Shown: positions 1-64,000 of the stretch, piece after piece
How positions within the stretch are numbered: the first letter of the stretch is position 1
Layout: every line of letters begins with the position of its first letter
Assembly: GCA_003168335.1 (NCBI GenBank)
Contig: PMSM01000006.1
Coordinates: 572,320 to 636,319 of the forward strand
Length of the DNA: 64,000 nt
Direction: 5' to 3'
Source of the DNA: Blastocatellia bacterium
GTDB taxonomy: Bacteria > Acidobacteriota > Blastocatellia > Pyrinomonadales > Pyrinomonadaceae
Notes under the pieces: model-generated
The model's input: only the letters and a program-made list of their open reading frames with translations
Databases searched by the model: none
What the model was told of the DNA's origin: nothing
Made by a program: the position numbers and the translations under genes

Positions 1-1016
1 TTGATATGACAAAGCACGAAGGAGTAGAGGAACAGCTCCAGCTTCAAACGATGATAGCCAGTCGAAGCTTCATAGTCCGCTCCGTCTGCCAGGATCTGTT
101 TGTCCATCTCACTGAGCAATTCCTGCAAACCAAATTCCCGCCATTCAGCGGCCGCTGCCAACTCAGGCAGCATCATTCCCAGCCACAACAGACCCGTCAC
201 GTCGGCCAGATAATGATTACTGGTCGCGATGTGTGAAAACTCCAGGTTGCGGCGAATATGAGCGCCATGCTGATCGAAGATCCGGAGAAGTTCGGCCAGC
301 TCAGCTTCATTCATTTGCGGCGCGCGCAGAAATAGCTCGAACGCCGCGAGCAGGTTGATCGACCGCAGCGCGACTTCCATCGCACAATTCCAATTCACGC
401 CCCGCCCGACCGGATTCTGCTCTCGCCAGCTTGCTAGTTGTCGAAAAATTTCGGCGCTGAATCTTTGATTATCAGTAACCGCGTAGGCGCGCCCGAGCGT
501 GATTAGGTGCGCGAGGCGATTCAACTCCCAAACCACGCGTACGTCCGAGCCGTCGTTACGCGTAAGATTGATGTCCGCATGATGAGCGAGCGGCCAGTCA
601 AAGCCGGACAGCGGATCGAGATTCCAATCAATCTCCCCCACGCCGAAACACTTTTCGCTCCAACCAAGCAGCGTCCAGCAATGCTCGTTGGCAATGCGCT
701 TCGCCTGGTTAATCAGTGCCGTGGTCTCTTCGGGGAAAAGCTCCTGCTGCAGGGCCGCTGTTTGCTGGGCGCCGGCCGCAAAGCCAGGAAAGAATTCCGG
801 ATTGTTCCGGGAACGAAAATGCGCCAGCAACTCAGACGGTGACCGGAGGGAAAACTCCGCGCTCAGCCGCGCGGGTTGCCGATCGAACTGCGGAAGTTTG
901 GCACGCTCTCGGCGTCGAGCGAGCGAAGAGCGAATTCGCCGCAGCGTCTCGAGCGCAGCCGTGCGCACACTGACCTCGCCGCGGAGCATGCGTCTTATCT
1001 TGGTGAATGTGCCCAT
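1..1016 (-). CDS. Heparinase II/III-family protein (3' end beyond window)
   Basis: The open frame runs from an ATG at 1014-1016 to the left window edge with no stop, giving about 338 residues of a partial protein. The translation contains the helical N-terminal pattern of heparinase II/III and alginate-lyase-like proteins: the segments NWNCAMEVALRSINLLAAFE and HIRRNLEFSHIATSNHYLAD, then DGADYEASTGYHRLKLELF. In this family the alpha/alpha toroid binds uronate polysaccharide and a C-terminal beta-sandwich follows; that part is outside the window. The next two genes on the same strand encode UDP-GlcNAc 2-epimerase and a fused dehydrogenase/oxidoreductase, a set typical of exopolysaccharide clusters, so a role in polymer trimming or release is likely but inferred. 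No signal peptide is evident at the chosen start. Confidence 0.8.
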   Translation of the reverse strand, partial: MGTFTKIRRMLRGEVSVRTAALETLRRIRSSLARRRERAKLPQFDRQPARLSAEFSLRSPSELLAHFRSRNNPEFFPGFAAGAQQTAALQQELFPEETTALINQAKRIANEHCWTLLGWSEKCFGVGEIDWNLDPLSGFDWPLAHHADINLTRNDGSDVRVVWELNRLAHLITLGRAYAVTDNQRFSAEIFRQLASWREQNPVGRGVNWNCAMEVALRSINLLAAFELFLRAPQMNEAELAELLRIFDQHGAHIRRNLEFSHIATSNHYLADVTGLLWLGMMLPELAAAAEWREFGLQELLSEMDKQILADGADYEASTGYHRLKLELFLYSFVLCHI

Positions 1017-1020
1017 GCTA

Positions 1021-1120
1021 TGAGGTCAGTACCGGGAGCGGTAGCGACCGGGTTCAACGCACCAAACGACTCGAGATCGAGGAAGCGACCCGGTCGCTAC
1101 CGCTCCCGGTACTGACCTCA
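1021..1120. repeat. Perfect 33-bp inverted repeat with 34-bp spacer
   Basis: Arms at 1021-1053 and 1088-1120 are exact reverse complements; the left arm begins TGAGGTCAGTACCGGGAGCG. The element lies between wecB and the heparinase-like gene, and the wecB stop codon (1054-1056) falls in its spacer, so the last residues of WecB are encoded by the right arm. It could fold into a very stable hairpin on either strand. I read it as a mobile palindromic repeat unit. Confidence 0.9.
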
Positions 1121-2220
1121 CTTTTTGCTACGAGTGCCTCAAGGATCCGATCCGCGGTGTGCCCGTCCCAAAGCGGCGGAATGCGCAGTGCGGATGCGTT
1201 TGGGGGATTGTTCAGCCCGCGAAATGCGGCCGCGACGATGTTTCCCGGGTCGGTCCCGGCGAGGGTGTTCGTGCCCATCTCAACTGTGATCGGCCGCTCG
1301 GTATTTTCGCGCAAGGTGACGCAGGGGATGCCGAGCACGGTGGTTTCTTCCTGAATCCCGCCGGAATCAGTCAGCACCAGACGCGCGCCGCTGAGGAGTT
1401 GCAGAAAATCCAAATAGCCAACCGGATCGATCACCAGCAAGCCTTTAATCTTTTCGACTCTCGCGGTCAAACCAAGCTCGTCGATCATTTTGCGCGTGCG
1501 CGGATGCGCCGGGAAAACAATCGGCAAACGTCTCGCGATCTCTGACAGCGCCTCGATGACGCGAACAAATGCCGTTGGGTCATCAACATTCGAAGGACGA
1601 TGCAACGTCAGCACCGCATATTCTTTGTCCACCAGACCGAGGTTCGCGCGCGCACTGGATTGTTGGGCGCGAGGGAGTTGACTTAGCAACGAATCGATCA
1701 TCACGTTACCGACAAACCGGATTCGTTCTGCGGGAATTCCTTCGCCACGCAGGTTCGCATCGGCATCCTCGGAAGGCGTCAACAGAAGATCTGCGATCTG
1801 ATCGGTCAGCAGACGATTGATCTCTTCGGGCATCGTCCGATCGCGACTGCGCAAACCAGCCTCGACGTGCGCCACTTTGATGCCCAGCTTCACGCACACC
1901 AGTGCGCATGCCAGCGTCGAGTTTACGTCGCCGACAACTATTACCCAGTCCGGTTTCTCTTTGACGACCACAGGTTCGAACGCCTGCATGATCGCGGCTG
2001 TCTGCTCCGCATGACTCGCGGATCCAATGCCCAGGTAAACGTCTGGCGCCGGCATTTCCAGATCACGAAAGAACGCTTCGGACATGGCTTCGTCGTAGTG
2101 CTGTCCGGTGTGAACCAGCAGTGGTTGGAACTCGGCGTGGCGCCGCTTCATCGCCGCCACGATGGGCGCCACCTTCATGAAGTTGGGCCGCGCGCCGGCT
2201 ACGTTGATGACTTTGAGCAT
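1054..2220 (-). CDS. wecB: UDP-N-acetylglucosamine 2-epimerase (non-hydrolysing)
   Basis: The 388-residue protein belongs to the WecB/MnaA family, which interconverts UDP-GlcNAc and UDP-ManNAc in the cytoplasm to feed envelope polysaccharide synthesis. Visible family motifs in order are ARPNFMKVAPI near the N terminus, HTGQHYD, VVGDVNST, HVEAGLRS, PEEINR (with the catalytic acidic residues), LTLHRPSNVD, and the nucleotide-binding TDSGGIQEE followed by LRENTERPIT. The length is slightly above the usual 360-380 because the C-terminal tail (SEVSTGSGSDRV onward) is read from the adjacent 33-bp palindrome. It lies about 90 bp downstream of the fused oxidoreductase gene, separated by another palindrome. 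The family call is firm; the polymer served is unknown. Confidence 0.93.
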   Translation of the reverse strand: MLKVINVAGARPNFMKVAPIVAAMKRRHAEFQPLLVHTGQHYDEAMSEAFFRDLEMPAPDVYLGIGSASHAEQTAAIMQAFEPVVVKEKPDWVIVVGDVNSTLACALVCVKLGIKVAHVEAGLRSRDRTMPEEINRLLTDQIADLLLTPSEDADANLRGEGIPAERIRFVGNVMIDSLLSQLPRAQQSSARANLGLVDKEYAVLTLHRPSNVDDPTAFVRVIEALSEIARRLPIVFPAHPRTRKMIDELGLTARVEKIKGLLVIDPVGYLDFLQLLSGARLVLTDSGGIQEETTVLGIPCVTLRENTERPITVEMGTNTLAGTDPGNIVAAAFRGLNNPPNASALRIPPLWDGHTADRILEALVAKSEVSTGSGSDRVASSISSRLVR

Positions 2221-2246
2221 TCGAATTTTGGCGGTGACCTTCTGAA

Positions 2247-2309
2247 AGTGGCACAGACTTCAGTCTGTGATCACGGGCATAAGATCCACAGACTAAAGTC
2301 TGTGCCACT
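2247..2309. repeat. Inverted repeat, GTGGCACAGACT family, copy 1
   Basis: Arms at 2247-2269 and 2287-2309 are near-perfect complements (GTGGCACAGACTTCAGTCTG and its partner), and each arm is itself a small dyad (CAGACTTCAGTCTG). A second copy is at 7353-7420. The element ends at the base before the stop codon of the fused oxidoreductase gene (2310-2312). Confidence 0.9.
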
Positions 2310-4451
2310 CTACACCTCAACAGGCAAACCGGTCCTTAGCGATTCCAGGATCCGAAATGTCGCCCGCGTGGTCGCAGCCAGATCGTCGAGAGCAATTGGC
2401 GCCGGCTCCCCTTCGCGAACCACGGCGCAAACGGCGCGGACTTCGTCTTTCTGTCCCTTGTCCTGCTCGCGAAGCTTGGTTTTGGTTTCGCGGCCGTTTT
2501 GAAAAGCGTTGGAGCTGCGAAAATCATCAATCACGAACGACTTGCCGGCGCCGAAAATTTCAATCCGCTCCTTGGGCATCGCGCGGTCGCCCTCGGCCAG
2601 ATAGGCGATCGATCCATTCGACCCGTCGGCCAAACGCAGCGTGATAAAGACTGAGTCGTCGTTGATGACATCCTGGTGGCTACTGGAGATCGCCTCGGCA
2701 TAAACCCGCTTGGTCAGTGAACCGGTAATGAAATGCATGAAGTCGATGAAGTGACAGACCTCTCCGATAATCCTGCCGCCGCCTTCTTTCGGGTCGTGGG
2801 CCCAATGACCGGACGGAACTCGCCCGGCGTTGACGCGATAGTTAATTGACAGCGGTGTTAATCGATCTGCGAAAACCTCTCGCGCCCTGATTGCCAGCGG
2901 CGAGAAGCGCCGGTTAAAACCGACCATCAACTGCCCCGGCGATTGTTCGGCCGCGCGCATCACTGCGTCCAATTCTTCATCATTCAAAGCGAGCGGCTTC
3001 TCAACAAAGACATGCCGTCCGCGCTCCAGCCCGAGCTGGGCCAACTTTGCGTGCGTGTCGTGCCGCGTGGCGATGACGATTAGATTTGTCTCTGTGTCAT
3101 TGATTACTTCCGCGGCGGTCGAGACGCAAAAGCGAAATCCATGTTGCTCTCCCACGGCGCGCGCGGTCACTCCGGAAGCGGTGGCGATCGATTGAAACTC
3201 GGCCCCCGCCGTCTTGAAATTCGGCAGCAGCATCGCTTTGGCATAACCACCCGCGCCGATCAAACCGACGCGCACCCCGGACGCCGGAGCGGATGTTCTC
3301 GTCGCCAGGGAAATTCGCGGCTCGAGCTCCCGCTCAGTATCGTACTGCAGCACGACGCCGAGATAAGGTTCAGCGCCGGTGATCAATTGGTAAGCGCGTT
3401 CGCTTTCCGCGAGCTTGAACCGGTGCGTAATTAAGCGCTCGACATTGATGCGGCCCGCGGCCAGCAGATCAAGAAACGCTTCGATGTTGCGGCCTTCGGT
3501 CCAGCGCACATAACCGAACGGATAATCGTGTCCGCGCTCTTCGTACTCCGGATCATAACGACCGGGGCCGTAAGACATAGAGATCCTGAATGTAAGTTCC
3601 CGATCGTAATAAGGCTTGCGCGGAATGTTCAGTCCGACCGCGCCCACCACGACAACTCGGCCTTTTGGCCGCGAGATCTCACCCGCGAGTTCGATTGGCT
3701 GGTTAGTTGAACTGGTCGCGGTAATCAGAACGGAATCCGCGCCGCGCCCGCGCGACCACTCCATCACCCGACTCTTCGCATCATCATCCGGCGCGCACCC
3801 TAAGTCAGCACCGAACCGGCGGGCTAATTCGATTTTCTTCTCGTCGAGATCGACGCCGAAAACCCGGCAGCCATTCGCTTTGAACAACTGCACGGCGAGT
3901 TGTCCGATTAAGCCGAGCCCGATCACCACCACCGATTCACCCAGGGTCGGCTCTGTCAGCCGCACGCCTTGCAGCGCGATCGCTCCCAGGGTGCCAAACG
4001 CGGCCGCATCAAAGCTGACGGGCTCCGGCAAACCGACGCACAGATTTTTCGGGACCGCCAGGACTTCTGCATGCGACGCGTAGCCCACGCCGGCGCACGC
4101 GACTCGATCGCCCTGGCGAAAACCGGTAACGCCTTCGCCCACTTCCATCACTGTGCCGGCAGCGCTGTAGCCCAGCGCGACCAGTGATTCCAGTTTGGAA
4201 CGGACCGCATCGATTGTATTTCTGACTCCTTCAGTCCTGGCTTTTTGGATGACCTGCTTGACGAGCGCCGGCTGGTCAAAGGCACGCCCCATCAGGCTCT
4301 TCTGTCCAGCCTCCACAGTCATGCGTTCGGTGCCCGCGCTAATCAGCGAAGCGGCCGTGCGCACCATCACAAATCCCGGGCGGACGACTGGCGCCGGAAC
4401 ATCGGTCACCGTTACCGCACCCGTTTTGAGGTTCTGAAGAATCTGTTTCAC
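2310..4451 (-). CDS. Fused zinc-type dehydrogenase / Gfo-Idh-MocA oxidoreductase
   Basis: This 713-residue protein joins two enzymes. Residues about 1-370 are a medium-chain (threonine/alcohol dehydrogenase-like) domain with an N-terminal GroES-like fold and the Rossmann motif VVIGLGLIGQLAVQL. Residues about 390-713 are a Gfo/Idh/MocA domain with VRVGLIGAGGYAKAMLLPNF and the family signature HVFVEKPLALNDEEL. This fused form is known from bacterial polysaccharide clusters, where it sits beside heparinase-like and nucleotide-sugar genes, as here. Each half probably oxidises a sugar or sugar nucleotide with NAD(P); the substrate cannot be read from sequence. The classical zinc-ligand cysteine pattern of alcohol dehydrogenases is not obvious in the N-terminal half. 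The start at 4449-4451 opens directly into the domain (MKQILQNLKTGAVTVTDVPAP). Confidence 0.88.
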   Translation of the reverse strand: MKQILQNLKTGAVTVTDVPAPVVRPGFVMVRTAASLISAGTERMTVEAGQKSLMGRAFDQPALVKQVIQKARTEGVRNTIDAVRSKLESLVALGYSAAGTVMEVGEGVTGFRQGDRVACAGVGYASHAEVLAVPKNLCVGLPEPVSFDAAAFGTLGAIALQGVRLTEPTLGESVVVIGLGLIGQLAVQLFKANGCRVFGVDLDEKKIELARRFGADLGCAPDDDAKSRVMEWSRGRGADSVLITATSSTNQPIELAGEISRPKGRVVVVGAVGLNIPRKPYYDRELTFRISMSYGPGRYDPEYEERGHDYPFGYVRWTEGRNIEAFLDLLAAGRINVERLITHRFKLAESERAYQLITGAEPYLGVVLQYDTERELEPRISLATRTSAPASGVRVGLIGAGGYAKAMLLPNFKTAGAEFQSIATASGVTARAVGEQHGFRFCVSTAAEVINDTETNLIVIATRHDTHAKLAQLGLERGRHVFVEKPLALNDEELDAVMRAAEQSPGQLMVGFNRRFSPLAIRAREVFADRLTPLSINYRVNAGRVPSGHWAHDPKEGGGRIIGEVCHFIDFMHFITGSLTKRVYAEAISSSHQDVINDDSVFITLRLADGSNGSIAYLAEGDRAMPKERIEIFGAGKSFVIDDFRSSNAFQNGRETKTKLREQDKGQKDEVRAVCAVVREGEPAPIALDDLAATTRATFRILESLRTGLPVEV

Positions 4452-4857
4452 TGCTCAGGATTGGGCCTGATCAAGACCCGAGTAGCCCTCGAATAATCAG
4501 CCCTGCGCTCCACCATGACCCGTCTTAACCGGCTCAGACTATCCTCGATCTCGGTTTGCCTAGTCAATCGCATCTCAGTAGGAGTGCCGTGCTTTTTGCT
4601 GCCGGCCGGGACCATGATCGATGTTTATTTCATGAATTAGATTGACAATACAGCGTGTCTTTTGTTAGTTATGCATCGCTATTTGCGGTCCAAACCCGGA
4701 AAAAAGAGCCTAGAATTCAGGATATTGCTCAGGGAAAGACTCCGTCGCGTGCGTTTTCACGTTTTGCTTTACGGCACGCAGAGATTACTTCAAGCAGGCC
4801 TCATAGTTTTTGGAAAAGCTCGCAGTGCGAAATCAAAGAAAAGTAGGAGATTAAATT
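4452..4857. other. Intergenic region between divergent genes
   Basis: This is a 406-bp gap between the minus-strand oxidoreductase and the plus-strand dispanin-like gene. No coding frame in it resembles a protein. A possible sigma-70 promoter reading right is TTGACA at 4642-4647, a 17-bp spacer, then a weak -10 TTAGTT at 4665-4670. No palindromic repeat of the type common elsewhere in the window is seen. Confidence 0.5.
4642..4670 (+). promoter_or_regulatory. Possible sigma-70 promoter for the dispanin-like gene
   Basis: A perfect -35 (TTGACA, 4642-4647) is followed after 17 bp by TTAGTT (4665-4670), which is only half a consensus -10. It would give a leader of about 180 nt before the gene at 4858. 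It is a pattern match only. Confidence 0.3.
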
Positions 4858-5151
4858 ATGTCGCAAAACTGGACTCCGCCGCCGGCTGGCGGATCGGCAA
4901 CTGTACCGAACTACATGGTACCGGCCATTATTTCGATATTCTGTTGCTGGCCTCTGGCAATCCCGGCGATCATTTTCGCCGCGCAGGTGAATAACAAAGT
5001 GGCCGCCGGCGATGTCGCGGGTGCACAGGACTCGTCCAAGAAAGCCAAGATGTTCAGCTTTATCGCCATTGGAATCGGCGTGCTGCTCATTCTCATCTAT
5101 GTGATCATGATGATACTGGGTGTCGGCTTGAGCGCGATGGGCAATCGCTAG
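4858..5151 (+). CDS. CD225/dispanin-family small membrane protein
   Basis: The 97-residue protein has a short Pro/Gly-rich N terminus, a first hydrophobic segment (about 20-42) containing IISIFCCWPLAIPAIIFAAQ, a loop with VNNKVAAGDVAGAQDSSKKAK, and a second transmembrane segment (about 68-90). The CCWP-to-IF(A)AQV pattern followed by a basic loop and a second helix is the CD225/dispanin (IFITM-like) fold. In bacteria these proteins are of unknown function, often beside TM2 and DUF2752 proteins, exactly as here. A purine-rich GTAGGAG stretch about 12 nt upstream is the likely ribosome binding site. Confidence 0.85.
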   Translation: MSQNWTPPPAGGSATVPNYMVPAIISIFCCWPLAIPAIIFAAQVNNKVAAGDVAGAQDSSKKAKMFSFIAIGIGVLLILIYVIMMILGVGLSAMGNR

Positions 5152-5352
5152 CTGTTCCGCGACGACAACCCCCGGGTGGCGTTAGGGATTTAGCCAAACT
5201 AACTCGCGCGATCCTGCCCGCTCGGAAAGGCGCCGTTGATTGGAACGGCGTTTGTCCTCGTTCGTCCGCCGACTTCGAACCGTCTGGATACGCCGGGGAA
5301 TCCTCCCAATTGGCCGGAGGGTTCCCCGCTCCAGCTTAAGGATTCGGATACA

Positions 5353-5757
5353 ATGCCTGTTTTTTGCACCAAGTGCGGCTTCCAGAACGACGAATACACG
5401 CAGACTTGTTTGCAGTGTCAGGCCCCGCTCCCGGTAATCGGTGGCTATCAACCGATTCAACCCCCGACCCCAATGTATGGCGAGCAGCTACCGGTGCAGG
5501 ATTGGAAGCAGGCCGGCGCGGACAAGAAAGTCATCGGCGGGATTTTGGCCATCATCCTGGGCGGGCTGGGCATTCATAAATTCATGCTCGGCTATCAAAA
5601 GGAAGGGCTGATCATGTTACTGGTTTCGGTGTTGAGTTGCGGTACGCTGTATCCGATAATGCACGTGATCGGAATCGTCGAAGGGATCATGTATCTCACC
5701 AAGAGTGACGAAGACTTCGTGAGAACTTACCTGATTCAAAAGAAGGGTTGGTTCTGA
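5353..5757 (+). CDS. Zinc-ribbon plus TM2-domain membrane protein
   Basis: The chosen start gives 134 residues beginning MPVFCTKCG, preceded by AAGGA about 10 nt upstream; a longer in-frame start at 5236 adds a tail unlike the family. Residues 5-22 form a CxxC...CxxC zinc ribbon (CTKCG and CLQCQ). After a Pro-rich linker comes a TM2 domain (about 55-125): KKVIGGILAIILGGLGIHKF, then YQKEGLIMLLVSVLSCGTLY and IVEGIMYLTKSDEDF. TM2 proteins have two helices and a short cytoplasmic turn, and their role in bacteria is unknown. It is followed by the DUF2752 gene on the same strand. Confidence 0.87.
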   Translation: MPVFCTKCGFQNDEYTQTCLQCQAPLPVIGGYQPIQPPTPMYGEQLPVQDWKQAGADKKVIGGILAIILGGLGIHKFMLGYQKEGLIMLLVSVLSCGTLYPIMHVIGIVEGIMYLTKSDEDFVRTYLIQKKGWF

Positions 5758-5855
5758 GGGTCAGAGACCTGCTCAGGTTTACGATATCAAGCTGCGAGTA
5801 GACTAATCCGCGGCGGCTCCCGGTCTTTTCCCGAGTCGGCTGCGGATTTCAGATC

Positions 5856-6290
5856 ATGACTGGCTTTTACTTCATTGAGACGACCACGGATCGCACGCGC
5901 CAACTGGCCATCGCGTCATTTATTTGGCTGGGCCTCGCCGTGGGCGGACTCTTTCTCTTTTTTTTCAACCCGGCCAGCGCAGCAAATCAATTCTTTCCCA
6001 AGTGCCCGTTCCGTTTACTCACCGGCTGGCAGTGTCCCGGATGCGGATCCACTCGCGCTTGTTATCAACTAATTCACTTGCATCCAATCGCGGCATTCAA
6101 GCTGAATCCTCTCATGGTCCTGACCCTTCCGTTTATTGTTTATGGCTTTCTGGGATTCACCAGGAGCGCGATTACAGGCCAACCGCAGCGCCGAGTTTTC
6201 ATTCCGCCGATTTACCTTTGGGCCTGGCTCGTGCTCCTGATCTTTTTCTGGATCTTTCGCAACACGCCGTGGTATCCGTTCGTGTCCTGA
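5856..6290 (+). CDS. DUF2752-family membrane protein
   Basis: This 144-residue protein has three predicted membrane spans: about 22-42, a second around 85-105, and a third near 120-138. The DUF2752 signature is PFRLLTGWQCPGCGSTRACY followed by LNPLMVLTLPF. The conserved CPGCGSTR cysteines suggest metal binding or a redox pair, but no biochemical function is established. It completes a dispanin-TM2-DUF2752 trio in the same direction. No strong ribosome binding site is visible before the ATG. Confidence 0.85.
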   Translation: MTGFYFIETTTDRTRQLAIASFIWLGLAVGGLFLFFFNPASAANQFFPKCPFRLLTGWQCPGCGSTRACYQLIHLHPIAAFKLNPLMVLTLPFIVYGFLGFTRSAITGQPQRRVFIPPIYLWAWLVLLIFFWIFRNTPWYPFVS

Positions 6291-6302
6291 AGTCCGCGTT
6301 TG

Positions 6303-6383
6303 GTTTAGAGGCGGCCTACCATCCGCCAATTCATGTAAATGTCATTCCTGGTTTGGAGGGCGGGCAATAGCCCGCCTCTAAAC
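6303..6383. repeat. Inverted repeat overlapping the stop of the 88-residue gene
   Basis: Arms GTTTAGAGGCGG (6303-6314) and CCGCCTCTAAAC (6372-6383) are perfectly complementary and enclose about 57 bp with a further GGCGGGCAATAGCCCGCC hairpin. It lies between convergent genes, and the stop codon of the minus-strand gene (6378-6380) is inside the right arm. A bidirectional terminator role is plausible. Confidence 0.85.
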
Positions 6384-6644
6384 ATCATCTTCGCTGGAGT
6401 GGCTGATTGAAACAAAGCCGGATGAATGTGGTTGTTTCTCTTTCATGCGGCGCAGCAAGACCGAAATTACTACGCCCACAAGTATCGCCGCGATCACTCC
6501 ACCGAAAAGCAGCTTGCCCAGGTCGTTGAACCCGCACTCGTCGCAATCCGAGACGACAATTGCGGCGTAGAGCGCGTCCTGCAAACCGGCGAAGATAAAC
6601 GCGCCGATCTGAGAAGCGAGAATCAATTCGAAAAGTTGGAACAT
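6378..6644 (-). CDS. Unknown 88-residue membrane protein
   Basis: I do not recognise this family. The protein has a hydrophobic N-terminal half, a CDEC motif around residue 34 (VSDCDECGFNDLG), a clear transmembrane segment at about 45-66 (LLFGGVIAAILVGVVISVLL), then a basic stretch (RRMKEKQ) and a Ser/Asp-rich tail. GAGAGG about 8 nt upstream of the ATG supports translation. The C-terminal residues come from the overlapping palindrome. The twin cysteines could be functional or incidental. Confidence 0.6.
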   Translation of the reverse strand: MFQLFELILASQIGAFIFAGLQDALYAAIVVSDCDECGFNDLGKLLFGGVIAAILVGVVISVLLRRMKEKQPHSSGFVSISHSSEDDV

Positions 6645-6972
6645 GATGAAGCCCTCTCACGCAATGGGAATTCGCAACCGGCGATTTAGACACCGCACCG
6701 AGAGGTTTGTTCCAGATGCAATGCAGTGGGCGAGTTATTACGGAACCGGATCCACTGCTCATTTGACATCTTTCATTGGCCATTTACTGGTTTTATTTAG
6801 TGTTGCTTCGGGTCACTTCGTGGATCGTTCGCTTGGCTGAGAAATGAAGAACGATCCACGAAATCACCCGAACGGACACGAAGCTCAATGGCCAATGGAA
6901 AATATCAAATGAGAAATGGAAAATGTCGGTGCTCCGTTTACGATTTGCCATTAACCATTTACTATTCCTGAC
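6645..6972. other. Intergenic region with a cgtggatcgtt-type dyad
   Basis: This 328-bp gap between divergent genes has no supported gene. Around 6820-6860 there is an inverted repeat: CGTGGATCGTTC near 6820 and GAACGATCCACG near 6849-6860. A related sequence (TTCGTGGATCGTTCTT) occurs at about 27480-27496. The rest is AT-richer and contains degenerate duplications of AATGGCCAATGGAAAAT type. Confidence 0.55.
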
Positions 6973-7347
6973 ATGAACTCTGATCCGGCAATCCGCATCG
7001 CGATGCTGCCGCGCGACACCAATTCGCAGGGGACGATTTTTGGCGGCGTTATTCTCAGCTACATCGACATGGCCGGAGCCATCGAAGCACACCGGCACAC
7101 GGGCATGGATCGCTTTGTCACGGTAGCCATGCGCGAAGTGATTTTTCACGCCCCGGTTTTTGTCGGCGACCTGGTCAGCTTTTATTCCGAGACGCTGAAG
7201 ATTGGCACGACTTCAATCACCGTGCGCGTGGTCGTCGAAGCAGAGCGCTACGGCGGTCCCAGTGAACGCGTGCGCGTTACCGAAGCCGAAGTGATTTACG
7301 TGGCCGTGGATCGGGAACAGCGGAAAACAAAGATTGTCGTTAAGTGA
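6973..7347 (+). CDS. YciA-like acyl-CoA thioesterase (hotdog fold)
   Basis: This 124-residue single-hotdog protein matches the YciA/BFIT group of acyl-CoA hydrolases. The diagnostic N-terminal motif is [20 protein letters not shown], which contains the conserved Asn and the Gly-Gly turn ahead of the central helix with its catalytic Asp. It continues with [21 protein letters not shown]. Such enzymes hydrolyse acyl-CoA thioesters in the cytoplasm and act as hexamers. A second, unrelated hotdog thioesterase and an acyl-CoA ligase follow on the opposite strand, suggesting a local acyl-CoA theme. The acyl chain preference is unknown. Confidence 0.88.
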
Positions 7348-7352
7348 AAGAT

Positions 7353-7420
7353 GAGTGGCACAGACTTTAGTCTGTGATTTCTGGCGACGGTAAGAACACA
7401 GACTGAAGTCTGTGCCACTC
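7353..7420. repeat. Inverted repeat, GTGGCACAGACT family, copy 2
   Basis: Arms 7353-7376 and 7397-7420 are near-perfect complements and match copy 1 at 2247-2309. It sits between two convergent thioesterase genes, 5 bp after one stop, and overlaps the first two bases of the other stop (7419-7421 on the minus strand). Confidence 0.9.
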
Positions 7421-7883
7421 ACCAACGATGATAAGCCGGATGGCCCTGCTTAACGGCGACGAAAGTTCCCCGGCAAGTCGCGCAGACTTTCCCATGGGCG
7501 ATTAACTCACCTTCAACGATCGCCCGATCGTCAGTTGACTCAACCACCCGCGCTTTCAATTCGATCGGCTGATCTGTCGGTGTCGGCCGCAGCAATTTGA
7601 TCGCATAGTCCGCGGTGACCGTGCATGGTGGACTATCCAACCCGGCTCGCTTCATCAAGTGGTACGCCCCCGCCCAATTGCAATGGCAATCGAGCAGCGT
7701 GCCGATGATGCCGCCACTCAACATTCCCGGAAACGCTTCCTGGTAAGTTTCAGGTTGGAAAGTCGCCACAACTTCGTCACCTTGCGGGAAACTGCGAATG
7801 TGCAAACCCTTTTCATTCGCCGGGCCGCAACCAAAGCACGCCATGTTCGGCGCGTAAGTTTCCTGAATGCTTTTTTCGGTCAT
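7419..7883 (-). CDS. PaaI-family hotdog thioesterase
   Basis: Using the internal Met at 7881-7883 (MTEKSIQETYAPN) gives 154 residues; the longer frame starts inside a palindromic repeat and its extra 16 residues are not family-like. Residues 14-20 are CFGCGPANEKG, a small N-terminal Cys-containing motif common in this thioesterase subgroup. The core PaaI motif is PGMLSGGIIGTLLDCHCNWA, with the Asp on the central helix, followed by VTADYAIKLLRPTP. The reaction is probably hydrolysis of acyl- or aryl-CoA. The stop codon overlaps a palindromic repeat. The acyl-CoA ligase gene ends at 7947, upstream on the same strand and separated only by hairpin sequence. Confidence 0.85.
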   Translation of the reverse strand: MTEKSIQETYAPNMACFGCGPANEKGLHIRSFPQGDEVVATFQPETYQEAFPGMLSGGIIGTLLDCHCNWAGAYHLMKRAGLDSPPCTVTADYAIKLLRPTPTDQPIELKARVVESTDDRAIVEGELIAHGKVCATCRGTFVAVKQGHPAYHRW

Positions 7884-7926
7884 AGTGTTCAGCCTGCGAA
7901 GCAGGCGGCAGGGTAAGTTTTCTTTT

Positions 7927-7946
7927 CCCACAGCTTGCGCTGTGGG
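7927..7946. repeat. Hairpin at the 3' end of the acyl-CoA ligase gene
   Basis: CCCACAGC (7927-7934) pairs with GCTGTGGG (7939-7946) with a 4-nt loop, immediately followed (7947-7949) by the minus-strand stop of the ligase gene. A second small GCCTGC/GCAGGC hairpin is at about 7893-7905. No T-tract follows, so it is more likely a repeat than an intrinsic terminator. Confidence 0.7.
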
Positions 7947-9536
7947 CTATTGATATTTCGCCCGCTTGCCGGGCTCGCGCAGTTGTTCTCGCAACTTGAA
8001 TCGCTGCACTTTTCCGGTCGCAGTGTACGGCAATTCCGAAACAAAGAGATAACGGCGCGGCCGCTTGAATCGCGGCAACGCGCTTTCACAAAGCGCGCGC
8101 AGGTCTGGCTCAACCGCATGCCCGTCTATCACGACGAATGCGCACACGCACGACAATTCATGCTCATCGAATCCTTCCACGACCGCGGCCGCGCGCACCG
8201 CTTCATGCCGCAGCAGCACACGCTCGACTTCAATGGGCGAGACCCACTGGCCCGTCGGCTTAAAACAATCATCGCTGCGGCCCTGGTGCCACCAGAATCC
8301 GTCCGCGTCCTGAGCGTAGAGATCGCCCGTCCGGACCCAACCATCGACGAAAGTTTCTGCAGACGTCTCAGGTCGCTGCCAGTAACGCATCGCCGCACTG
8401 TGGCCGCGAACCCAGAGGTTTCCTGCTTCGCCTTTTGGCGTCGCCACACCCTCATGATCAATTAACCGCGCTTCATAACCGGTCAACAACTTTCCGCTGC
8501 TCCCATACCGCACCTCGGCCTCGTGGTTCGACATGAACATGTGCAGCATCTCCGTCGAGCCGATCCCGTCCAGAACCTCGACACCGAAAGTTTTCTGCCA
8601 GTCTTCGCCCAATTGTGCCGGCAGGGCCTCGCCCGCCGAAACGCACAAACGCAAACTGGAAGTGTCCAGCTCGTTGCCGCTGCGATGATGTTCCAGCAGC
8701 ATGCTGTAAACCACCGGCACACCGAAAAAGATCGTCGGGCGAAATTCTCTAAAAACCCGGCTGACAATATCCGGCGCGGGCTTATCGCGACAAAGAATCG
8801 TGGTGCAGCCGTTGAGCAGCGGAAAAGTGAAGCCGTTGCCGAGCCCGTAGGCGAACGGCAAGCGCGAAGATGAGAACAACCGATCGCCTTCGCGCAGTCC
8901 CAACACTTCGCGGCAGAAAGTTTCGTTGGTGTAGAAGATGTCCGCCTGCCGGTGCACCGCGCCCTTCGGCTCGCCCGTGCTGCCCGAGGTGTAAAGAATG
9001 AAGGCGTCCGCGTCTTCGCTTCCATGTACGGCACGCACGGGAAATACATCGTCGAGTAGGGCGCGTTTCGTACTGTCAAGAGACTGTGCCTCCACGCCCG
9101 CGATTGAAGCAGCAACTGATCCACCGTCCCGGCTGACTACGAGCAGGTGCTTCAAATCAGTCGGAATATCAGAAGCCTGAAACAAGGTTTCTGCGGCCTG
9201 CGCCTCAACGATCGCCGCGCCGGCGCCGCAGTCTTTCAAGATAAACAATTGATCTTCCCGGCGCAGCGCCAGATTGATGGGCACCGCGATCGCGCCCAGG
9301 GAGATAATCGCGACAAACGAGGCAATGAATTCCGGCGAGTCGCTGAGCAGAATACCGACGCGATCTCCGGCGTTGATCCTGAGGGCCTTCAATGCCTCGG
9401 CCACGCGGGCGGTTTTGTCGCGCAGTTCTTCGTAAGTGATCTCTGAGTGCTCGTACAGTACCGCCACGCGGGTCGCGCGCGCCGGTGGGTACAGTCGATC
9501 AAAGAGCTTGTTACTGGAGAGATCGCCACGGTCCAT
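7947..9536 (-). CDS. Acyl/aryl-CoA ligase (benzoate-CoA ligase-like, AMP-binding)
   Basis: This 529-residue protein is an adenylate-forming ligase that activates a carboxylic acid as acyl-AMP and transfers it to CoA. The P-loop-like motif LYTSGSTGEPKG is at about 181-192; further family motifs are LDGIGSTEMLHMF (A5 region), WVRTGDLYAQDADGFWW (A7), the hinge and KPTGQWVSPIEVE, and the C-terminal TATGKVQRFKLRE carrying the catalytic lysine. The GSTEMLHMF and SPIEVE arrangement is close to benzoate-CoA ligase-type enzymes, but the substrate could equally be a short or medium fatty acid. It is transcribed towards the PaaI thioesterase, so the two may form a ligase/thioesterase pair. Confidence 0.88.
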   Translation of the reverse strand: MDRGDLSSNKLFDRLYPPARATRVAVLYEHSEITYEELRDKTARVAEALKALRINAGDRVGILLSDSPEFIASFVAIISLGAIAVPINLALRREDQLFILKDCGAGAAIVEAQAAETLFQASDIPTDLKHLLVVSRDGGSVAASIAGVEAQSLDSTKRALLDDVFPVRAVHGSEDADAFILYTSGSTGEPKGAVHRQADIFYTNETFCREVLGLREGDRLFSSSRLPFAYGLGNGFTFPLLNGCTTILCRDKPAPDIVSRVFREFRPTIFFGVPVVYSMLLEHHRSGNELDTSSLRLCVSAGEALPAQLGEDWQKTFGVEVLDGIGSTEMLHMFMSNHEAEVRYGSSGKLLTGYEARLIDHEGVATPKGEAGNLWVRGHSAAMRYWQRPETSAETFVDGWVRTGDLYAQDADGFWWHQGRSDDCFKPTGQWVSPIEVERVLLRHEAVRAAAVVEGFDEHELSCVCAFVVIDGHAVEPDLRALCESALPRFKRPRRYLFVSELPYTATGKVQRFKLREQLREPGKRAKYQ

Positions 9537-9808
9537 TTTGAGTTTGCAGAATTTATCACAACTAGAGGGTTGCGAAGTACGAATTGTGGCACGCGCATCC
9601 TTGGGCGTGATTCACGGGCGGGCGTTTTCGTCGGCGAAGCGGACGGCTGAGAATAGCCCAGCACTTCATGCTGGGATCAATGACGCCAAAATAAAAATCG
9701 TCCGCGAAAACGGGCGGCTGAAAACATCCAATCACGCTTCAGCTGGTTAACCGGGTCCACGGCATCAGAACTTCCCGCAAGCCCCCCTTAAGAAATAGGA
9801 ATTATTCC

Positions 9809-9820
9809 TGAACGTGTTCA
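9809..9820. promoter_or_regulatory. Operator-like dyad O1 (TGAACGTGTTCA)
   Basis: TGAAC-GT-GTTCA is an inverted repeat identical to the second site at 9867-9878. It ends 9 bp upstream of the -35 box. It is the probable binding site of the TetR-family regulator encoded third in the operon; assignment to that protein is inferred from position and symmetry. Confidence 0.7.
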
Positions 9821-9829
9821 AAAAAATGC

Positions 9830-9858
9830 TTGACAAGCCCGGAAACCCGCAGTATCCT
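9830..9858 (+). promoter_or_regulatory. Sigma-70 promoter of the TetR/DCC/SDR operon
   Basis: TTGACA (9830-9835), a 17-bp spacer, and TATCCT (9853-9858) form the best promoter in the window. The predicted transcription start (about 9865) lies at the edge of the second dyad, so a protein bound there would block initiation. GAGGGAGG at about 9886-9893 is the ribosome binding site for the ATG at 9899. Confidence 0.75.
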
Positions 9859-9866
9859 GCCAGAGT

Positions 9867-9878
9867 TGAACGTGTTCA
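9867..9878. promoter_or_regulatory. Operator-like dyad O2 (TGAACGTGTTCA)
   Basis: This exact copy of the 9809-9820 dyad overlaps the expected transcription start. The two sites are 58 bp apart, about 5.5 helical turns, flanking the promoter on both sides. Confidence 0.7.
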
Positions 9879-9898
9879 GTTTTCAGAGGGAGGCTGTT

Positions 9899-10300
9899 AT
9901 GACCATTGGAATTGCTACTTACCTGCTCTATCTCGCTATCAGCATTGCCCTGACCGTCTGGGTCGCGCGCACGCTCCACAAGAGCGGTCGCATCTTCCTG
10001 GTCGATGTCTTTCACGGTAACGAACCGCTGGCGGACTCAGTCAATCACCTGCTGGTGGTGGGTTTTTATCTCGTCAATCTCGGCTATGTCAGTCTGGCGC
10101 TTAAGCTTGGTTACGAGATCGCCTCGCCCAAAGAAAGCATCGAGGCTCTCTCGGTAAAGGTCGGTACGGTGCTGCTCGTCCTCGGCGGGATGCACTTCTT
10201 CAATCTGTTCATCTTCAGCCGCATGCGCCACCGCGCCACGATGCGCAACGCTCCGCCGCCGGTTTACCCCGACGCCTTCACGCCCGTGCAGGAGGTCTAG
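9899..10300 (+). CDS. Unknown three-span membrane protein, first gene of TetR operon
   Basis: The start is fixed by GAGGGAGG 5 nt upstream and gives 133 residues (MTIGIATYLLYL). Hydrophobic segments are at about 4-23, 47-66 and 87-109, with a loop FHGNEPLADSVNHLL between the first and second, and a Pro-rich cytoplasmic-type tail (APPPVYPDAFTP). I do not recognise the family. It lies 4 bp upstream of a DCC-family gene and is the promoter-proximal gene of an operon that encodes its own TetR regulator, so its expression is probably derepressed by a ligand. Confidence 0.75.
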   Translation: MTIGIATYLLYLAISIALTVWVARTLHKSGRIFLVDVFHGNEPLADSVNHLLVVGFYLVNLGYVSLALKLGYEIASPKESIEALSVKVGTVLLVLGGMHFFNLFIFSRMRHRATMRNAPPPVYPDAFTPVQEV

Positions 10301-10304
10301 AGCC

Positions 10305-10670
10305 ATGTCAACACTGACCATGCTGTATGACCCGTCGTGCGGCTTGTGCCGCAGGGTCCAGGGCTGGCTCGCCGAGCAACCAAAGCTGGTTGAAATAAAG
10401 ATGATTCCGATTAAGACAGAGGCGGCCCGGCAACGTTATCCAAAGCTGAACCACGAACTGACGGCGGACGATCTCACGGTGGTAAGCGATGAAGGCGCGG
10501 TCTACTTCGGTCCCAAGGCCTGGTTGATGGTTTTGTGGGCGCTGTGCCGGTATCGCGACTGGGCTTACCGTCTGGCGACGCCCCGGTTATTGCCGACTAC
10601 CAGGCGCGTCGTGTCGATGATTTCCGAACATCGCTATCAAATTAGCCGGGCTGCCGGACTGGCGAGGTAA
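10305..10670 (+). CDS. DCC-family (DUF393) thiol-disulfide oxidoreductase-like protein
   Basis: This 121-residue protein opens with LTMLYDPSCGLCRRVQGWLA, the DCC signature with a CxxC-type pair at C12 and C15 and a thioredoxin-like first strand and helix. It then has the family's acidic strand and a C-terminal region rich in Trp/Arg (RYRDWAYRLATPRLLP). Family members are predicted thiol-disulfide oxidoreductases, but few have been tested. A second DCC protein is encoded in the same operon at 12315. The gene overlaps nothing and is 4 bp from both neighbours, strongly suggesting translational coupling. Confidence 0.85.
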   Translation: MSTLTMLYDPSCGLCRRVQGWLAEQPKLVEIKMIPIKTEAARQRYPKLNHELTADDLTVVSDEGAVYFGPKAWLMVLWALCRYRDWAYRLATPRLLPTTRRVVSMISEHRYQISRAAGLAR

Positions 10671-10674
10671 ACAA

Positions 10675-11367
10675 ATGAACTCTGCGGAAAAAACAAAATC
10701 AAACACGACCGCCAAGGGTGAGCAAACAAAAGCACTCATCCTAAACAGCGCTCTCGATCTGCTGCGCGAACGCGGATATGAAGAGACGACCATGCGCGCG
10801 ATCGCTAAGAAGGCCGGCGTGTCGCTGGGCAATGCTTATCACTATTTCGGTTCGAAGGAACACTTGATCCAGGCGTTCTATCACCGCACGCACGAAGAAC
10901 ATTTGGTCGCCGCGCTTCCGGTGATGCAGAAAGAGACGAATCTGAAAGCGCGCCTGCTCTCAGTCCTGCGGCTGAAGATCTCGACGCTCGAGCCGTATCA
11001 CGAATTTGCCGGCATCCTTTTCAAAACCGCCGCCGACCCGCACAGTCCGCTCAATCCTTTTGCCGATGATTCCGCGCCGACGCGACACGACAGCATCAAG
11101 CTTTTCGAAGATCTGGTTGCCGACACAAAGGCGCGCATTCCGGGCGACCTGCGCGCCGAACTGCCTTACCTGCTGTGGCTGTATCACATGGGGATCATTC
11201 TGTTCTGGATTCATGATTCGTCGCCCAAACGCGCCCGCACTTATCGCCTGATCGATCAGACAGTCGATCTACTGGACAAACTGATTTCGTTGGCCAGCAA
11301 TCCGCTGATGCGGCCGGTGCGGAAACGAGCGCTGAAGTTGGTTGCCGAATTACGCGACCTGGGATGA
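10675..11367 (+). CDS. TetR/AcrR-family transcriptional regulator
   Basis: The 230-residue protein has an N-terminal TetR DNA-binding domain. After a 17-residue polar leader come the helices with ALDLLRERGYEETTMRAIAK and KAGVSLGNAYHYFGSKEHLI (about 24-68), the classic TetR helix-turn-helix with the YxYFGSKExL recognition end. The ligand-binding C-terminal domain (about 75-230) is not assignable to a known effector. It starts 4 bp after the first DCC gene and lies inside the operon whose promoter carries two TGAACGTGTTCA dyads, so it is most likely an autorepressor. Confidence 0.92.
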   Translation: MNSAEKTKSNTTAKGEQTKALILNSALDLLRERGYEETTMRAIAKKAGVSLGNAYHYFGSKEHLIQAFYHRTHEEHLVAALPVMQKETNLKARLLSVLRLKISTLEPYHEFAGILFKTAADPHSPLNPFADDSAPTRHDSIKLFEDLVADTKARIPGDLRAELPYLLWLYHMGIILFWIHDSSPKRARTYRLIDQTVDLLDKLISLASNPLMRPVRKRALKLVAELRDLG

Positions 11368-11386
11368 CACAGAAAGAAGGGCAAAA

Positions 11387-12322
11387 ATGAAAATCGCAAT
11401 TACTGGAGCAAAGGGATTCATCGGCGGGCACCTGGCGCAGCGACTGTTGGCCGAAGGACACCAGGTAGTTCTGCTAACACGAGGAGCGAGCCGCGAATCA
11501 ACCAGCCGAAACATGAATTTCGTTCTGAGTGACTTATCGGATCCGGCGGTGCTGGCAGCTGCATTCAGCGGCTGTGACGCCGTCGCCCACTGTGCCGGGA
11601 TCAACCGCGAGGTAGGAGAGCAGACCTATCAGAAGGTTCACGTTGAAGGCACCAGGAATGTCGTTAAGGCAGCCCAACAAGCGGGAGTAAAAAAGATCCT
11701 GCTGATGAGCTTTCTCCGGGCACGCCCGAATTGCGGCTCGGCTTACCACGAATCAAAGTGGGCGGCCGAAGAGATCGTCCGCGACTCCGGGCTTAACTAC
11801 ACCATAATCAAGGCGGGTATGGTTTATGGCCGTGGCGACCACATGTTGGATCACTTAAGCCACGCGGTTTACACCTTCCCTCTCTTCGCGATGGTCGGAC
11901 TGAAAGAAAAGCGAATCCGACCGCTGGCCATCGAGGATCTGATTGAGGTTTTACGAGCGGCGTTGGTTGAAGATAGATTGAACCGCAACACGGTCGCGAT
12001 CACCGGTGCTGAAGAACTACAGCTAAGCGAGGCCGTGCGCCGCGTAGCGCGAATTGCCGGCAGAACGATTTGGATGTTTCGCATACCGGTCTGGTGTCAC
12101 TACATTTTGGCGCGCTTCTGGGAGTTGACCATGAAGGTTCCTTTGGTTGCTCGGGCTCAGGTACGCATTCTTTCGGAGGGTGTGGTGGAACCGGCGTTAC
12201 CGTGTGACCCTCTGCCGGTGGATCTTCTTCCAACACGCAGTTTCACTGACGAGCAGATACGCAGCGGTCTTCCTGAGGCGGGCCCGTTCACACTGCAAGA
12301 CTTGAGGTGCTGCCGTGCATGA
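11387..12322 (+). CDS. NAD(P)-dependent SDR-type epimerase (NDUFA9-like)
   Basis: The start at 11387 (MKIAITGAKGFIGG) has AAAGAAGGG upstream and begins directly with the Rossmann glycine motif GAKGFIGG, giving 311 residues; the longer frame is less likely. Further features are CDAVAHCAGINREVG, the strand with KILLMSFLRARPNCGSAYHE containing the YxxxK-like YHESK, and TIIKAGMVYGRGDHML. This is the atypical extended SDR group related to complex I subunit NDUFA9 and nucleotide-sugar epimerases. Its substrate is unknown. It overlaps the following DCC gene by 8 nt, showing operon organisation. Confidence 0.85.
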   Translation: MKIAITGAKGFIGGHLAQRLLAEGHQVVLLTRGASRESTSRNMNFVLSDLSDPAVLAAAFSGCDAVAHCAGINREVGEQTYQKVHVEGTRNVVKAAQQAGVKKILLMSFLRARPNCGSAYHESKWAAEEIVRDSGLNYTIIKAGMVYGRGDHMLDHLSHAVYTFPLFAMVGLKEKRIRPLAIEDLIEVLRAALVEDRLNRNTVAITGAEELQLSEAVRRVARIAGRTIWMFRIPVWCHYILARFWELTMKVPLVARAQVRILSEGVVEPALPCDPLPVDLLPTRSFTDEQIRSGLPEAGPFTLQDLRCCRA

Positions 12323-12743
12323 GTCTACGTCCAACCCAATCGTCCTTTACGATGGAGTCTGCGGTCTTTGCAATCGCGCCGTTCAGTTTCTGCTGAAAAG
12401 AGATCGGCATGACCGGCTTCGGTTTGCTTCGTTGCAGAGCGACTTTGCCGCAACGTTGCTGCAGCGGCATGGCGTGGACCATCGGGATCTCAATACCGTC
12501 TATGCCGTTCTCAATCATGGAGAGCCCAACGAGGCTTTGCTCGCAAAGGCAGATGCATTCCTCCTGTTCGCAAAAACGATTGGCGGCGTTTGGAATATTG
12601 CGAGGCTGGGAAGGATCATCCCGCGGCCGATTCGAAACTTGCTGTATGACTTTGTTGCCCGCCACCGTTATCAAGTCTTTGGCAAGTACGAAACCTGCAT
12701 GCTGCCCGATCCACGGAACAAGCATAAGTTCGTCGAAGTGTGA
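12315..12743 (+). CDS. Second DCC-family (DUF393) protein
   Basis: The 142-residue protein begins NPIVLYDGVCGLCNRAVQFL, the canonical DCC motif with C16 and C19. It continues with RLRFASLQSDFAATLLQRHG and the C-terminal PRPIRNLLYDFVARHRYQVF, both typical of DUF393. Compared with the first DCC protein at 10305 it is closer to the family consensus. It overlaps the upstream SDR gene by 8 nt and is followed 22 bp later by a TIGR01777-type SDR. DUF393 and TIGR01777 proteins are frequent neighbours in bacteria. Confidence 0.9.
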   Translation: MHESTSNPIVLYDGVCGLCNRAVQFLLKRDRHDRLRFASLQSDFAATLLQRHGVDHRDLNTVYAVLNHGEPNEALLAKADAFLLFAKTIGGVWNIARLGRIIPRPIRNLLYDFVARHRYQVFGKYETCMLPDPRNKHKFVEV

Positions 12744-12765
12744 AAGGCCCCGCGGTCGTTAGCTT

Positions 12766-13722
12766 ATGAAGATTGTAATTCCAGGTGGTTCAGGACAAGT
12801 CGGAACAGTTCTCGCTCGCGACTTTCAAGCGAAGGGACACGAGGTCGTGGTGCTCACTCGTCAGCCGAAGAACGCGCAGTGGCGCACAGTCGCGTGGGAT
12901 GGCGAGACCCTCGGCGACTGGGTAACGGAATTTGAAGGAGCGGACGCGATCATCAATTTGGCCGGGCAAAACGTGAACTGCCGCTACAACGATCACAACC
13001 GCCGGGTGATTAAAGACTCGCGGGTGAAATCAACCAGGGTCGTCGGTGACGCGATCGCCCAGGCATGGAAGCCGCCGCGGGTCTGGTTACAGGCGAGCAC
13101 GGCCACGATTTATGCCCATCGATTCGACGAGGCCAATGACGAAGCCACCGGCATCATCGACGCTTCAGAACCGAACGCGCCGGACACCTGGCGCTTCAGT
13201 ATCGATGTTGCAACTTCTTGGGAACGCGAGCTAAACCAATCGCCGACGCCGCTTACGCGCCGGGTCGCGATGCGCTCGGCGATCGTGATGAATCCGGATC
13301 CGGGCAGCCCCTTCTCTACTTTGCTGCAACTGGTAAAGTTCGGACTCGGCGGCACGGCGGGCGACGGCCGGCAATACATATCCTGGATTCACGATCAGGA
13401 CTTTGCGAACGCGGTGCTCTGGTTGATCGAGCACGAAGAACTCGCAGGTCCGGTCAATCTCGCTGCGCCGAACCCACTCCCGAATTCAGAATTCATGCGC
13501 GTGCTCCGATCCGCCTGGGGCATGCCCTTCGGGCTGCCGGCAACCAAGTGGATGCTGGAGCTCGGCGCGTTTATTTTGCAGAGTGAAACCGAACTGATCC
13601 TCAAGAGCCGCCGCGTGATCCCGACCAGGCTCCGGCAATCCGGATTCGTTTTTAAGTTTCCAGACTGGCCCGACGCTGCTCGCGAGCTGTGTCAGCGAGC
13701 GCGCCGACACGGTAGTCGATAA
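12766..13722 (+). CDS. TIGR01777-family SDR oxidoreductase
   Basis: This 318-residue protein starts MKIVIPGGSGQVGTVLARDF, with the Rossmann motif GGSGQVG. It has the TIGR01777 family marks DAIINLAGQNVNCRYNDHNR (normally LAGExI...RW) and VKSTRVVGDAI, then WLQASTATIYAHRFDE, SWERELNQ and YISWIHDQDFANAVLWLIEH, and ends in a DUF1731-like C-terminal segment (LKSRRVIPTRLRQSGFVFKF). These proteins resemble nucleoside-diphosphate-sugar epimerases, but their substrate is not established. It is the last gene of the TetR operon; palindromic repeats follow. Confidence 0.88.
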   Translation: MKIVIPGGSGQVGTVLARDFQAKGHEVVVLTRQPKNAQWRTVAWDGETLGDWVTEFEGADAIINLAGQNVNCRYNDHNRRVIKDSRVKSTRVVGDAIAQAWKPPRVWLQASTATIYAHRFDEANDEATGIIDASEPNAPDTWRFSIDVATSWERELNQSPTPLTRRVAMRSAIVMNPDPGSPFSTLLQLVKFGLGGTAGDGRQYISWIHDQDFANAVLWLIEHEELAGPVNLAAPNPLPNSEFMRVLRSAWGMPFGLPATKWMLELGAFILQSETELILKSRRVIPTRLRQSGFVFKFPDWPDAARELCQRARRHGSR

Positions 13723-13731
13723 GCTTGGAGT

Positions 13732-13826
13732 GCGCTGACCTGTTTTGGAGTGCGCTGACTTGTCAGCGCTTTGGTAAGCGGCGACCTGCGGGGTCCCCGC
13801 GCGGGGTGCTCTTGTCGCCGCTCTCC
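13732..13826. repeat. TTGGAGTGCGCTGAC repeat, copy 1 (partly duplicated)
   Basis: TTGGAGTGCGCTGAC occurs twice in a row here, followed by TTGTCAGCGCTTTGGTAAGC and a GCGGCGAC...GTCGCCGC hairpin whose loop contains an extra GGGGTCCCCGCGCGGGG insertion. A simpler copy is at 16500-16558, next to the RAYT transposase remnant. It lies between convergent genes. Confidence 0.85.
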
Positions 13827-13841
13827 GGATCTCTGCTAAAT

Positions 13842-16265
13842 TCAGGGCCCTTTCGTGGAAGTCTTCTCAGAAAGTATCCAATGGCGCGGATCGAGCTCTA
13901 CTTTCGTTGGCCTCGCGGGCAGTTTGAGCTGAAACGTCGCGCTGGGACCGAAGGCATGTACCGTCGCCGTGGCCGACTGATTACCACCAAAAGTAATCAC
14001 AATCGGCAGCACCATGAACCAGTCGTTCGGCGCATTGTCCTGCGTGACGGTTCCCGTGAGCAGAACTTTACCGTCAGGCTGGTCCTGTAGCTGATAGTTC
14101 ATCTGATACGAAGGCAGGTCCGACTGGTACACCCATTGTTTGAAGAACCAGTCGAGATTGTTGAGCTTGTACATGCGCGCGATTGGCGACTTGGCAAAAT
14201 GCTCGTTCGCCACGTGACGAAAGTCATCGGTAGAGGCGCGCTGGTCCTGATACTGCTTTACAAAATCACTCATCATGTCAAAGAACCCGTTTCCTTGTCC
14301 GGTGGTGGGATCGGTCAAGAGGAAATGGAGCATCCTCAGCACCAGGGCCCCTTTATTGTAAATGAGGGTTGAGTATGCACCGCGGGTCTTGCTGGTGTTG
14401 AGCCGGTGGCCGAGGATGATCGGGCCCACGTCCACCAGCCGACCCTTGCCGGGCCCGGTGCGAGTCTGGGGCGGATCTTTTAAAGATGAGCGCAGCCGTG
14501 CAATCAAATCGTCTTCCGAGCCCGCGCCGGCCCTCAGGCCCGTATACATAATCCCCGAATACTCCGCGAAGCCCTCGCTCAACCATTGATCGCGATAAGA
14601 CCGCCAGGTGACGATGTCGCCCCACCATTGGTGGGCCGTCTCGTGAGCGATGAAAACGTAAGTGTACTTGCTGGCTCGATCCGTGGCCGGGATCATTAAG
14701 AGGGTCGGAAAACCCTGACCGAAGTTGAACGGATGAAAGGCGGCTCCAAAAGTCGGATAAGGATATTTGCCAAACAACGAGGTGAAGTATCGCAGCGAAT
14801 TATCAAGCTCGGCGAGAATAAAGTCTTCCTTAATTGCCAGGACTGATCCGGGCACCGAGCTGAACTCAATCGGTATCGGATCGCCGACACCGCCTTTGTC
14901 AAACCTCACCATCTGCGTATGACGCTCAAACGGCGCCAGCGCGAATGTGTCAAACGGGACGGGTTGCTGCATCTGGTACCTGGTCACCATGGTGTCCTGA
15001 TCGTCGGCGTCGGGAGTTTCGCTCACTCTCGAACCGCCACTGGCAATCTTCAGTTTTCGCGGATGCCGAAAGGTCAAGTCAAAGGTAGCTCGATCAAGAT
15101 AACCGTGCCGGGGAAACCAGGTTGAATTTGAGAGAGGGTAATAGCAGTTTTCCACGCTGACCGCGTCGTACATAAAATCGCCCTGCAGGACGAGTTCGAG
15201 ATTGAGTTTCTCTCCCACCGCCACCTGAGCCGGAAGGAAGACAGTAAAGCCTCCTTCCCAATCTTCCTGGACGAAAAACAGGTCTGTGTCGCCCAGTCGC
15301 GCCTGCTGAAGTCGCAGTTGCTTTTTCAGTCTTTGGTTCTCCTCCTCACCCAGGCTCTCTCCGATGCTGAAAGGAACAGCGCGCACGTTCGCGGCCGTGA
15401 CTATCGAGTCGACGCGTGTCTGCAAACGAACGTATTTCTTGTGCTGGCGCAAATCGATGTTCATCTCATAGTGAGTGATGTCGATCAGATTGTTTACGTC
15501 CGAATAGCTTACGGTACCGTGTGCATAGTCGTCTTTTCCGTAGAAGGCCATCCAGATTTCGTTGTTATCGGTGGCAGAGTCGTAAGCGAAGATCAAACCC
15601 TTCTCGCCGCCATTAAGACCAAAGTCGGCTACGGGAATGCGGTCCTGATAGTCCAGCACCAGACTAAAACGCCCGCGCTTGCCACCCTCGAAATTCGCGA
15701 AAAAGAAGCCCGGGCTTTCCTGGTTAGCGATTGACAGCGCCAAACGGGACGAAAGGTTTGCGCCGGTCTCTTTCAGGATGCGCGGCTCCACCTCCGCCGC
15801 CAGCTTCTGCGCTCGCTCATCAGCGGGTCCGGCCGTGGGTTTCACGGCCAGGCTTTCAAAAGTGTCGTCACTGAATCGCAGGATCGCGATCTTAAAATCC
15901 GATTCCACGCCGGCGGTGCCCAGCAGACGCTTGACGTTTTCTTTTTCAAACTCGCTGGGCGGCACCTCGCCTGCGAATTTGCCGTTGCCGACGAAAACAG
16001 CTCCAGTCACCCGGCCGTCGATCGGGGCGGCAAAATAAAATGTGCCGTCAAAAGTCATCTGCACGCGATCTCGGGTGAGCACCAGATCCCTGACCGCTGC
16101 CGAGCCGCCGCTCAACTTGAATGATTTGAGCTGAGCGTACAAATCTTTGGCGTTGGTTGCAGGCTTGTCCTGCGCCGAGGTTGCCGGCGCGATCAGCAAT
16201 AGGGCGGTTGCTGACAGGAAGAGAAATCGAAACCAATGAGAGGCGCGGGGGAAAGCGATTTTCAT
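13842..16265 (-). CDS. M1-family (aminopeptidase N-like) secreted zinc peptidase
   Basis: The 807-residue protein starts with a signal peptide (basic MKIAFPRASHWFR, hydrophobic core to residue about 30, then SAQD). The zinc site is HETAH at residues 541-545 followed by E564 in LSEGFAEY, i.e. HExxH-x18-E, the M1 gluzincin arrangement. The large N-terminal part (about 35-400) is beta-rich and unlike the standard aminopeptidase N domain. The exopeptidase motif GxMEN expected before the zinc site is not present; the corresponding stretch is GAAFHPFNFGQGFPTLLMIP, so it may be an atypical M1-like peptidase. It is probably periplasmic or secreted. The substrate is unknown. Confidence 0.85.
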   Translation of the reverse strand: MKIAFPRASHWFRFLFLSATALLLIAPATSAQDKPATNAKDLYAQLKSFKLSGGSAAVRDLVLTRDRVQMTFDGTFYFAAPIDGRVTGAVFVGNGKFAGEVPPSEFEKENVKRLLGTAGVESDFKIAILRFSDDTFESLAVKPTAGPADERAQKLAAEVEPRILKETGANLSSRLALSIANQESPGFFFANFEGGKRGRFSLVLDYQDRIPVADFGLNGGEKGLIFAYDSATDNNEIWMAFYGKDDYAHGTVSYSDVNNLIDITHYEMNIDLRQHKKYVRLQTRVDSIVTAANVRAVPFSIGESLGEEENQRLKKQLRLQQARLGDTDLFFVQEDWEGGFTVFLPAQVAVGEKLNLELVLQGDFMYDAVSVENCYYPLSNSTWFPRHGYLDRATFDLTFRHPRKLKIASGGSRVSETPDADDQDTMVTRYQMQQPVPFDTFALAPFERHTQMVRFDKGGVGDPIPIEFSSVPGSVLAIKEDFILAELDNSLRYFTSLFGKYPYPTFGAAFHPFNFGQGFPTLLMIPATDRASKYTYVFIAHETAHQWWGDIVTWRSYRDQWLSEGFAEYSGIMYTGLRAGAGSEDDLIARLRSSLKDPPQTRTGPGKGRLVDVGPIILGHRLNTSKTRGAYSTLIYNKGALVLRMLHFLLTDPTTGQGNGFFDMMSDFVKQYQDQRASTDDFRHVANEHFAKSPIARMYKLNNLDWFFKQWVYQSDLPSYQMNYQLQDQPDGKVLLTGTVTQDNAPNDWFMVLPIVITFGGNQSATATVHAFGPSATFQLKLPARPTKVELDPRHWILSEKTSTKGP

Positions 16266-16609
16266 TAGGAGTCTCCGATCAATGAAGAGGAAGCTTTGCC
16301 GACAGGCAAACCCTAATTCGGTCCGCAGATTCTGTCAATCACGGGTAATGGGTCAGGTCGTATGATAGCCCACTTCATTACCAGGAGCGCTAACATGCAG
16401 TTGGACAGGATTGACAGGATGAGACCGCCCAGGATCACGTCGACTTTCTGCACGCCATGCCCGCATGGTTTGGGTTGGTGCTGGGAACACGCAAATAAAT
16501 TTGGAGTGCGCTGACTTGTCAGCGCTTTGTTAAGCGGCGACTTGTCGCCGCTCTCTAACCAGGTAGCAATTATTCTTACTTGCCCTCCCGAGTATACTCG
16601 CTGGCAATA
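16266..16609. other. Intergenic region carrying a REP-like repeat
   Basis: This 344-bp region between the M1 peptidase and the transposase remnant contains no gene. At 16500-16558 it holds copy 2 of the TTGGAGTGCGCTGAC repeat. Around 16395-16425 is GTTGGACAGGATTGACAGGA, a short direct duplication (GACAGGAT...GACAGGAT). Confidence 0.6.
16500..16558. repeat. TTGGAGTGCGCTGAC repeat, copy 2, beside RAYT remnant
   Basis: The unit reads TTGGAGTGCGCTGACTTGTC, AGCGCTTTGTTAAGC, then GCGGCGACTTGTCGCCGC. It contains two dyads (GCGCTGACTTGTCAGCGC and GCGGCGACTTGTCGCCGC), the two-hairpin form of REP/BIME elements. It lies about 50 bp upstream of a REP-associated tyrosine transposase start. Confidence 0.85.
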
Positions 16610-17095
16610 ATGTCCATAGATTGGCCCCACGCGCCTGTCCACCGGCTGGATTCGGCCGGCATATTCATGGTCACGGCCGCGACGCTCCATAAGAACCATC
16701 TGTTCGCAGATGCGGGCAAGTTAACCTTGCTCGAACACGGCTTACTCTCGCTGGCGAAACAGTATCAATGGCAGCTCGAGGCCTGGGCGGTCTTTACGAA
16801 TCACTATCACTTTGTCGCGCGACGCAAACGTGAATCAGCGAGTTTGAAAAAATTGCTAACCCATCTTCACGCCGATTCGGCGAGGGACCTTAATCGCATG
16901 GACGAGGAGATCGGTAGAGAGGTGTGGTTCAACTTCTGGGACACCAAACTTACTTACGAACGCTCCTACCTGGCCCGACTCAACTATGTTCACCCTTGCT
17001 CAAGCGACCTGAATGGGTACGTATTGACCGCAATAGCGTGCGTTATTCGCTTCACTCGTCGATTCCTTCTTAGCCATATCCTTGTAAGAATGTGA
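16610..17095 (+). pseudogene. REP-associated tyrosine transposase (RAYT, Y1_Tnp), C-terminally degraded
   Basis: From the Met at 16610 the frame reads WPHAPVHRLDSAGIFMVTAA, then the HUH-like segment LEAWAVFTNHYHFVAR with the metal-binding HxH, and later VWFNFWDTKLTYERSYLARL and NYVH. In intact RAYTs this last block continues as NPVxHGLV and carries the catalytic tyrosine region plus about 30 more residues. Here the sequence becomes unrelated (PCSSDLNGYVLT) and stops at 17095, so the protein is truncated or rearranged after NYVH. RAYTs are single-copy transposases that mobilise REP repeats, and a two-hairpin repeat lies just upstream. I treat it as a decayed gene. Confidence 0.75.
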
Positions 17096-17289
17096 CTAAA
17101 TGGTGGCGGCCTCAGTCTCCAACCCTTGCGAACGTTGATCTAAGTCTCCGGTTCCTGACTTCGTCCTGGCTCGACTCCGCTTTGTGGCCCCACCCGTGCA
17201 TCTGCGGATTGCGACAACATCTGAAAAAAGCGGTTCCAATTACTAAATCACGGTGCTCAGTGCCGGGTTGGACTTGATGGGAGATTTTT

Positions 17290-19299
17290 ATGAACAGGAT
17301 CAAATTATGGCCGCACGCGACAATCGTGGCAGTAGTGGTGGCGCTCATCGCCGGCCTCGGCGTGTGGTTTTATGCAAAACATGAACAGACGGTGACTGCT
17401 GAGGCACTGCCCAATGCCGCGCGCATTCAGCGCGTGGATGGCCAGGTCGCCCTTAGTACTATTAGCAATAGCCCCGCGAACACCGATGGTGCGAATGCAG
17501 AGTGGAGAGCCGCGACTGCAAATCAACCCTTCTCTGTAGGAGATCGCATCTACACGCGTGAAAACTCGCACGCCTCGCTCGCCTTTAACGGACGCAATTT
17601 CGCGCGGCTCGACCCAAACACATCACTTGACGTGGTGTCCTGCGGCAACCGCCGCACTCAGCTGGCGCTCCGCGATGGCTCGGCGACGTTCGACGTCGGG
17701 TATTTAGAACCTAATGAATTGTTCGAAGTAGCCACGCCCAACGGCGCGGTAGACTTTGATCAGCCCGGGCTTTACAACATTGGTTTCAATAACAACGGCG
17801 GTGTGCTCGTCTCAGTGTTGAGCGGACTGGCGCGGGTTGTAGGCTCGGGCGGCTCAAGCCAGATCAACAAAGGCGCGATGCTTACTCTGCTGGGCCAGTC
17901 AGCATCTGCGGCTTCGTTGTCGCGCTTGAATGGCCAGGATGCCGGATATCAGGTCGACAATTATTACCGATATCAATATCCGAATTCTTATGACGGACGT
18001 TACAACAACTACGACGCCTATCTTAGTGATCCTAACTATTACGATCCTTACCGGCGCAACGCGAGTTACCAGTATGCGAGCTCATACATTCCGGGCCTCA
18101 ACGATCTGGATGCTTACGGCGACTGGCAAAACGTAAGCGGCTATGGCTATGCGTGGAGACCGCGGGTTGATTCAAGTTGGATTCCTTATCAGCAGGGTTA
18201 CTGGACCAACGATTATCCGTATGGGCCGACCTGGGTTTCAAGTGAGACCTGGGGGTATGCGCCGTATCACTATGGACGTTGGGCCAGCGTGGGTAACCAG
18301 TGGTACTGGATTCCCGATGGCGTGAACACGACGCCGCAGTATGCTCCGGCGCTCGTCGCTTTCGTTTCGCTAAGCGACTCGAACCAAATCGGCTGGGTCC
18401 CGCTGGGACCGGGCGACGTTTATGCGCCGCGCTATTATGACAACAATTGGCAGCCGCAATATCTGACGCGGGCGAATGTAGTGCCTGGGCAACTTTTCAA
18501 TCTGGCCACACCTGGGGCGGTCACGGTTGTACCCCTCGATGCTTTCGGCCGGACCATCGATCCGCGCAGTGTCCGCAGGATTGATCAGCAGACGTTGGCA
18601 TCAGTGCGGCCAACGCTCGATCCTTTGACGCTGACGCCGCTGCGCCATGCAGTGCTGAATTCCGCCTGGGGTCGCGGCAAGATTGACCTGCCGCCGGGCA
18701 TTGCCAAGAAACTTAACGACACGCACGTGGTGGTCAGCGCCGATCCCGGAGAGTCGCGGTTTCGAAAGGACCTGGCTAAGTCGATGCGGGTGGAAACGGT
18801 TCCGGAAAACTCCAGGGCTCAAAAGCTGAATTTGAAAGATGAGCGTAAGGGCGAAGTAGCTCAGCAGCCCGATGCAGCGCGCAAGCAACAGATTGACGCG
18901 CAGGCCGGCGACGTAGCGCGAGGTAATAAGGATGCGAAGGATGCGGGCCGGATCGAGCGGACTGTTGGGCAGGCGCGCTCGGATGTGCCGAAGCAACAAA
19001 AGGCTCAAGAGCGAGCCCAACGACAGGCTGCACCACAAGCCCAGCGAATTGCTGCATCACAAGCTCAGCGGAAGGCAGCCCCACGAGCGCAAGTAGCACG
19101 AGTAGGACAACCGGCAAACGCAGCAGCAGCTCCTCAGCCAGCAAAGGCACGCGTCCAGCCGGCCCCGCCTCGTAAGGCTGCAGCGGCGCCGCAAACTGTA
19201 AAGCAAGCGAAACCCGCAGCCCAGGGCGCGCCGAAACAAGAAGGCAAACCGCCGGCAGCGGCCGCCGCGGGAGGCAAAGGCAAGGACAAACATCCGTAG
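17290..19299 (+). CDS. FecR-like/DUF6600-domain surface protein with Ala/Gln-rich tail
   Basis: This 669-residue protein has an N-terminal membrane anchor or signal (LWPHATIVAVVVALIAGLGV), a FecR-like beta domain at about 40-200 (AARIQRVDGQVALST, later FSVGDRIYTRENSHASLAFN and FEVATPNGAVDF), and a DUF6600-type region at about 255-345. The latter is rich in Tyr/Trp: NDLDAYGDWQNVSGYGYAWR, GYWTNDYPYGPTWVS, YHYGRWASVGNQWYWIPDG. The last 150 residues are a low-complexity Ala/Gln/Lys/Pro tail (PQAQRIAASQAQRKAAP), basic and probably disordered. A GGGAG site precedes the ATG. The function is unknown; an envelope or extracellular location is inferred. Confidence 0.82.
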   Translation: MNRIKLWPHATIVAVVVALIAGLGVWFYAKHEQTVTAEALPNAARIQRVDGQVALSTISNSPANTDGANAEWRAATANQPFSVGDRIYTRENSHASLAFNGRNFARLDPNTSLDVVSCGNRRTQLALRDGSATFDVGYLEPNELFEVATPNGAVDFDQPGLYNIGFNNNGGVLVSVLSGLARVVGSGGSSQINKGAMLTLLGQSASAASLSRLNGQDAGYQVDNYYRYQYPNSYDGRYNNYDAYLSDPNYYDPYRRNASYQYASSYIPGLNDLDAYGDWQNVSGYGYAWRPRVDSSWIPYQQGYWTNDYPYGPTWVSSETWGYAPYHYGRWASVGNQWYWIPDGVNTTPQYAPALVAFVSLSDSNQIGWVPLGPGDVYAPRYYDNNWQPQYLTRANVVPGQLFNLATPGAVTVVPLDAFGRTIDPRSVRRIDQQTLASVRPTLDPLTLTPLRHAVLNSAWGRGKIDLPPGIAKKLNDTHVVVSADPGESRFRKDLAKSMRVETVPENSRAQKLNLKDERKGEVAQQPDAARKQQIDAQAGDVARGNKDAKDAGRIERTVGQARSDVPKQQKAQERAQRQAAPQAQRIAASQAQRKAAPRAQVARVGQPANAAAAPQPAKARVQPAPPRKAAAAPQTVKQAKPAAQGAPKQEGKPPAAAAAGGKGKDKHP

Positions 19300-19306
19300 A
19301 CGTGGT

Positions 19307-19430
19307 AGTCCGCGCAACGGACGAATGATAATAGCCCAGAACTTCAGTGCTGGGGATCAAGGTCGTATGAAGACGATAAGCGGACGGCTGAAGCCGACTA
19401 ATCACGTGATCAGTCGTCCGCTGCACGGAC
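19307..19430. repeat. Palindromic repeat unit related to 9630-9740
   Basis: GTCCGCGCAACGGAC near 19311-19325 and GTCCGCTGCACGGAC near 19416-19430 flank AGCCCAGAACTTCAGTGCTG and GCGGACGGCTGAAGCCGAC. The internal AGCCCAG...CTGGG stem and the CGGACGGCTGA motif recur at 9630-9740, so these are two diverged copies of one family. Confidence 0.7.
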
Positions 19431-19592
19431 TCAGGATTTGTATTGGGGGTTGGGGCGCGAGGCCGGGGTGGCACGCCGAGGCGGCGCTGTGAGGCCCGGC
19501 CTCGCCTGACCGTTGGCGTGTCTTTCGAAGTGGCGCCAGTGCAGAATCTTGACCCGGTAGTTTATAATCGCGAACGAGCGACGGAGGTAATC

Positions 19593-19808
19593 ATGTCAAC
19601 CACTGCCGATAAACTAGCGTCGGAGATTCGAGACTTGCCGGATGTGGAAAAGCTGCGTCTGGTGGACGCAATCCTCACGGACCTTGATAAACCGGATCCC
19701 GAAATTGATCGCATCTGGGCCGAGGAAGCTCGTAAGCGATGGGCAGCTTATAAGGCGGGCGCGATTCCGACCGTGCCTTACGAAGATGTGATAGCCAAAC
19801 ACAGCTGA
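19593..19808 (+). CDS. Addiction-module antitoxin (TIGR02574-type)
   Basis: The ATG at 19593 follows GGAGG by 5 nt and gives 71 residues. The sequence ADKLASEIRDLPDVEKLRLV with DLDKPDPEIDRIWAEEARKR and a KAGAIPTVPYEDV tail is the putative addiction-module component family, the usual partner of a RelE/ParE-type toxin. It probably binds and neutralises the downstream toxin and represses the operon. The toxin starts 2 bp after its stop but carries a frameshift. Confidence 0.88.
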   Translation: MSTTADKLASEIRDLPDVEKLRLVDAILTDLDKPDPEIDRIWAEEARKRWAAYKAGAIPTVPYEDVIAKHS

Positions 19809-19810
19809 GA

Positions 19811-20105
19811 ATGAACATCCGCTTCCTCACGCCGGCGCAAAAAGAAGTCGATGAGTTCCGTCCGCTGGTATGACGAACAGGCTAGTCTCGGCCGCGATTT
19901 CCTGGATGAACTCGATCGCGGCGTCCGCCTGATCAAATCCCATCCACTTGCTGCGACAGAAATCGAATCAGAAATTCGACGCTGTTTGTTACATCGCTTC
20001 CCGTATGCCCTAATCTACGGCATCGACGGGGACACGATCGTCGTGATCGCCGTGGCGCATCTTCATCGGAGGCCGCGTTATTGGTCGGATCGCATTGACG
20101 AGTAG
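19811..20105 (+). pseudogene. RelE/ParE-family toxin with a +1 frameshift
   Basis: An ATG at 19811, 2 bp after the antitoxin stop, starts MNIRFLTPAQKEVDEF, the normal N terminus of ParE-type toxins, but this frame ends at 19871-19873. The rest, VRWYDEQASLGRDFLDELDR through LHRFPYALIYGIDGDTIVVI to HLHRRPRYWSD, is in the +1 frame from 19860. Joining the frames restores a full-length ParE of about 97 residues. An ATG at 19851 could start an 84-residue form lacking the first beta strand. So the toxin is either inactivated, shortened, frameshifted on purpose, or hit by a sequencing error. Confidence 0.8.
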
Positions 20106-20297
20106 ATCGTTTCTATCGCTCGCTACGCGGGCTGGCAAAAACAAATGTCTGGGATCCAGGGGCGTTGCCCCTGGCTACTACATGTCACGCCTTCAGCGTG
20201 AAGAGTGGAGCCCTCCCTCACCGCCCCCACCCCAGCCGGGCTGCCCGTCTGGGGACCCCGGGTCGGGCTAGTGCCCCGGCGATAACTCGCTTGCGAC
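20106..20297. repeat. Hairpin-rich repeats between toxin and yceI-like gene
   Basis: The stretch contains CAGGGGCGTTGCCCCTG (about 20157-20173), CACGCCTTCAGCGTG (about 20187-20201) and a C/G-rich tract. The CTTCAGCGTGAAGA motif recurs near 21099-21117 in the other flank of the yceI-like gene. Confidence 0.6.
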
Positions 20298-20852
20298 TTA
20301 CTCATCTTCCAAAATCGCTTCAGCATCAATTGTGATCTCGACGGTGTTGCTGACAACGATGCCGCCCCGGTCCATGGTGTCGTTCCAACTGACACCAAAG
20401 TCCTGGCGATTGATTGAGGTCCTGGCGACGAAGCCGGCGCGGGTCTTTGGTCCCTTGTCGACGCCGTCTTCCCACCAGGGCGTTTGCCATTGCCCGAGGT
20501 AGTGGACGTCGAGCTCCACCGGGTTGGTCTTGCCGCGAATCGTGAGCTGGCCCGTCACGCGGTAATCAACCTCGCCAATCACCACAACCTGGTGGCCGCG
20601 AAAAGTGATCTCGGGAAACTTTTCCGCGTCGAGAAAGTCTGCGCTGCGCAAGTGATTGTCGCGCGCGGGCTCTCCGGTCCAAATCTTGCGCGCGTCGATG
20701 GTGACTTCGACGGAAGCGGCAGCCGGGTTTTTCGGATCGAAGTTGAGCGAGCCGTGCACGTCTTTGAAATGTCCACGGACATGAGTGACCATCATATGCC
20801 GCGCGCTGAACTCGGCGGCGGTGTGGCCGGGTTCGAAAGTCCATTTAGCCAT
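20298..20852 (-). CDS. YceI-family lipid-binding protein
   Basis: The start at 20850-20852 (MAKWTFEPGHTAAEFSARHM) gives 184 residues; the longer frame reads through repeats and is rejected. YceI proteins are lipocalin-like beta barrels that bind polyprenyl or other lipids. Family features are FEPGHTAAEFSARHMMVTHV, RGHFKDVHGSLNFD, the central AEKFPEITFRGHQVV and the C-terminal TSINRQDFGVSWNDTMDRGG. There is no signal peptide, so this version is probably cytoplasmic, as in many Acidobacteria-type homologues. It sits between two repeat-filled gaps and is monocistronic. Confidence 0.9.
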   Translation of the reverse strand: MAKWTFEPGHTAAEFSARHMMVTHVRGHFKDVHGSLNFDPKNPAAASVEVTIDARKIWTGEPARDNHLRSADFLDAEKFPEITFRGHQVVVIGEVDYRVTGQLTIRGKTNPVELDVHYLGQWQTPWWEDGVDKGPKTRAGFVARTSINRQDFGVSWNDTMDRGGIVVSNTVEITIDAEAILEDE

Positions 20853-21280
20853 AGTGAGTAAATCGTAAATGGTAAATCGCGAATGGTAAAGGCGGGGCGA
20901 GGCTGCGCCTCGCCGCAGAGGCGTAGCCTCTAGAAAAAGGGGAGGCCGCCGGAAAGCCGGAGTCGAGCGCCCCAGCGCGGCTGCCGCTCCGGGGACCCCG
21001 CGCTTTCCCCAATGTGCTGCGGCGGAGCCGCGGAGAGATACGGGCGGGGTTACGCGCGTTCCGGGAACCGTGAGTCGCAGCGAGTGGGTATTACATTTCA
21101 CGCTTTCAGCGTGAAGATCCAAAGCGCCTCGGGCACTCCAAAGATCCACCCGCTAACGCGGGTGGTACTAACCTCAGCTATACTCTGTTTTCCAAATGAC
21201 GTGCGGGCGAGGGTGCCCGCGTTCCCAGCATGAGGAAGCGTCTTGAATTGGAAGATGAACCGGCTGGAGTATTCGTACCA
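20853..21280. other. Repeat-filled intergenic region between divergent genes
   Basis: This 428-bp gap is packed with small inverted repeats: GGCGAGGCTGCGCCTCGCC (about 20894-20912), AGAGGCGTAGCCTCT (20917-20931), GCCGCCGGAAAGCCGG, CACGCTTTCAGCGTG (21099-21113) and CCACCCGCTAACGCGGGTGG (21147-21166). No gene is supported in it. Confidence 0.65.
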
Positions 21281-22210
21281 ATGCCTCATGTGAAAATTGG
21301 TGATCAGCAACTTGAGTACGTTTGGCATGGGCCTCGGCCTGACGCGGCGCCGACGCTCATCTTTCTGCATGAAGGTCTCGGCTGTGTCGCCATGTGGCGC
21401 GATTTTCCCGAGCGACTAGCCGAGGCAACGGGATGCGGGGCGCTGGTCTATAGCCGGGCGGGCTATGGCAACTCTGACCGTTGTGAGTTGCCGCGCACCG
21501 TGCGATTCATGCACGACGAAGCACTGGTGATTCTGCCGCGGGTGTTGGATGCTTTTCAGATCCGCGAAGCGATTCTGGTTGGCCACAGTGACGGCGGATC
21601 AATTGCGCTCATACACGCTGGGGGGATTCTTAACCACGACACAAAGATTGCTGGCAGGAACAGGAATAGGTTGGGCGAGCTTTCGCCGGGGATCTTAATT
21701 CGCGGTTTGATCCTGGAAGCGCCGCATGTCTTCGTCGAAGAAATTGGTCTCGAAAGCATCAGAGCGATTGCCGAAGAATATCGCACTGCGATCGTTAATG
21801 TGCCGTCGGCCGAGCGAGACGCAGGCAGGATGCCTGTTAACCGCCCGCAGGATGCGGACGCTCGGGCGGGCGCTTTGGTGGGCGCTCCGTCGGTTTTGAA
21901 GCAACGCCTGGCGCGTTATCACGGAGAGAATGTCGACGCGACTTTCTGGGGATGGAATGATGTCTGGCTGAATCCTCGGTTTCAGTCCTGGAATATTGAA
22001 GAGTATCTGCCGCAGATTCAGATACCGGTGCTGCTGATTCAGGGAGAAGATGACCGGTACGGAACGTTGGCGCAGGTCAAAGCCATCGAAGCCGGTTGTC
22101 AGGGTCCAGTGCGCACAGTGCTGCTCGAGGACTGTGGACACAGCCCGCATCTGGACCAGCCGGCGCAGGCGCTCGAGGCGATGCGGAAGTTCGTGGCAGA
22201 GTTGAAATGA
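21281..22210 (+). CDS. Alpha/beta hydrolase with repeat-derived insertions
   Basis: I start at 21281 (MPHVKIGDQQLEYVWHG), giving 309 residues; an alternative ATG at 21230 adds 17 residues. Hydrolase features are LIFLHEGLGCVAMWRDFPER (oxyanion region), YSRAGYGNSD, the nucleophile elbow VGHSDGGSIAL, LLIQGEDDRYG (acid region) and EDCGHSPHLDQP (catalytic His). Compared with close alpha/beta hydrolases, two extra stretches interrupt the fold: LNHDTKIAGRNRNRLGELSP, and GRMPVNRPQDADARAGALVG encoded by hairpin DNA at 21822-21869 (CCGCCCG/CGGGCGG arms). These look like repeat sequences retained in frame. The substrate is unknown. Confidence 0.8.
   Translation: MPHVKIGDQQLEYVWHGPRPDAAPTLIFLHEGLGCVAMWRDFPERLAEATGCGALVYSRAGYGNSDRCELPRTVRFMHDEALVILPRVLDAFQIREAILVGHSDGGSIALIHAGGILNHDTKIAGRNRNRLGELSPGILIRGLILEAPHVFVEEIGLESIRAIAEEYRTAIVNVPSAERDAGRMPVNRPQDADARAGALVGAPSVLKQRLARYHGENVDATFWGWNDVWLNPRFQSWNIEEYLPQIQIPVLLIQGEDDRYGTLAQVKAIEAGCQGPVRTVLLEDCGHSPHLDQPAQALEAMRKFVAELK
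21818..21890. repeat. Hairpin repeat inside the alpha/beta hydrolase gene
   Basis: CAGGCA (21822-21827) pairs with TGCCTG (21831-21836), and CCGCCCG (21841-21847) pairs with CGGGCGG (21863-21869). Similar wording (AGGCAAGATGCTGGCGCTCC, GGATGCGGGCGC) occurs in the intergenic repeat at 33200-33300, which supports insertion of a mobile repeat into coding DNA. Confidence 0.6.
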
Positions 22211-22232
22211 CTGTCCACAGAATACACAGAAA

Positions 22233-22357
22233 TTTGGAGTGCGGTGGCAAGCGCAGCGCGACACCGCTTTGTCCGACAAACTTCAGTTTGTCGCTTGTGT
22301 GCTTTTCACTCGAGTTGAGCACAAACAGCGTTAACGACAAACTGAGGTTTATCGGAC
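22233..22357. repeat. CGACAAACTT...GTTTGTCG inverted repeat, copy 1
   Basis: Arms 22271-22293 (GTCCGACAAACTTCAGTTTG start) and 22335-22357 are imperfect complements, and the first arm is itself a dyad. A TTGGAGTGCGGTGGCAAGCG block (22233 on) resembling the RAYT-linked repeat precedes it. The second copy is at 49670-49740. The element lies between convergent genes, 1 bp from the aldo/keto reductase stop. Confidence 0.85.
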
Positions 22358-22358
22358 A

Positions 22359-23390
22359 TCACCTGCGTCCCTGATTCTGTAACTCGATCATCCATTGCGG
22401 ATACATGGAAGGCGGCGCGGTGGTGCTCGAAAGTTGCGCGACTTCTTCTTCGCTTAACTCCAGCTCCGCAGCTTTCAAATTGTCTTCCAACTGCGACATC
22501 CTGTTCGCGCCGATGATGATCGAAGTGACGCCCGGCTGAGCTAATAACCAGGCCAACGCCACCTGAGCCACCGTCGCGCCTTTCTTCTCGGCAATCTTTG
22601 CGAGCGCGTCGATCGCGTCAAACTTCCGTGCTTCGTCAATCGCCGGAAACTGAAAGTTAGTGCGCCGCGCGCCTTCCGGATTGGGATTGTCGCGGCGGTA
22701 CTTGCCCGAAAGAAATCCGCCGGACAGAGGTGACCAGGGCATCACACCGACGCCTTCTTCACGACACAACGGCAGTAGCTCGTGTTCGAGATCGCGCCCA
22801 ACCAAAGAGTAATAAGCTTGCAGCGAGACGAACCCGGCCCAACCTTTCTGTGCTGAGAGAACCAGCGCCTTCATCAAATGCCGGGCCGGCCAGTTGGAGC
22901 AGCCGATATAACGCACCTTCCCTTGCCGCACCAGATCGTCGAGCGCGCGCAAAGTTTCTTCGACCGGCGTGAGGGTGTCCCAGCCGTGGACTTGATAGAG
23001 ATCAATGTAGTCGGTGTTGAGTCGACGCAAACTATTTTCTATTGAAGCGAAGATGTGCTGGCGCGAGAGGCCGACGTTGTTCACGTCACCAGAGCCCGCG
23101 ATGGCTGCTTCACTCATCGCGCCGCGCACCTTCGTAGCGACAATCACCTGGTCGCGGGCGACGCCGGCATCCTTCAAAGCCTGACCCAGAATCGTTTCCG
23201 ACTGGCCGTAAGAATAAACGTCGGCCGTGTCGAAAAAATTAATGCCCGCTTCCAAACAGCGCGCCACCATCTGGCTTGCGCCCGCCTGATCGACGGCAGC
23301 GATGTTCAGGAAATTGTCGCCGAAGGTCATCGTGCCGAGGCAGAGTTCGGAAACTTTCAAACCGGTGCGTCCTAATGATCTGTATTTCAT
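22359..23390 (-). CDS. Aldo/keto reductase
   Basis: The Met at 23388-23390 (MKYRSLGRTGLKVSELCLGT) gives 343 residues and begins exactly at the family's first strand. The catalytic tetrad is visible: D and Y in FFDTADVYSYGQSE, K in QVIVATKVRG, and H in LYQVHGWDTLTPVEE. GCSNWPARHL, YYSLVGRDLEHELL, MPWSPLSGGFLSGKY and IIIGANRMSQLEDNLKAAEL are further family motifs; the last segment binds NADPH. Enzymes of this subgroup reduce aldehydes with NADPH. It is probably monocistronic. Confidence 0.93.
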   Translation of the reverse strand: MKYRSLGRTGLKVSELCLGTMTFGDNFLNIAAVDQAGASQMVARCLEAGINFFDTADVYSYGQSETILGQALKDAGVARDQVIVATKVRGAMSEAAIAGSGDVNNVGLSRQHIFASIENSLRRLNTDYIDLYQVHGWDTLTPVEETLRALDDLVRQGKVRYIGCSNWPARHLMKALVLSAQKGWAGFVSLQAYYSLVGRDLEHELLPLCREEGVGVMPWSPLSGGFLSGKYRRDNPNPEGARRTNFQFPAIDEARKFDAIDALAKIAEKKGATVAQVALAWLLAQPGVTSIIIGANRMSQLEDNLKAAELELSEEEVAQLSSTTAPPSMYPQWMIELQNQGRR

Positions 23391-23554
23391 GAGAGTATCG
23401 TAAACCGTCAATCGGAAACCGCAAACCTGAGAGGGGCTTCGTCCGGTTGCGGAAATATCTGGCAACGGCTATCCTCTATCGGTCGCACGGCCCCTCCCGA
23501 CCGATCCTGATCGACACAATCAGTCAAATCACGAATATGGAGAAAGAAGAATCA

Positions 23555-23908
23555 ATGCTCGTTAACAGTAATTTCAAGAAACTAGTTCTGCTGGCTACGG
23601 TCCTGCTGGTGATGAGCTTTACGCTTAGCTTTGCCAGGCCCCATGCCGAATACAAATTCAAGGTCCGCAACAACACCAAGGTGGCCATCAAAAAGATCCA
23701 GGTATCGGATGATGGAAAGAAATGGGGCTCCTTCGACATCGGCAACGGCATCGCCGCCGGTGCGACTCAAGAGCTGGTCTGGGACAAATCAACCGACAAC
23801 GGAGCCTGCGAATGGTATTTCAAGGCCATCTGGAGTGACGGCGATGTGTCCGACGCAGCGAAGTTTGATTTTTGCGAAAAGGACCTCGTGATTGAGTTCA
23901 CCAAGTAG
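23555..23908 (+). CDS. Small secreted protein of unknown function
   Basis: The ATG at 23555 follows a strong purine stretch (GGAGAAAGAAGAA) and gives 117 residues. A signal peptide is clear: MLVNSNFKKLVLLATVLLVM followed by a small-residue region before ARPHAEYKF. The mature part of about 90 residues alternates strands (KFKVRNNTKVAIKKIQVSDD, KKWGSFDIG, TQELVWDKS) and holds two cysteines (GACEWYFKA and FDFCEKD) that may form a disulfide, consistent with a small beta-sandwich. I do not recognise a specific family. An intrinsic terminator follows at 23936. Confidence 0.75.
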   Translation: MLVNSNFKKLVLLATVLLVMSFTLSFARPHAEYKFKVRNNTKVAIKKIQVSDDGKKWGSFDIGNGIAAGATQELVWDKSTDNGACEWYFKAIWSDGDVSDAAKFDFCEKDLVIEFTK

Positions 23909-23935
23909 CAGGAAGCAACCAATCTAAGAGAGAGA

Positions 23936-23969
23936 GCCTCTGCCTTCCAGGCAGGGGCTTTTTGTTTTT
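23936..23969 (+). terminator. Rho-independent terminator
   Basis: GCCTCTGCC (23936-23944), loop TTCCA, GGCAGGGGC (23950-23958) and a T-rich run TTTTTGTTTTT form a textbook terminator 27 bp after the small secreted protein gene. Confidence 0.9.
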
Positions 23970-24022
23970 GGAGATCCTCGGAGCGGTGAGTCCGCGAAGC
24001 GGACTCCCACCACACTCCAAAT

Positions 24023-27355
<3,333 letters not shown>

Positions 27356-27632
27356 TGGGAGAAAGCATGCAAGGAGGGCCTGGTAGTCGTGTCCTATTTG
27401 AGATATTGCCTTGCCAGATGAAGGCGATCCACGAATGTACACGAAGGTAAGAAAATCTTCCTGGTGCTATTTCGCGCGTTTTCGTGGATCGTTCTTATCC
27501 AAAGCAAAAGAAAACACGAAACGAAAATCAGGCACTACCGCCTTGCCGATCCTTAGACAGTACGCCCTTTGATCGTAGTCGACCTGTCAACCAGACTTTC
27601 ACAGTCCGAACATCGGAGTGTCAGTGAATGAT

Positions 27633-28046
27633 TTAGCGAGCCTTGCCGCCTGCGGCGCGGCGCTTGGCCGGGACGGGGCGATTGATGCGGCTGATGGGAA
27701 CCAGGGCGCCGGCTTCGGGCGGCGGCGCTTCAGTGAAGCTGGAAAACTCTTCGGCGTGTGTTTGCAGATAATCAAAGAAGCGTTCGAATTCGCGCTGCAT
27801 CGAGTCCATCTTTTCGCGCATGTTCAAAATGATTTCCACGCCGGCAAGATTTACTCCAAGGTCGCGCGTTAAGGACAAGATAATCTCAAGCCGCTCCAGA
27901 TCAGTGTCAGTGTAGAGACGAGTGTTGCCTTCTGACCGCGAAGGTTTCAGCAATCCTTCACGCTCGTACAGACGCAGCGTCTGCGGGTGGAGTTCAAACT
28001 GCTCCGCCACGGCACTGATCGTGAATGTTTTGGCTCGCCTCTTCAT
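27633..28046 (-). CDS. hspR: MerR-family heat-shock repressor HspR
   Basis: The ATG at 28044-28046 (MKRRAKTFTISAVAEQFELH) gives 137 residues; the longer frame starts in a repeat. The MerR DNA-binding domain (about 8-75) shows TISAVAEQFELHPQTLRLYE followed by REGLLKPSRSEGNTRLYTDT and LERLEIILSLTRDLGVNLAG, the HspR signature. HspR represses the dnaK operon and is itself stabilised by DnaK. It lies downstream of dnaJ and dnaK, completing a dnaK-dnaJ-hspR unit. The C-terminal tail is Pro/Lys-rich. No exact HAIR operator was found in front of dnaK (see findings). Confidence 0.88.
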   Translation of the reverse strand: MKRRAKTFTISAVAEQFELHPQTLRLYEREGLLKPSRSEGNTRLYTDTDLERLEIILSLTRDLGVNLAGVEIILNMREKMDSMQREFERFFDYLQTHAEEFSSFTEAPPPEAGALVPISRINRPVPAKRRAAGGKAR

Positions 28047-28127
28047 TTCCGATTGCCAATTGCCAATTGGCGTGTTGCCCACGATTACCGATTACGAATC
28101 GGCAATTGGAAATTGGAAATCGGCAAT
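28045..28127. repeat. AATTGCCGATT-type palindromic repeat between dnaJ and hspR
   Basis: Left-side GATTGCCAATTGCCAATTGG (28051-28070) and right-side AATCGGCAATTGGAAATTGG (from 28097) are imperfect inverted copies. The same wording occurs between dnaK and dnaJ (29293-29409). The element fills nearly the whole gap, 1 bp from the dnaJ stop, and overlaps the hspR start codon. Confidence 0.75.
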
Positions 28128-28128
28128 G

Positions 28129-29286
28129 CTATTCCAGTCCCATCGCTACCCGGGGATTTTCGGTATTCATCTGCCCGTACTTGCGCAGCAACTCTTTGGT
28201 TTCTTCCGAAATAACTTTTGGCAGCACCACCTGGACTTCTACAAACTGATCGCCGTGCGTGTTTGGATCGCGCAGGGAAGGCGCCCCCCGCCGGCGCAGA
28301 CGAAACTTCTGTCCTGATTGAGTGCCCGGTGCGATGCGCAACTGCGCCTTGCCGGTTACGGTCGGGACTTCGATCTTCGCGCCCAGGGCTGCCTCAGGCA
28401 CGGTGATCGGAACCGTGACATAGATGTTGTCGCCCTTGCGAGTGAAATACTGGTGCCGGCCGACATTCGTGATGATGAATAAATCGCCCGGCGGCGCGCC
28501 CAGCCGTCCGCCTTCGCCTTTGGCGGAAATGCGCACGCGCGAGCCGGTGTCCACGCCCGCGGGAATCCGCACCTTAACATTTTCAGTCTTAGCCAAAGTG
28601 CCTTTGCCTTTGCACACCGAGCACGGCGGACGTCGTTTGCCGGTGCCGCCACAGTCCGTACACTCCTGCGTGAAGCGCAGACGGCCGCCGGCCCTCTGCA
28701 CCTGACCGGATCCTTTGCAGGTCGGACAAGTGATCACTGATCCACCCGTGTCGCCCGCGCCATGGCAACGCGAACACTGATCGGATCGGTTCACGGTGAT
28801 GCTGGTGGTGAGGCCGGTGATCGCTTCTTCGAAAGTGAGCGAGAGCGGCATCTCAATGTCCGCGCCCTTTTGCGGCTGTGGCCGCGGCGCTTCGCGCTCG
28901 GCTTTTCCGCCGCTAAACAGATCGGCAAAGATGTCCCGAAAGCTGCTGCTGCTACCGGCGCCAGCGGAAGTCGATGTAGCTCCCCAGTCAAAGCCGGAAA
29001 AATCGAAGGGAGCACCGCGAGTGTAAGCAGGGCCCGTTCCTCCCGCGGCGGCGTTAGCAAGATTATCTGAATACTGGCCAAAGCGATCGTAAACCGAACG
29101 CTTCTTGGGATCGGACAGAATATCGAACGCCTCGCTCATTTGCTTGAAGCGATCTTCGGCCGATTTGTCGCCCGGATTTACGTCAGGGTGATACTTGCGC
29201 GCCAGCCGCCGGTAGGCTTTCTTGATCTCTTCCGGCTTGGCGTCACGTTTTACCCCAAGGATTTTGTAGAAGTCCTCTTTAGCCAT
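28129..29286 (-). CDS. dnaJ: Chaperone DnaJ
   Basis: The 385-residue co-chaperone has a J domain at 1-70 (MAKEDFYKILGVKRDAKPEE, with HPD in KYHPDVNPGDK), a Gly/Phe-rich linker, a zinc-binding domain at about 150-225 with four CxxCxGxG repeats (CSRCHGAG, CPTCKGSG, CTDCGGTG, CSVCKGKG), and two C-terminal beta domains. It delivers substrates to DnaK and stimulates its ATPase. It follows dnaK by 126 bp of repeat sequence. The C-terminal tail is family-like. Confidence 0.95.
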   Translation of the reverse strand: MAKEDFYKILGVKRDAKPEEIKKAYRRLARKYHPDVNPGDKSAEDRFKQMSEAFDILSDPKKRSVYDRFGQYSDNLANAAAGGTGPAYTRGAPFDFSGFDWGATSTSAGAGSSSSFRDIFADLFSGGKAEREAPRPQPQKGADIEMPLSLTFEEAITGLTTSITVNRSDQCSRCHGAGDTGGSVITCPTCKGSGQVQRAGGRLRFTQECTDCGGTGKRRPPCSVCKGKGTLAKTENVKVRIPAGVDTGSRVRISAKGEGGRLGAPPGDLFIITNVGRHQYFTRKGDNIYVTVPITVPEAALGAKIEVPTVTGKAQLRIAPGTQSGQKFRLRRRGAPSLRDPNTHGDQFVEVQVVLPKVISEETKELLRKYGQMNTENPRVAMGLE

Positions 29287-29292
29287 CGCTCA

Positions 29293-29409
29293 CATTGCCG
29301 ATTTCCAATTGCCGAATGCCGATTGATCTCTGACCAAGAGCCCGCTACGAATTAACAAGCGACTAAGGTTGGCGACCAATCGGCAATCAAAAATCGGCAA
29401 TCGGAAATG
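29293..29409. repeat. AATTGCCGATT-type palindromic repeat between dnaK and dnaJ
   Basis: CATTGCCGATTTCCAATTGC (29293-29312) and AATCGGCAATCAAAAATCGG (29378-29397) are imperfect inverted copies of the unit also found at 28045-28127. A short related stretch (TTTCAATTTCGGATTTGCAA) lies at about 32178-32197 beside pgsA. Confidence 0.75.
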
Positions 29410-29412
29410 TAC

Positions 29413-31335
29413 TTACTTCTTCTCTTCGTCGACGTCGACGTACTCGGCGTCGATCACATTATCTTCTCCGCCCGTCTGGCCGGACGAGGCAGCGCCGGCC
29501 GCGGATGATTCGGCCGTCTCGTCACCAGGCGTCGAAGATGTTTGCTGATACAGCGCTTCGGCCATCTTGTGAGAGACGGTTTGCAGCGCATTGAAGGCGT
29601 CGTTCAGGCGTTCGACTCCGCCTTCCTCGAGGGCCTTTTTCGCGTCGGCGATTGCGGTTTCAACTTCGCCGGCCACGGCGCCGACCTTCTCACGGTTTTC
29701 GCTTAGCGTCTTCTCCATTTGATAGACGAGACTGTCGAGTTTGTTCCGCGCCTCGATCTCCTCGCGCTTGCGCGCGTCGTCAGTCGAATGAGAATCCGCG
29801 TCGCGCATCATCTTATCAATCTCATCTTTGCTGAGACCGGATGACGAAGTGATCGTGATCTTTTGTTCGCGACCCGTGCCCATGTCTTTTGCTGAGACGT
29901 TCACAATACCGTTGGCATCGATGTCAAAGGCGACTTCGACTTGCGGCATGCCGCGCGGCGCCGGGGGAATGCCCACCAGGTGAAACTTGCCGAGCGTGCG
30001 ATTGTCGCCCGCCATCGGCCGCTCGCCCTGAAGCACGTGGACCTCGACCGAGGTCTGATTGTCGGAAGCCGTGGAAAAGATTTCAGACTTACGCGTCGGG
30101 ATGGTCGTGTTGCGATCGATGAGCTTGGTGAACACAGCGCCCAGCGTTTCAATGCCCAGACTCAGGGGCGTAACGTCGAGCAAGAGGATGTCGGTCTTCT
30201 CACCTGACAGCACACCCGCCTGCACCGCCGCCCCGATGGCCACGACTTCGTCGGGATTGACGCTCTTGTTCGGTTCTTTGTTAAAAAAGGCTTTCACAAT
30301 TTCCTGGACTCTGGGAATACGCGTCGAGCCGCCGACGAGCACTACTTCGTCGATCTTCGAGGAATCGAGAGCCGCATCCTTTAACGCTTGTTCGAGTGGC
30401 GGGGTCAGACGTTTGAAGATCGGTTCGCACAACTGCTCGAACCGTGCGCGCGTCAGTTTCATCACCAGGTGCTTTGGTCCTGACTGATCCGCGGTGATGA
30501 ACGGCAGATTGATTTCGCTCTCCATCGTGGACGAGAGTTCGATCTTCGCTTTCTCACCTGCTTCCTTGAGCCTTTGCAGCGCCATCTTGTCCTTTGAAAG
30601 ATCGATGCCCTGGTCCTTCTTGAACTCTTCGATAATCCATTCAATCAAGGCCTCGTCGATATCATCGCCGCCGAGGTGCGTGTCGCCGTTGGTCGACTTC
30701 ACTTCGACGACGCCTTCGCCGACTTCCAGAATCGAAATGTCGAACGTGCCACCACCAAAGTCGAACACTGCTATCGTCTCGTCCTTCTTCTTATCGAGAC
30801 CGTAGGCCAGCGCTGCAGCGGTCGGCTCGTTCACGATCCGCATCACTTCCAGACCGGCAATCTTACCGGCATCCTTGGTGGCCTGGCGTTGCGAATCGTT
30901 GAAGTAAGCCGGGACGGTAATCACGGCCTTCTCGACTTTTTGCCCGAGGTAATCCTCAGCCGACTGCTTCATCTTTTGCAGGATCATCGCCGAGATTTCC
31001 GGCGGGCTCCATTCCTTGCCGCCGGCCACGATGCGAACGTCGCCACCGGCGCCACTACCCTGAACCTTGTAAGGCACCTGCTTCATCTCTTCGGCCACTT
31101 CGTTAAACCGCCGGCCCATGAATCGTTTGATTGAATAGATTGTGTTTTCGGGGTTGGTCACTGCCTGACGTTTGGCGACCTGTCCGACCAGGCGGTTGCC
31201 GTCTTTGGCAAACGCGACCACTGAAGGCGTCGTCCGCCCGCCCTCAGAATTATTGATGACGACTGGTTCGCCGCCTTCCATAACCGCGACCACCGAGTTA
31301 GTTGTTCCCAAGTCAATCCCAATGATTTTGCTCAT
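29413..31335 (-). CDS. dnaK: Chaperone DnaK (Hsp70)
   Basis: This 640-residue Hsp70 starts [20 protein letters not shown] and carries the ATPase motifs [36 protein letters not shown] and [20 protein letters not shown], then the substrate-binding domain starting [13 protein letters not shown] and a helical lid. The C-terminal tail is Ser/Ala/Gly-rich and ends [12 protein letters not shown], a normal Hsp70 terminus. It is the promoter-proximal gene of dnaK-dnaJ-hspR. A good sigma-70 promoter lies at 31404-31432. grpE is not in this unit. Confidence 0.97.
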
Positions 31336-31403
31336 GTTCTTAAATACTCCGCTGCTTTTATTTCCGTCATTCGTTGAGCGAGAGACGGGTTGAATGCTGG
31401 CGT

Positions 31404-31432
31404 AGAATAATACCTGAGTGCCTCATTGTCAA
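31404..31432 (-). promoter_or_regulatory. Sigma-70 promoter of dnaK with dyad in the spacer
   Basis: On the minus strand TTGACA (31427-31432), a 17-bp spacer and TATTCT (31404-31409) face dnaK. The spacer contains TGAGGCACTCA, a short dyad. It is not a CIRCE element and does not match the HAIR consensus spacing, but it is where an HspR-type repressor would be expected. Confidence 0.6.
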
Positions 31433-31455
31433 CTTTGGGACGAGTAACAGAACCG

Positions 31456-31558
31456 CCTGCGATAGCGGGCGTTGATCTGTAGCTGACGCCTCTGAGCGAC
31501 GACATTCCTGACGGACGTCGCCTTTGATCGCCCCGGTTCAATCGCCCGCTACCGCAGG
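31456..31558. repeat. Inverted repeat between dnaK promoter and pgsA
   Basis: CCTGCGATAGCGGGCG (31456-31471) and CGCCCGCTACCGCAGG (31543-31558) are complementary apart from two central mismatches. The 70-bp interior and the flank hold more CGCC/GGCG motifs. It lies 28 bp beyond the pgsA stop codon. Confidence 0.75.
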
Positions 31559-31586
31559 CGGGGCGACCGGGGCGCAATCACAGACT

Positions 31587-32171
31587 CTATTTACGATCGC
31601 CGTTCAATAGCCGCGAGACAAAGAAGACGTAGTGGATGCCGGATAAGAGAGTGAGCGCAAAAACCGACATGTAGACGGTGGGCAGGTAGTAGCCGGTGCC
31701 GACTCGAGTCTGTGCGGCGAAAATCACGACCGCAACTGCTCCGATCTGAACCACGGTGCTGAGTTTTCCCAGAAACGAAGGACGAAACGCACGAAAGCCG
31801 CTGACCATATTGATCGCCGCCGCGCCCACCAGGATAAAGACATCGCGGCTAATTACCGTGATGGTCACCCAAAAAGGTATGGGCAGGTGGTGTGGCAAGG
31901 GTGTGGGGTAAACGCTGCGCATTGAAAGCACCACAAAGGAGGTGACCAACATCATCTTGTCGGCGATCGGATCCAGAATGCGGCCCAAAGGAGATTGCTG
32001 GTGGAAGCGACGCGCCAGCAGACCGTCAAGTCCGTCAGTGATCCCGGCGATCATGAAGACTGCCAGGGCCAGGAGGAACTTCTGATAAAAGAGCAGCGAG
32101 ACGAACACCGGAATGAGCGCCATCCTCACGATGGTCAGCAGATTTGGCAGGGTGATAATTCGAGAGGACAT
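31587..32171 (-). CDS. pgsA: CDP-diacylglycerol-glycerol-3-phosphate 3-phosphatidyltransferase
   Basis: The 194-residue membrane enzyme belongs to the CDP-alcohol phosphatidyltransferases, making phosphatidylglycerolphosphate. The catalytic motif DGx2ARx8Gx3Dx3D is present as DGLDGLLARRFHQQSPLGRI continuing LDPIADK (about 45-71). Five or so hydrophobic helices span the chain. The N terminus LPNLLTIVRMALIPVFVSLL is typical of PgsA. The stop is close to a palindromic repeat and the start borders AT-rich repeat sequence. Confidence 0.92.
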   Translation of the reverse strand: MSSRIITLPNLLTIVRMALIPVFVSLLFYQKFLLALAVFMIAGITDGLDGLLARRFHQQSPLGRILDPIADKMMLVTSFVVLSMRSVYPTPLPHHLPIPFWVTITVISRDVFILVGAAAINMVSGFRAFRPSFLGKLSTVVQIGAVAVVIFAAQTRVGTGYYLPTVYMSVFALTLLSGIHYVFFVSRLLNGDRK

Positions 32172-32272
32172 CTATGAATTTTCAATTTCGGATTTGCAAT
32201 TGCCGACCGGTAGTTGGGGGTGGGACATGTTTCGGGATAAACGGCAATCGAGATTGGCTCGAAGTCAAAACG

Positions 32273-33142
32273 CTATGGCATTGAGCAGAGCTCAAGCACT
32301 GAAACTTCCGGTGGGCAGCCGTAGCGAATCGGCAGCACGACCGTGCCGAGTCCACGGGTCACGTATATCTGCGTATTTCCTCGCCGCCCCAGGCCGCGCA
32401 GTAATCGCCGCCGCGGCCGGCCGGAGCGGTTCTTCTCTGGCCGCAGGGTTACCTGGCCGCCATGCGTGTGGCCGCTCAGCACGAGGTCGACCCCGGCGCG
32501 GGCTGCGCGCCGCAGGATGATTGGATTGTGCGCCAGCAACAACTTCATTTCGTCATCGGTGGCACCGGCCAGGGCCAGCGGCAGATCTTCCAGACCAACC
32601 ATCGTATCGTTGACGCCGGCCAGCCAGAATGATTCTCCATTCACATCGACCCGCATGCCTTCGTTCAGCAGGATCCTGATGCCCTCGGCGCGAAACAGGT
32701 CGGCGATCAGTTCCGCATCAGTCCAGTGATCATGGTTTCCGAGGACGGCGAAGACACCGTAGCGAGCGCGTAGGCGGCCCACCAACTCAGCGCAGGGCGC
32801 GGCGTAGCCGCGATCGTGCGAGATGTAGTCGCCAGTCAGCGCAATTAAATCGGGGCGCAGATCGTTTGCAGCTTCAATAGCGCGCTCAAGATGCCCCGGG
32901 TTAACTAGCGGGCCGTAATGGAAGTCTGAAAGATGGACAATGCGGAGACCGCTGAGGGCCTTTGGCAAGCGGCGCAGATAAATCTGTTGCCGTTCGATGG
33001 CCAGCATGAAAGGCTCAGCCAGGGCCACCCGCGCCATTTCACCCAGCGCGGACCTGATTACAGATAGCGGTCGCGGCTCTGGTCGGGGCCGCCGGCGCAC
33101 CGGCCGATCATGTCTCCAGCGAATTGGAGTCGACATATTCAT
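32273..33142 (-). CDS. Calcineurin-type metallophosphoesterase
   Basis: The 289-residue protein has the five metal-binding blocks of the YkuE/calcineurin group: RIVHLSDFHYGPLV, DLIALTGDYISHDR, GVFAVLGNHDHWTDA, LLLAHNPIILRR and LVLSGHTHGGQVTL. The N-terminal 50 residues are Arg-rich (RWRHDRPVRRRPRPEPRPLS) and may reflect a late start or a basic tail. Members hydrolyse phosphomonoesters or diesters such as UDP-2,3-diacylglucosamine-like lipids; the substrate here is unknown. It is 100 bp from pgsA. Confidence 0.88.
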   Translation of the reverse strand: MNMSTPIRWRHDRPVRRRPRPEPRPLSVIRSALGEMARVALAEPFMLAIERQQIYLRRLPKALSGLRIVHLSDFHYGPLVNPGHLERAIEAANDLRPDLIALTGDYISHDRGYAAPCAELVGRLRARYGVFAVLGNHDHWTDAELIADLFRAEGIRILLNEGMRVDVNGESFWLAGVNDTMVGLEDLPLALAGATDDEMKLLLAHNPIILRRAARAGVDLVLSGHTHGGQVTLRPEKNRSGRPRRRLLRGLGRRGNTQIYVTRGLGTVVLPIRYGCPPEVSVLELCSMP

Positions 33143-33159
33143 TTGGAGGAAGTTTCTAA

Positions 33160-33302
33160 AGCCCGCGCATTATATTGATCGCTCGCAGTTGGCGCAATGC
33201 GCTAGCTGGAGCGAGCATCCTGCTCGCCTCTTCGTCAGTTCCTAATAGAAAGCCCGGCGGGATGCGGGCGCACCCCAGGCAAGATGCTGGCGCTCCGGGA
33301 TC
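33160..33302. repeat. GCGAGCATCCTGCTCGC-type intergenic repeats
   Basis: GCGAGCATCCTGCTCGC (about 33212-33228) is a hairpin, followed by GGCGGGATGCGGGCGCACCC and AGGCAAGATGCTGGCGCTCC, wording shared with the repeat inside the alpha/beta hydrolase at 21818-21890. The block ends at the aldolase stop (33303-33305). Confidence 0.65.
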
Positions 33303-34406
33303 TTAGGCGACGGTAATTTCGTCGGACAGATAAACGTCCTGGATCGCGTTTAGCAGCTCGACGCCTTCATTCATCGGGCGCTGAAAGGCCTTGCGTCCTG
33401 AAATCAGGCCCATGCCGCCGCCGCGTTTGTTGATTACCGCGGTGCGCACGGCTTCGGCCAGGTCGCTGGCGCCCTTCGACTCGCCGCCCGAATTGATCAG
33501 CCCGATCCGTCCCATGTAACCATTTGCGACTTGATAGCGCACCAGGTCGATCGGGTTATCGGTGGTCAGCTTCTCGTAAACCAGTTTGCTGGTCTTGCCG
33601 TACGATTTGCCCAGTTCCTTTTCAACCGAGGTGTAACCTCCGTTGCGTTCGGGCAGTTTCTGCTTGACGATGTCGGCCTGAATGGTAACGCCGAGGTGAT
33701 TAGCCTGACCCGTTAAGTCGGCCGACGCGTGCATGTCGCCTTCCGGGGTTTTGAATTTCGGATTGCGTAGATAGCACCAGAGGATGCAGGCCATGCCGAG
33801 TTCGTGCGCCCGGGCAAAAGCTTCCGCGACTTCGGTAATCTGCCGCGTAGATTCATCCGAACCGAAATAAATCGTGGCGCCGACCGCGACTGCACCCAGG
33901 TTGTGCGCTTCTTTCACTGTGCCAAACATCACCTGATCGAATTTGTTCGGCAGGGTCAATAACTCGTTATGGTTTATCTTCACGATAAAGGGAATTTTAT
34001 GCGCATACTTCCGTGCGACACTGCCCAGCACGCCAAACGTAGAAGCCACGCCGTTGCAGCCGCCTTCGATCGCCAGCTTCACGATGTTCGCGGGGTCAAA
34101 ATACTGCGGGTTGGGAGCGAACGATGCGCCGCCCGAATGTTCAATGCCCTGGTCGACGGGCAAGATCGAAACGTAACCGGTGCCCGCCAGTCGCCCGTGA
34201 TCGATGAGCGATTGCAGCGAACGCAGGACTGCGGTTGAGCGGTCTGACTGCGAGACAACTCGGTCGATAAAGTCCGGTCCGGGTAGATGAAGCTGATCTT
34301 TGGGAATTGTCCGGGCCTTATGATCCAGAAGCCCCCGGGCTTCAGCTCCCAAAAGCTCTTCGAGTCGATCGAATATCGCAGGGGAACGTTTCAGCTCTGT
34401 TGCCAT
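33303..34406 (-). CDS. fbaB: Class I fructose-bisphosphate aldolase (DhnA/FbaB type)
   Basis: The 367-residue enzyme cleaves fructose-1,6-bisphosphate in glycolysis/gluconeogenesis through a Schiff base. Family blocks include [98 protein letters not shown] and the phosphate-binding [20 protein letters not shown] and [16 protein letters not shown]. The archaeal-type (DhnA) architecture, longer than typical E. coli FbaB, is common in Acidobacteriota. GGAGG lies 7 nt before the ATG (GGAGGAAATCATG). It is monocistronic. Confidence 0.92.
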
Positions 34407-34933
34407 GATTTCCTCCAGAAAGATTGCGCGTCCATATCTTGACGATAGAACTTATAAATTAAAGGTTTTGAGCGAGGTTTGGATTATAACATACCGGCCA
34501 CGCTGGTTCTGAAAGGCGGAGATGAGAGTGGATCGCCGGCCGATGGGAAAGAAGTCCGAGGTTGGCAGGCACAGAGAAAATCTTCGCACTAACAGCGGAA
34601 AACACCGCACGCCTGCGGAACGCCGACGGGGTTTCGGAAACAGGAACCGCCGCAACGATAGGTCAGGATACGAGTACAATCATTGCCGATCGAGACCGCA
34701 ACCGTGGCTTAAGAGATCGAGAATTGAGGCCCCTTATCAACGGCAATTAGCGCGGGCTCAAAGGTGCATGTCTGGTGTGGTAAGTCCGATTGTCGGCGGT
34801 GGGGGGATGGAGTACAATCCGCGTAGTTTTTTTCCGCGGTGACGTTGTAATCCGGCCGCGCCACCCCGCAGGTTTGATCTCTTCGGTTTCGAACCCGGCC
34901 CCGAGAAACCACTAATCGAAAGGTCTTCACTTT
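34407..34933. other. Intergenic region between divergent genes
   Basis: This 527-bp gap separates the aldolase gene and the first DUF3857 gene. Open frames within it have Arg/Asn-rich composition unlike real proteins. No hairpin repeat family of the window is present. Promoters for both flanking genes must lie here, but I see no convincing -35/-10 pair. Confidence 0.5.
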
Positions 34934-36922
34934 ATGAAAACCATTCCCCGTTTTTTCCTGCTCCTCGTGGTGGTGGCGTGCTTTGTAATGTGCGCGTTCG
35001 TGACGTCATTCGCCGGTGGCGACGACTGGCGCGCGATCGATCCAGCCGAACTTGCGTCCAAGACGCCGGTGGTCGAGAAGGATGCCGACGCCGAGGCGAT
35101 CTTCTGGGAGGTGCGGATCGACGATAGCCAGCCGAACGAAATCTCGATGAAGAATTATATCCGAATCAAAGTTTTCACTGAGCGCGGTAAGGAGTTGCAA
35201 AGCAGAGTTGATCTTACCTATCTCGGCTCTGCCAGGATCAAGGACATCGCGGCGCGGGTGATCAAAGCGGATGGCTCGATTCTTGAGCTAAAGAAAGAGG
35301 ACGTCTTTGACCGGACCATCGTCAAAGCAAGCGGGCTTAAGTACAAAGCCAAATCATTTGCCCTACCCGGTGTCGAGCCCGGTTCGATCATTGAATATCG
35401 CTGGCAACACGTCTATCCCGGCGGCAGCGCTAATCGAATGCGCCTGCAGTTTCAGCGCGAGATTCCCGTGCAACAGGTAACCTACTATCTGAAGCCATTC
35501 CGTGGCATGCACTACAACTCGTTTCACATGGAAGAAGCTCGGTTCATCAAGGACAACGACAACTTCTATAAGCTGACTAAGACTAACATGCCGGCTTATC
35601 GCGAAGAGCCCAGGATGCCTCCTGAAGATGAAGTGCGAGCGTGGGTCTTTCTCTTCTATTCAGAAGAAACCAAAGTCGACGCGGAGAAGTATTGGAAGGA
35701 ATTTGGCAGGAAGTACTTCGAACTCTCGAAGGACGAGATGAAGGTCAATGACGAGGTGAAGAGTGCCGTCACGGGCATCATTGGGTCAGCCGCTACGCCG
35801 CAGGAGAAGCTCGAGCTGATTTATGACTTTTGCCGGACAAAGATCCGGAACATAAGCCGTGACGCAACCGGACTTTCTGAAGACGAAAAAAAGAAGATTA
35901 GAGGAAGCAAATTACCGGCGGATACACTCAAGCACGGCGCCGGAACGGGTGGGCAAATTGACATGCTCTTCGCGGCGCTGGCAAAGGCAGCCGGATTCGA
36001 AGCACGTCCGGCAGTGTCGGGTAACCGCGACGATTTCTTCTTCAGCCCGGTTATCGCCAACGGGTACTTGCTGGCGTCGTCTTGCATCGCAGTTCAAGTT
36101 GGAGAAGAGTGGAAATTTTTCAGCCCGGCAGAAACGTACACGGCCTTTGGAATGTTGGGCTGGCCGGAAGAGGGCCAGGATGCCTTGATCACGGACTCGA
36201 AGGATCCGGCCTGGGTAAGAACGCCTCTGTCGCCACCTGAGAAATCGCTCGAAAAGCGCAGCGGAAAATTCCGGTTACTCGAAGACGGGACGCTCGAGGG
36301 AGATGTGCGCATTGAATATACCGGCCACCTGGGTTTTGACAAGAAAGCATACAACGCCGAGGATTCACCGGTGCAGCGCGAAGAAACTGTGCGCAACCTC
36401 GTTAAGGCGCGCATGAGCACTGCTGAACTTTCAGACATCAAGATCGAAAACGTAAACGATCCGCTGAAGCCTTTCGCTTATGTTTACCACGTCCGCGTTG
36501 TGGGCTACGCTCAACGCACCGGCAAACGGCTTTTCCTGCAGCCTGGATTCTTTACCCACGGAATTGGACCACTGTTTTCAGCGAACGAGCGCCAGAACCA
36601 GGTCTATTTTCATTATCCATGGTCCGAACAGGAACACACTACAATCGATCTGCCGGCTGGTTTTTCCCTCGATAGTCCGGACGTGCCCGCGCCTATTACG
36701 CCGGCGATGACGCAGAACCTCTGCGAGCAGAAGATCAAAATGGCCGTCACGACCGACGGGCACACGCTGATTTATGACCGAAGTTTTTTCTTTGGCGGTG
36801 GCGGCAGCATTCTGTTTCCGGTGCGGAGTTACCCGGCGCTGAAACAACTCTTCGATCTGATCAATAAGAACAACAATCACACAATCACGCTCAAACAGGG
36901 CGCGGCGACTGCTTCAAATTAG
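34934..36922 (+). CDS. DUF3857/transglutaminase-like protein, catalytic triad lost
   Basis: This 662-residue protein has a signal peptide (FFLLLVVVACFVMCAFVTSF then AGGDD). Residues about 60-220 are a DUF3857 domain (SMKNYIRIKVFTERGKELQS and VEPGSIIEYRWQHVYPGG), and about 265-400 a transglutaminase-like fold (LIYDFCRTKIRNIS). The catalytic Cys expected in GDCKDK is replaced: the region reads HGAGTGGQIDMLFAALAKAA with Gly there, the His position reads ASSCIAVQ, and the Asp position reads FSPAETY. A C-terminal DUF3858-like beta region follows. It is probably an envelope pseudoenzyme. An intact-triad paralogue follows 37 bp later. Confidence 0.83.
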   Translation: MKTIPRFFLLLVVVACFVMCAFVTSFAGGDDWRAIDPAELASKTPVVEKDADAEAIFWEVRIDDSQPNEISMKNYIRIKVFTERGKELQSRVDLTYLGSARIKDIAARVIKADGSILELKKEDVFDRTIVKASGLKYKAKSFALPGVEPGSIIEYRWQHVYPGGSANRMRLQFQREIPVQQVTYYLKPFRGMHYNSFHMEEARFIKDNDNFYKLTKTNMPAYREEPRMPPEDEVRAWVFLFYSEETKVDAEKYWKEFGRKYFELSKDEMKVNDEVKSAVTGIIGSAATPQEKLELIYDFCRTKIRNISRDATGLSEDEKKKIRGSKLPADTLKHGAGTGGQIDMLFAALAKAAGFEARPAVSGNRDDFFFSPVIANGYLLASSCIAVQVGEEWKFFSPAETYTAFGMLGWPEEGQDALITDSKDPAWVRTPLSPPEKSLEKRSGKFRLLEDGTLEGDVRIEYTGHLGFDKKAYNAEDSPVQREETVRNLVKARMSTAELSDIKIENVNDPLKPFAYVYHVRVVGYAQRTGKRLFLQPGFFTHGIGPLFSANERQNQVYFHYPWSEQEHTTIDLPAGFSLDSPDVPAPITPAMTQNLCEQKIKMAVTTDGHTLIYDRSFFFGGGGSILFPVRSYPALKQLFDLINKNNNHTITLKQGAATASN

Positions 36923-36959
36923 AAAACACTCACGGTCCGACGAAAGGGAGTTCTGGAAA

Positions 36960-38930
36960 ATGCGCCTAAGACTACTCGGGTTGGGGCTGCTAATGCTTTT
37001 TGGCGCCGCCGGTGTCAGGGCAGCCGGCGATGACACCCCCATGTGGTTGCAGCAAGCTACCAAGGTCTCCGTGCCTGCCTACGAAAAGGACCTCCCGGCC
37101 GTGGTGTTGCAGAGAGAGCAACACGTGACCGTAAGCGATGACGGGCGCATCACGACCGTGACCCTGTTTGCGGTCCGCATTCTGATTCGCGAAGGACGTG
37201 GATACGCCGAAGCCAGAGAGTATTACGAAAGCGATGCCGGGAAAGTCCGCGAGATGCACGCCTGGTTAATCAGGCCTTCGGGTCAGATCAAGAAGTATGG
37301 CAAGGATGACATCATCGACGAGGTGGAAGACCCGAATGACATTTACAACGAATCTCGATTCAAAATGATTGACGCGTCGAATGAGGCCGAGGCCGGCGCC
37401 ATTTTCGGCTATCAGGCGACCACCGAAGAGAGATCGATCTTCGCGCAGGATGTTTGGTCCTTTCAGAATCGGCTGCCTGCGATAGCGTCACGATATACTC
37501 TTACCCTACCCTCAGGATGGAGCGCGAGGTCGGTAACTTTCAATCACGCGAAAATCGAGCCGACCATAAGCGGTTCCACTTACACCTGGGAACTTCAGAA
37601 TCTGTCGCCTATAGTCCCTGAACCCAGCAGTCCTCGAGTTTCCAGCCTGGCGCCGCGAATCGCCATCAGCTATTTTCCGCCTGGCGATACGCAACCAGCT
37701 AACTTCAAAATTTTTTCCAACTGGGCCGAGGTTTCTTACTGGCTGACTCAGTTACACGACCCGCAGTCGACTCCCAACGATGCTATGTCGGAAAAAACGC
37801 GGCAGTTAACGGCAAACGCAAAGACCGAGCTGGAAAAAATTCGCGCCATAGGAAGTTTTGTGCAGGCCATCCGCTACATCTCGATAGACATCGGCGTGAG
37901 CCGCGGCGGCGGGATGCGGCCGCACCTGGCCACGGAAGTCTTTGCCAAGTCATACGGTGACTGCAAAGACAAAGCGAATTTGATGCGGGCCATGCTCAAG
38001 GTCCTGGGTATCACCGCCTATCCGGTCGCGATCTATTCGGGGGATGCGGACTATGTGCGCGAGGAGTGGGCGTCACCAAACCAGTTCAACCATTGTATTA
38101 TCGCGATCAAAATCAGCGATGAAACGCAGGCCGCCACGGTCCTGGCGCATCCCAAGTTGGGCCGTCTCTTAATTTTCGATCCCACTGACGACGATACGCC
38201 GGTTGGCGATCTTCCGGGACAGGAACAAGGCAGTCTGGCGTTAATCGTGGCGGGTGAGGCAGGTTCATTGATGCGCATGCCGGTTACCCCGGCAGAAACT
38301 AACCTCCTGGATCGGCGAGTTGAGGCCAAGCTGGATGCGGACGGATCACTAACAGCCACTATCCGGGAAACGGCGACGGGCAGATGGGCGGTTGGTTATC
38401 GCAGTGAGTTTCGGCACCTCTCGCGTTCGGATTATCAAAAAGTGATCGAGGGTTGGATTACGGCCGGAGCGACGGGCGCTAAACTTCGCAAGGTCGAGCC
38501 CCGCGATGACATGGCGGCAAGCCGCTTCGATCTCGATATTGACTTAACTGCGACCGGCTATGCGCAGTTAATGCAGGATCGTCTGCTGGTCTTCAAACCG
38601 GCCATCGTCTCGCGCCGCGAATCGCTGTCACTCACTGAAGCAAAACGGAAACATCCGATCGTGCTCAGAGCGACTGCTTACTCAGAGACTGTGCAGGTGC
38701 AGCTGCCGGCAGGCTTCGTGGTCGATGAAATGCCCGACCCGGTGAAGCTCGATACTTCTTTCGGATCCTACGCCACCACTTACGAGGTCAAGGAAGGCCA
38801 GTTAATCTTCACGCGCAAACTGGTCCAGAACGCGGCCACCATTCCCGTCGAGCAATACAATACTGTGCGTGGGTTTTTTGAAAAGATTCGCGCGGCCGAA
38901 CAGGCGCCAGTGGTGTTGGCGAGGAAGTGA
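36960..38930 (+). CDS. DUF3857 transglutaminase-like protein, intact triad
   Basis: The 656-residue protein has a signal peptide (LLGLGLLMLFGAAGVRA) and the same architecture as its upstream neighbour: DUF3857 (about 55-230: IRILIREGRGYAEAREYYES), a transglutaminase core and a beta-rich C terminus. The triad is visible: C335 in SYGDCKDKANLMRAML, H378 in QFNHCIIAIKI and D407 in LLIFDPTDDD. Members are predicted to make or break amide bonds in the periplasm, but reactions are untested. It shares an operon with the upstream degenerate paralogue. It converges on purL with only 7 bp between stops. Confidence 0.85.
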   Translation: MRLRLLGLGLLMLFGAAGVRAAGDDTPMWLQQATKVSVPAYEKDLPAVVLQREQHVTVSDDGRITTVTLFAVRILIREGRGYAEAREYYESDAGKVREMHAWLIRPSGQIKKYGKDDIIDEVEDPNDIYNESRFKMIDASNEAEAGAIFGYQATTEERSIFAQDVWSFQNRLPAIASRYTLTLPSGWSARSVTFNHAKIEPTISGSTYTWELQNLSPIVPEPSSPRVSSLAPRIAISYFPPGDTQPANFKIFSNWAEVSYWLTQLHDPQSTPNDAMSEKTRQLTANAKTELEKIRAIGSFVQAIRYISIDIGVSRGGGMRPHLATEVFAKSYGDCKDKANLMRAMLKVLGITAYPVAIYSGDADYVREEWASPNQFNHCIIAIKISDETQAATVLAHPKLGRLLIFDPTDDDTPVGDLPGQEQGSLALIVAGEAGSLMRMPVTPAETNLLDRRVEAKLDADGSLTATIRETATGRWAVGYRSEFRHLSRSDYQKVIEGWITAGATGAKLRKVEPRDDMAASRFDLDIDLTATGYAQLMQDRLLVFKPAIVSRRESLSLTEAKRKHPIVLRATAYSETVQVQLPAGFVVDEMPDPVKLDTSFGSYATTYEVKEGQLIFTRKLVQNAATIPVEQYNTVRGFFEKIRAAEQAPVVLARK

Positions 38931-38937
38931 TTGAATC

Positions 38938-41301
38938 CTATTCAGCGCCGGCAGCCAGCACTTCCGCCTGCAATTTGTCCTTCAGCGACGAGCGCCAGGC
39001 GCTTTCCAGTTCGGCCACATCCAGTTGAATTACTTCCTCGCCGTCGCTTTCAATTCGCAGGCGATCGGCACCGACATTCCCCAACAGCGTCATCGGACAA
39101 CCGGCCGCGGCGACGACCTCTTCAATGTCACCCAACGACGATTCGTCAAAACTGATTATGATCCGAGACGGGGTTTCACTAAATAGCCGCGTGGCCAGAT
39201 CGTAATCGCCGGTGATGTCGAGGTCGGCGCCGAAGACTTCGCGATTCAGCGAAGAAAAACAACACTCCGCGAGCGCTACCGCCAACCCGCCATCCCCGCA
39301 ATCGTGGGCTGAGCGCAACAAGCCGGCTTCGGCCGCGCGCAGGCAAGCCGTTTGCACTGCGAGTTCCGCTTCCAGATCGAGTGTGGGCACTCGGGGGTCA
39401 TCGCTTTGTACTCCACAGACCGAGGCGTATTCGCTTATTGAAAGATCGTCATGCGTGGCTCCGAGCAGTGCGATGAAATCACCGGCGTTCTTAAAGCCGG
39501 GTTGAATCACGCGTTTCACATCTTCCATCAGGCCCACCATGCCGATGACCGGCGTCGGCAAGATGCCGCGTCCTTCGGTTTCGTTGTAGAAGGATACGTT
39601 GCCGGAAACGACTGGCGTATTAAAGGCGCGGCAGGCTTCGGCAATACCGTCGATGACTTCTGAGAACGCCCACATCACTTCGGGCCGTTCCGGAGAGGCA
39701 AAGTTCAGACAGTTAGTAATCGCGATCGGCTGGGCGCCGACGCAGACGACGTTGCGCGCGGCTTCGGCGACCATGAGCCTGGCTCCTGCGCGCGGGTTCG
39801 CCGCGCAATAGCGGCCGTTGCCGTCAAGCGAGATCGCCAGCGCACGGCGCGTCTCTTTAATCCGCACCACAGCGGCGTCTGCGCCCGGTAACACCGCGGT
39901 GTTCGTGCGCACCATGTGGTCGTACTGGCGATAGACCCATTCTTTGGAAGCAAGATTGGGTGAGGAAAGCAGATGCAACAGTGCTTCGTTGTAGTTTTGA
40001 GGCGACGTGTTTGCTGGGAGCGCGGACGTCCCGTCCGCATTGAGCGCGTCAGCGCGAACAGACGATCCGGTAGAGATATCCTGGGAAAGCGGCGGGACGC
40101 GAGCTTGGCTCGCGTCTGCGGACGAGACGTCCGCGCTCCCAGCGTTTAGGCTCATTGGTTTCATCGGCCTTTCATAGACCGGTGCTTCATCTGTCAGCGC
40201 TTTCACCGGAACATCGCAAACAATCTCGCTGTTGTGGGTGACCCGCATGCGGCCATCGTCGCGCACTTGACCGATCACGACTGCGTCCAGGTCCCACTTG
40301 CGAAAGATATCGCCAACCTCGCGCTCGCGCCCCTTGTGCGCCACTATCAACATGCGCTCCTGCGATTCCGACAGCAGCATCTCGTAAGCGGTCATGCCGG
40401 TTTCGCGCTGCGGTACTAATGACAGATCAATCTCGATGCCGGTACCGGCGCGGGCGGCCATCTCGCAGGTCGAACAGGTAAGCCCGGCCGCGCCCATGTC
40501 CTGGATGCCGGCGACGGCGCCGCTGCGCATCGCTTCCAGGCACGCTTCGAGCAGAAGCTTTTCCAGGAAAGGATCGCCGACCTGCACCGTCGGCCGTTTC
40601 TCCAGGGCTTCTTCATCAAACTCAGCCGAAGCCATCGTCGCACCATGAATGCCGTCGCGACCGGTCTTGGCGCCGACATACAAAACGGGATTGCCGACGC
40701 CCGTGGCCTTGCCAAAGAAGATCTGATCTTTGCGCACCAGGCCGAGCGCGAAAGCATTCACCAGCGGGTTGAATGCGTAAGCATCGTCGAATGAAACTTC
40801 GCCGCCCACGGTGGGCACGCCGAACGCGTTGCCGTAATGCGCAATGCCGGCCACGACGCCGGCCAGCAGCGAGCGATTACGGTGCCCATTTTTAGGGTCG
40901 TCCAACGATCCGAATCTCAAACTGTTGAGCGCGGCGATCGGGCGGGCGCCCATCGTAAAGATGTCGCGCAGAATTCCGCCGACGCCGGTGGCCGCTCCCT
41001 GAAACGGCTCAATGAATGATGGGTGATTGTGCGACTCGATCTTGAACGCGGCGCACCAGCCGTCGCCGAGGTCCACCACGCCGGCATTTTCACCGGGCGG
41101 CACAATCACGCGCTCACCCGTAATCGGCAAGCGTTTCAAATGAATGCGAGAAGATTTGTACGAACAATGCTCCGACCACATCACCGAAAAGACGCCCAGC
41201 TCCACCAGGTTCGGCTCACGTCCGAGCAACTCTTTGATGTGCGTGAATTCTTCGGGAGTGAGGTTATGTGCGGCGATTACCTCGGGAGTGATTGGTTCCA
41301 T
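38938..41301 (-). CDS. purL: Phosphoribosylformylglycinamidine synthase, large subunit PurL
   Basis: This 787-residue small-type PurL converts FGAR to FGAM with ATP and ammonia supplied by PurQ. Key blocks: [75 protein letters not shown]-type nucleotide motifs and [20 protein letters not shown]. Small PurLs are usually 720-750 residues. The excess is largely a Ser/Ala-rich segment ([20 protein letters not shown]) encoded by a 129-bp palindromic repeat at 40014-40142 that looks inserted in frame. PurS and PurQ lie upstream on the same strand, separated by redox and lipoprotein genes. Confidence 0.95.
40014..40142. repeat. Palindromic repeat inserted in frame in purL
   Basis: Perfect 17-bp arms CTGGGAGCGCGGACGTC (40014-40030) and GACGTCCGCGCTCCCAG (40126-40142) bound 129 bp (43 codons). 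The interior has further hairpins, including GACGCGAGCTTGGCTCGCGT. It carries no stop in the purL frame. Confidence 0.85.
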
Positions 41302-41325
41302 TGGAAGCGGATGGCTTCTTTCTGT

Positions 41326-41913
41326 CTACTGCTTCCCGCGTACCAGCTTATCTATCGCACTGCGCAACTCCGCGGGCTTGATAGCGCCGAAATACTTGAA
41401 AACGACCTTGCCGTCTTTATCGAAAAGGTATGTCGCCGGCAATGCCCCGTCCCACGTCTCGTCTACCGCATGTATCGCCGGCTCGGGATCTTTGACGTTC
41501 AGCAGCACCACGCGCATCTGGGCCTTCATCTGCTTAAGAAAATCCGGCACCGTGGTCTTGATCTCGGTAACTTCATCGAGACTGACCGAGATGAAGTTCA
41601 AGCCCCGGTCGCGATAATCATTATCGATCCTCACCAGATCGGGAAACTCTTCGCGGCAGCCATCGCACCAGGTCGCCCAGAAATTGATCAGCAGTGGCCG
41701 CGGGTCTTTCGGGTCGCGCTGCAAGATCTTCTTCAGACCTTCGAGATCGATTTCGCTAACCTCAGTAGCGTCGAGGCCGTCCGGAACAAACGGGCCAGAG
41801 TGTCTGGCTCTCGAGGCAACGCCTGTCGACGGTGTCTGGGCAGGCGCTGCGAAGCCGGCCAGAGCGCAAACAGCAGCGAGACCGATTAACAATAAAGGAA
41901 AGCGCAAACGCAT
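41326..41913 (-). CDS. TlpA/ResA-like thioredoxin-fold protein
   Basis: The Met at 41911-41913 (MRLRFPLLLIGLAAVCALAG) gives 195 residues with a signal peptide; a longer frame starts in a repeat. The thioredoxin fold shows LLINFWATWCDGCREEFPDL with the redox pair C83/C86, then LNFISVSLDEVTEIKTTVPD and the cis-Pro region ALPATYLFDKDGKVVFKYFG. TlpA/ResA-like proteins reduce disulfides in the envelope. It is the last gene of a DsbA-VKOR-redoxin-TlpA run, 24 bp upstream of purL. Confidence 0.88.
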   Translation of the reverse strand: MRLRFPLLLIGLAAVCALAGFAAPAQTPSTGVASRARHSGPFVPDGLDATEVSEIDLEGLKKILQRDPKDPRPLLINFWATWCDGCREEFPDLVRIDNDYRDRGLNFISVSLDEVTEIKTTVPDFLKQMKAQMRVVLLNVKDPEPAIHAVDETWDGALPATYLFDKDGKVVFKYFGAIKPAELRSAIDKLVRGKQ

Positions 41914-41917
41914 TTTC

Positions 41918-41992
41918 TGTAGCGCAAGTTGTGAACTTGCGATTTGTTCCGCTGCTTTAGCGACGTGGGCGCAGGTACCAACTTGCGCCACA
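41918..41992. repeat. GCGCAAGTTG...CAACTTGCGC inverted repeat
   Basis: TGTAGCGCAAGTTGTGAACT (from 41918) and ACCAACTTGCGCCACA (41977-41992) are imperfect inverted arms, each with an inner AAGTT...AACTT dyad. It fills the gap between the redoxin and TlpA genes. Confidence 0.8.
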
Positions 41993-41996
41993 GGGA

Positions 41997-42611
41997 TTAC
42001 GAAGCGCGCTTGATGCTGCATCCGAAAGCCGCGCCGCCGGTCTTGCTGATCGGCTTGCCGGCCAGCATTTCATCGAGCGCCTCACGCAGATCGTTTGACG
42101 TAATGTTCGCGGTGTTCTGTGAATTGTCGATGCGGCCGTGATAGACGAGCTTGCCGCCGGCGTCAATCACATATGTTTCCGGAGTCCGCGTCGCGCCGAG
42201 GCGATCCGCGATCTTGTTGCCATCGTCCTTCAACACAGCAAACGTGAAATGCTTTTCGGCGGCGTGCGACTTCACCGCGGCCACCGGCTCAGTCGCGTTT
42301 GAGTTGATGCCAATCACGTTCACGCCTTTGGCCTTGTAATCCTGCGCCAGTTTTTCCATGCGCTCGTTGTAGCCGTTCGAGACGGGGCACTGGACCGAGA
42401 TGAAAATCAGGACCGCGCCGTTCTTGCCCGTTAACGACTTCAGCGAATGCTCAGCGCCGTCGGTGTCCGGCAGTTTGAAGTCATCAATGGTCGTGCCGAT
42501 GGCCGGCGGAGCCGGCAAATCACTCCCGTTGCGCCCGCTGCCGGCGACCGCGGCGAAACCAACAATCAAAATCGACGCGAGGAACAGTGAAAGCGCGTGA
42601 TGCTTCTTCAT
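41997..42611 (-). CDS. Secreted redoxin/AhpC-TSA-like protein
   Basis: From the Met at 42609-42611 (MKKHHALSLFLASILIVGFA) the protein has 204 residues with a signal peptide. The domain (about 45-175) shows IDDFKLPDTDGAEHSLKSLT, AVLIFISVQCPVSNGYNERM with C75 in a CPVS site, TPETYVIDAGGKLVYHGRID, and a second cysteine near the C terminus (AAFGCSIKR, C198). This pattern belongs to a thioredoxin/redoxin family frequent in Acidobacteriota and Planctomycetes. It probably works with TlpA and DsbA nearby. Confidence 0.85.
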   Translation of the reverse strand: MKKHHALSLFLASILIVGFAAVAGSGRNGSDLPAPPAIGTTIDDFKLPDTDGAEHSLKSLTGKNGAVLIFISVQCPVSNGYNERMEKLAQDYKAKGVNVIGINSNATEPVAAVKSHAAEKHFTFAVLKDDGNKIADRLGATRTPETYVIDAGGKLVYHGRIDNSQNTANITSNDLREALDEMLAGKPISKTGGAAFGCSIKRAS

Positions 42612-42710
42612 TCTACTTACTCCCTTCGAGGATGGGCGTTGAACGCCAAGATTAGCAGCCAAAAGTTAGACGTGGCAAGTCTGGGAATAGTTCGCAGTAA
42701 CTAATCTCGA

Positions 42711-43166
42711 TCAACTGCGCCGCTTCATAATCCCTCTGCCCAATACAATTGCCGTCAAGACCGTCGTAACCGCTGCTGAAAGCAGGCAATACTGACAGAA
42801 GTGGTGAATGACGAAGGCTTGCAGATAGAGAAGCCACAGTGTCATCAGAAACATCAAACCGACCAGCGCGGCCAGTAACGGTCTCGCTAATCGATAACCA
42901 AAAGCGGCCAGGATCGAAAGACTGAATACGCTGAAATAAGCGAAGGCGCCCATCGCCGCCAAAGGGACCGGGCCAATGTGAGCGTACGAACTGCCGAGGA
43001 CTTCTGAGCAGCCGGAAATGATTGTGCAGCGAAGATGCTGACCGGTCAGGTCCTGGACGGTGAGATAGATCGCATCGCCGAGTCCAATCAGCGATACCAG
43101 CGCCGCGATGAGATACGACCAGGCAATTTTGTTCTGGGATTCGCCGGACGAAACGTGTGCGCTCAT
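42711..43166 (-). CDS. VKOR-family disulfide-generating membrane protein
   Basis: The Met at 43164-43166 gives 151 residues with four hydrophobic helices. VKOR reoxidises DsbA by passing electrons to quinone. The four expected cysteines are C47 and C53 in the first periplasmic loop (LRCTIISGCSEVLGSSY) and the active-site pair C124/C127 in IHHFCQYCLLSA. It lies 11 bp downstream of a DsbA-like gene, the usual partner. No fused thioredoxin domain is present. Confidence 0.93.
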   Translation of the reverse strand: MSAHVSSGESQNKIAWSYLIAALVSLIGLGDAIYLTVQDLTGQHLRCTIISGCSEVLGSSYAHIGPVPLAAMGAFAYFSVFSLSILAAFGYRLARPLLAALVGLMFLMTLWLLYLQAFVIHHFCQYCLLSAAVTTVLTAIVLGRGIMKRRS

Positions 43167-43177
43167 TTGCTTGTTCG

Positions 43178-43858
43178 TTACTTGCCGGCCTCGCGCAGTG
43201 CTTGCTTGATCATTTCGCGCAGACCCTCCGGTTTCCACTGGTCGTCCTTGGCTTCCTTACCGTTGACAAAGAATGTCGGCGTGGTGTTCACGTTAAAGAC
43301 ATGCGCTCGCTTGCCATCCTGGAAGATGCGCGCCGCTACTGCTTCGCCGTTTAAATCTTTCATGAACCGGTCCGGGTCCAGCCCAATCTGTTTGGCGTAA
43401 TCGACGAAAATCGGCACGAGGTCCGTGGCCACGCTCCAGGTGGTCTGGTTTTCGTAGAGCTTGTCATGCATCTCCCAGAAACGGCCTTGCAGGCCGGCAG
43501 CCTCCGCGGCCTGGGCAGCGAGCAGAGCGTGCTCGTGCGGCGGAATCAGTGGCCGTTCGCGAAAGACAACGCGCAGATTGTCTCCGAATTCGTTTTCGAT
43601 CTTTTTGAGTTCGGAATAATAGACACCGCAGGAAGGGCACTGAAAATCGCCAAACTCTTCGACCGTCACGAGAGCCTTGGGATTGCCGCGAATGTGTGGC
43701 GGATCAGCGCCCGGCGTGTCGGTCACGGGATTTGTAGGAGTTGGAGAAGCGTTGTTTGCCGAGTTGCCGGGCTTCTGAGATCGCAGCAGCATCCAGGTCG
43801 CAGCCACAGTCGCAACTAGAACAACCGCGATGATTAGCAAAGGTAGAAAGCGTTTCAT
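43178..43858 (-). CDS. DsbA-family thiol oxidase
   Basis: The 226-residue protein has an N-terminal signal anchor (LPLLIIAVVLVATVAATWML), a Pro/Thr-rich linker (SPTPTNPVTDTPGADPP), and a DsbA-like thioredoxin fold with EEFGDFQCPSCGVYYSELKK (CPSC at C74/C77), HEHALLAAQAAEAAGLQGRF and the cis-Pro loop FNVNTTPTFFVNGKEAKD. It introduces disulfides in envelope proteins and is expected to be reoxidised by the adjacent VKOR. It starts at the base next to the upstream lipoprotein stop. Confidence 0.92.
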   Translation of the reverse strand: MKRFLPLLIIAVVLVATVAATWMLLRSQKPGNSANNASPTPTNPVTDTPGADPPHIRGNPKALVTVEEFGDFQCPSCGVYYSELKKIENEFGDNLRVVFRERPLIPPHEHALLAAQAAEAAGLQGRFWEMHDKLYENQTTWSVATDLVPIFVDYAKQIGLDPDRFMKDLNGEAVAARIFQDGKRAHVFNVNTTPTFFVNGKEAKDDQWKPEGLREMIKQALREAGK

Positions 43859-44287
43859 TTACTTGATCCAGAAATCAATCGTCTTCTCTGTATGGTCGTT
43901 TACGTCGACTTCGCACTTGTACTTGCCCGGAGACCAGTCGCGAGGCGAAGTCAGATGGCCATGAACGATGTTCTCTTTAGGTCCAGTGGTGTATTCGATG
44001 TCCCTGATCTTTTCGTTCTTCGAGCTTCCGGCGTCAACGATCCACCAGGAGAATTTCATCCTGGTCCCCTCGTTTGCTTCTTTCAGCGTGACCAGGCAAT
44101 GAACCGTGCGGTCGCTGGGGCTGAAGGTGTTCGTTTCGTCGCCTGGCTCGCCGTTATGGTCCTTGGCCATGTGACCTTCGGAAACCGGGCCGCTCGAGTT
44201 CGAGCGGTTGCTGTTCGTGTTAATGTTGCAGGCCAGCACGGCGAAGACGAGCAGCCCGGCGGCCAGCCAGCCTGAATGGGTTTTCAT
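43859..44287 (-). CDS. Lipoprotein of unknown function, paralogue A
   Basis: This 142-residue protein has a type II signal peptide with lipobox VLAC (Cys20) in MKTHSGWLAAGLLVFAVLAC, then an Asn/Ser-rich spacer and a beta-rich domain (about 60-140): RTVHCLVTLKEANEGTRMKF, IRDIEYTTGPKENIVHGHLT and PRDWSPGKYKCEVDVNDHTE. Two cysteines in the domain may pair. I do not recognise the family. It is a clear paralogue of the gene at 44451 and its stop abuts the DsbA start. Confidence 0.75.
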   Translation of the reverse strand: MKTHSGWLAAGLLVFAVLACNINTNSNRSNSSGPVSEGHMAKDHNGEPGDETNTFSPSDRTVHCLVTLKEANEGTRMKFSWWIVDAGSSKNEKIRDIEYTTGPKENIVHGHLTSPRDWSPGKYKCEVDVNDHTEKTIDFWIK

Positions 44288-44450
44288 TTTTGAGTTGTCC
44301 TTTCTCAGGGTAACCTAAATAGTCCGCCTGGATCACCGCAGCGTCCGGCTTCATGCATCATCAACTGATTTCCGTCGTCCAAACAAGCCGCTGCGCCAGG
44401 TCCGCAAAAACGCGGCTGCATTCACTTTCATATTCAAGAACCGGGTACCG

Positions 44451-44942
44451 CTATTCGATCGTGAACTGAATCGTCTTGTCGGCCGCACCGTTGATTTCAA
44501 CCGCTACCTCGTATTTGCCCTTGGGCCAGTCGGTCGTCCGTGTCAAATGGGCATGTACTATGTTCTCGAAAGAATTCGTGGTGTAGTCGATCGACTTGAA
44601 CTCGCTGCTCTCAGTGCCGCTATCATTAGACGCTTTCCAGGAAAACCTGACTGCGGTGCCCTTCTTGGCCTTGTTCAGGTTTATGACGCAGTGAATCGTG
44701 AAGTCACCCGGCGCAAAAGTGGTGGTGGCACTGTCTTCCGGCTTGCCATCCGTGTCCTTAGCCATGCGGATTTTCTCAATATAGACATCGGCGTTTGCCG
44801 GCCGGTTGGTGTTTGAAGTATTCGAATTCTTATTACTGTTCGAATTTGAGTTGTTCGAGTTATTGCCGTTCTTGCTGGTATTGCATGCCAGCACCGCAAA
44901 TATTAGCAGCCCGGCGGCGAGCCATCCTGAATGATGTTTCAT
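44451..44942 (-). CDS. Lipoprotein of unknown function, paralogue B
   Basis: From the Met at 44940-44942 (MKHHSGWLAAGLLIFAVLAC) the protein has 163 residues with lipobox VLAC. An Asn/Ser-rich linker (TSKNGNNSNNSNSNSNKNSN) precedes the domain, which matches paralogue A: FTIHCVINLNKAKKGTAVRF, FKSIDYTTNSFENIVHAHLT, TTDWPKGKYEVAVEINGAAD. It follows purQ by 56 bp. The function is unknown; a periplasm-facing role is inferred from the lipobox. Confidence 0.75.
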   Translation of the reverse strand: MKHHSGWLAAGLLIFAVLACNTSKNGNNSNNSNSNSNKNSNTSNTNRPANADVYIEKIRMAKDTDGKPEDSATTTFAPGDFTIHCVINLNKAKKGTAVRFSWKASNDSGTESSEFKSIDYTTNSFENIVHAHLTRTTDWPKGKYEVAVEINGAADKTIQFTIE

Positions 44943-44998
44943 TGAATTATCCTTTCCTTTTCTGGGGTGGACGAAGTAAATACAGTTTGAGCTCATGC

Positions 44999-45697
44999 TC
45001 AGGCTGCAGCGGCCAGCGTTCCGGCCAAAGAACGAAAGACATCCCGACCGTCGCTCGATCCAAGCAAGTCTTCACAGGCGCGCTCGGGATGCGGCATCAA
45101 GCCCATGACGTTCCGCTCGTGGTTGCAGATGCCGGCTATGTTGTCGCGCGAGCCGTTCGGGTTCGCGGCGTCAGTAATTTGCCCGTCCCGATCACAATAG
45201 CGTAAGACGATCCTGTCCTCGCGGCGCAATTCATCCAGGGTCGCGTCATCACAGACAAAGTTTCCATCGGCATGAGCGATCGGCAGGCGCAGCACGCCGC
45301 CGGCTTTCAACTCATGTGTAAATGGTGTGTTGTTACTTTCCACGCGCACGTTCACATGGTCACAAATAAAATGTAAACCTCGATTTCGAATCAAGGCGCC
45401 GGGCAGTAATCCCGCCTCGCACAGAATCTGGAAACCGTTGCAGATGCCCAGCACCAGATTACCTTTCGCGGCAAACTCTTTAACTGAGTTCATGACCGGC
45501 GAAAAGCGCGCCAGCGCTCCGGCCCGCAAGTAATCGCCATAAGAAAAACCGCCGGGAATAATGATGGCATCGTAGCTGCGCAGGTCTGTCTCGCGGTGCC
45601 AGATAAAATCCACCGGCTGGCCCACGTGTTTCGAAATCACGTGATAAGCATCGTGATCGCAGTTCGAACCGGGAAAAACAACAACGCCGAATTTCAC
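44999..45697 (-). CDS. purQ: Phosphoribosylformylglycinamidine synthase subunit PurQ
   Basis: The 232-residue class I glutamine amidotransferase supplies ammonia to PurL. The nucleophile is in [20 protein letters not shown], and the His/Glu pair in [15 protein letters not shown]; the N terminus [19 protein letters not shown] is typical. It overlaps purS by 4 nt (ATGA-type), confirming co-translation. The C-terminal tail is slightly alanine-rich. Confidence 0.95.
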
Positions 45698-45939
45698 TCT
45701 TCAATCTCCACGCGAAAGTCTTCGATGATTGGATTCGAAAGCACGTCGTGAGCCATGCGCACCGCTTCTTCGCGCGCCTGGTCAACGTTCAGCGGGCCCT
45801 CAATCGCAATCTCAAAGTATTTACCCTGACGGATATCGCTGATGCCGCTAAAGCCGAGCAACTCGACCGAATGCTTAATTGCTTTGCCCTGTGGATCCAG
45901 CACGCTCGGCTTTAGTGTGACGTAGACTTTGGCTTTCAT
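45694..45939 (-). CDS. purS: Phosphoribosylformylglycinamidine synthase subunit PurS
   Basis: The 81-residue small subunit ([20 protein letters not shown], then [15 protein letters not shown]) bridges PurL and PurQ in the FGAM synthase complex. Its stop overlaps the purQ start by 4 nt. It is the first gene of the co-directional run 45939-38938 that ends in purL. Confidence 0.95.
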
Positions 45940-46101
45940 TTAATCAAGGTTTCCGCGCTCCCCGGTCGGCCGGATGGCCCTTGCTTCAAGAGTCGGGATG
46001 CGGAACGCGGAATATTACGCCAAAACATTGCGTTTAGCGTAGTCAATATCATAGTATTTCCGCCAGTCGTTCGTTATCGTCTCTCAGAAGGAAGCTCAAA
46101 A

Positions 46102-46545
46102 ATGGCATCTCCATATCCAGAAGGCGGACCGCCGGCGGGCGCTCCAGGCGGTAAGACCCAGCTGGGTCTCGAGTCAAATCTCGGGGCGGCGTTGTGCTAT
46201 CTCGCTAACTTTATCTGTTGCCTCGGTCTGGTTTTGGCTATCGTATTTCTGGTTACCGAAAAAGAGAATCGCTTCGTTAAGTTTCATGCGGTTCAGTCGC
46301 TCTTTCTGGTTGCCACACAAATCGCAGTTGGCATCGTGGTTGAAATTCTCGGCCTGATCGTCAGCATTGTGCTCGGCATGGTCCACCTGGGCTGGGTGGC
46401 CTGGTTACTGCTATTTTGTCTGCGGATTGTTCTGTTTTTGATCTTTTGTGCCATTTGGATAATCGCAGGCGTCAAAGCCTATGGCGGCCAATCGTACAAG
46501 CTTCCTTTAATCGGCGAGTTCGCCTGGAAGACCGTTTACAAGTAA
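46102..46545 (+). CDS. DUF4870 membrane protein, copy A
   Basis: The 147-residue protein has a Pro/Gly-rich N terminus and four hydrophobic segments. DUF4870 marks are LESNLGAALCYLANFICCLG, FLVTEKENRFVKFHAVQSLF and the C-terminal VKAYGGQSYKLPLIGEFAWK. Function unknown; related to Tic20-like four-helix proteins. AAGGAAG precedes the ATG by 9 nt. A paralogue follows at 46586. Confidence 0.87.
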   Translation: MASPYPEGGPPAGAPGGKTQLGLESNLGAALCYLANFICCLGLVLAIVFLVTEKENRFVKFHAVQSLFLVATQIAVGIVVEILGLIVSIVLGMVHLGWVAWLLLFCLRIVLFLIFCAIWIIAGVKAYGGQSYKLPLIGEFAWKTVYK

Positions 46546-46585
46546 TTCTTAGACGACAGCAAAACTCGAACAGGAGAAACTAAAA

Positions 46586-46999
46586 ATGGATACAGGTAAG
46601 TCTGCCCTCGGTCTTGATGGAAACCTTGCGGCCGCACTCGGTTATCCCATCGGCATCCTTGCGATCATCTCCCTCGTCATGGAAAAAGAGAATCGGTTTG
46701 TGAAGTTTCATGCCCTGCAAGCGATTCTACTGTACGCTGCCTTCATTGTAGTCGCGATTGGCCTGACCATAATCTTCATGATTATCGGGATCATACTGGG
46801 CGTGGCGGCGGCGGCCGCGAATAGTTCTGCGGGCGGTGGGCTAGTCGGCATTTTCGGCCTGCTGTCGTTTCTTATCTGGATAGTCATCCTGATTGCGTAC
46901 GTCGGCGGTTTGATCATGGCAGCCATCAAAGCCTATGGCGGCGTTTATTACAAGCTTCCGATAATTGGCAACCTGGCGGACAAGTGGACTAGCAAGTAA
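46586..46999 (+). CDS. DUF4870 membrane protein, copy B
   Basis: The 137-residue paralogue of the preceding gene has GLDGNLAAALGYPIGILAII, SLVMEKENRFVKFHALQAIL, an Ala/Gly-rich segment with AAAAANSSAGGGLVG and the end KAYGGVYYKLPIIGNLADKW. Its first helix lacks the CC pair of copy A. CAGGAG precedes the ATG. The tandem pair is probably one transcript. Confidence 0.87.
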   Translation: MDTGKSALGLDGNLAAALGYPIGILAIISLVMEKENRFVKFHALQAILLYAAFIVVAIGLTIIFMIIGIILGVAAAAANSSAGGGLVGIFGLLSFLIWIVILIAYVGGLIMAAIKAYGGVYYKLPIIGNLADKWTSK

Positions 47000-47071
47000 G
47001 TTCCGACCGCGTTCATCGACGGTGGGGTTGCTGGGGAAGCACCCCTCGTCTTTGGGTCGCTCGTACTTTCC

Positions 47072-48370
47072 TCACCCGAACACGCGCGCAAAGACCGCGC
47101 CGACATTCCGCAAGTAAGTATCCAGGGAAAAAACTCGATCGATTTGCTCTTTAGATAAGTGGGCAGAGATATCTGTGTCCGCTGAAGCGAGTGACTGGAG
47201 CTCACCGCCCTCGTCCCAGGCCTTCATCGCATTGCGCTGCACCCATTCGTAAGCATCTTCGCGCGAGACGCCCGCCTGTGTTAAAGCGAGCAATAACTGG
47301 CCGCTGAAAATTGATCCGCGTGTGGCTTTCAGATTTTCCAACATGCGTTCGGGATAAACGACCAGACCCTCGACGAGGGAAGCCATCTTGACCAGCATGT
47401 AATCCGTGGCGATGCTCGAATCCGGCAGCACGACGCGTTCAGCGGATGAATGAGAAATATCACGTTCGTGCCAGAGCGCCACGTTCTCTAATCCCACGAT
47501 GCTGTTCGCGCGCACGACACGAGCCATCCCGCAAATGCGTTCGGAAAGGATCGGGTTGCGCTTGTGGGGCATGGCGCTCGATCCTTTCTGGCCCTGTTTG
47601 AATTTTTCCTGAGCCTCGCGCACTTCGGTTCTCTGCCAGTGACGAATCTGCAAAGCGAACTTGTCCAGCGATGACGCGATGACGGCCAGCGTGCAAAGGT
47701 ATTCCGCGTAGTTGTCGCGAGAGACGATCTGCGTCGAAACCGGGGCCGGTTTAAGTCCCAGCGTGGCGCAAACTTTTTCCTCAACCTGTGGATCCAGATG
47801 CGCAAAAGCGCCGACGGCTCCACTGATCTTGCCGACGGCTACCGTTAAGCGAGCTTTTGTCAGACGCTCGCGGTTGCGTTTCATCTCGTCGTACCAAAGC
47901 GCGAAGGTCAAACCGAATGAAGTTGGTTCAGCGTGAATACCGTGCGTCCGGCCAACTTGCGGTGTGTCTTTGAATTCGAGTGCACGCCGTTTGAGCACGT
48001 CCAGTAGCACATCGATCTTCTTTAACAGGATGTCGCATGCGTCACGGAGCAAAAGCGCATTGGCAGTGTCTACCACGTCCGAAGATGTAAGACCGTAGTG
48101 AACGAACCGCGCGGCTTCTCCGATTGATTCGGCCAGGTTGGTGGTGAACGCGATGACGTCGTGGTCAGTAGTTTTCTCGATTTCGTTGATGCGCTCGACG
48201 GAGAATTTCGCGCGACTCTTGATTTGGTCCGACGCGTCACGCGGAATCGTGCCCAGCTCGGCGTGGACTTCACAGACGGCGATCTCCACGTCGAGCCATT
48301 TCTGGAACTTCGTCTGTTCAGACCAGAGCGCGCCCATCTCGGGCAGTGTGTAGCGATCAATCATAGGCAA
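47072..48370 (-). CDS. purB: Adenylosuccinate lyase
   Basis: The 432-residue enzyme acts twice in purine synthesis, on SAICAR and on adenylosuccinate. It shows DHDVIAFTTNLAESIGEAAR, VGRTHGIHAEPTSFGLTFAL and the fumarase/lyase signature loop KGSSAMPHKRNPILSERICG with the catalytic serine. The N terminus (PMIDRYTLPEMGALWSEQTK) is canonical. It is last in an apparent operon with a WalJ-like hydrolase and a lipoprotein (10-19 bp gaps). Confidence 0.96.
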   Translation of the reverse strand: MPMIDRYTLPEMGALWSEQTKFQKWLDVEIAVCEVHAELGTIPRDASDQIKSRAKFSVERINEIEKTTDHDVIAFTTNLAESIGEAARFVHYGLTSSDVVDTANALLLRDACDILLKKIDVLLDVLKRRALEFKDTPQVGRTHGIHAEPTSFGLTFALWYDEMKRNRERLTKARLTVAVGKISGAVGAFAHLDPQVEEKVCATLGLKPAPVSTQIVSRDNYAEYLCTLAVIASSLDKFALQIRHWQRTEVREAQEKFKQGQKGSSAMPHKRNPILSERICGMARVVRANSIVGLENVALWHERDISHSSAERVVLPDSSIATDYMLVKMASLVEGLVVYPERMLENLKATRGSIFSGQLLLALTQAGVSREDAYEWVQRNAMKAWDEGGELQSLASADTDISAHLSKEQIDRVFSLDTYLRNVGAVFARVFG

Positions 48371-48380
48371 TCACTTATGC

Positions 48381-48815
48381 TTACTTAAGCGCACTTGAAG
48401 TAACGTAGTATTTCGCCAAATACCAACGCCCGCCATGTTCAACCAGCGTGATGGTCTCCATGCCATCTCCCCGCTCGAACTTAGTCTGGTAAGCCGCGGT
48501 AACCGAATGTCCCGCGATCGGAGCCGTGGATGTTTGATCTTCTCTCGCGCTTTGCAGATCGCGCGTGCGCACGTTGCCCAGCTTATCGCGCAACCTTTGA
48601 AACGTAGCCTTTGATTCATCCAGCGTCGCCTCGTTGCGCCATTCATCCGCGGCTTCATGGTAGAGCTTATCGTAACGCCCCGCGTCAATGTCTTCGATCG
48701 ATGTATCCAGTAGTGTCTGTGCTCCCGCCGGCATGCCGCTGCGGCGGGCTACCTGACTGCAGGCAGAGCTAGTCAAAACCAGCACTGCTATTCCCCAGAA
48801 ACAACCGTTTCTCAT
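48381..48815 (-). CDS. DUF4019-like lipoprotein
   Basis: The Met at 48813-48815 (MRNGCFWGIAVLVLTSSACS) gives 144 residues with a probable lipobox (TSSAC). The rest reads DIDAGRYDKLYHEAADEWRN, TFQRLRDKLGNVRTRDLQSA and ETITLVEHGGRWYLAKYYVT, an SnoaL/NTF2-like or DUF4019-type cone fold. The role is unknown. It is 10 bp upstream of purB and 19 bp downstream of the WalJ-like gene. Confidence 0.7.
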   Translation of the reverse strand: MRNGCFWGIAVLVLTSSACSQVARRSGMPAGAQTLLDTSIEDIDAGRYDKLYHEAADEWRNEATLDESKATFQRLRDKLGNVRTRDLQSAREDQTSTAPIAGHSVTAAYQTKFERGDGMETITLVEHGGRWYLAKYYVTSSALK

Positions 48816-48834
48816 TGCCCTCCTGTTCTGGTCA

Positions 48835-49659
48835 TCAAACCTCGATCCAGGCAGTCGCCTCCTTTGGAAATGAAAGCCTGATCTCGGTGTCGCCAGCGAA
48901 CAATGGCGAGCGTTCCTGCAACGCACTCTCGGCAGTAATCTTTGCCAGATAGGGATTGTTCGCGCGCTGCGAAAGATGCGCCAAGACGATATGCTGCGCC
49001 TGTCCGTCAAACCCGTCCAGCAACCATTCGGCGATATCTTCATTCGACAAATGACCGAGCCGTGAAAGGATGCGCTGCTTCAATTCCCAGGGGTAATGCT
49101 CGACTGTCTTAAGCATGTCGCGGCTGTGGTTCGATTCGATGACGATGGCCGCGCAGCCACGCAATCGCTCGGTAATCAAGGTCGTAATGTGACCGAAATC
49201 CATCAGGGTCGCGACCTTGACGCCGTCGTGCGTCGCCGTGAAGCCGAAATTGTCCGCCGCATCGTGCGGCACGGTGAATGGATGAAAGTCGATGTCGCCA
49301 ATACGAAAGTCGTGACCGGAATCAATCTCGACCATGCGATCGCGCAATGCATCTGAGCGGCGGCGTGGTTCGTCACTCGTCACGTTCCGTCGTTCACCGA
49401 CATAAGCGTCGCGCGTTTTAGCAGACATGAAGACCGGGCAATCGAGATCCTTCATCAGCACGCGCAAGCCACCGGCATGATCGCCGTGCTCATGCGTGAT
49501 TAGAATGCCGTCGAGCGAATTCGGATCTTCCCCCAGCATGGACATCCGGCGCGCGGTTTCACGAGCGCTAAGGCCGGCATCCACCAGCACGCGGGTCCCG
49601 TTGGCGACCAGCAGTACCGAGTTACCAGTCGAGCCGCTACCAAGTACGGAGATTTTCAT
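48835..49659 (-). CDS. MBL-fold hydrolase, WalJ/YycJ-like
   Basis: The 274-residue protein begins MKISVLGSGSTGNSVLLVAN and has the metal site LITHEHGDHAGGLRVL (H56, H58, D60, H61) with further ligands in VIESNHSRDM and LAHLSQRANN. The YycJ/WalJ group are 5'-3' DNA exonuclease-like MBL proteins. It heads a three-gene run ending in purB; a palindrome separates it from the M16 peptidase gene. Confidence 0.88.
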   Translation of the reverse strand: MKISVLGSGSTGNSVLLVANGTRVLVDAGLSARETARRMSMLGEDPNSLDGILITHEHGDHAGGLRVLMKDLDCPVFMSAKTRDAYVGERRNVTSDEPRRRSDALRDRMVEIDSGHDFRIGDIDFHPFTVPHDAADNFGFTATHDGVKVATLMDFGHITTLITERLRGCAAIVIESNHSRDMLKTVEHYPWELKQRILSRLGHLSNEDIAEWLLDGFDGQAQHIVLAHLSQRANNPYLAKITAESALQERSPLFAGDTEIRLSFPKEATAWIEV

Positions 49660-49669
49660 CTGTAAGATT

Positions 49670-49740
49670 GTCCGATAAACTTTGAAGTTTGTCGTTCATG
49701 CCGGGACAGGTTCTTCGACAAACTAAAAAGTTTGTCGGAC
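49670..49740. repeat. CGACAAACTT...GTTTGTCG inverted repeat, copy 2
   Basis: Arms 49670-49694 (GTCCGATAAACTTTGAAGTT start) and 49716-49740 (CGACAAACTAAAAAGTTTGT start) are imperfect complements, matching the copy at 22271-22357. It ends 3 bp before the M16 peptidase stop (49744). Confidence 0.85.
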
Positions 49741-49743
49741 ATT

Positions 49744-51018
49744 TCAGATTTCCAAACGCGCGCGATCAACTGAGAATCCATTCAAGTTGCCCAGCGCTCC
49801 CAGCGCCAACGTGGTCGTGTTAAAGCAACTCTGCGCGACCTGCTGTGCGGCTTCAGGCGTCACTGCTTCGATCCATCTAATGATCTCATCGGGCGAAATT
49901 CGTCGCCCGTGAATGATCTCCTGGCGTGCCAGGGCCCCGACGCGCGAGCTGGAAGATTCGAGGCTCAGCAACACTGAGGCAGTCGCCTGTTCTTTCGCCA
50001 GTTGCAACTCGTCTGCGGAGACAGGCTCGCGAACGGCGCGGCGCAATTCCTGCAGCGACAAGTCAAGGACCTGATCGAGATGCGACGGCGACGTGCCCGC
50101 GTAGATCGTGAACATACCTACATCCGTGAAGGTATTTCCGCCCGCGCCGATCGAATATGCCAGCCCGCGCTCTTCACGAATTGACTGCCATAAACGGCTG
50201 GAAGTGCCGCCGCCGATGATCGTTCCCAGCATGCTGGCGGCATAGCGATCCTCACTTCTCGCCGAAGGCCAGGGCGACGCAATGATCAAATGCGCTTGCT
50301 CCAGTTCGTGCTTACGCTCAATCAGAATTGGCGCGGCGATTTCCGGCGAAAACGCGGCCGCCGAAACTTCTTCCGATTGATTGCTGCCGTCACCAAAGGT
50401 TTGCGCAGCCAGTTCAGCGAGTTGCGCGTGCATGACGTTGCCGGCCGCAGCGACCACCAGGTTGCGCGGCGAATAGGCCACGGAATGAAAGCCCGCAGTG
50501 ATCGCCTGATCGAATGACGAGACTGTCTCTTCAGTGCCTTCAATCGGCCGGCCGAGGGAATGACCGGGAAAGTAGGCAGCGTGGAAAAGTTCGGTCAGAA
50601 GCTCGTCCGGCGTGTCCCCGATCATCTTCATCTCTTCGATGATCACACCCTGCTCGCGGGTCAGATCGTCGGGATCGAAACGCGGATTGGCCAGCATGTC
50701 GGCGAGCAGATCAAAGGCCTGTGGCAACGCCGTATCGACTACCTTCAAGGCAAAACCGGTGATTTCATGGGAGGTGTAGGCATCGAGGTGCCCACCCAAA
50801 CGATCGGATTCCGTAGCGATCTGGCGCGCTGAGCGACGCTGGCTGCCCTTGAACAACGCGTGCTCAATGAAATGGCAAATGCCGTTAAGCGCCGGCGTTT
50901 CGTGGCGGGATCCTCGCCGTACCCAGATTCCCAGACTGACGGAACGAAGGCCCGGCATGTGTTCGGTCAGAATTGTTAGTCCATTTGAGAGGCGGGTGGT
51001 TTGAACCTGATCTATCAT
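49744..51018 (-). CDS. M16-family zinc peptidase
   Basis: The 424-residue pitrilysin-like protein carries the inverted zinc motif HxxEH as CHFIEHALFKGS (H49, E52, H53) with the distal Glu in VIIEEMKMIGDTPDELLTEL. The second half is the inactive-type M16 repeat (HLIIASPWPSARSEDRYAAS and SRLWQSIREERGLAYSIGAG). Processing-peptidase-like M16 proteins cut short peptides; no signal peptide is present. It starts at 51016-51018 (MIDQVQTTRLSNGLTILTEH). Confidence 0.93.
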   Translation of the reverse strand: MIDQVQTTRLSNGLTILTEHMPGLRSVSLGIWVRRGSRHETPALNGICHFIEHALFKGSQRRSARQIATESDRLGGHLDAYTSHEITGFALKVVDTALPQAFDLLADMLANPRFDPDDLTREQGVIIEEMKMIGDTPDELLTELFHAAYFPGHSLGRPIEGTEETVSSFDQAITAGFHSVAYSPRNLVVAAAGNVMHAQLAELAAQTFGDGSNQSEEVSAAAFSPEIAAPILIERKHELEQAHLIIASPWPSARSEDRYAASMLGTIIGGGTSSRLWQSIREERGLAYSIGAGGNTFTDVGMFTIYAGTSPSHLDQVLDLSLQELRRAVREPVSADELQLAKEQATASVLLSLESSSSRVGALARQEIIHGRRISPDEIIRWIEAVTPEAAQQVAQSCFNTTTLALGALGNLNGFSVDRARLEI

Positions 51019-51913
51019 CGCTTATGTTAGTGACCGCTGCGGGCTGCTGTTCAGCAGTCCATCCTAACATGTGGAAAAGAAGTGGCAAAATAGCCTCCGG
51101 ATCATTGCTCTGCAAGACACACTCTGAAGGCGTGCGGCCGATGCTTGACGCAGAAGGGCCGGACCGCGTGCCTCGTCGCATTCATGGCGCGCCAGCGCAA
51201 ACCCCATGTCGCCGGCACGTGCAAATTTCGACGCTGGCAAGGTCATCGTCAATGTTTCCAGCTCATCAAACCGAGCGAGGGTTTGGCGCTGATCGAGTGA
51301 GCTTAGGTTGACCTTGTACGGGGTCCTGAGAGCAAACGGGTTTTATGTCGACAGCCAGGGAATAGTAAGGAGCGCTTGGTTTGGAGCGGCGCCCGAGCGG
51401 AGAAAGAGATGCGAGACGAACTCGTTGCGCTATTTGACGCTAAAGCGTCTAACGAGACTGCAACAAAATAGGAAATAACCCACAGACATTGGATGAAGCG
51501 CTGAACACCGTAAGCTCCGGACATAACCCCAATTCCTTGCCAAAGGAATCTGCTGGCGGATTCGACGACTCGCAGCCGGGATCATGACAAATGACGAATC
51601 CGTCGAGTTACGATCCTCGTCTGCAGATAAGGCAAAGACAGATTCCGGCTCCTCCCCAAGGCTGAGCGGCATTAGCCCTCGGCAAACTCCTGCTTGACAC
51701 CGGGACACCGTGTGGCTGAGAATTACGACATTCAAACGGGTGACAGTCTCCTTCGCCCGGGCGGAATGAAGATCGGGATTGAGATTCCGAACAGCCGTCC
51801 AGGCATCTAAACGAAGCAAATTGAGAATCGAACAAGAGTGATATTGGCTATCCGGTTTTCGTGCTAACGCCAACCTCGCAAGATCGGCGCGAGGTCAACC
51901 CGGAGGTCTGGCC
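51019..51913. other. Large gene-poor region between divergent genes
   Basis: No gene is supported in this 895-bp stretch. Frames inside it have no recognisable domain. On the minus strand 51064-51300 a fairly protein-like frame (FARAGDMGFALARHECDEAR) lacks a family match and is probably a remnant. A short plus-strand frame at 51409 (MRDELVALFDAKASNETATK) is too short to call. Confidence 0.5.
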
Positions 51914-53671
51914 GTGATGAAAACAATCTTCAGATTTAGCACGCCGCTGGTGGTCCTGGCTGTCGTCTTATCGATGACCGCTGCGGCCCAGGGCAAAGGT
52001 GTCCGCGGTCTGGCTACCATCACCGGCACAGTTCGAGATAACAAGGGCATGCCTTTGGCGGGCGCTGTGATCCAGTTGATTCGCGAAGGGGCGAACCAAC
52101 TTGTCAAACAAACGCGCACGGCAACAGACGGAAGTTTTTCGGCCAGAATTCCGGCCGGACGTTACTCGCTCAAAGCAATGGCTGAGGGCTTCAGCGAAGT
52201 TCTTTTCTCGTCAGTTCAGGTAAGTGCCTCGGCAGAAATCGCCTATCGGTTCAATCTGGAACCCGCCCATTCGGGCAGAACGCTGGTCGACCAACATAAG
52301 GATCGTGACAACGTCAAATGGGCTTTGCGCGCGGTGCAGGGCCGCCGATCGATCTTCCAGGCGAATGAGGGTGACGACCCAACGATAGCCGCGGTTGAGA
52401 ATTCGCAAGAAGCAGTAAATGAAAGTACTGAGGCAACTGACCGGCAGCGCACCAACGCCGGCAACAGAACCCGCCCACAAGGAGTGGTCGAGACCTACTT
52501 TGCAACTTCGACCAACCCGTTTGCGTCGGCTTACGATGGTGTGAATTTCGCTCTGGCGTTTCCTGCGTCTGAGCGAATCGATCTCATCTTTGCCGGTCAA
52601 ACAGGTGTTGGATCCGGTGCGCCGCAGAGATTCGAGACCACTGCGCGGATGCGCGTCAACAGCCATCATCGCGTGGATCTGACCGGAGGGGCCGCGAGCC
52701 TTTCTGCGTGGGCGCCTGGTGGCGGAACAGACACCAAACGCGCACTCGGGCAAATGTCAGTGCGTGCAGTTGACGAATGGATTGTCCGCGATGGCGTGGT
52801 AATTGTCCTGGGGTTGGATTACTCCCGTTTCATGGGCGCAGGCAACGGATCCTCGATTAGTCCCCGCCTGGGAATTCAGTTTGACGCTAACGCGCGCACC
52901 CGGGTGAAGGCGGCGTTCGCGCCGGGGGCAAATGAAACCGGGCAGCAAAGCTCCGCGAGTTTTGAAGAGGGCGATGTGATTTTCAAACAGCCGCTCACCC
53001 AGCCGATCGCATTCGTCGGGGGCCGCGCGGTCATGGGACAAAGTCGCCGCCTCGAATTCGGAGTGGAACGGGTCCTCGATAATCGTTCCAATCTGGAAGC
53101 AACAGCTTTTATTGATATGACCAGCGGCCGTGGAATTGGCCTGATGGCAACCTCGCTGTCGGCTTTCTCGGGCGACAGCGCCGCCGCGATCCTCAGTGTC
53201 GCCAACCAGGAAGGATCGGCCCGCGGTGTGCGCGTGGTTTATTCACGGCGGCTGGATCACGTTTGGAGCGCGTCCGCTGGTTACGCGTTCGGCCGCGGGC
53301 AGAAGCTCTCGGCAAATGGGATCACAAATCCGGCTGAGCTTTTTAATAACAGCTTTTTTCAGACTGGTGCCTTACAGCTTGCCGGTGACTGGTCTACCGG
53401 AACACACGTGCAAACTGTATTTCGATTCTCGCCGCAGGCGACCGTGTTCGCAATCGATCCTTTTGCCGGCCGGCTGGCGGTTTACGATCCGTCGCTCAGT
53501 ATTCAAGTAACGCAGGATCTGCCGACGTTCGGATTGCCGGTTAGGGCTCAGGCTGTCATCGATGCGCGGAATCTGCTGGACTACCAATCGAGGACTAACA
53601 ACGGTGAGACGTTGCTCGAACTTGGTTCAACCAGACGGTGTGTTCGCGGAGGAATCCTGGTTAGATTCTAA
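51914..53671 (+). CDS. Carboxypeptidase-regulatory-domain outer-membrane-type protein
   Basis: GGAGG (51902-51906) favours the GTG at 51914; ATG at 51917 is the alternative. The 585-residue protein has a signal peptide (STPLVVLAVVLSMTAAAQG), a carboxypeptidase regulatory-like beta domain at about 35-115 (ATITGTVRDNKGMPLAGAVI, FSARIPAGRYSLKAMAEGFS), an acidic/polar linker, then a long beta-strand-rich part (about 190-585: LEFGVERVLDNRSNLEATAF, VYSRRLDHVWSASAGYAFGR) ending in RGGILVRF. The last residues resemble an outer-membrane barrel. A plug domain like that of TonB receptors is not seen, so it may be a small non-TonB barrel. The function is unknown. Confidence 0.75.
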   Translation: MMKTIFRFSTPLVVLAVVLSMTAAAQGKGVRGLATITGTVRDNKGMPLAGAVIQLIREGANQLVKQTRTATDGSFSARIPAGRYSLKAMAEGFSEVLFSSVQVSASAEIAYRFNLEPAHSGRTLVDQHKDRDNVKWALRAVQGRRSIFQANEGDDPTIAAVENSQEAVNESTEATDRQRTNAGNRTRPQGVVETYFATSTNPFASAYDGVNFALAFPASERIDLIFAGQTGVGSGAPQRFETTARMRVNSHHRVDLTGGAASLSAWAPGGGTDTKRALGQMSVRAVDEWIVRDGVVIVLGLDYSRFMGAGNGSSISPRLGIQFDANARTRVKAAFAPGANETGQQSSASFEEGDVIFKQPLTQPIAFVGGRAVMGQSRRLEFGVERVLDNRSNLEATAFIDMTSGRGIGLMATSLSAFSGDSAAAILSVANQEGSARGVRVVYSRRLDHVWSASAGYAFGRGQKLSANGITNPAELFNNSFFQTGALQLAGDWSTGTHVQTVFRFSPQATVFAIDPFAGRLAVYDPSLSIQVTQDLPTFGLPVRAQAVIDARNLLDYQSRTNNGETLLELGSTRRCVRGGILVRF

Positions 53672-54000
53672 ACCGGAAGGCGGCACGATTCTTCAGCCAG
53701 TCGTTCCCGTCATTCAGTGCAGACTCCCGTGTGCTTCTCCAAAATCTCGGACGAGTATGAAAACTTGGACGTACCTGCGCATTCATCGTGGCGTCTTGAA
53801 TTCCTGAGCAGCCGAGAAGTGGCGCCCAAGCCCAAATTCATTGCATTGTGCCCGCCATCAATTAAAGCCACGCGGCCGGTTTCAGTTGGAACATCGGTTG
53901 CCTTAATTCGATCGTCCCGGTGTGTTTCGGGTGGTCAAACAATCACCGCGGGGCTCAAGAACAGTTGGCGTAGGCGATTTCAGAGGCAGAACGAACTGAG
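53672..54000. other. Intergenic region
   Basis: In this 329-bp gap before the histidine kinase gene no convincing coding frame, promoter or repeat was found. Confidence 0.5.
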
Positions 54001-56958
54001 ATGAAGGGTTCAGTACTGACAGGCAAAACATGGTTGCTGCTAATCGTGGCGGCACTGTTGATTGCTGCCGGAGCGCTGAACTTTTCACAGCGCCTGAGAA
54101 ACCAGCCGCCGCCGTGGGATGGAGTAACCTGGGTCAATACCCCGCAGGGAGTTGTCGCCAAGACACTCGAGCCGGGTTCCGCCGGCGCCAGAGCGCAAAT
54201 GATTCCCGGCGATCGCCTGCTGGCGATCAGCATGACGCAACAGGACTGCAAAGTAGCCGGCGGTCCGAAGTGCGAGCAGATCGACGATGCCAAGTATGTT
54301 CAAATCTACCTGGACGCGGCCCGCATTGGTGGAGAGATTCACTACCTGATCGAGCGTCCGGCTTATCCCGTCGAAACGCGAACCTATTACGCAGACCTCG
54401 ATAATCTCGGAGCAATACCGAATTGGACAGCGCGTGGTCTCTACATCAACCTGATCGGCCTTGTCTATCTCTTTGTCGGCTTGTTCGTAGTCTTTAAGCA
54501 GGGCGGAAGATCGCCCTTCGTGATGCACTTTGCGACCCTCTGTTTGACGGCGTTCGTCTTTCACTTTTACACGCCGATTGGAACGTACAAGGACCTGGAT
54601 TTGGTGATTGGATTTCTGCGCAGCGCCGGCCTAATCATGTTTGCGCCGCTGTTCCTGCACTTCAGCACGATCTACCCGGTTCGTTATCGCCTGTTCGAGG
54701 AACGGCGTTGGCGCAGCGTGCTGTTGTACGTTCCGGCAATCATTCTCCTGGGTGTCGCGACGGTAGTCTTCTTTCACGACGAATTAGTTAAGGTCTTTCC
54801 ACCTCGGCTGCTCGATTATTCCCTGAACTTTGCTGCCGGATTCTACAAGGTTGCGTTCATTCAATTCGCCATCGCGCTGGTGGCCAGCGCGGTCTTGCTC
54901 GTCCGGCGCTTCGTGATCAGCAAGAACGCCGTAGCTCGCCAGCAGTTGAAATGGGTCGTGTGGGGATCGGCGTTGGCAATTGCCCCGTTCACCTTGCTCT
55001 ATGCAACTGGATTTATTATCAGCGAAAGCACGAATCCTTTAACTGACGCGGCCGTCATGCCATTGATTTTGATACCGCTCGCGTTGGGATATTCGGTGGT
55101 CCGCTATCGTTTGATGGACGTCGAGCTGGTCGTGCGCCGCGCGGCCGTCTATGCCTTCACAACTTTAGCGATCGCCGTGGCGATCGGAGCCATCGTTTAC
55201 TTCGCCGGCAATGCCCTGAGCGGTGACGTCGCTTCCAATGGCGAGATTACCTGGCGATTGATTCTTTCCGTGACCGCGATGGCCTGCATTGTAATGATTG
55301 CCGCGCCGGTGAAGCACTTCATGCAAGAGCGCGTAGATCGTATTTTCTACGGTCAGCGCTACGACCTGCGTCGCAGTCTTTTGGATTTTGGTCGCACGAT
55401 CTCGGCGACCACCGCGCTTGATCCTTTGCTCGATTCGCTCATCACCCGGCTGCGGCAGGTAATGAATGTCGAGCGCGTGGCGATCTTCCTCGAAGACGAG
55501 CTCTCGCCGTCAGGTTATCGCGTGGCGCGTACCGCCGGTCTGGCAGCGCCGATTACCGTGCCGGCGGATTTTCGCGAAATGATCCGCACGCGTTCCGCGG
55601 ACACCGGCGTGGTTCGCGCCGACGATCTCGACTTAACACCTGAAGGAGATGGTTACGTCCGCCGCGTTCTTCATTATTACGTCCCCTGCGTGGTCCGTGG
55701 CCGGATGGTTGCCGTCATTGGGTTGGGCCGCTCGGCCGATGGCGCGCTGCTCTCGTCGGAAGATGTCGAGATCTTGCGGACCGTTTCCGGGTACATTTCG
55801 GTCGCGATTGAAAACAGCCTGCTCTATCAGGAGCAGGAACACCGCGCCGGCGAGCTTGAAATTCTCAAGGAATTCAACGAATCGATCGTCGAATCAATCA
55901 ACGTGGGCTTGATGGCCGTCGATCTCAACGGGTCTATCACCCGTTTGAATTCCGCGCTTGAGGAAATCTTCTCGCTGACCCGGGACGAGGCTGTCGGAAA
56001 AAATGTCGAAGAGCTGTTTGCGGAAGATTTCGCCGACACGCTTCATCAGGTGCTGGGCCCGGATGGCTGGCATTTGCGCCAGACGCGCCAAATTTACAAG
56101 ATGCACACGGCCACGCGCGCCGGTCGTTCGCTGGTACTCAACATTGCGCTGGCTCCGCTCTGCGCTGATTCAGACGAACAAACCGGGGCGCTGGTAGTGT
56201 TTGAAGATGTCACGCAGCGACTGCACCTCGAAGAGCAGCTGCAGCAGCGCGAGAAACTTTCATCGATCGGTTTGCTGGCCGCCGGCGTGGCGCACGAGGT
56301 GAACACGCCACTGACCGGCGTTTCGTCATACACGCAGATGCTGCTCAACATGTTGCCGGAGAATGACCCCAAGCATGCGCTGCTGCTAAAGGTCAAGCGC
56401 CAGGCCGACCGGGCTACCGAAATCGTCAATAACCTTTTGAACTTTTCACGAACCGGTAGCGCGGCCGAGTTTGCCGCCGTCGATATTCACCGGGTGCTGG
56501 ACGACACGCTGCAACTGCTCGAGCCGCAATTGCGCCGCAGCCAAATCGAGATCGTGCGCGACTATGCAGAGAATTTACCGCAGGTTCATGGCAACTCGGT
56601 TAAGCTACAACAGGTGTTTACGAACCTGATCCTCAACGCGCGCGATTCGATCGCCAACGGCAATGGCCGCATAACCCTGGCTACACGAAAGGGAGACGAT
56701 GATGGTTTGTTGATGATCGAAGTGGCTGACAGTGGTGTGGGCATCGCGCCAGAGGACGTCGCGAAAATCTACGATCCATTCTTCACCACTAAAGGCGTCG
56801 GCCGTGGTACCGGCCTCGGTCTGGCGGTGACCTACGGTATTGTTCAGGAGCATTCGGGGCACATAAGCGTCTCAAGCACGCCCGGGCTTGGCACTCAATT
56901 TCGCATCACGCTGCCTACGAGCGATCCACGCGCGCGATTACAGGCCGCCGCCCTGTAG
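54001..56958 (+). CDS. Large sensor histidine kinase: PDZ, multi-TM, GAF, PAS, HisKA, HATPase
   Basis: This 985-residue kinase has an N-terminal helix (about 10-24), a PDZ-like periplasmic segment (about 35-115: TPQGVVAKTLEPGSAGARAQ then MIPGDRLLAISM), a bundle of about 8 membrane helices (about 145-440), a GAF domain (about 460-610), a PAS domain (about 625-735: ESINVGLMAVDLNGSITRLN), a HisKA domain with phospho-acceptor His765 in GVAHEVNTPLTGVSSY, and a HATPase (NLILNARDSI, VADSGVGIAPED, GTGLGLAVTYGIVQEHSGH). It autophosphorylates His765 in response to a membrane or periplasmic cue. The NtrC-type regulator 124 bp downstream is the likely partner. Confidence 0.9.
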   Translation: MKGSVLTGKTWLLLIVAALLIAAGALNFSQRLRNQPPPWDGVTWVNTPQGVVAKTLEPGSAGARAQMIPGDRLLAISMTQQDCKVAGGPKCEQIDDAKYVQIYLDAARIGGEIHYLIERPAYPVETRTYYADLDNLGAIPNWTARGLYINLIGLVYLFVGLFVVFKQGGRSPFVMHFATLCLTAFVFHFYTPIGTYKDLDLVIGFLRSAGLIMFAPLFLHFSTIYPVRYRLFEERRWRSVLLYVPAIILLGVATVVFFHDELVKVFPPRLLDYSLNFAAGFYKVAFIQFAIALVASAVLLVRRFVISKNAVARQQLKWVVWGSALAIAPFTLLYATGFIISESTNPLTDAAVMPLILIPLALGYSVVRYRLMDVELVVRRAAVYAFTTLAIAVAIGAIVYFAGNALSGDVASNGEITWRLILSVTAMACIVMIAAPVKHFMQERVDRIFYGQRYDLRRSLLDFGRTISATTALDPLLDSLITRLRQVMNVERVAIFLEDELSPSGYRVARTAGLAAPITVPADFREMIRTRSADTGVVRADDLDLTPEGDGYVRRVLHYYVPCVVRGRMVAVIGLGRSADGALLSSEDVEILRTVSGYISVAIENSLLYQEQEHRAGELEILKEFNESIVESINVGLMAVDLNGSITRLNSALEEIFSLTRDEAVGKNVEELFAEDFADTLHQVLGPDGWHLRQTRQIYKMHTATRAGRSLVLNIALAPLCADSDEQTGALVVFEDVTQRLHLEEQLQQREKLSSIGLLAAGVAHEVNTPLTGVSSYTQMLLNMLPENDPKHALLLKVKRQADRATEIVNNLLNFSRTGSAAEFAAVDIHRVLDDTLQLLEPQLRRSQIEIVRDYAENLPQVHGNSVKLQQVFTNLILNARDSIANGNGRITLATRKGDDDGLLMIEVADSGVGIAPEDVAKIYDPFFTTKGVGRGTGLGLAVTYGIVQEHSGHISVSSTPGLGTQFRITLPTSDPRARLQAAAL

Positions 56959-57082
56959 TCGAATTTCCACCATTAGCTTTTGCTGTTCGTTTCAGTAATA
57001 ATCTCGCCTTAACTCAAAGGGATCGCGAGCGTTCGCGAACGGTTGGTGCCCGAAAAGCGGTGACAGGTCGCCGCACTCCAAA

Positions 57083-58492
<1,410 letters not shown>

Positions 58493-58579
58493 GTCAGCCG
58501 GGCCGCGGCTGCGGGCATTGCGCCAGGTCATCGCAAGACAGCCACTCTTGAAATAGTTACCATCAGGCCGCCGGATCAC

Positions 58580-60481
58580 TTATTTCCCGATCGTGGTTTT
58601 TAAATCCAAAGTTCGAATCAACCGGTGGAGGTTGTTTGGATGTACGCCCAACGCGTTGGCGGCTTCCGTGTAGTTTCCGTTTGCCTGCTGCAGCGCGTTG
58701 AGAATCAGCTCTCGCTTCGCCTGTTTGATCGCTTCGTAGTATTTCGCCATCGGCTTATCGCTGTTCGCAGACTCTAAAATCCGCTCGGGCAGATCGTCAG
58801 CTTCGATTACGTCGGCTGAGCCCAGGACGACCGCCCGCTCGATCGCATTCTCCAACTCGCGCACGTTGCCGGGCCATTCGTAACCTTGCAACAACGCGCG
58901 CGCGGCCGGCGAGATACCATTCACGGTCCGTTTGCATGCCTTCGCGTATTTAGCCGCGAAGTAGCTGGCCAATAATGGAATGTCTTCGCGCCGTTCGCGG
59001 ACCGTTGGCATGGTTACCTTCACAACGTTGACCCGATGATAAAGGTCAGCCCGAAAGATTCCTTTCGTAATCGCTTCATCAAGATTCCGGTTTGTAGCGG
59101 CAACTACGCGCACATCGAGCTCAATTGAACGGGTGCTGCCAAGACGCTCAATCTTATGATCCTGCAAAAACCGGAGCAGCCTGGATTGTAGTGGCAGTGC
59201 CAGCTCTCCGATTTCGTCAAGAAAGAGGGTGCCGCCATCGGCGACCTCGAGCTTGCCTTTCTTCTGAGTTATGGCGCCGGTGAATGCGCCTCTTTCATGT
59301 CCGAACAACTCACTCTCCAGCAATGTTTCCGCCAGGGCGGCGCAATTGATCACCACGAACGGCTTGACCGCTCGGGGGCTGTTGGCGTGAATCGCGTGCG
59401 CAGCCAGCTCTTTACCGGTACCGCTCTCACCACAAATCAGGACAGCAGAGTTAGTGGGCGCTACGCGCTCAATGAAGCGGTATATGTCGCGCATAGCAGG
59501 GCTCTCGCCCACCATGTTGTGTTCGATCGCGAGGGTTGATCGCAGCCGGCTATTCTCTCCCTCAAGCCATTCCATCTGGCGGGCATTCTCGAGTGACACG
59601 GCGGCAATTCCGGCAATGCCGGCCAGCAGTTGCAAGTGTCCTTTATCAAACCGAACCGTGGGATCGCTCGTGTCGAGATAAATTACACCGATGACCTTTT
59701 CAAAGACGATAAGCGGTGCGCACATTAGCGAGGTGATTTGCGCGGCGAGCAGACTTTGCGCGGTGCTCAGAGCTTCGCTGGTCCGGATGTCATTAGTAAC
59801 AATTGCCACACCTTCGGCGATCACCTTGTCCACGACGGTGCGACTGATATGAACCCGCTTGCTCTCATCTTCTCGATCGCGACCGTAAAGCGAAGAGAAT
59901 TCGTTTTCTCCCTGGCTCAGCAGGATCGCGCCGCGGTCGACTGGCACGACTTCAAAAATCGAATTAAGTATTTCCTGTTGCAGGTCTTTAGTGTGGCGCA
60001 ACAGATTGATGTGCGAGCCGATTTTCAATAACGCCCCGAGATCCCGGGCAGCTCGTTCGTGTTCAGGGCTCTGCGGCAATGCCTGCTCCGTCTGGTGCAG
60101 GAGCGTTTCGGGGCTCATCTGCCTGGTCGATTGGCTGACAAGATTCGAGTCATCCAGCTGGACCAGACTACCTGACCCCGTTTCTTCGCTTTCGCCCAGC
60201 AGAAAAAGCAAAGCAATGCTTCCGATTTTGATCTGATCGGCGTGCACCAACGTCTGTTCCTTAATCGGGACGCCGTTAACAAACGTGCCGTTAAAGCTAT
60301 CCAGGTCGCAAATCAGGAACTCGCCGCCGTTTCGTTTGATCAGGCAATGCCGTCGCGATACCGAGCTATGGCTCAAGGACACGCCGCTTGCAGACTCGCG
60401 GCCGATCGAAATCTGGTCCTCGTTCAAAACGAAGGTGCTGCCCTTCAATGATCCATTGATGGCAATTAGTCTGGGATTCAT
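58580..60481 (-). CDS. FHA-GAF sigma-54 activator
   Basis: The 633-residue protein has an FHA domain (about 20-95) with [21 protein letters not shown] and [20 protein letters not shown], a GAF domain (about 165-320: [20 protein letters not shown]), an AAA+ domain (about 340-570) with [20 protein letters not shown] and [15 protein letters not shown], and a Fis-type helix-turn-helix ([20 protein letters not shown]). FHA binds phosphothreonine, so it is probably switched by a Ser/Thr kinase rather than by a receiver. It converges on the NtrC-type regulator. A 38-bp palindrome lies 68 bp upstream of its start. Confidence 0.93.
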
Positions 60482-60549
60482 AAGACCGAAAGAACCTGCG
60501 CGCCAGAGTTCTTTGATTGAATAGAACTGCAGTCGGTGCGTGAGTTTAG

Positions 60550-60587
60550 CATATCGGAACTGATAGCGAGCTATCAGTTCTGATATG
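60550..60587. promoter_or_regulatory. 38-bp near-perfect palindrome upstream of FHA activator gene
   Basis: CATATCGGAACTGATAGC (60550-60567) and GCTATCAGTTCTGATATG (60570-60587) are complementary with one mismatch and a 2-nt centre. There is no T-tract, so it looks more like an operator for a dimeric regulator than a terminator. It lies 68 bp from the FHA activator start codon. Confidence 0.65.
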
Positions 60588-60880
60588 ATCGGGTGCCGGT
60601 TCCGCTACTACTTCTCACCTCAAGGCTACTCTTAGCCGATCTTCAAGTCGCTGGGCATCAAGTTGTTAGCGGAATCCAGGCTGAGTCTGCTTTTCCGCGG
60701 CACGATAATCGCTAATAGGAAACGGCTGTGCGCCATGTGGAGAACGCGACTGAGGCCGAAATCGAAAAGGCCCGCGCGCAACCAATATCTTGCAGAATTG
60801 AATCGGTTTACCCCACGGCGACGGTAACAGCGTGCAGAGGAGATGAAATCAGTAGAAGGTCACTGCGAGCTGAAACCACA

Positions 60881-60918
60881 GCAACCCGAAGCTCCCACCG
60901 CTTCGGGTTGCGTTTTTT
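60881..60918 (+). terminator. Rho-independent terminator with no obvious upstream gene
   Basis: A perfect 12-bp stem, GCAACCCGAAGC (60881-60892) with GCTTCGGGTTGC (60900-60911), is followed by GTTTTTT. It points right. The preceding 290 bp carry no recognised gene. Confidence 0.85.
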
Positions 60919-61328
60919 AGAGCACCTGCCGCCTTTAGAGTTCACACCTTCGGTTGGAATAACAGGATAGCCGGAAACCGTGATAATCCGTCAGTTTCAC
61001 TTGAGAAGAACCACGTCTTGCCTTTGGCTCGCTATATAGACCGTCTCTTTTCCACCTAAGACAATTTGGTATCGTAAATAACGGCCCAGGAAAAGCCATG
61101 CAGTGACCGACGATTTCTGCGGCAAGAGCGCGGGAGATTTCGAGGTCCTTCTCGGCCTGCCTAACGATGTCCCCGCATACGCGGGCCGCACGTTGGTTGA
61201 CCTGAGAGATGGCCTGGCGTCCCAAATTACCTTGCATACCAACTTTCTTGCCATATCGGATTGGAAACGGGTAAGCTCGGACAATTCCAAGCTTTCAAAG
61301 TGTCCACCTCCGGAAAGGAAACCCTGCC

Positions 61329-62948
61329 ATGGCGCGCATGAAGAGCCTCACGGCTAAAGTAGAAACGGGTGAACAGTACAAGACTCCGCACAGGATCTAC
61401 GATATCGAGTCAAAAGCCAGCAAGGCAAGCCCGCAAAAAATTGCCACAGCGACCTTAAGGAAGATTGCCGGGGATCTGAAAATAAGACCCGATCTCTCGC
61501 AATTAAAGTTCGATAAAGTCAAAAAGAGTATCCTTGGTAGTCACGTTCTCTATCAACAATATCATGCTGGCAAGCCGATTTCCGGTGCCTGGATCAGAGT
61601 GGACATTGATAAGGACGGCCGAGTCTATAACATACTGAACGATCTCGTGCCTGAGCCAGCGATGGCTCAGACCAGAAAGGCCGAAGCCAAACGCGCGGTC
61701 GCAATTCAAACGAAACAACTGTCGGAAAGCGAAGCAAAAGCGCGCGCGATTGAGGCCGCCGGCGCGGCGCCCGGTGATGCCGTCAAAGTGCTGCACAACG
61801 AGTCGGCTTACTATCCGCGGAATGGCGTGCCGATCCTGACCTGGAAAGTGATCGTTAAGACGACTCCGGGAAAATCTCAAGGCAACGCCGGCCGGCCGGC
61901 TGAATGGAAGATGTATATTGATGCCGAAACGGGCGAGATCATCGAAAAGCAGAACCTGCTCAGGTTCGTCGACGGAAAAGGTCGCGTCTTCGATCCGAAT
62001 CCGGTCGTGACCTTGCACGATACTTCGATCAACGACAAATCGAAAATTCCGGACCAGGCCTATTCGGAGGTGGTTCTGCGCGATCTTAAGAAAAGCGGCT
62101 TCCTCGAAGGCCCGTTCGTTACCACCAGGACAACCACGAAACGAGTGAAGCGAAAGCATTTCGATTTTCGATTCAAGCGCACTGATCGTCCTTTCAAGGA
62201 AGTGATGGTTTACTTTCACATCGATCGAATTCAGCGACACCTGCAGGAGCTCGGTTTCAATAACGTGCTCAATCACCCGATTCCGGTCAATATAGATGGA
62301 CAGCGCGATGACAACTCGCACTACAGTCCGTCTGAGAAGGATTTGACTTTCGGCACGGGCGGCGTTGACGACGCCGAAGATGCCGAGATCATACTTCATG
62401 AGTACGGCCACGCCATTCAGGACGACCAGGTTCCCGGCTTTGGAGCTAAAGAAGAAGGCGGAGCGATGGGTGAAGGCTTCGGTGATTTCCTGGCGGCGAG
62501 TTTTTTCTCGGACGTGAAGCCGAAAGAGATGAAGCCGACCGTCGGCAATTGGGATGCGACCGCGTACAGTGGAGACGAGCCTCCTTATCTGCGCCGGCTG
62601 GACAGTAATAAGAAGTATCCTAAGGATCTGGACGGCGAAGTGCACGACGACGGCGAGATCTGGTCCGCTTGTTTGTGGGAGTTGCGCGGTATGCTCGGCC
62701 GCCAGACGACAGAGCGTCTGGTTATCGCTCATCATTTCCTGCTTTCACGAAACGCCCGTTTCGAAGACGGAGCGAATGCCCTGATCACCGCCGATAAGAA
62801 TTTGAATAAGGGCGCGAATGAAAAAGCGATTCGGGACGTGTTCGTTCGCCGCGGCATTCTGCCGAATCCCAAGCGGAAGAATAACCGGGCGGGGACACCT
62901 TTTGAGGACATCCCGCGCCGTCGAAGTGTGAACGAAAGCTGGAAGTAG
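61329..62948 (+). CDS. Thermolysin-like (M4/M36-type) metallopeptidase with propeptide, no signal peptide
   Basis: The 539-residue protein has an N-terminal FTP/PepSY-like propeptide (about 25-200: ILGSHVLYQQYHAGKPISGA, then WIRVDIDKDGRVYNIL) and a gluzincin domain with HEYGHAIQ (H357, H361) and the third-ligand block GAMGEGFGDFL, giving E382 and D386 in ExxxD spacing. IDAETGEIIEKQNLLRF links the two parts. The start at 61329 (MARMKSLTAKVETGEQ) follows AGGAAA; no signal peptide is present, so secretion would need another route. The C terminus is Arg/Lys-rich and disordered. Confidence 0.85.
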   Translation: MARMKSLTAKVETGEQYKTPHRIYDIESKASKASPQKIATATLRKIAGDLKIRPDLSQLKFDKVKKSILGSHVLYQQYHAGKPISGAWIRVDIDKDGRVYNILNDLVPEPAMAQTRKAEAKRAVAIQTKQLSESEAKARAIEAAGAAPGDAVKVLHNESAYYPRNGVPILTWKVIVKTTPGKSQGNAGRPAEWKMYIDAETGEIIEKQNLLRFVDGKGRVFDPNPVVTLHDTSINDKSKIPDQAYSEVVLRDLKKSGFLEGPFVTTRTTTKRVKRKHFDFRFKRTDRPFKEVMVYFHIDRIQRHLQELGFNNVLNHPIPVNIDGQRDDNSHYSPSEKDLTFGTGGVDDAEDAEIILHEYGHAIQDDQVPGFGAKEEGGAMGEGFGDFLAASFFSDVKPKEMKPTVGNWDATAYSGDEPPYLRRLDSNKKYPKDLDGEVHDDGEIWSACLWELRGMLGRQTTERLVIAHHFLLSRNARFEDGANALITADKNLNKGANEKAIRDVFVRRGILPNPKRKNNRAGTPFEDIPRRRSVNESWK

Positions 62949-63002
62949 CGGCGAAGTGTAAGGGCGGATCGGCTGGTTCGTCCTGGCGAAAGGAACAAAG
63001 CA

Positions 63003-63476
63003 TTGCGACGACGTAAGATCGACGGATGTCCGATAGCCGGCGCGCTCCAGTTGATTGGCGACAAGTGGACCATGCTGGTCGTGCGCGATCTGTCTGCGGG
63101 ACCCAAGCGCACCACGGAATTGCTCGAGGACCTGCATCCGATCAGCAGCCGCACCTTGATGGGCCGGCTGCGAGAAATGGAACAGGACGCGTTGATCTTA
63201 AGAAATAATTACGGTGGCTTGCCCCGGCGGGTCGAGTACGAATTGACCGAACGCGGCCGCCGTTTGATTCCGCTGCTGGACGCGTTGATGAAAGCGGGCC
63301 AGGCGCTGGATTGTAATGAATGCGAAGATCGAAAAGAGAGCGCTGGTTACTATTGCGACTTCTGTCCACTCTTGCGCGGCGACACAACAACGTTCATTGA
63401 AGAGCCGCCGCCGATTCGCGAACCGGCGCCCGAACCAATTCGCCGTCCGAAAGATGATTCTATTGTGTTGTTGTGA
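63003..63476 (+). CDS. HxlR-family transcriptional regulator with Cys4 C-terminal tail
   Basis: The gene probably starts at TTG 63003 and encodes 157 residues. The winged helix-turn-helix domain (about 5-95) has the family motif DGCPIAGALQLIGDKWTMLV with the redox-type Cys9, then GPKRTTELLEDLHPISSRTL and the wing LPRRVEYELTERGRRLIPLL. Beyond it lies CNECEDRKESAGYYCDFCPL (C104, C107, C118, C121), a compact zinc-ribbon-like CxxC...CxxC that ordinary HxlR proteins lack, followed by a Pro-rich tail. Promoter targets are unknown. Confidence 0.85.
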   Translation: MRRRKIDGCPIAGALQLIGDKWTMLVVRDLSAGPKRTTELLEDLHPISSRTLMGRLREMEQDALILRNNYGGLPRRVEYELTERGRRLIPLLDALMKAGQALDCNECEDRKESAGYYCDFCPLLRGDTTTFIEEPPPIREPAPEPIRRPKDDSIVLL

Positions 63477-63592
63477 TGCGGGAAGGCGAAGGAGGAAACG
63501 GACATCGCCGATCGTTTCGGCGGTTTGGCAAATAAATCCTAACCGGCTAATCATTTAGGGGAGTCCTTGTCACCCGCCTGAAAAAGTAACCC

Positions 63593-64000
63593 ATGCGAAG
63601 AACGCTCACAATTGTCGTCTTGATCCTCGGATTCTGCACTGCAACCCTGGCACAGTCCGACGAGTTCTCTCGGCTACCCACCGTTACAGTCGAAAAGAAG
63701 GTTAGCCTCCGCCGCGGTCCATCCACTAAACGGCTGCGTCTCAAAACGCTGCAAGCAGCCACCGAACTGAGAATCGTCGACGAGAATCCCAGCGCTGGAT
63801 TCTACCGCGTCATTCTTGGTAAAGGGCGGGTCGGCTGGGTTTGGTCGAAGAGTATTCACGCACCAACCGCGTTTCCGGCAAGAGCAGCAACTAACGCGCC
63901 CTGCGCGGACAGCTTTGCGAGTTGCCGGCCCGAAGGATGTGGAGCGCCTGGTTCGGACCAGGCCATTCTCAATTCAACCAAACGACGCCAACCATCAGAA
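63593..64000 (+). CDS. Secreted SH3-like protein (3' end beyond window)
   Basis: From the ATG at 63593 an open frame continues to the window edge (136 codons). It has a signal peptide (RTLTIVVLILGFCTATLAQS) and an SH3-like segment (about 30-85: TVEKKVSLRRGPSTKRLRLK, GFYRVILGKGRVGWVWSKSI). A Cys-rich stretch follows (CADSFASCRPEGCGAPGSDQ) and then ILNSTKRRQPSE, typical of a further domain lying beyond the edge. I cannot name the full protein. Confidence 0.75.
   Translation, partial: MRRTLTIVVLILGFCTATLAQSDEFSRLPTVTVEKKVSLRRGPSTKRLRLKTLQAATELRIVDENPSAGFYRVILGKGRVGWVWSKSIHAPTAFPARAATNAPCADSFASCRPEGCGAPGSDQAILNSTKRRQPSE

Follow-up and report, generated by a model that had tools for sequence, protein, structure and literature searches.

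A truncated RAYT gene behind an inverted REP doublet

The window, as we call the whole 64,000-nucleotide stretch of DNA analysed here, is part of a 5.16 Mb draft genome in 14 contigs (the window genome, G000). It contains a REPIN, that is, an inverted REP doublet, located 51 bp before the start of an open reading frame (ORF) whose first 128 codons belong to a RAYT gene and whose remainder is unrelated to it (Table 1). The earlier note had described a two-hairpin unit just upstream of a Y1_Tnp-type gene that loses similarity after NYVH, and both observations hold: the doublet is predicted to fold at -18.5 kcal/mol (z -5.9), with a CTGAC arm joined to a GGCGAC arm as judged by eye, and the DNA match to the closest intact relative ends at NYVH. 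The tail of the ORF past this break resembles neither the intact gene nor any other locus compared, and about 300 bp past the break match nothing among the compared loci except the window itself.

Table 1. RAYT remnant and repeat copies annotated in the window
Feature	Position	Strand	Basis
Cut-off REP head, directly before the second REPIN	13725-13743	+	Pattern search
Second type-A REPIN, with a hairpin cassette (13788-13811) in the loop of the right arm	13744-13826	+	Pattern search, sequence inspection
Type-A REPIN: left REP 16500-16528; inverted, partly worn right arm 16529-16558	16500-16558	+	Upstream of the RAYT remnant; fold; same doublet at the G001 gene
RAYT codons 1-128 kept (HUH motif NHYH; NYVH tyrosine motif at the extreme end)	16610-16993	+	Sequence comparison, NCBIfam profile
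33 unrelated codons and stop past the break	16994-17095	+	Comparison with the intact gene
GGTGGC-form REP, like the one upstream of intact RAYT G000:C9:518327	22233-22270	+	1 base different over its length
Single type-A REP arm ending at ATG 57083	57054-57082	-	Sequence inspection

The ORF starting at 16610 scored 21.9 bits with the Y1_Tnp profile, under the 23-bit cut-off, and 55.7 bits with the NCBIfam model REP_Tyr_transpos (NF047646; cut-off 80), falling short of the latter because its match stops at position 128 of the 146 in the profile. Three intact relatives passed the same model with 88.0, 93.0 and 83.9 bits, and the window gene is therefore a remnant whose family is RAYT. NHYH and NYVH are present in the window copy and in nine aligned relatives; G006 reads SYVH instead of NYVH. 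We take the tyrosine of NYVH to be the catalytic one, in agreement with the alignment to TnpA-REP (PDB 4er8). A PDB search with a ten-sequence profile (A1) retrieved 4er8 with E 2.3e-7, the sole other match listed up to E 1 being an unrelated kinase (E 0.076). The AlphaFold model of the intact protein from the congener G001 had a mean pLDDT of 63.6, being good in the core only and below 50 over most of the C-terminal part; Foldseek with this model ranked 4er8 first (E 5.8e-7), with IS200-type transposases close behind. The window genome as a whole has 14 Y1_Tnp matches, most of them scoring above the window RAYT.

The closest intact gene is the one in G001 (contig C189), which is 83% identical to the window copy over 128 residues; in the protein tree the window copy pairs with L146, a 100% match to this gene, with support 97. 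The same two-armed type-A REPIN stands directly upstream of the G001 gene and again downstream, after which the contig runs into N. At the DNA level the two loci match at 78% over 515 columns, from 18 nt before the REP to NYVH, and the genes adjoining the RAYT differ between them. Across the 128 kept codons dN is 0.10-0.11 and dS 0.9-1.2, giving a dN/dS of about 0.08-0.12; strong purifying selection therefore acted for most of their separate history, and the break is comparatively recent. Judging from the sequence, the type-A gene of the window genome was cut at NYVH recently and is probably dead, with the HUH motif and the NYVH tyrosine still encoded.

No syntenic counterpart of the window site was found in the genus. 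Two candidate empty sites were tried and rejected: the locus of an 80% ortholog of the FecR-like neighbour in G001, which has no GGAGTGCG heads, and that of a 62% ortholog of the aminopeptidase in G005, which has no REP heads. Because the gene neighbours differ at both, neither locus is a true empty site.

Repeat copies in the window and across the genome

Within the window, TTGGAGTGCGCTGAC occurs exactly at 13725, 13745 and 16501 (+), with two mismatches at 22234 (+) and 57067-57081 (-), and with three mismatches at 32835. The total of six matches at up to three mismatches compares with a shuffle mean of 2.1 and is reached by 2 of 100 shuffles, so that the exact copies carry the weight within the window. 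The earlier note had placed another copy at 13732-13826; the doublet there is genuine, with a later start than was given, and the bases before it proved to be a separate, cut-off REP head (Table 1). It had also listed degenerate relatives at 22233 and 57057. Repeats are indeed present at both places; the one at 22233 belongs to another subtype rather than being a decayed copy, and the other is one type-A arm. Within the window, these four REP sites fall outside likely genes.

The REP arm at 57054-57083 ends exactly at a start codon and could influence translation; the gene starting at ATG 57083 resembles a response regulator (by eye from the sequence). The 24-base hairpin cassette at 13788-13811, GCGGGGTCCCC-N-GGGGTGCTC, is found inside the loops of other palindromes: at 8 of the 10 cassette loci L250-L259, and in the window copy, it lies in the loop of a clear outer hairpin (by eye), and five of the outer hairpins are GGAG REPs (four of L250-L259, one degenerate, plus the window copy). 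There are 12 cassette copies in the window genome, three in G005, two in G014 and none in the other 57 of 60 genomes. A further palindrome family with CACAGACT-TCAGTCTGTG cores occurs in pairs at 2247-2278, 2287-2310, 7354-7385 and 7397-7420, and an inverted pair of GACAAACTTCAGTTTGTC-like palindromes (22273-22359) stands right after the REP at 22233.

The earlier note had proposed this RAYT family as a source of part of the local repeat load; the word "local" did not hold, since the load is genome-wide. Allowing one mismatch, type A (GGAGTGCGSYGACNNGTCRSCGC) has 153 copies in the window genome and its reversed control none, and allowing three mismatches the counts are 236 and 6, respectively; TTGGAGTGCGSYGRC occurs 172 times genome-wide, against once for the reversed pattern. 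The 100 exact copies listed include 34 pairs of neighbours no more than 300 bp apart, every one of them oriented heads-out; the spacing is 30-32 bp in 11 of the 34, and one pair forms a single overlapping palindrome. The inverted REP doublet is the repeated unit, as befits a REPIN, and many of the compact ones pair a CTGAC arm with a GGCGAC arm (by eye). Compensatory hairpin changes are present in the type-A copies: both variable stem pairs are Watson-Crick in 28 of 30 distinct copies, compared with a shuffled mean of 11.9 and a maximum of 19. REPs of the kind found at the gene's flanks recur throughout the genome, as befits a RAYT.

Heads and feet beside the relatives of the gene

A scan of one genome per species yielded 199 confirmed relatives, the best 80 of which were used. 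Their records are labelled Acidobacteria, Verrucomicrobia, Planctomycetes, Hydrogenedentes, Lentisphaerae, Kiritimatiellae, candidate division BRC1, PVC group and Proteobacteria (two), and single taxon labels may be wrong because most of the 80 records are MAGs. In an open 8-mer count GGAGTGCG ranked first, being present within 250 bp at 69 of 80 loci and in 3 of 80 distant windows, the latter shorter or missing for some loci. A GGA[GC]TGC[GT] head lies within 300 bp in all 80 relatives, compared with 6 of 58 distant control windows; the controls for heads and feet comprise these 58 loci, the 22 of 80 without full far windows having been left out. The earlier note had identified a RAYT beside its likely cognate REP and had proposed checking whether intact relatives bear the same repeat, or unrelated ones, on their flanks. 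The repeat is shared: in addition to the REPINs on both sides of the G001 gene, every one of the 80 relatives has the head, the case of unrelated repeats was not encountered, and the REP_Tyr_transpos profile agrees with the identification.

Hairpin feet within 300 bp of the 80 genes, again counted openly, were GGAG at 65 of 80 loci (4 of 58 far windows) and GGAC at 20 of 80 (6 of 58), and the same count found no enrichment of the GTAG superfamily foot (GTAG 3/80 against 3/58 far; GTGG 5 against 4). Heads occur on both sides within 400-bp flanks at 74 of 80 loci, and 62 of 80 combine an upstream plus-strand head with a downstream minus-strand head. A perfect 6-bp stem follows 190 of the 234 GGA[GC]TGC[GT] heads (shuffled control rate 4%), and of these stemmed heads the loop is 6 bases long in 133 and a TTT tail is present in 159.

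The commonest head is GGAGTGCG at 64 loci, GGACTGCG at 12 and GGAGTGCT at 4, with GGAGTGCG and GGACTGCG together at 12 loci. A protein tree was built from 76 relatives and two rows of the window genome, 4 of the 80 proteins having been dropped for stops. The GGACTGCG label calls for seven changes on this tree, two of them forced by well-supported branches, compared with a shuffled mean of 10.5. As a candidate for a residue that tracks the foot, position 28 has K in all but one of 63 GGAGTGCG rows (62 of 63) and R in 6 of 11 GGACTGCG rows, yet 12 of 80 loci bear both heads. A guide-to-cleavage-site rule was considered and dropped, the TTT tail being identical with both feet (by eye).

At 14 distant RAYT loci of the same class (about 25-35% identity), the foot is GTAGT in three cases and GGAGT in five, with neither turning up in the search at the other six; GGAG may accordingly be a variant of the canonical foot. 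The RAYTs at this level of identity form a second group in the relatives, many of its members having MYDYRK-type N termini, and GTAGT- or GGAGT-headed repeats stand at 8 of the 14 loci.

Other RAYTs of the genome and decaying loci

There are three matches to the window gene in the window genome, that gene included. The second, at C9:518327-518713 (-), is an intact RAYT, 52% identical to the window gene, with a GGTGGC-form REP upstream and a type-B REP downstream. Its clade-B relatives in G001, G003, G004 and G005 share 51-52% identity with the window gene; each is placed between type-B REPs and precedes the same downstream gene, acyl-CoA dehydrogenase-like by eye; the G005 copy has a frameshift just after NYVHQNP.

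The third match, at C7:19544-19330 (-), is a 215-bp unit consisting of a REP, an in-frame 48-codon ORF and an inverted REP. The ORF joins about 42 N-terminal codons to the last six codons of the RAYT, and the REPs at this type of locus are of a third subtype (GGCGGCTTGACGCC). Beside the same peptidase gene, G006 has a whole RAYT (623 bp with its REPs), and at the equivalent site G001 (C19) has both REPs and only about 12 last codons, with the upstream and downstream genes as in the window genome. The simplest reading of these sequences would be internal deletion in place, by which a RAYT locus decays into a bare REP doublet. Since the remnants in the window genome and in G001 differ, the lineages would have decayed at least partly independently, and since the upstream neighbour in G006 differs, a rearrangement or move would also belong to the history of the locus. 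When 34 loci of the window genome were searched by tblastn for RAYT coding inside other REP doublets, only the window copy, the clade-B gene and the C7 remnant were found.

Co-occurrence of RAYT clades and REP subtypes

We surveyed 60 genomes, the window genome included, taking as clade A those RAYTs with at least 60% identity to the window copy. Type-A REPs are present in all six clade-A genomes (G000, G001, G006, G041, G042 and G049) and in 14 of the 54 others (p 0.0008), and type-B REPs in all five clade-B genomes and in 6 of the 55 others (p 0.00008); both p-values overstate independence because the genomes are related. Restricted to the seven genomes of the genus, the type-A association does not reach significance (p 0.29). 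Because the type-B pattern omits the GGTGGC form, the numbers given for type B are minimum counts.

The pairing of subtype and RAYT clade is not strict. Other subtypes stand at the gene itself in G006 and G049; in G006 the clade gene is flanked by the third subtype, yet the genome has 13 type-A copies. In 8 of 60 genomes (G002, G005, G034, G037, G038, G039, G045 and G056) type A reaches 11 or more copies, 46 at most, without a detected clade-A RAYT. No RAYT of these clades was detected in G038, with 36 type-A copies, or in G039, with 46 type-A and at least 56 type-B copies; they hold either orphan populations or missed genes. The largest type-A population belongs to the genome with the broken type-A RAYT, 153 copies against 41 in G001, where the gene is intact and the assembly is in 230 contigs; fragmented assemblies, G001 among them, may undercount repeats.

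Interpretation and alternative explanations

The window locus is very probably the remains of a REPtron, in which a single-copy RAYT (TnpA-REP, an HUH/Y1 single-strand nuclease) is flanked by REPs that it recognises. According to the available parts of two studies of other RAYTs (PMC8266576, PMC6006769), the enzyme binds single-stranded REP hairpins together with their foot and cuts beside them; by homology, the same binding and cutting would take place here with GGAG as the foot. Acting on single-stranded DNA, the intact protein would bind the hairpin together with its 5′ foot (GGAGT), use its tyrosine to cut next to the hairpin, and assist in copying inverted REP doublets into new intergenic sites. 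The type-A copies of the window genome would descend from such RAYT activity.

Of the other explanations, the one that survives best, though we consider it unlikely, is that type-A REPs are mobilised in trans by the intact clade-B RAYT, the broken gene being irrelevant to them. The clade-B gene is intact in the window genome, the subtypes share the GGAGTGCG head and mostly the TTT tail, and type A persists in genomes where no clade-A RAYT was detected. However, G003 and G004 have full-length clade-B RAYTs with at least 20 and 91 type-B copies, yet type A is absent from both when one mismatch is allowed (5 and 12 copies with three allowed), and the clade-A gene of G001 and five clade-B genes are each flanked by their own subtype.

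It is very unlikely that the break after NYVH is an assembly error hiding a gene that is whole in the living cell. The genome is a draft and the sequence past the break matches no compared locus, as an error would allow, but the contig is 774 kb long and an unbroken 669-codon gene starts about 300 bp further on. There is an even slimmer chance that the hairpins are host regulatory elements, such as terminators or RNA stabilisers, merely accumulating near this gene family: their position outside likely genes at the four window sites would fit such a role, whereas the head stands beside the gene in all 80 relatives across several phyla and a single genus spans copy numbers of 0 to 153. A remnant of an ordinary IS200/IS605 insertion sequence with terminal hairpins would share the fold and the Y1_Tnp domain, but it is scarcely credible given that the IS200 transposase model was not passed (14.1 bits for the window copy and at most 18.7 for intact relatives; cut-off 55) while the RAYT model scored far higher on the same copy, that three diverged gene matches in the window genome stand against more than 100 dispersed hairpins, and that a plasmid collection gave no match.

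Relation to known systems

The locus read as REPtron remains resembles the E. coli TnpA-REP REPtron (4er8; subclass 2.2 of Quentin 2018, PMC6006769) in its HUH/Y1 core, in the position of the gene between hairpin REPs and in the genome-wide inverted doublets. It differs from subclass 2.2, as described in the available text, in the foot (GGAG or GGAC here, GTAG there) and in the HUH motif (NHYH here, DHLH there), and Q95, reported there as conserved, is F, H or Y here. Subclass 2.8, represented by Cyanobacteria in the sample of the same paper, shares NHYH, and its W[YH] motif resembles the W[FHY] found here; it has GT[AG]G REPs and YIHYNP, in contrast to GGA[GC]T, YVHQNP and an occurrence in Acidobacteriota and PVC-type phyla. 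According to the available text of PMC6006769, five subclasses have GT[AG]G feet, and those of subclass 2.6 (Bacteroidetes) and class 3 are atypical; the main text of that paper, as distinct from the supplements with REP tables, mentions neither "Verrucomicrobia" nor "GGAG".

The REPINs of Pseudomonas fluorescens (Bertels and Rainey 2011, PMC3116915) are likewise inverted doublets, RAYT-linked and dispersed; compared with the description in the accessible part of that paper, many doublets here join CTGAC and GGCGAC arms (by eye), and a series of decay from RAYT to doublet is visible. The TIRtrons of Acidobacteria (Di Nocera 2013, PMC3733652) also have RAYT-like genes between inverted repeats. 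Their available description covers GTAG and CGTC repeats and TIRs, part of the TIRs with GGGGWSAS, as well as GTAG repeats in Verrucomicrobia; we set them apart from the present repeats, with GGAGTGCG, by this text description and not by protein alignment.

On a wider and more doubtful reading, which we offer tentatively, a RAYT clade of Acidobacteriota, Verrucomicrobiota, Planctomycetota and their neighbours may have switched its foot from GTAG to GGAG, or in some lines GGAC, and internal deletions may reduce its genes, where they stand, to REP doublets retaining just the coding ends. Bertels and Rainey, in the part of PMC3116915 available, had already put forward REPs at the flanks of an IS200-like ancestor as a possible origin of REPINs. 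If the wider reading is true, REP doublets can arise like MITEs, from internally deleted RAYT elements, and the origin of REPINs becomes directly testable. The decay series would illustrate concretely how a RAYT locus becomes a doublet, a claim that extends to this step and not to the subsequent spread of such a doublet.

In a literature search covering text outside supplements, no paper contained both GGAG and RAYT as whole words, and among the matches listed for TTGGAGTGCG none was about these repeats by title. The kind of system, REPtron and REPIN, is already known; what seems to be new is the GGAG/GGAC foot without GTAG enrichment in a clade across Acidobacteriota and PVC-type phyla. Most of what is known about REPIN/RAYT biology comes from Proteobacteria; the present finding adds a large clade of Acidobacteriota and PVC-type bacteria whose foot differs, and the GGAG/GGAC split supplies sequence pairs with which to test what residues of the protein read it. 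Within one genus, the RAYT can be followed from intact (G001) through truncated (window genome), frameshifted (clade B of G005) and reduced to coding ends between REPs (C7 of the window genome, C19 of G001) to not found. Because this series comes with REP counts, it lets one ask what becomes of a REP population after the death of its enzyme, and whether dead RAYT loci feed new doublets.
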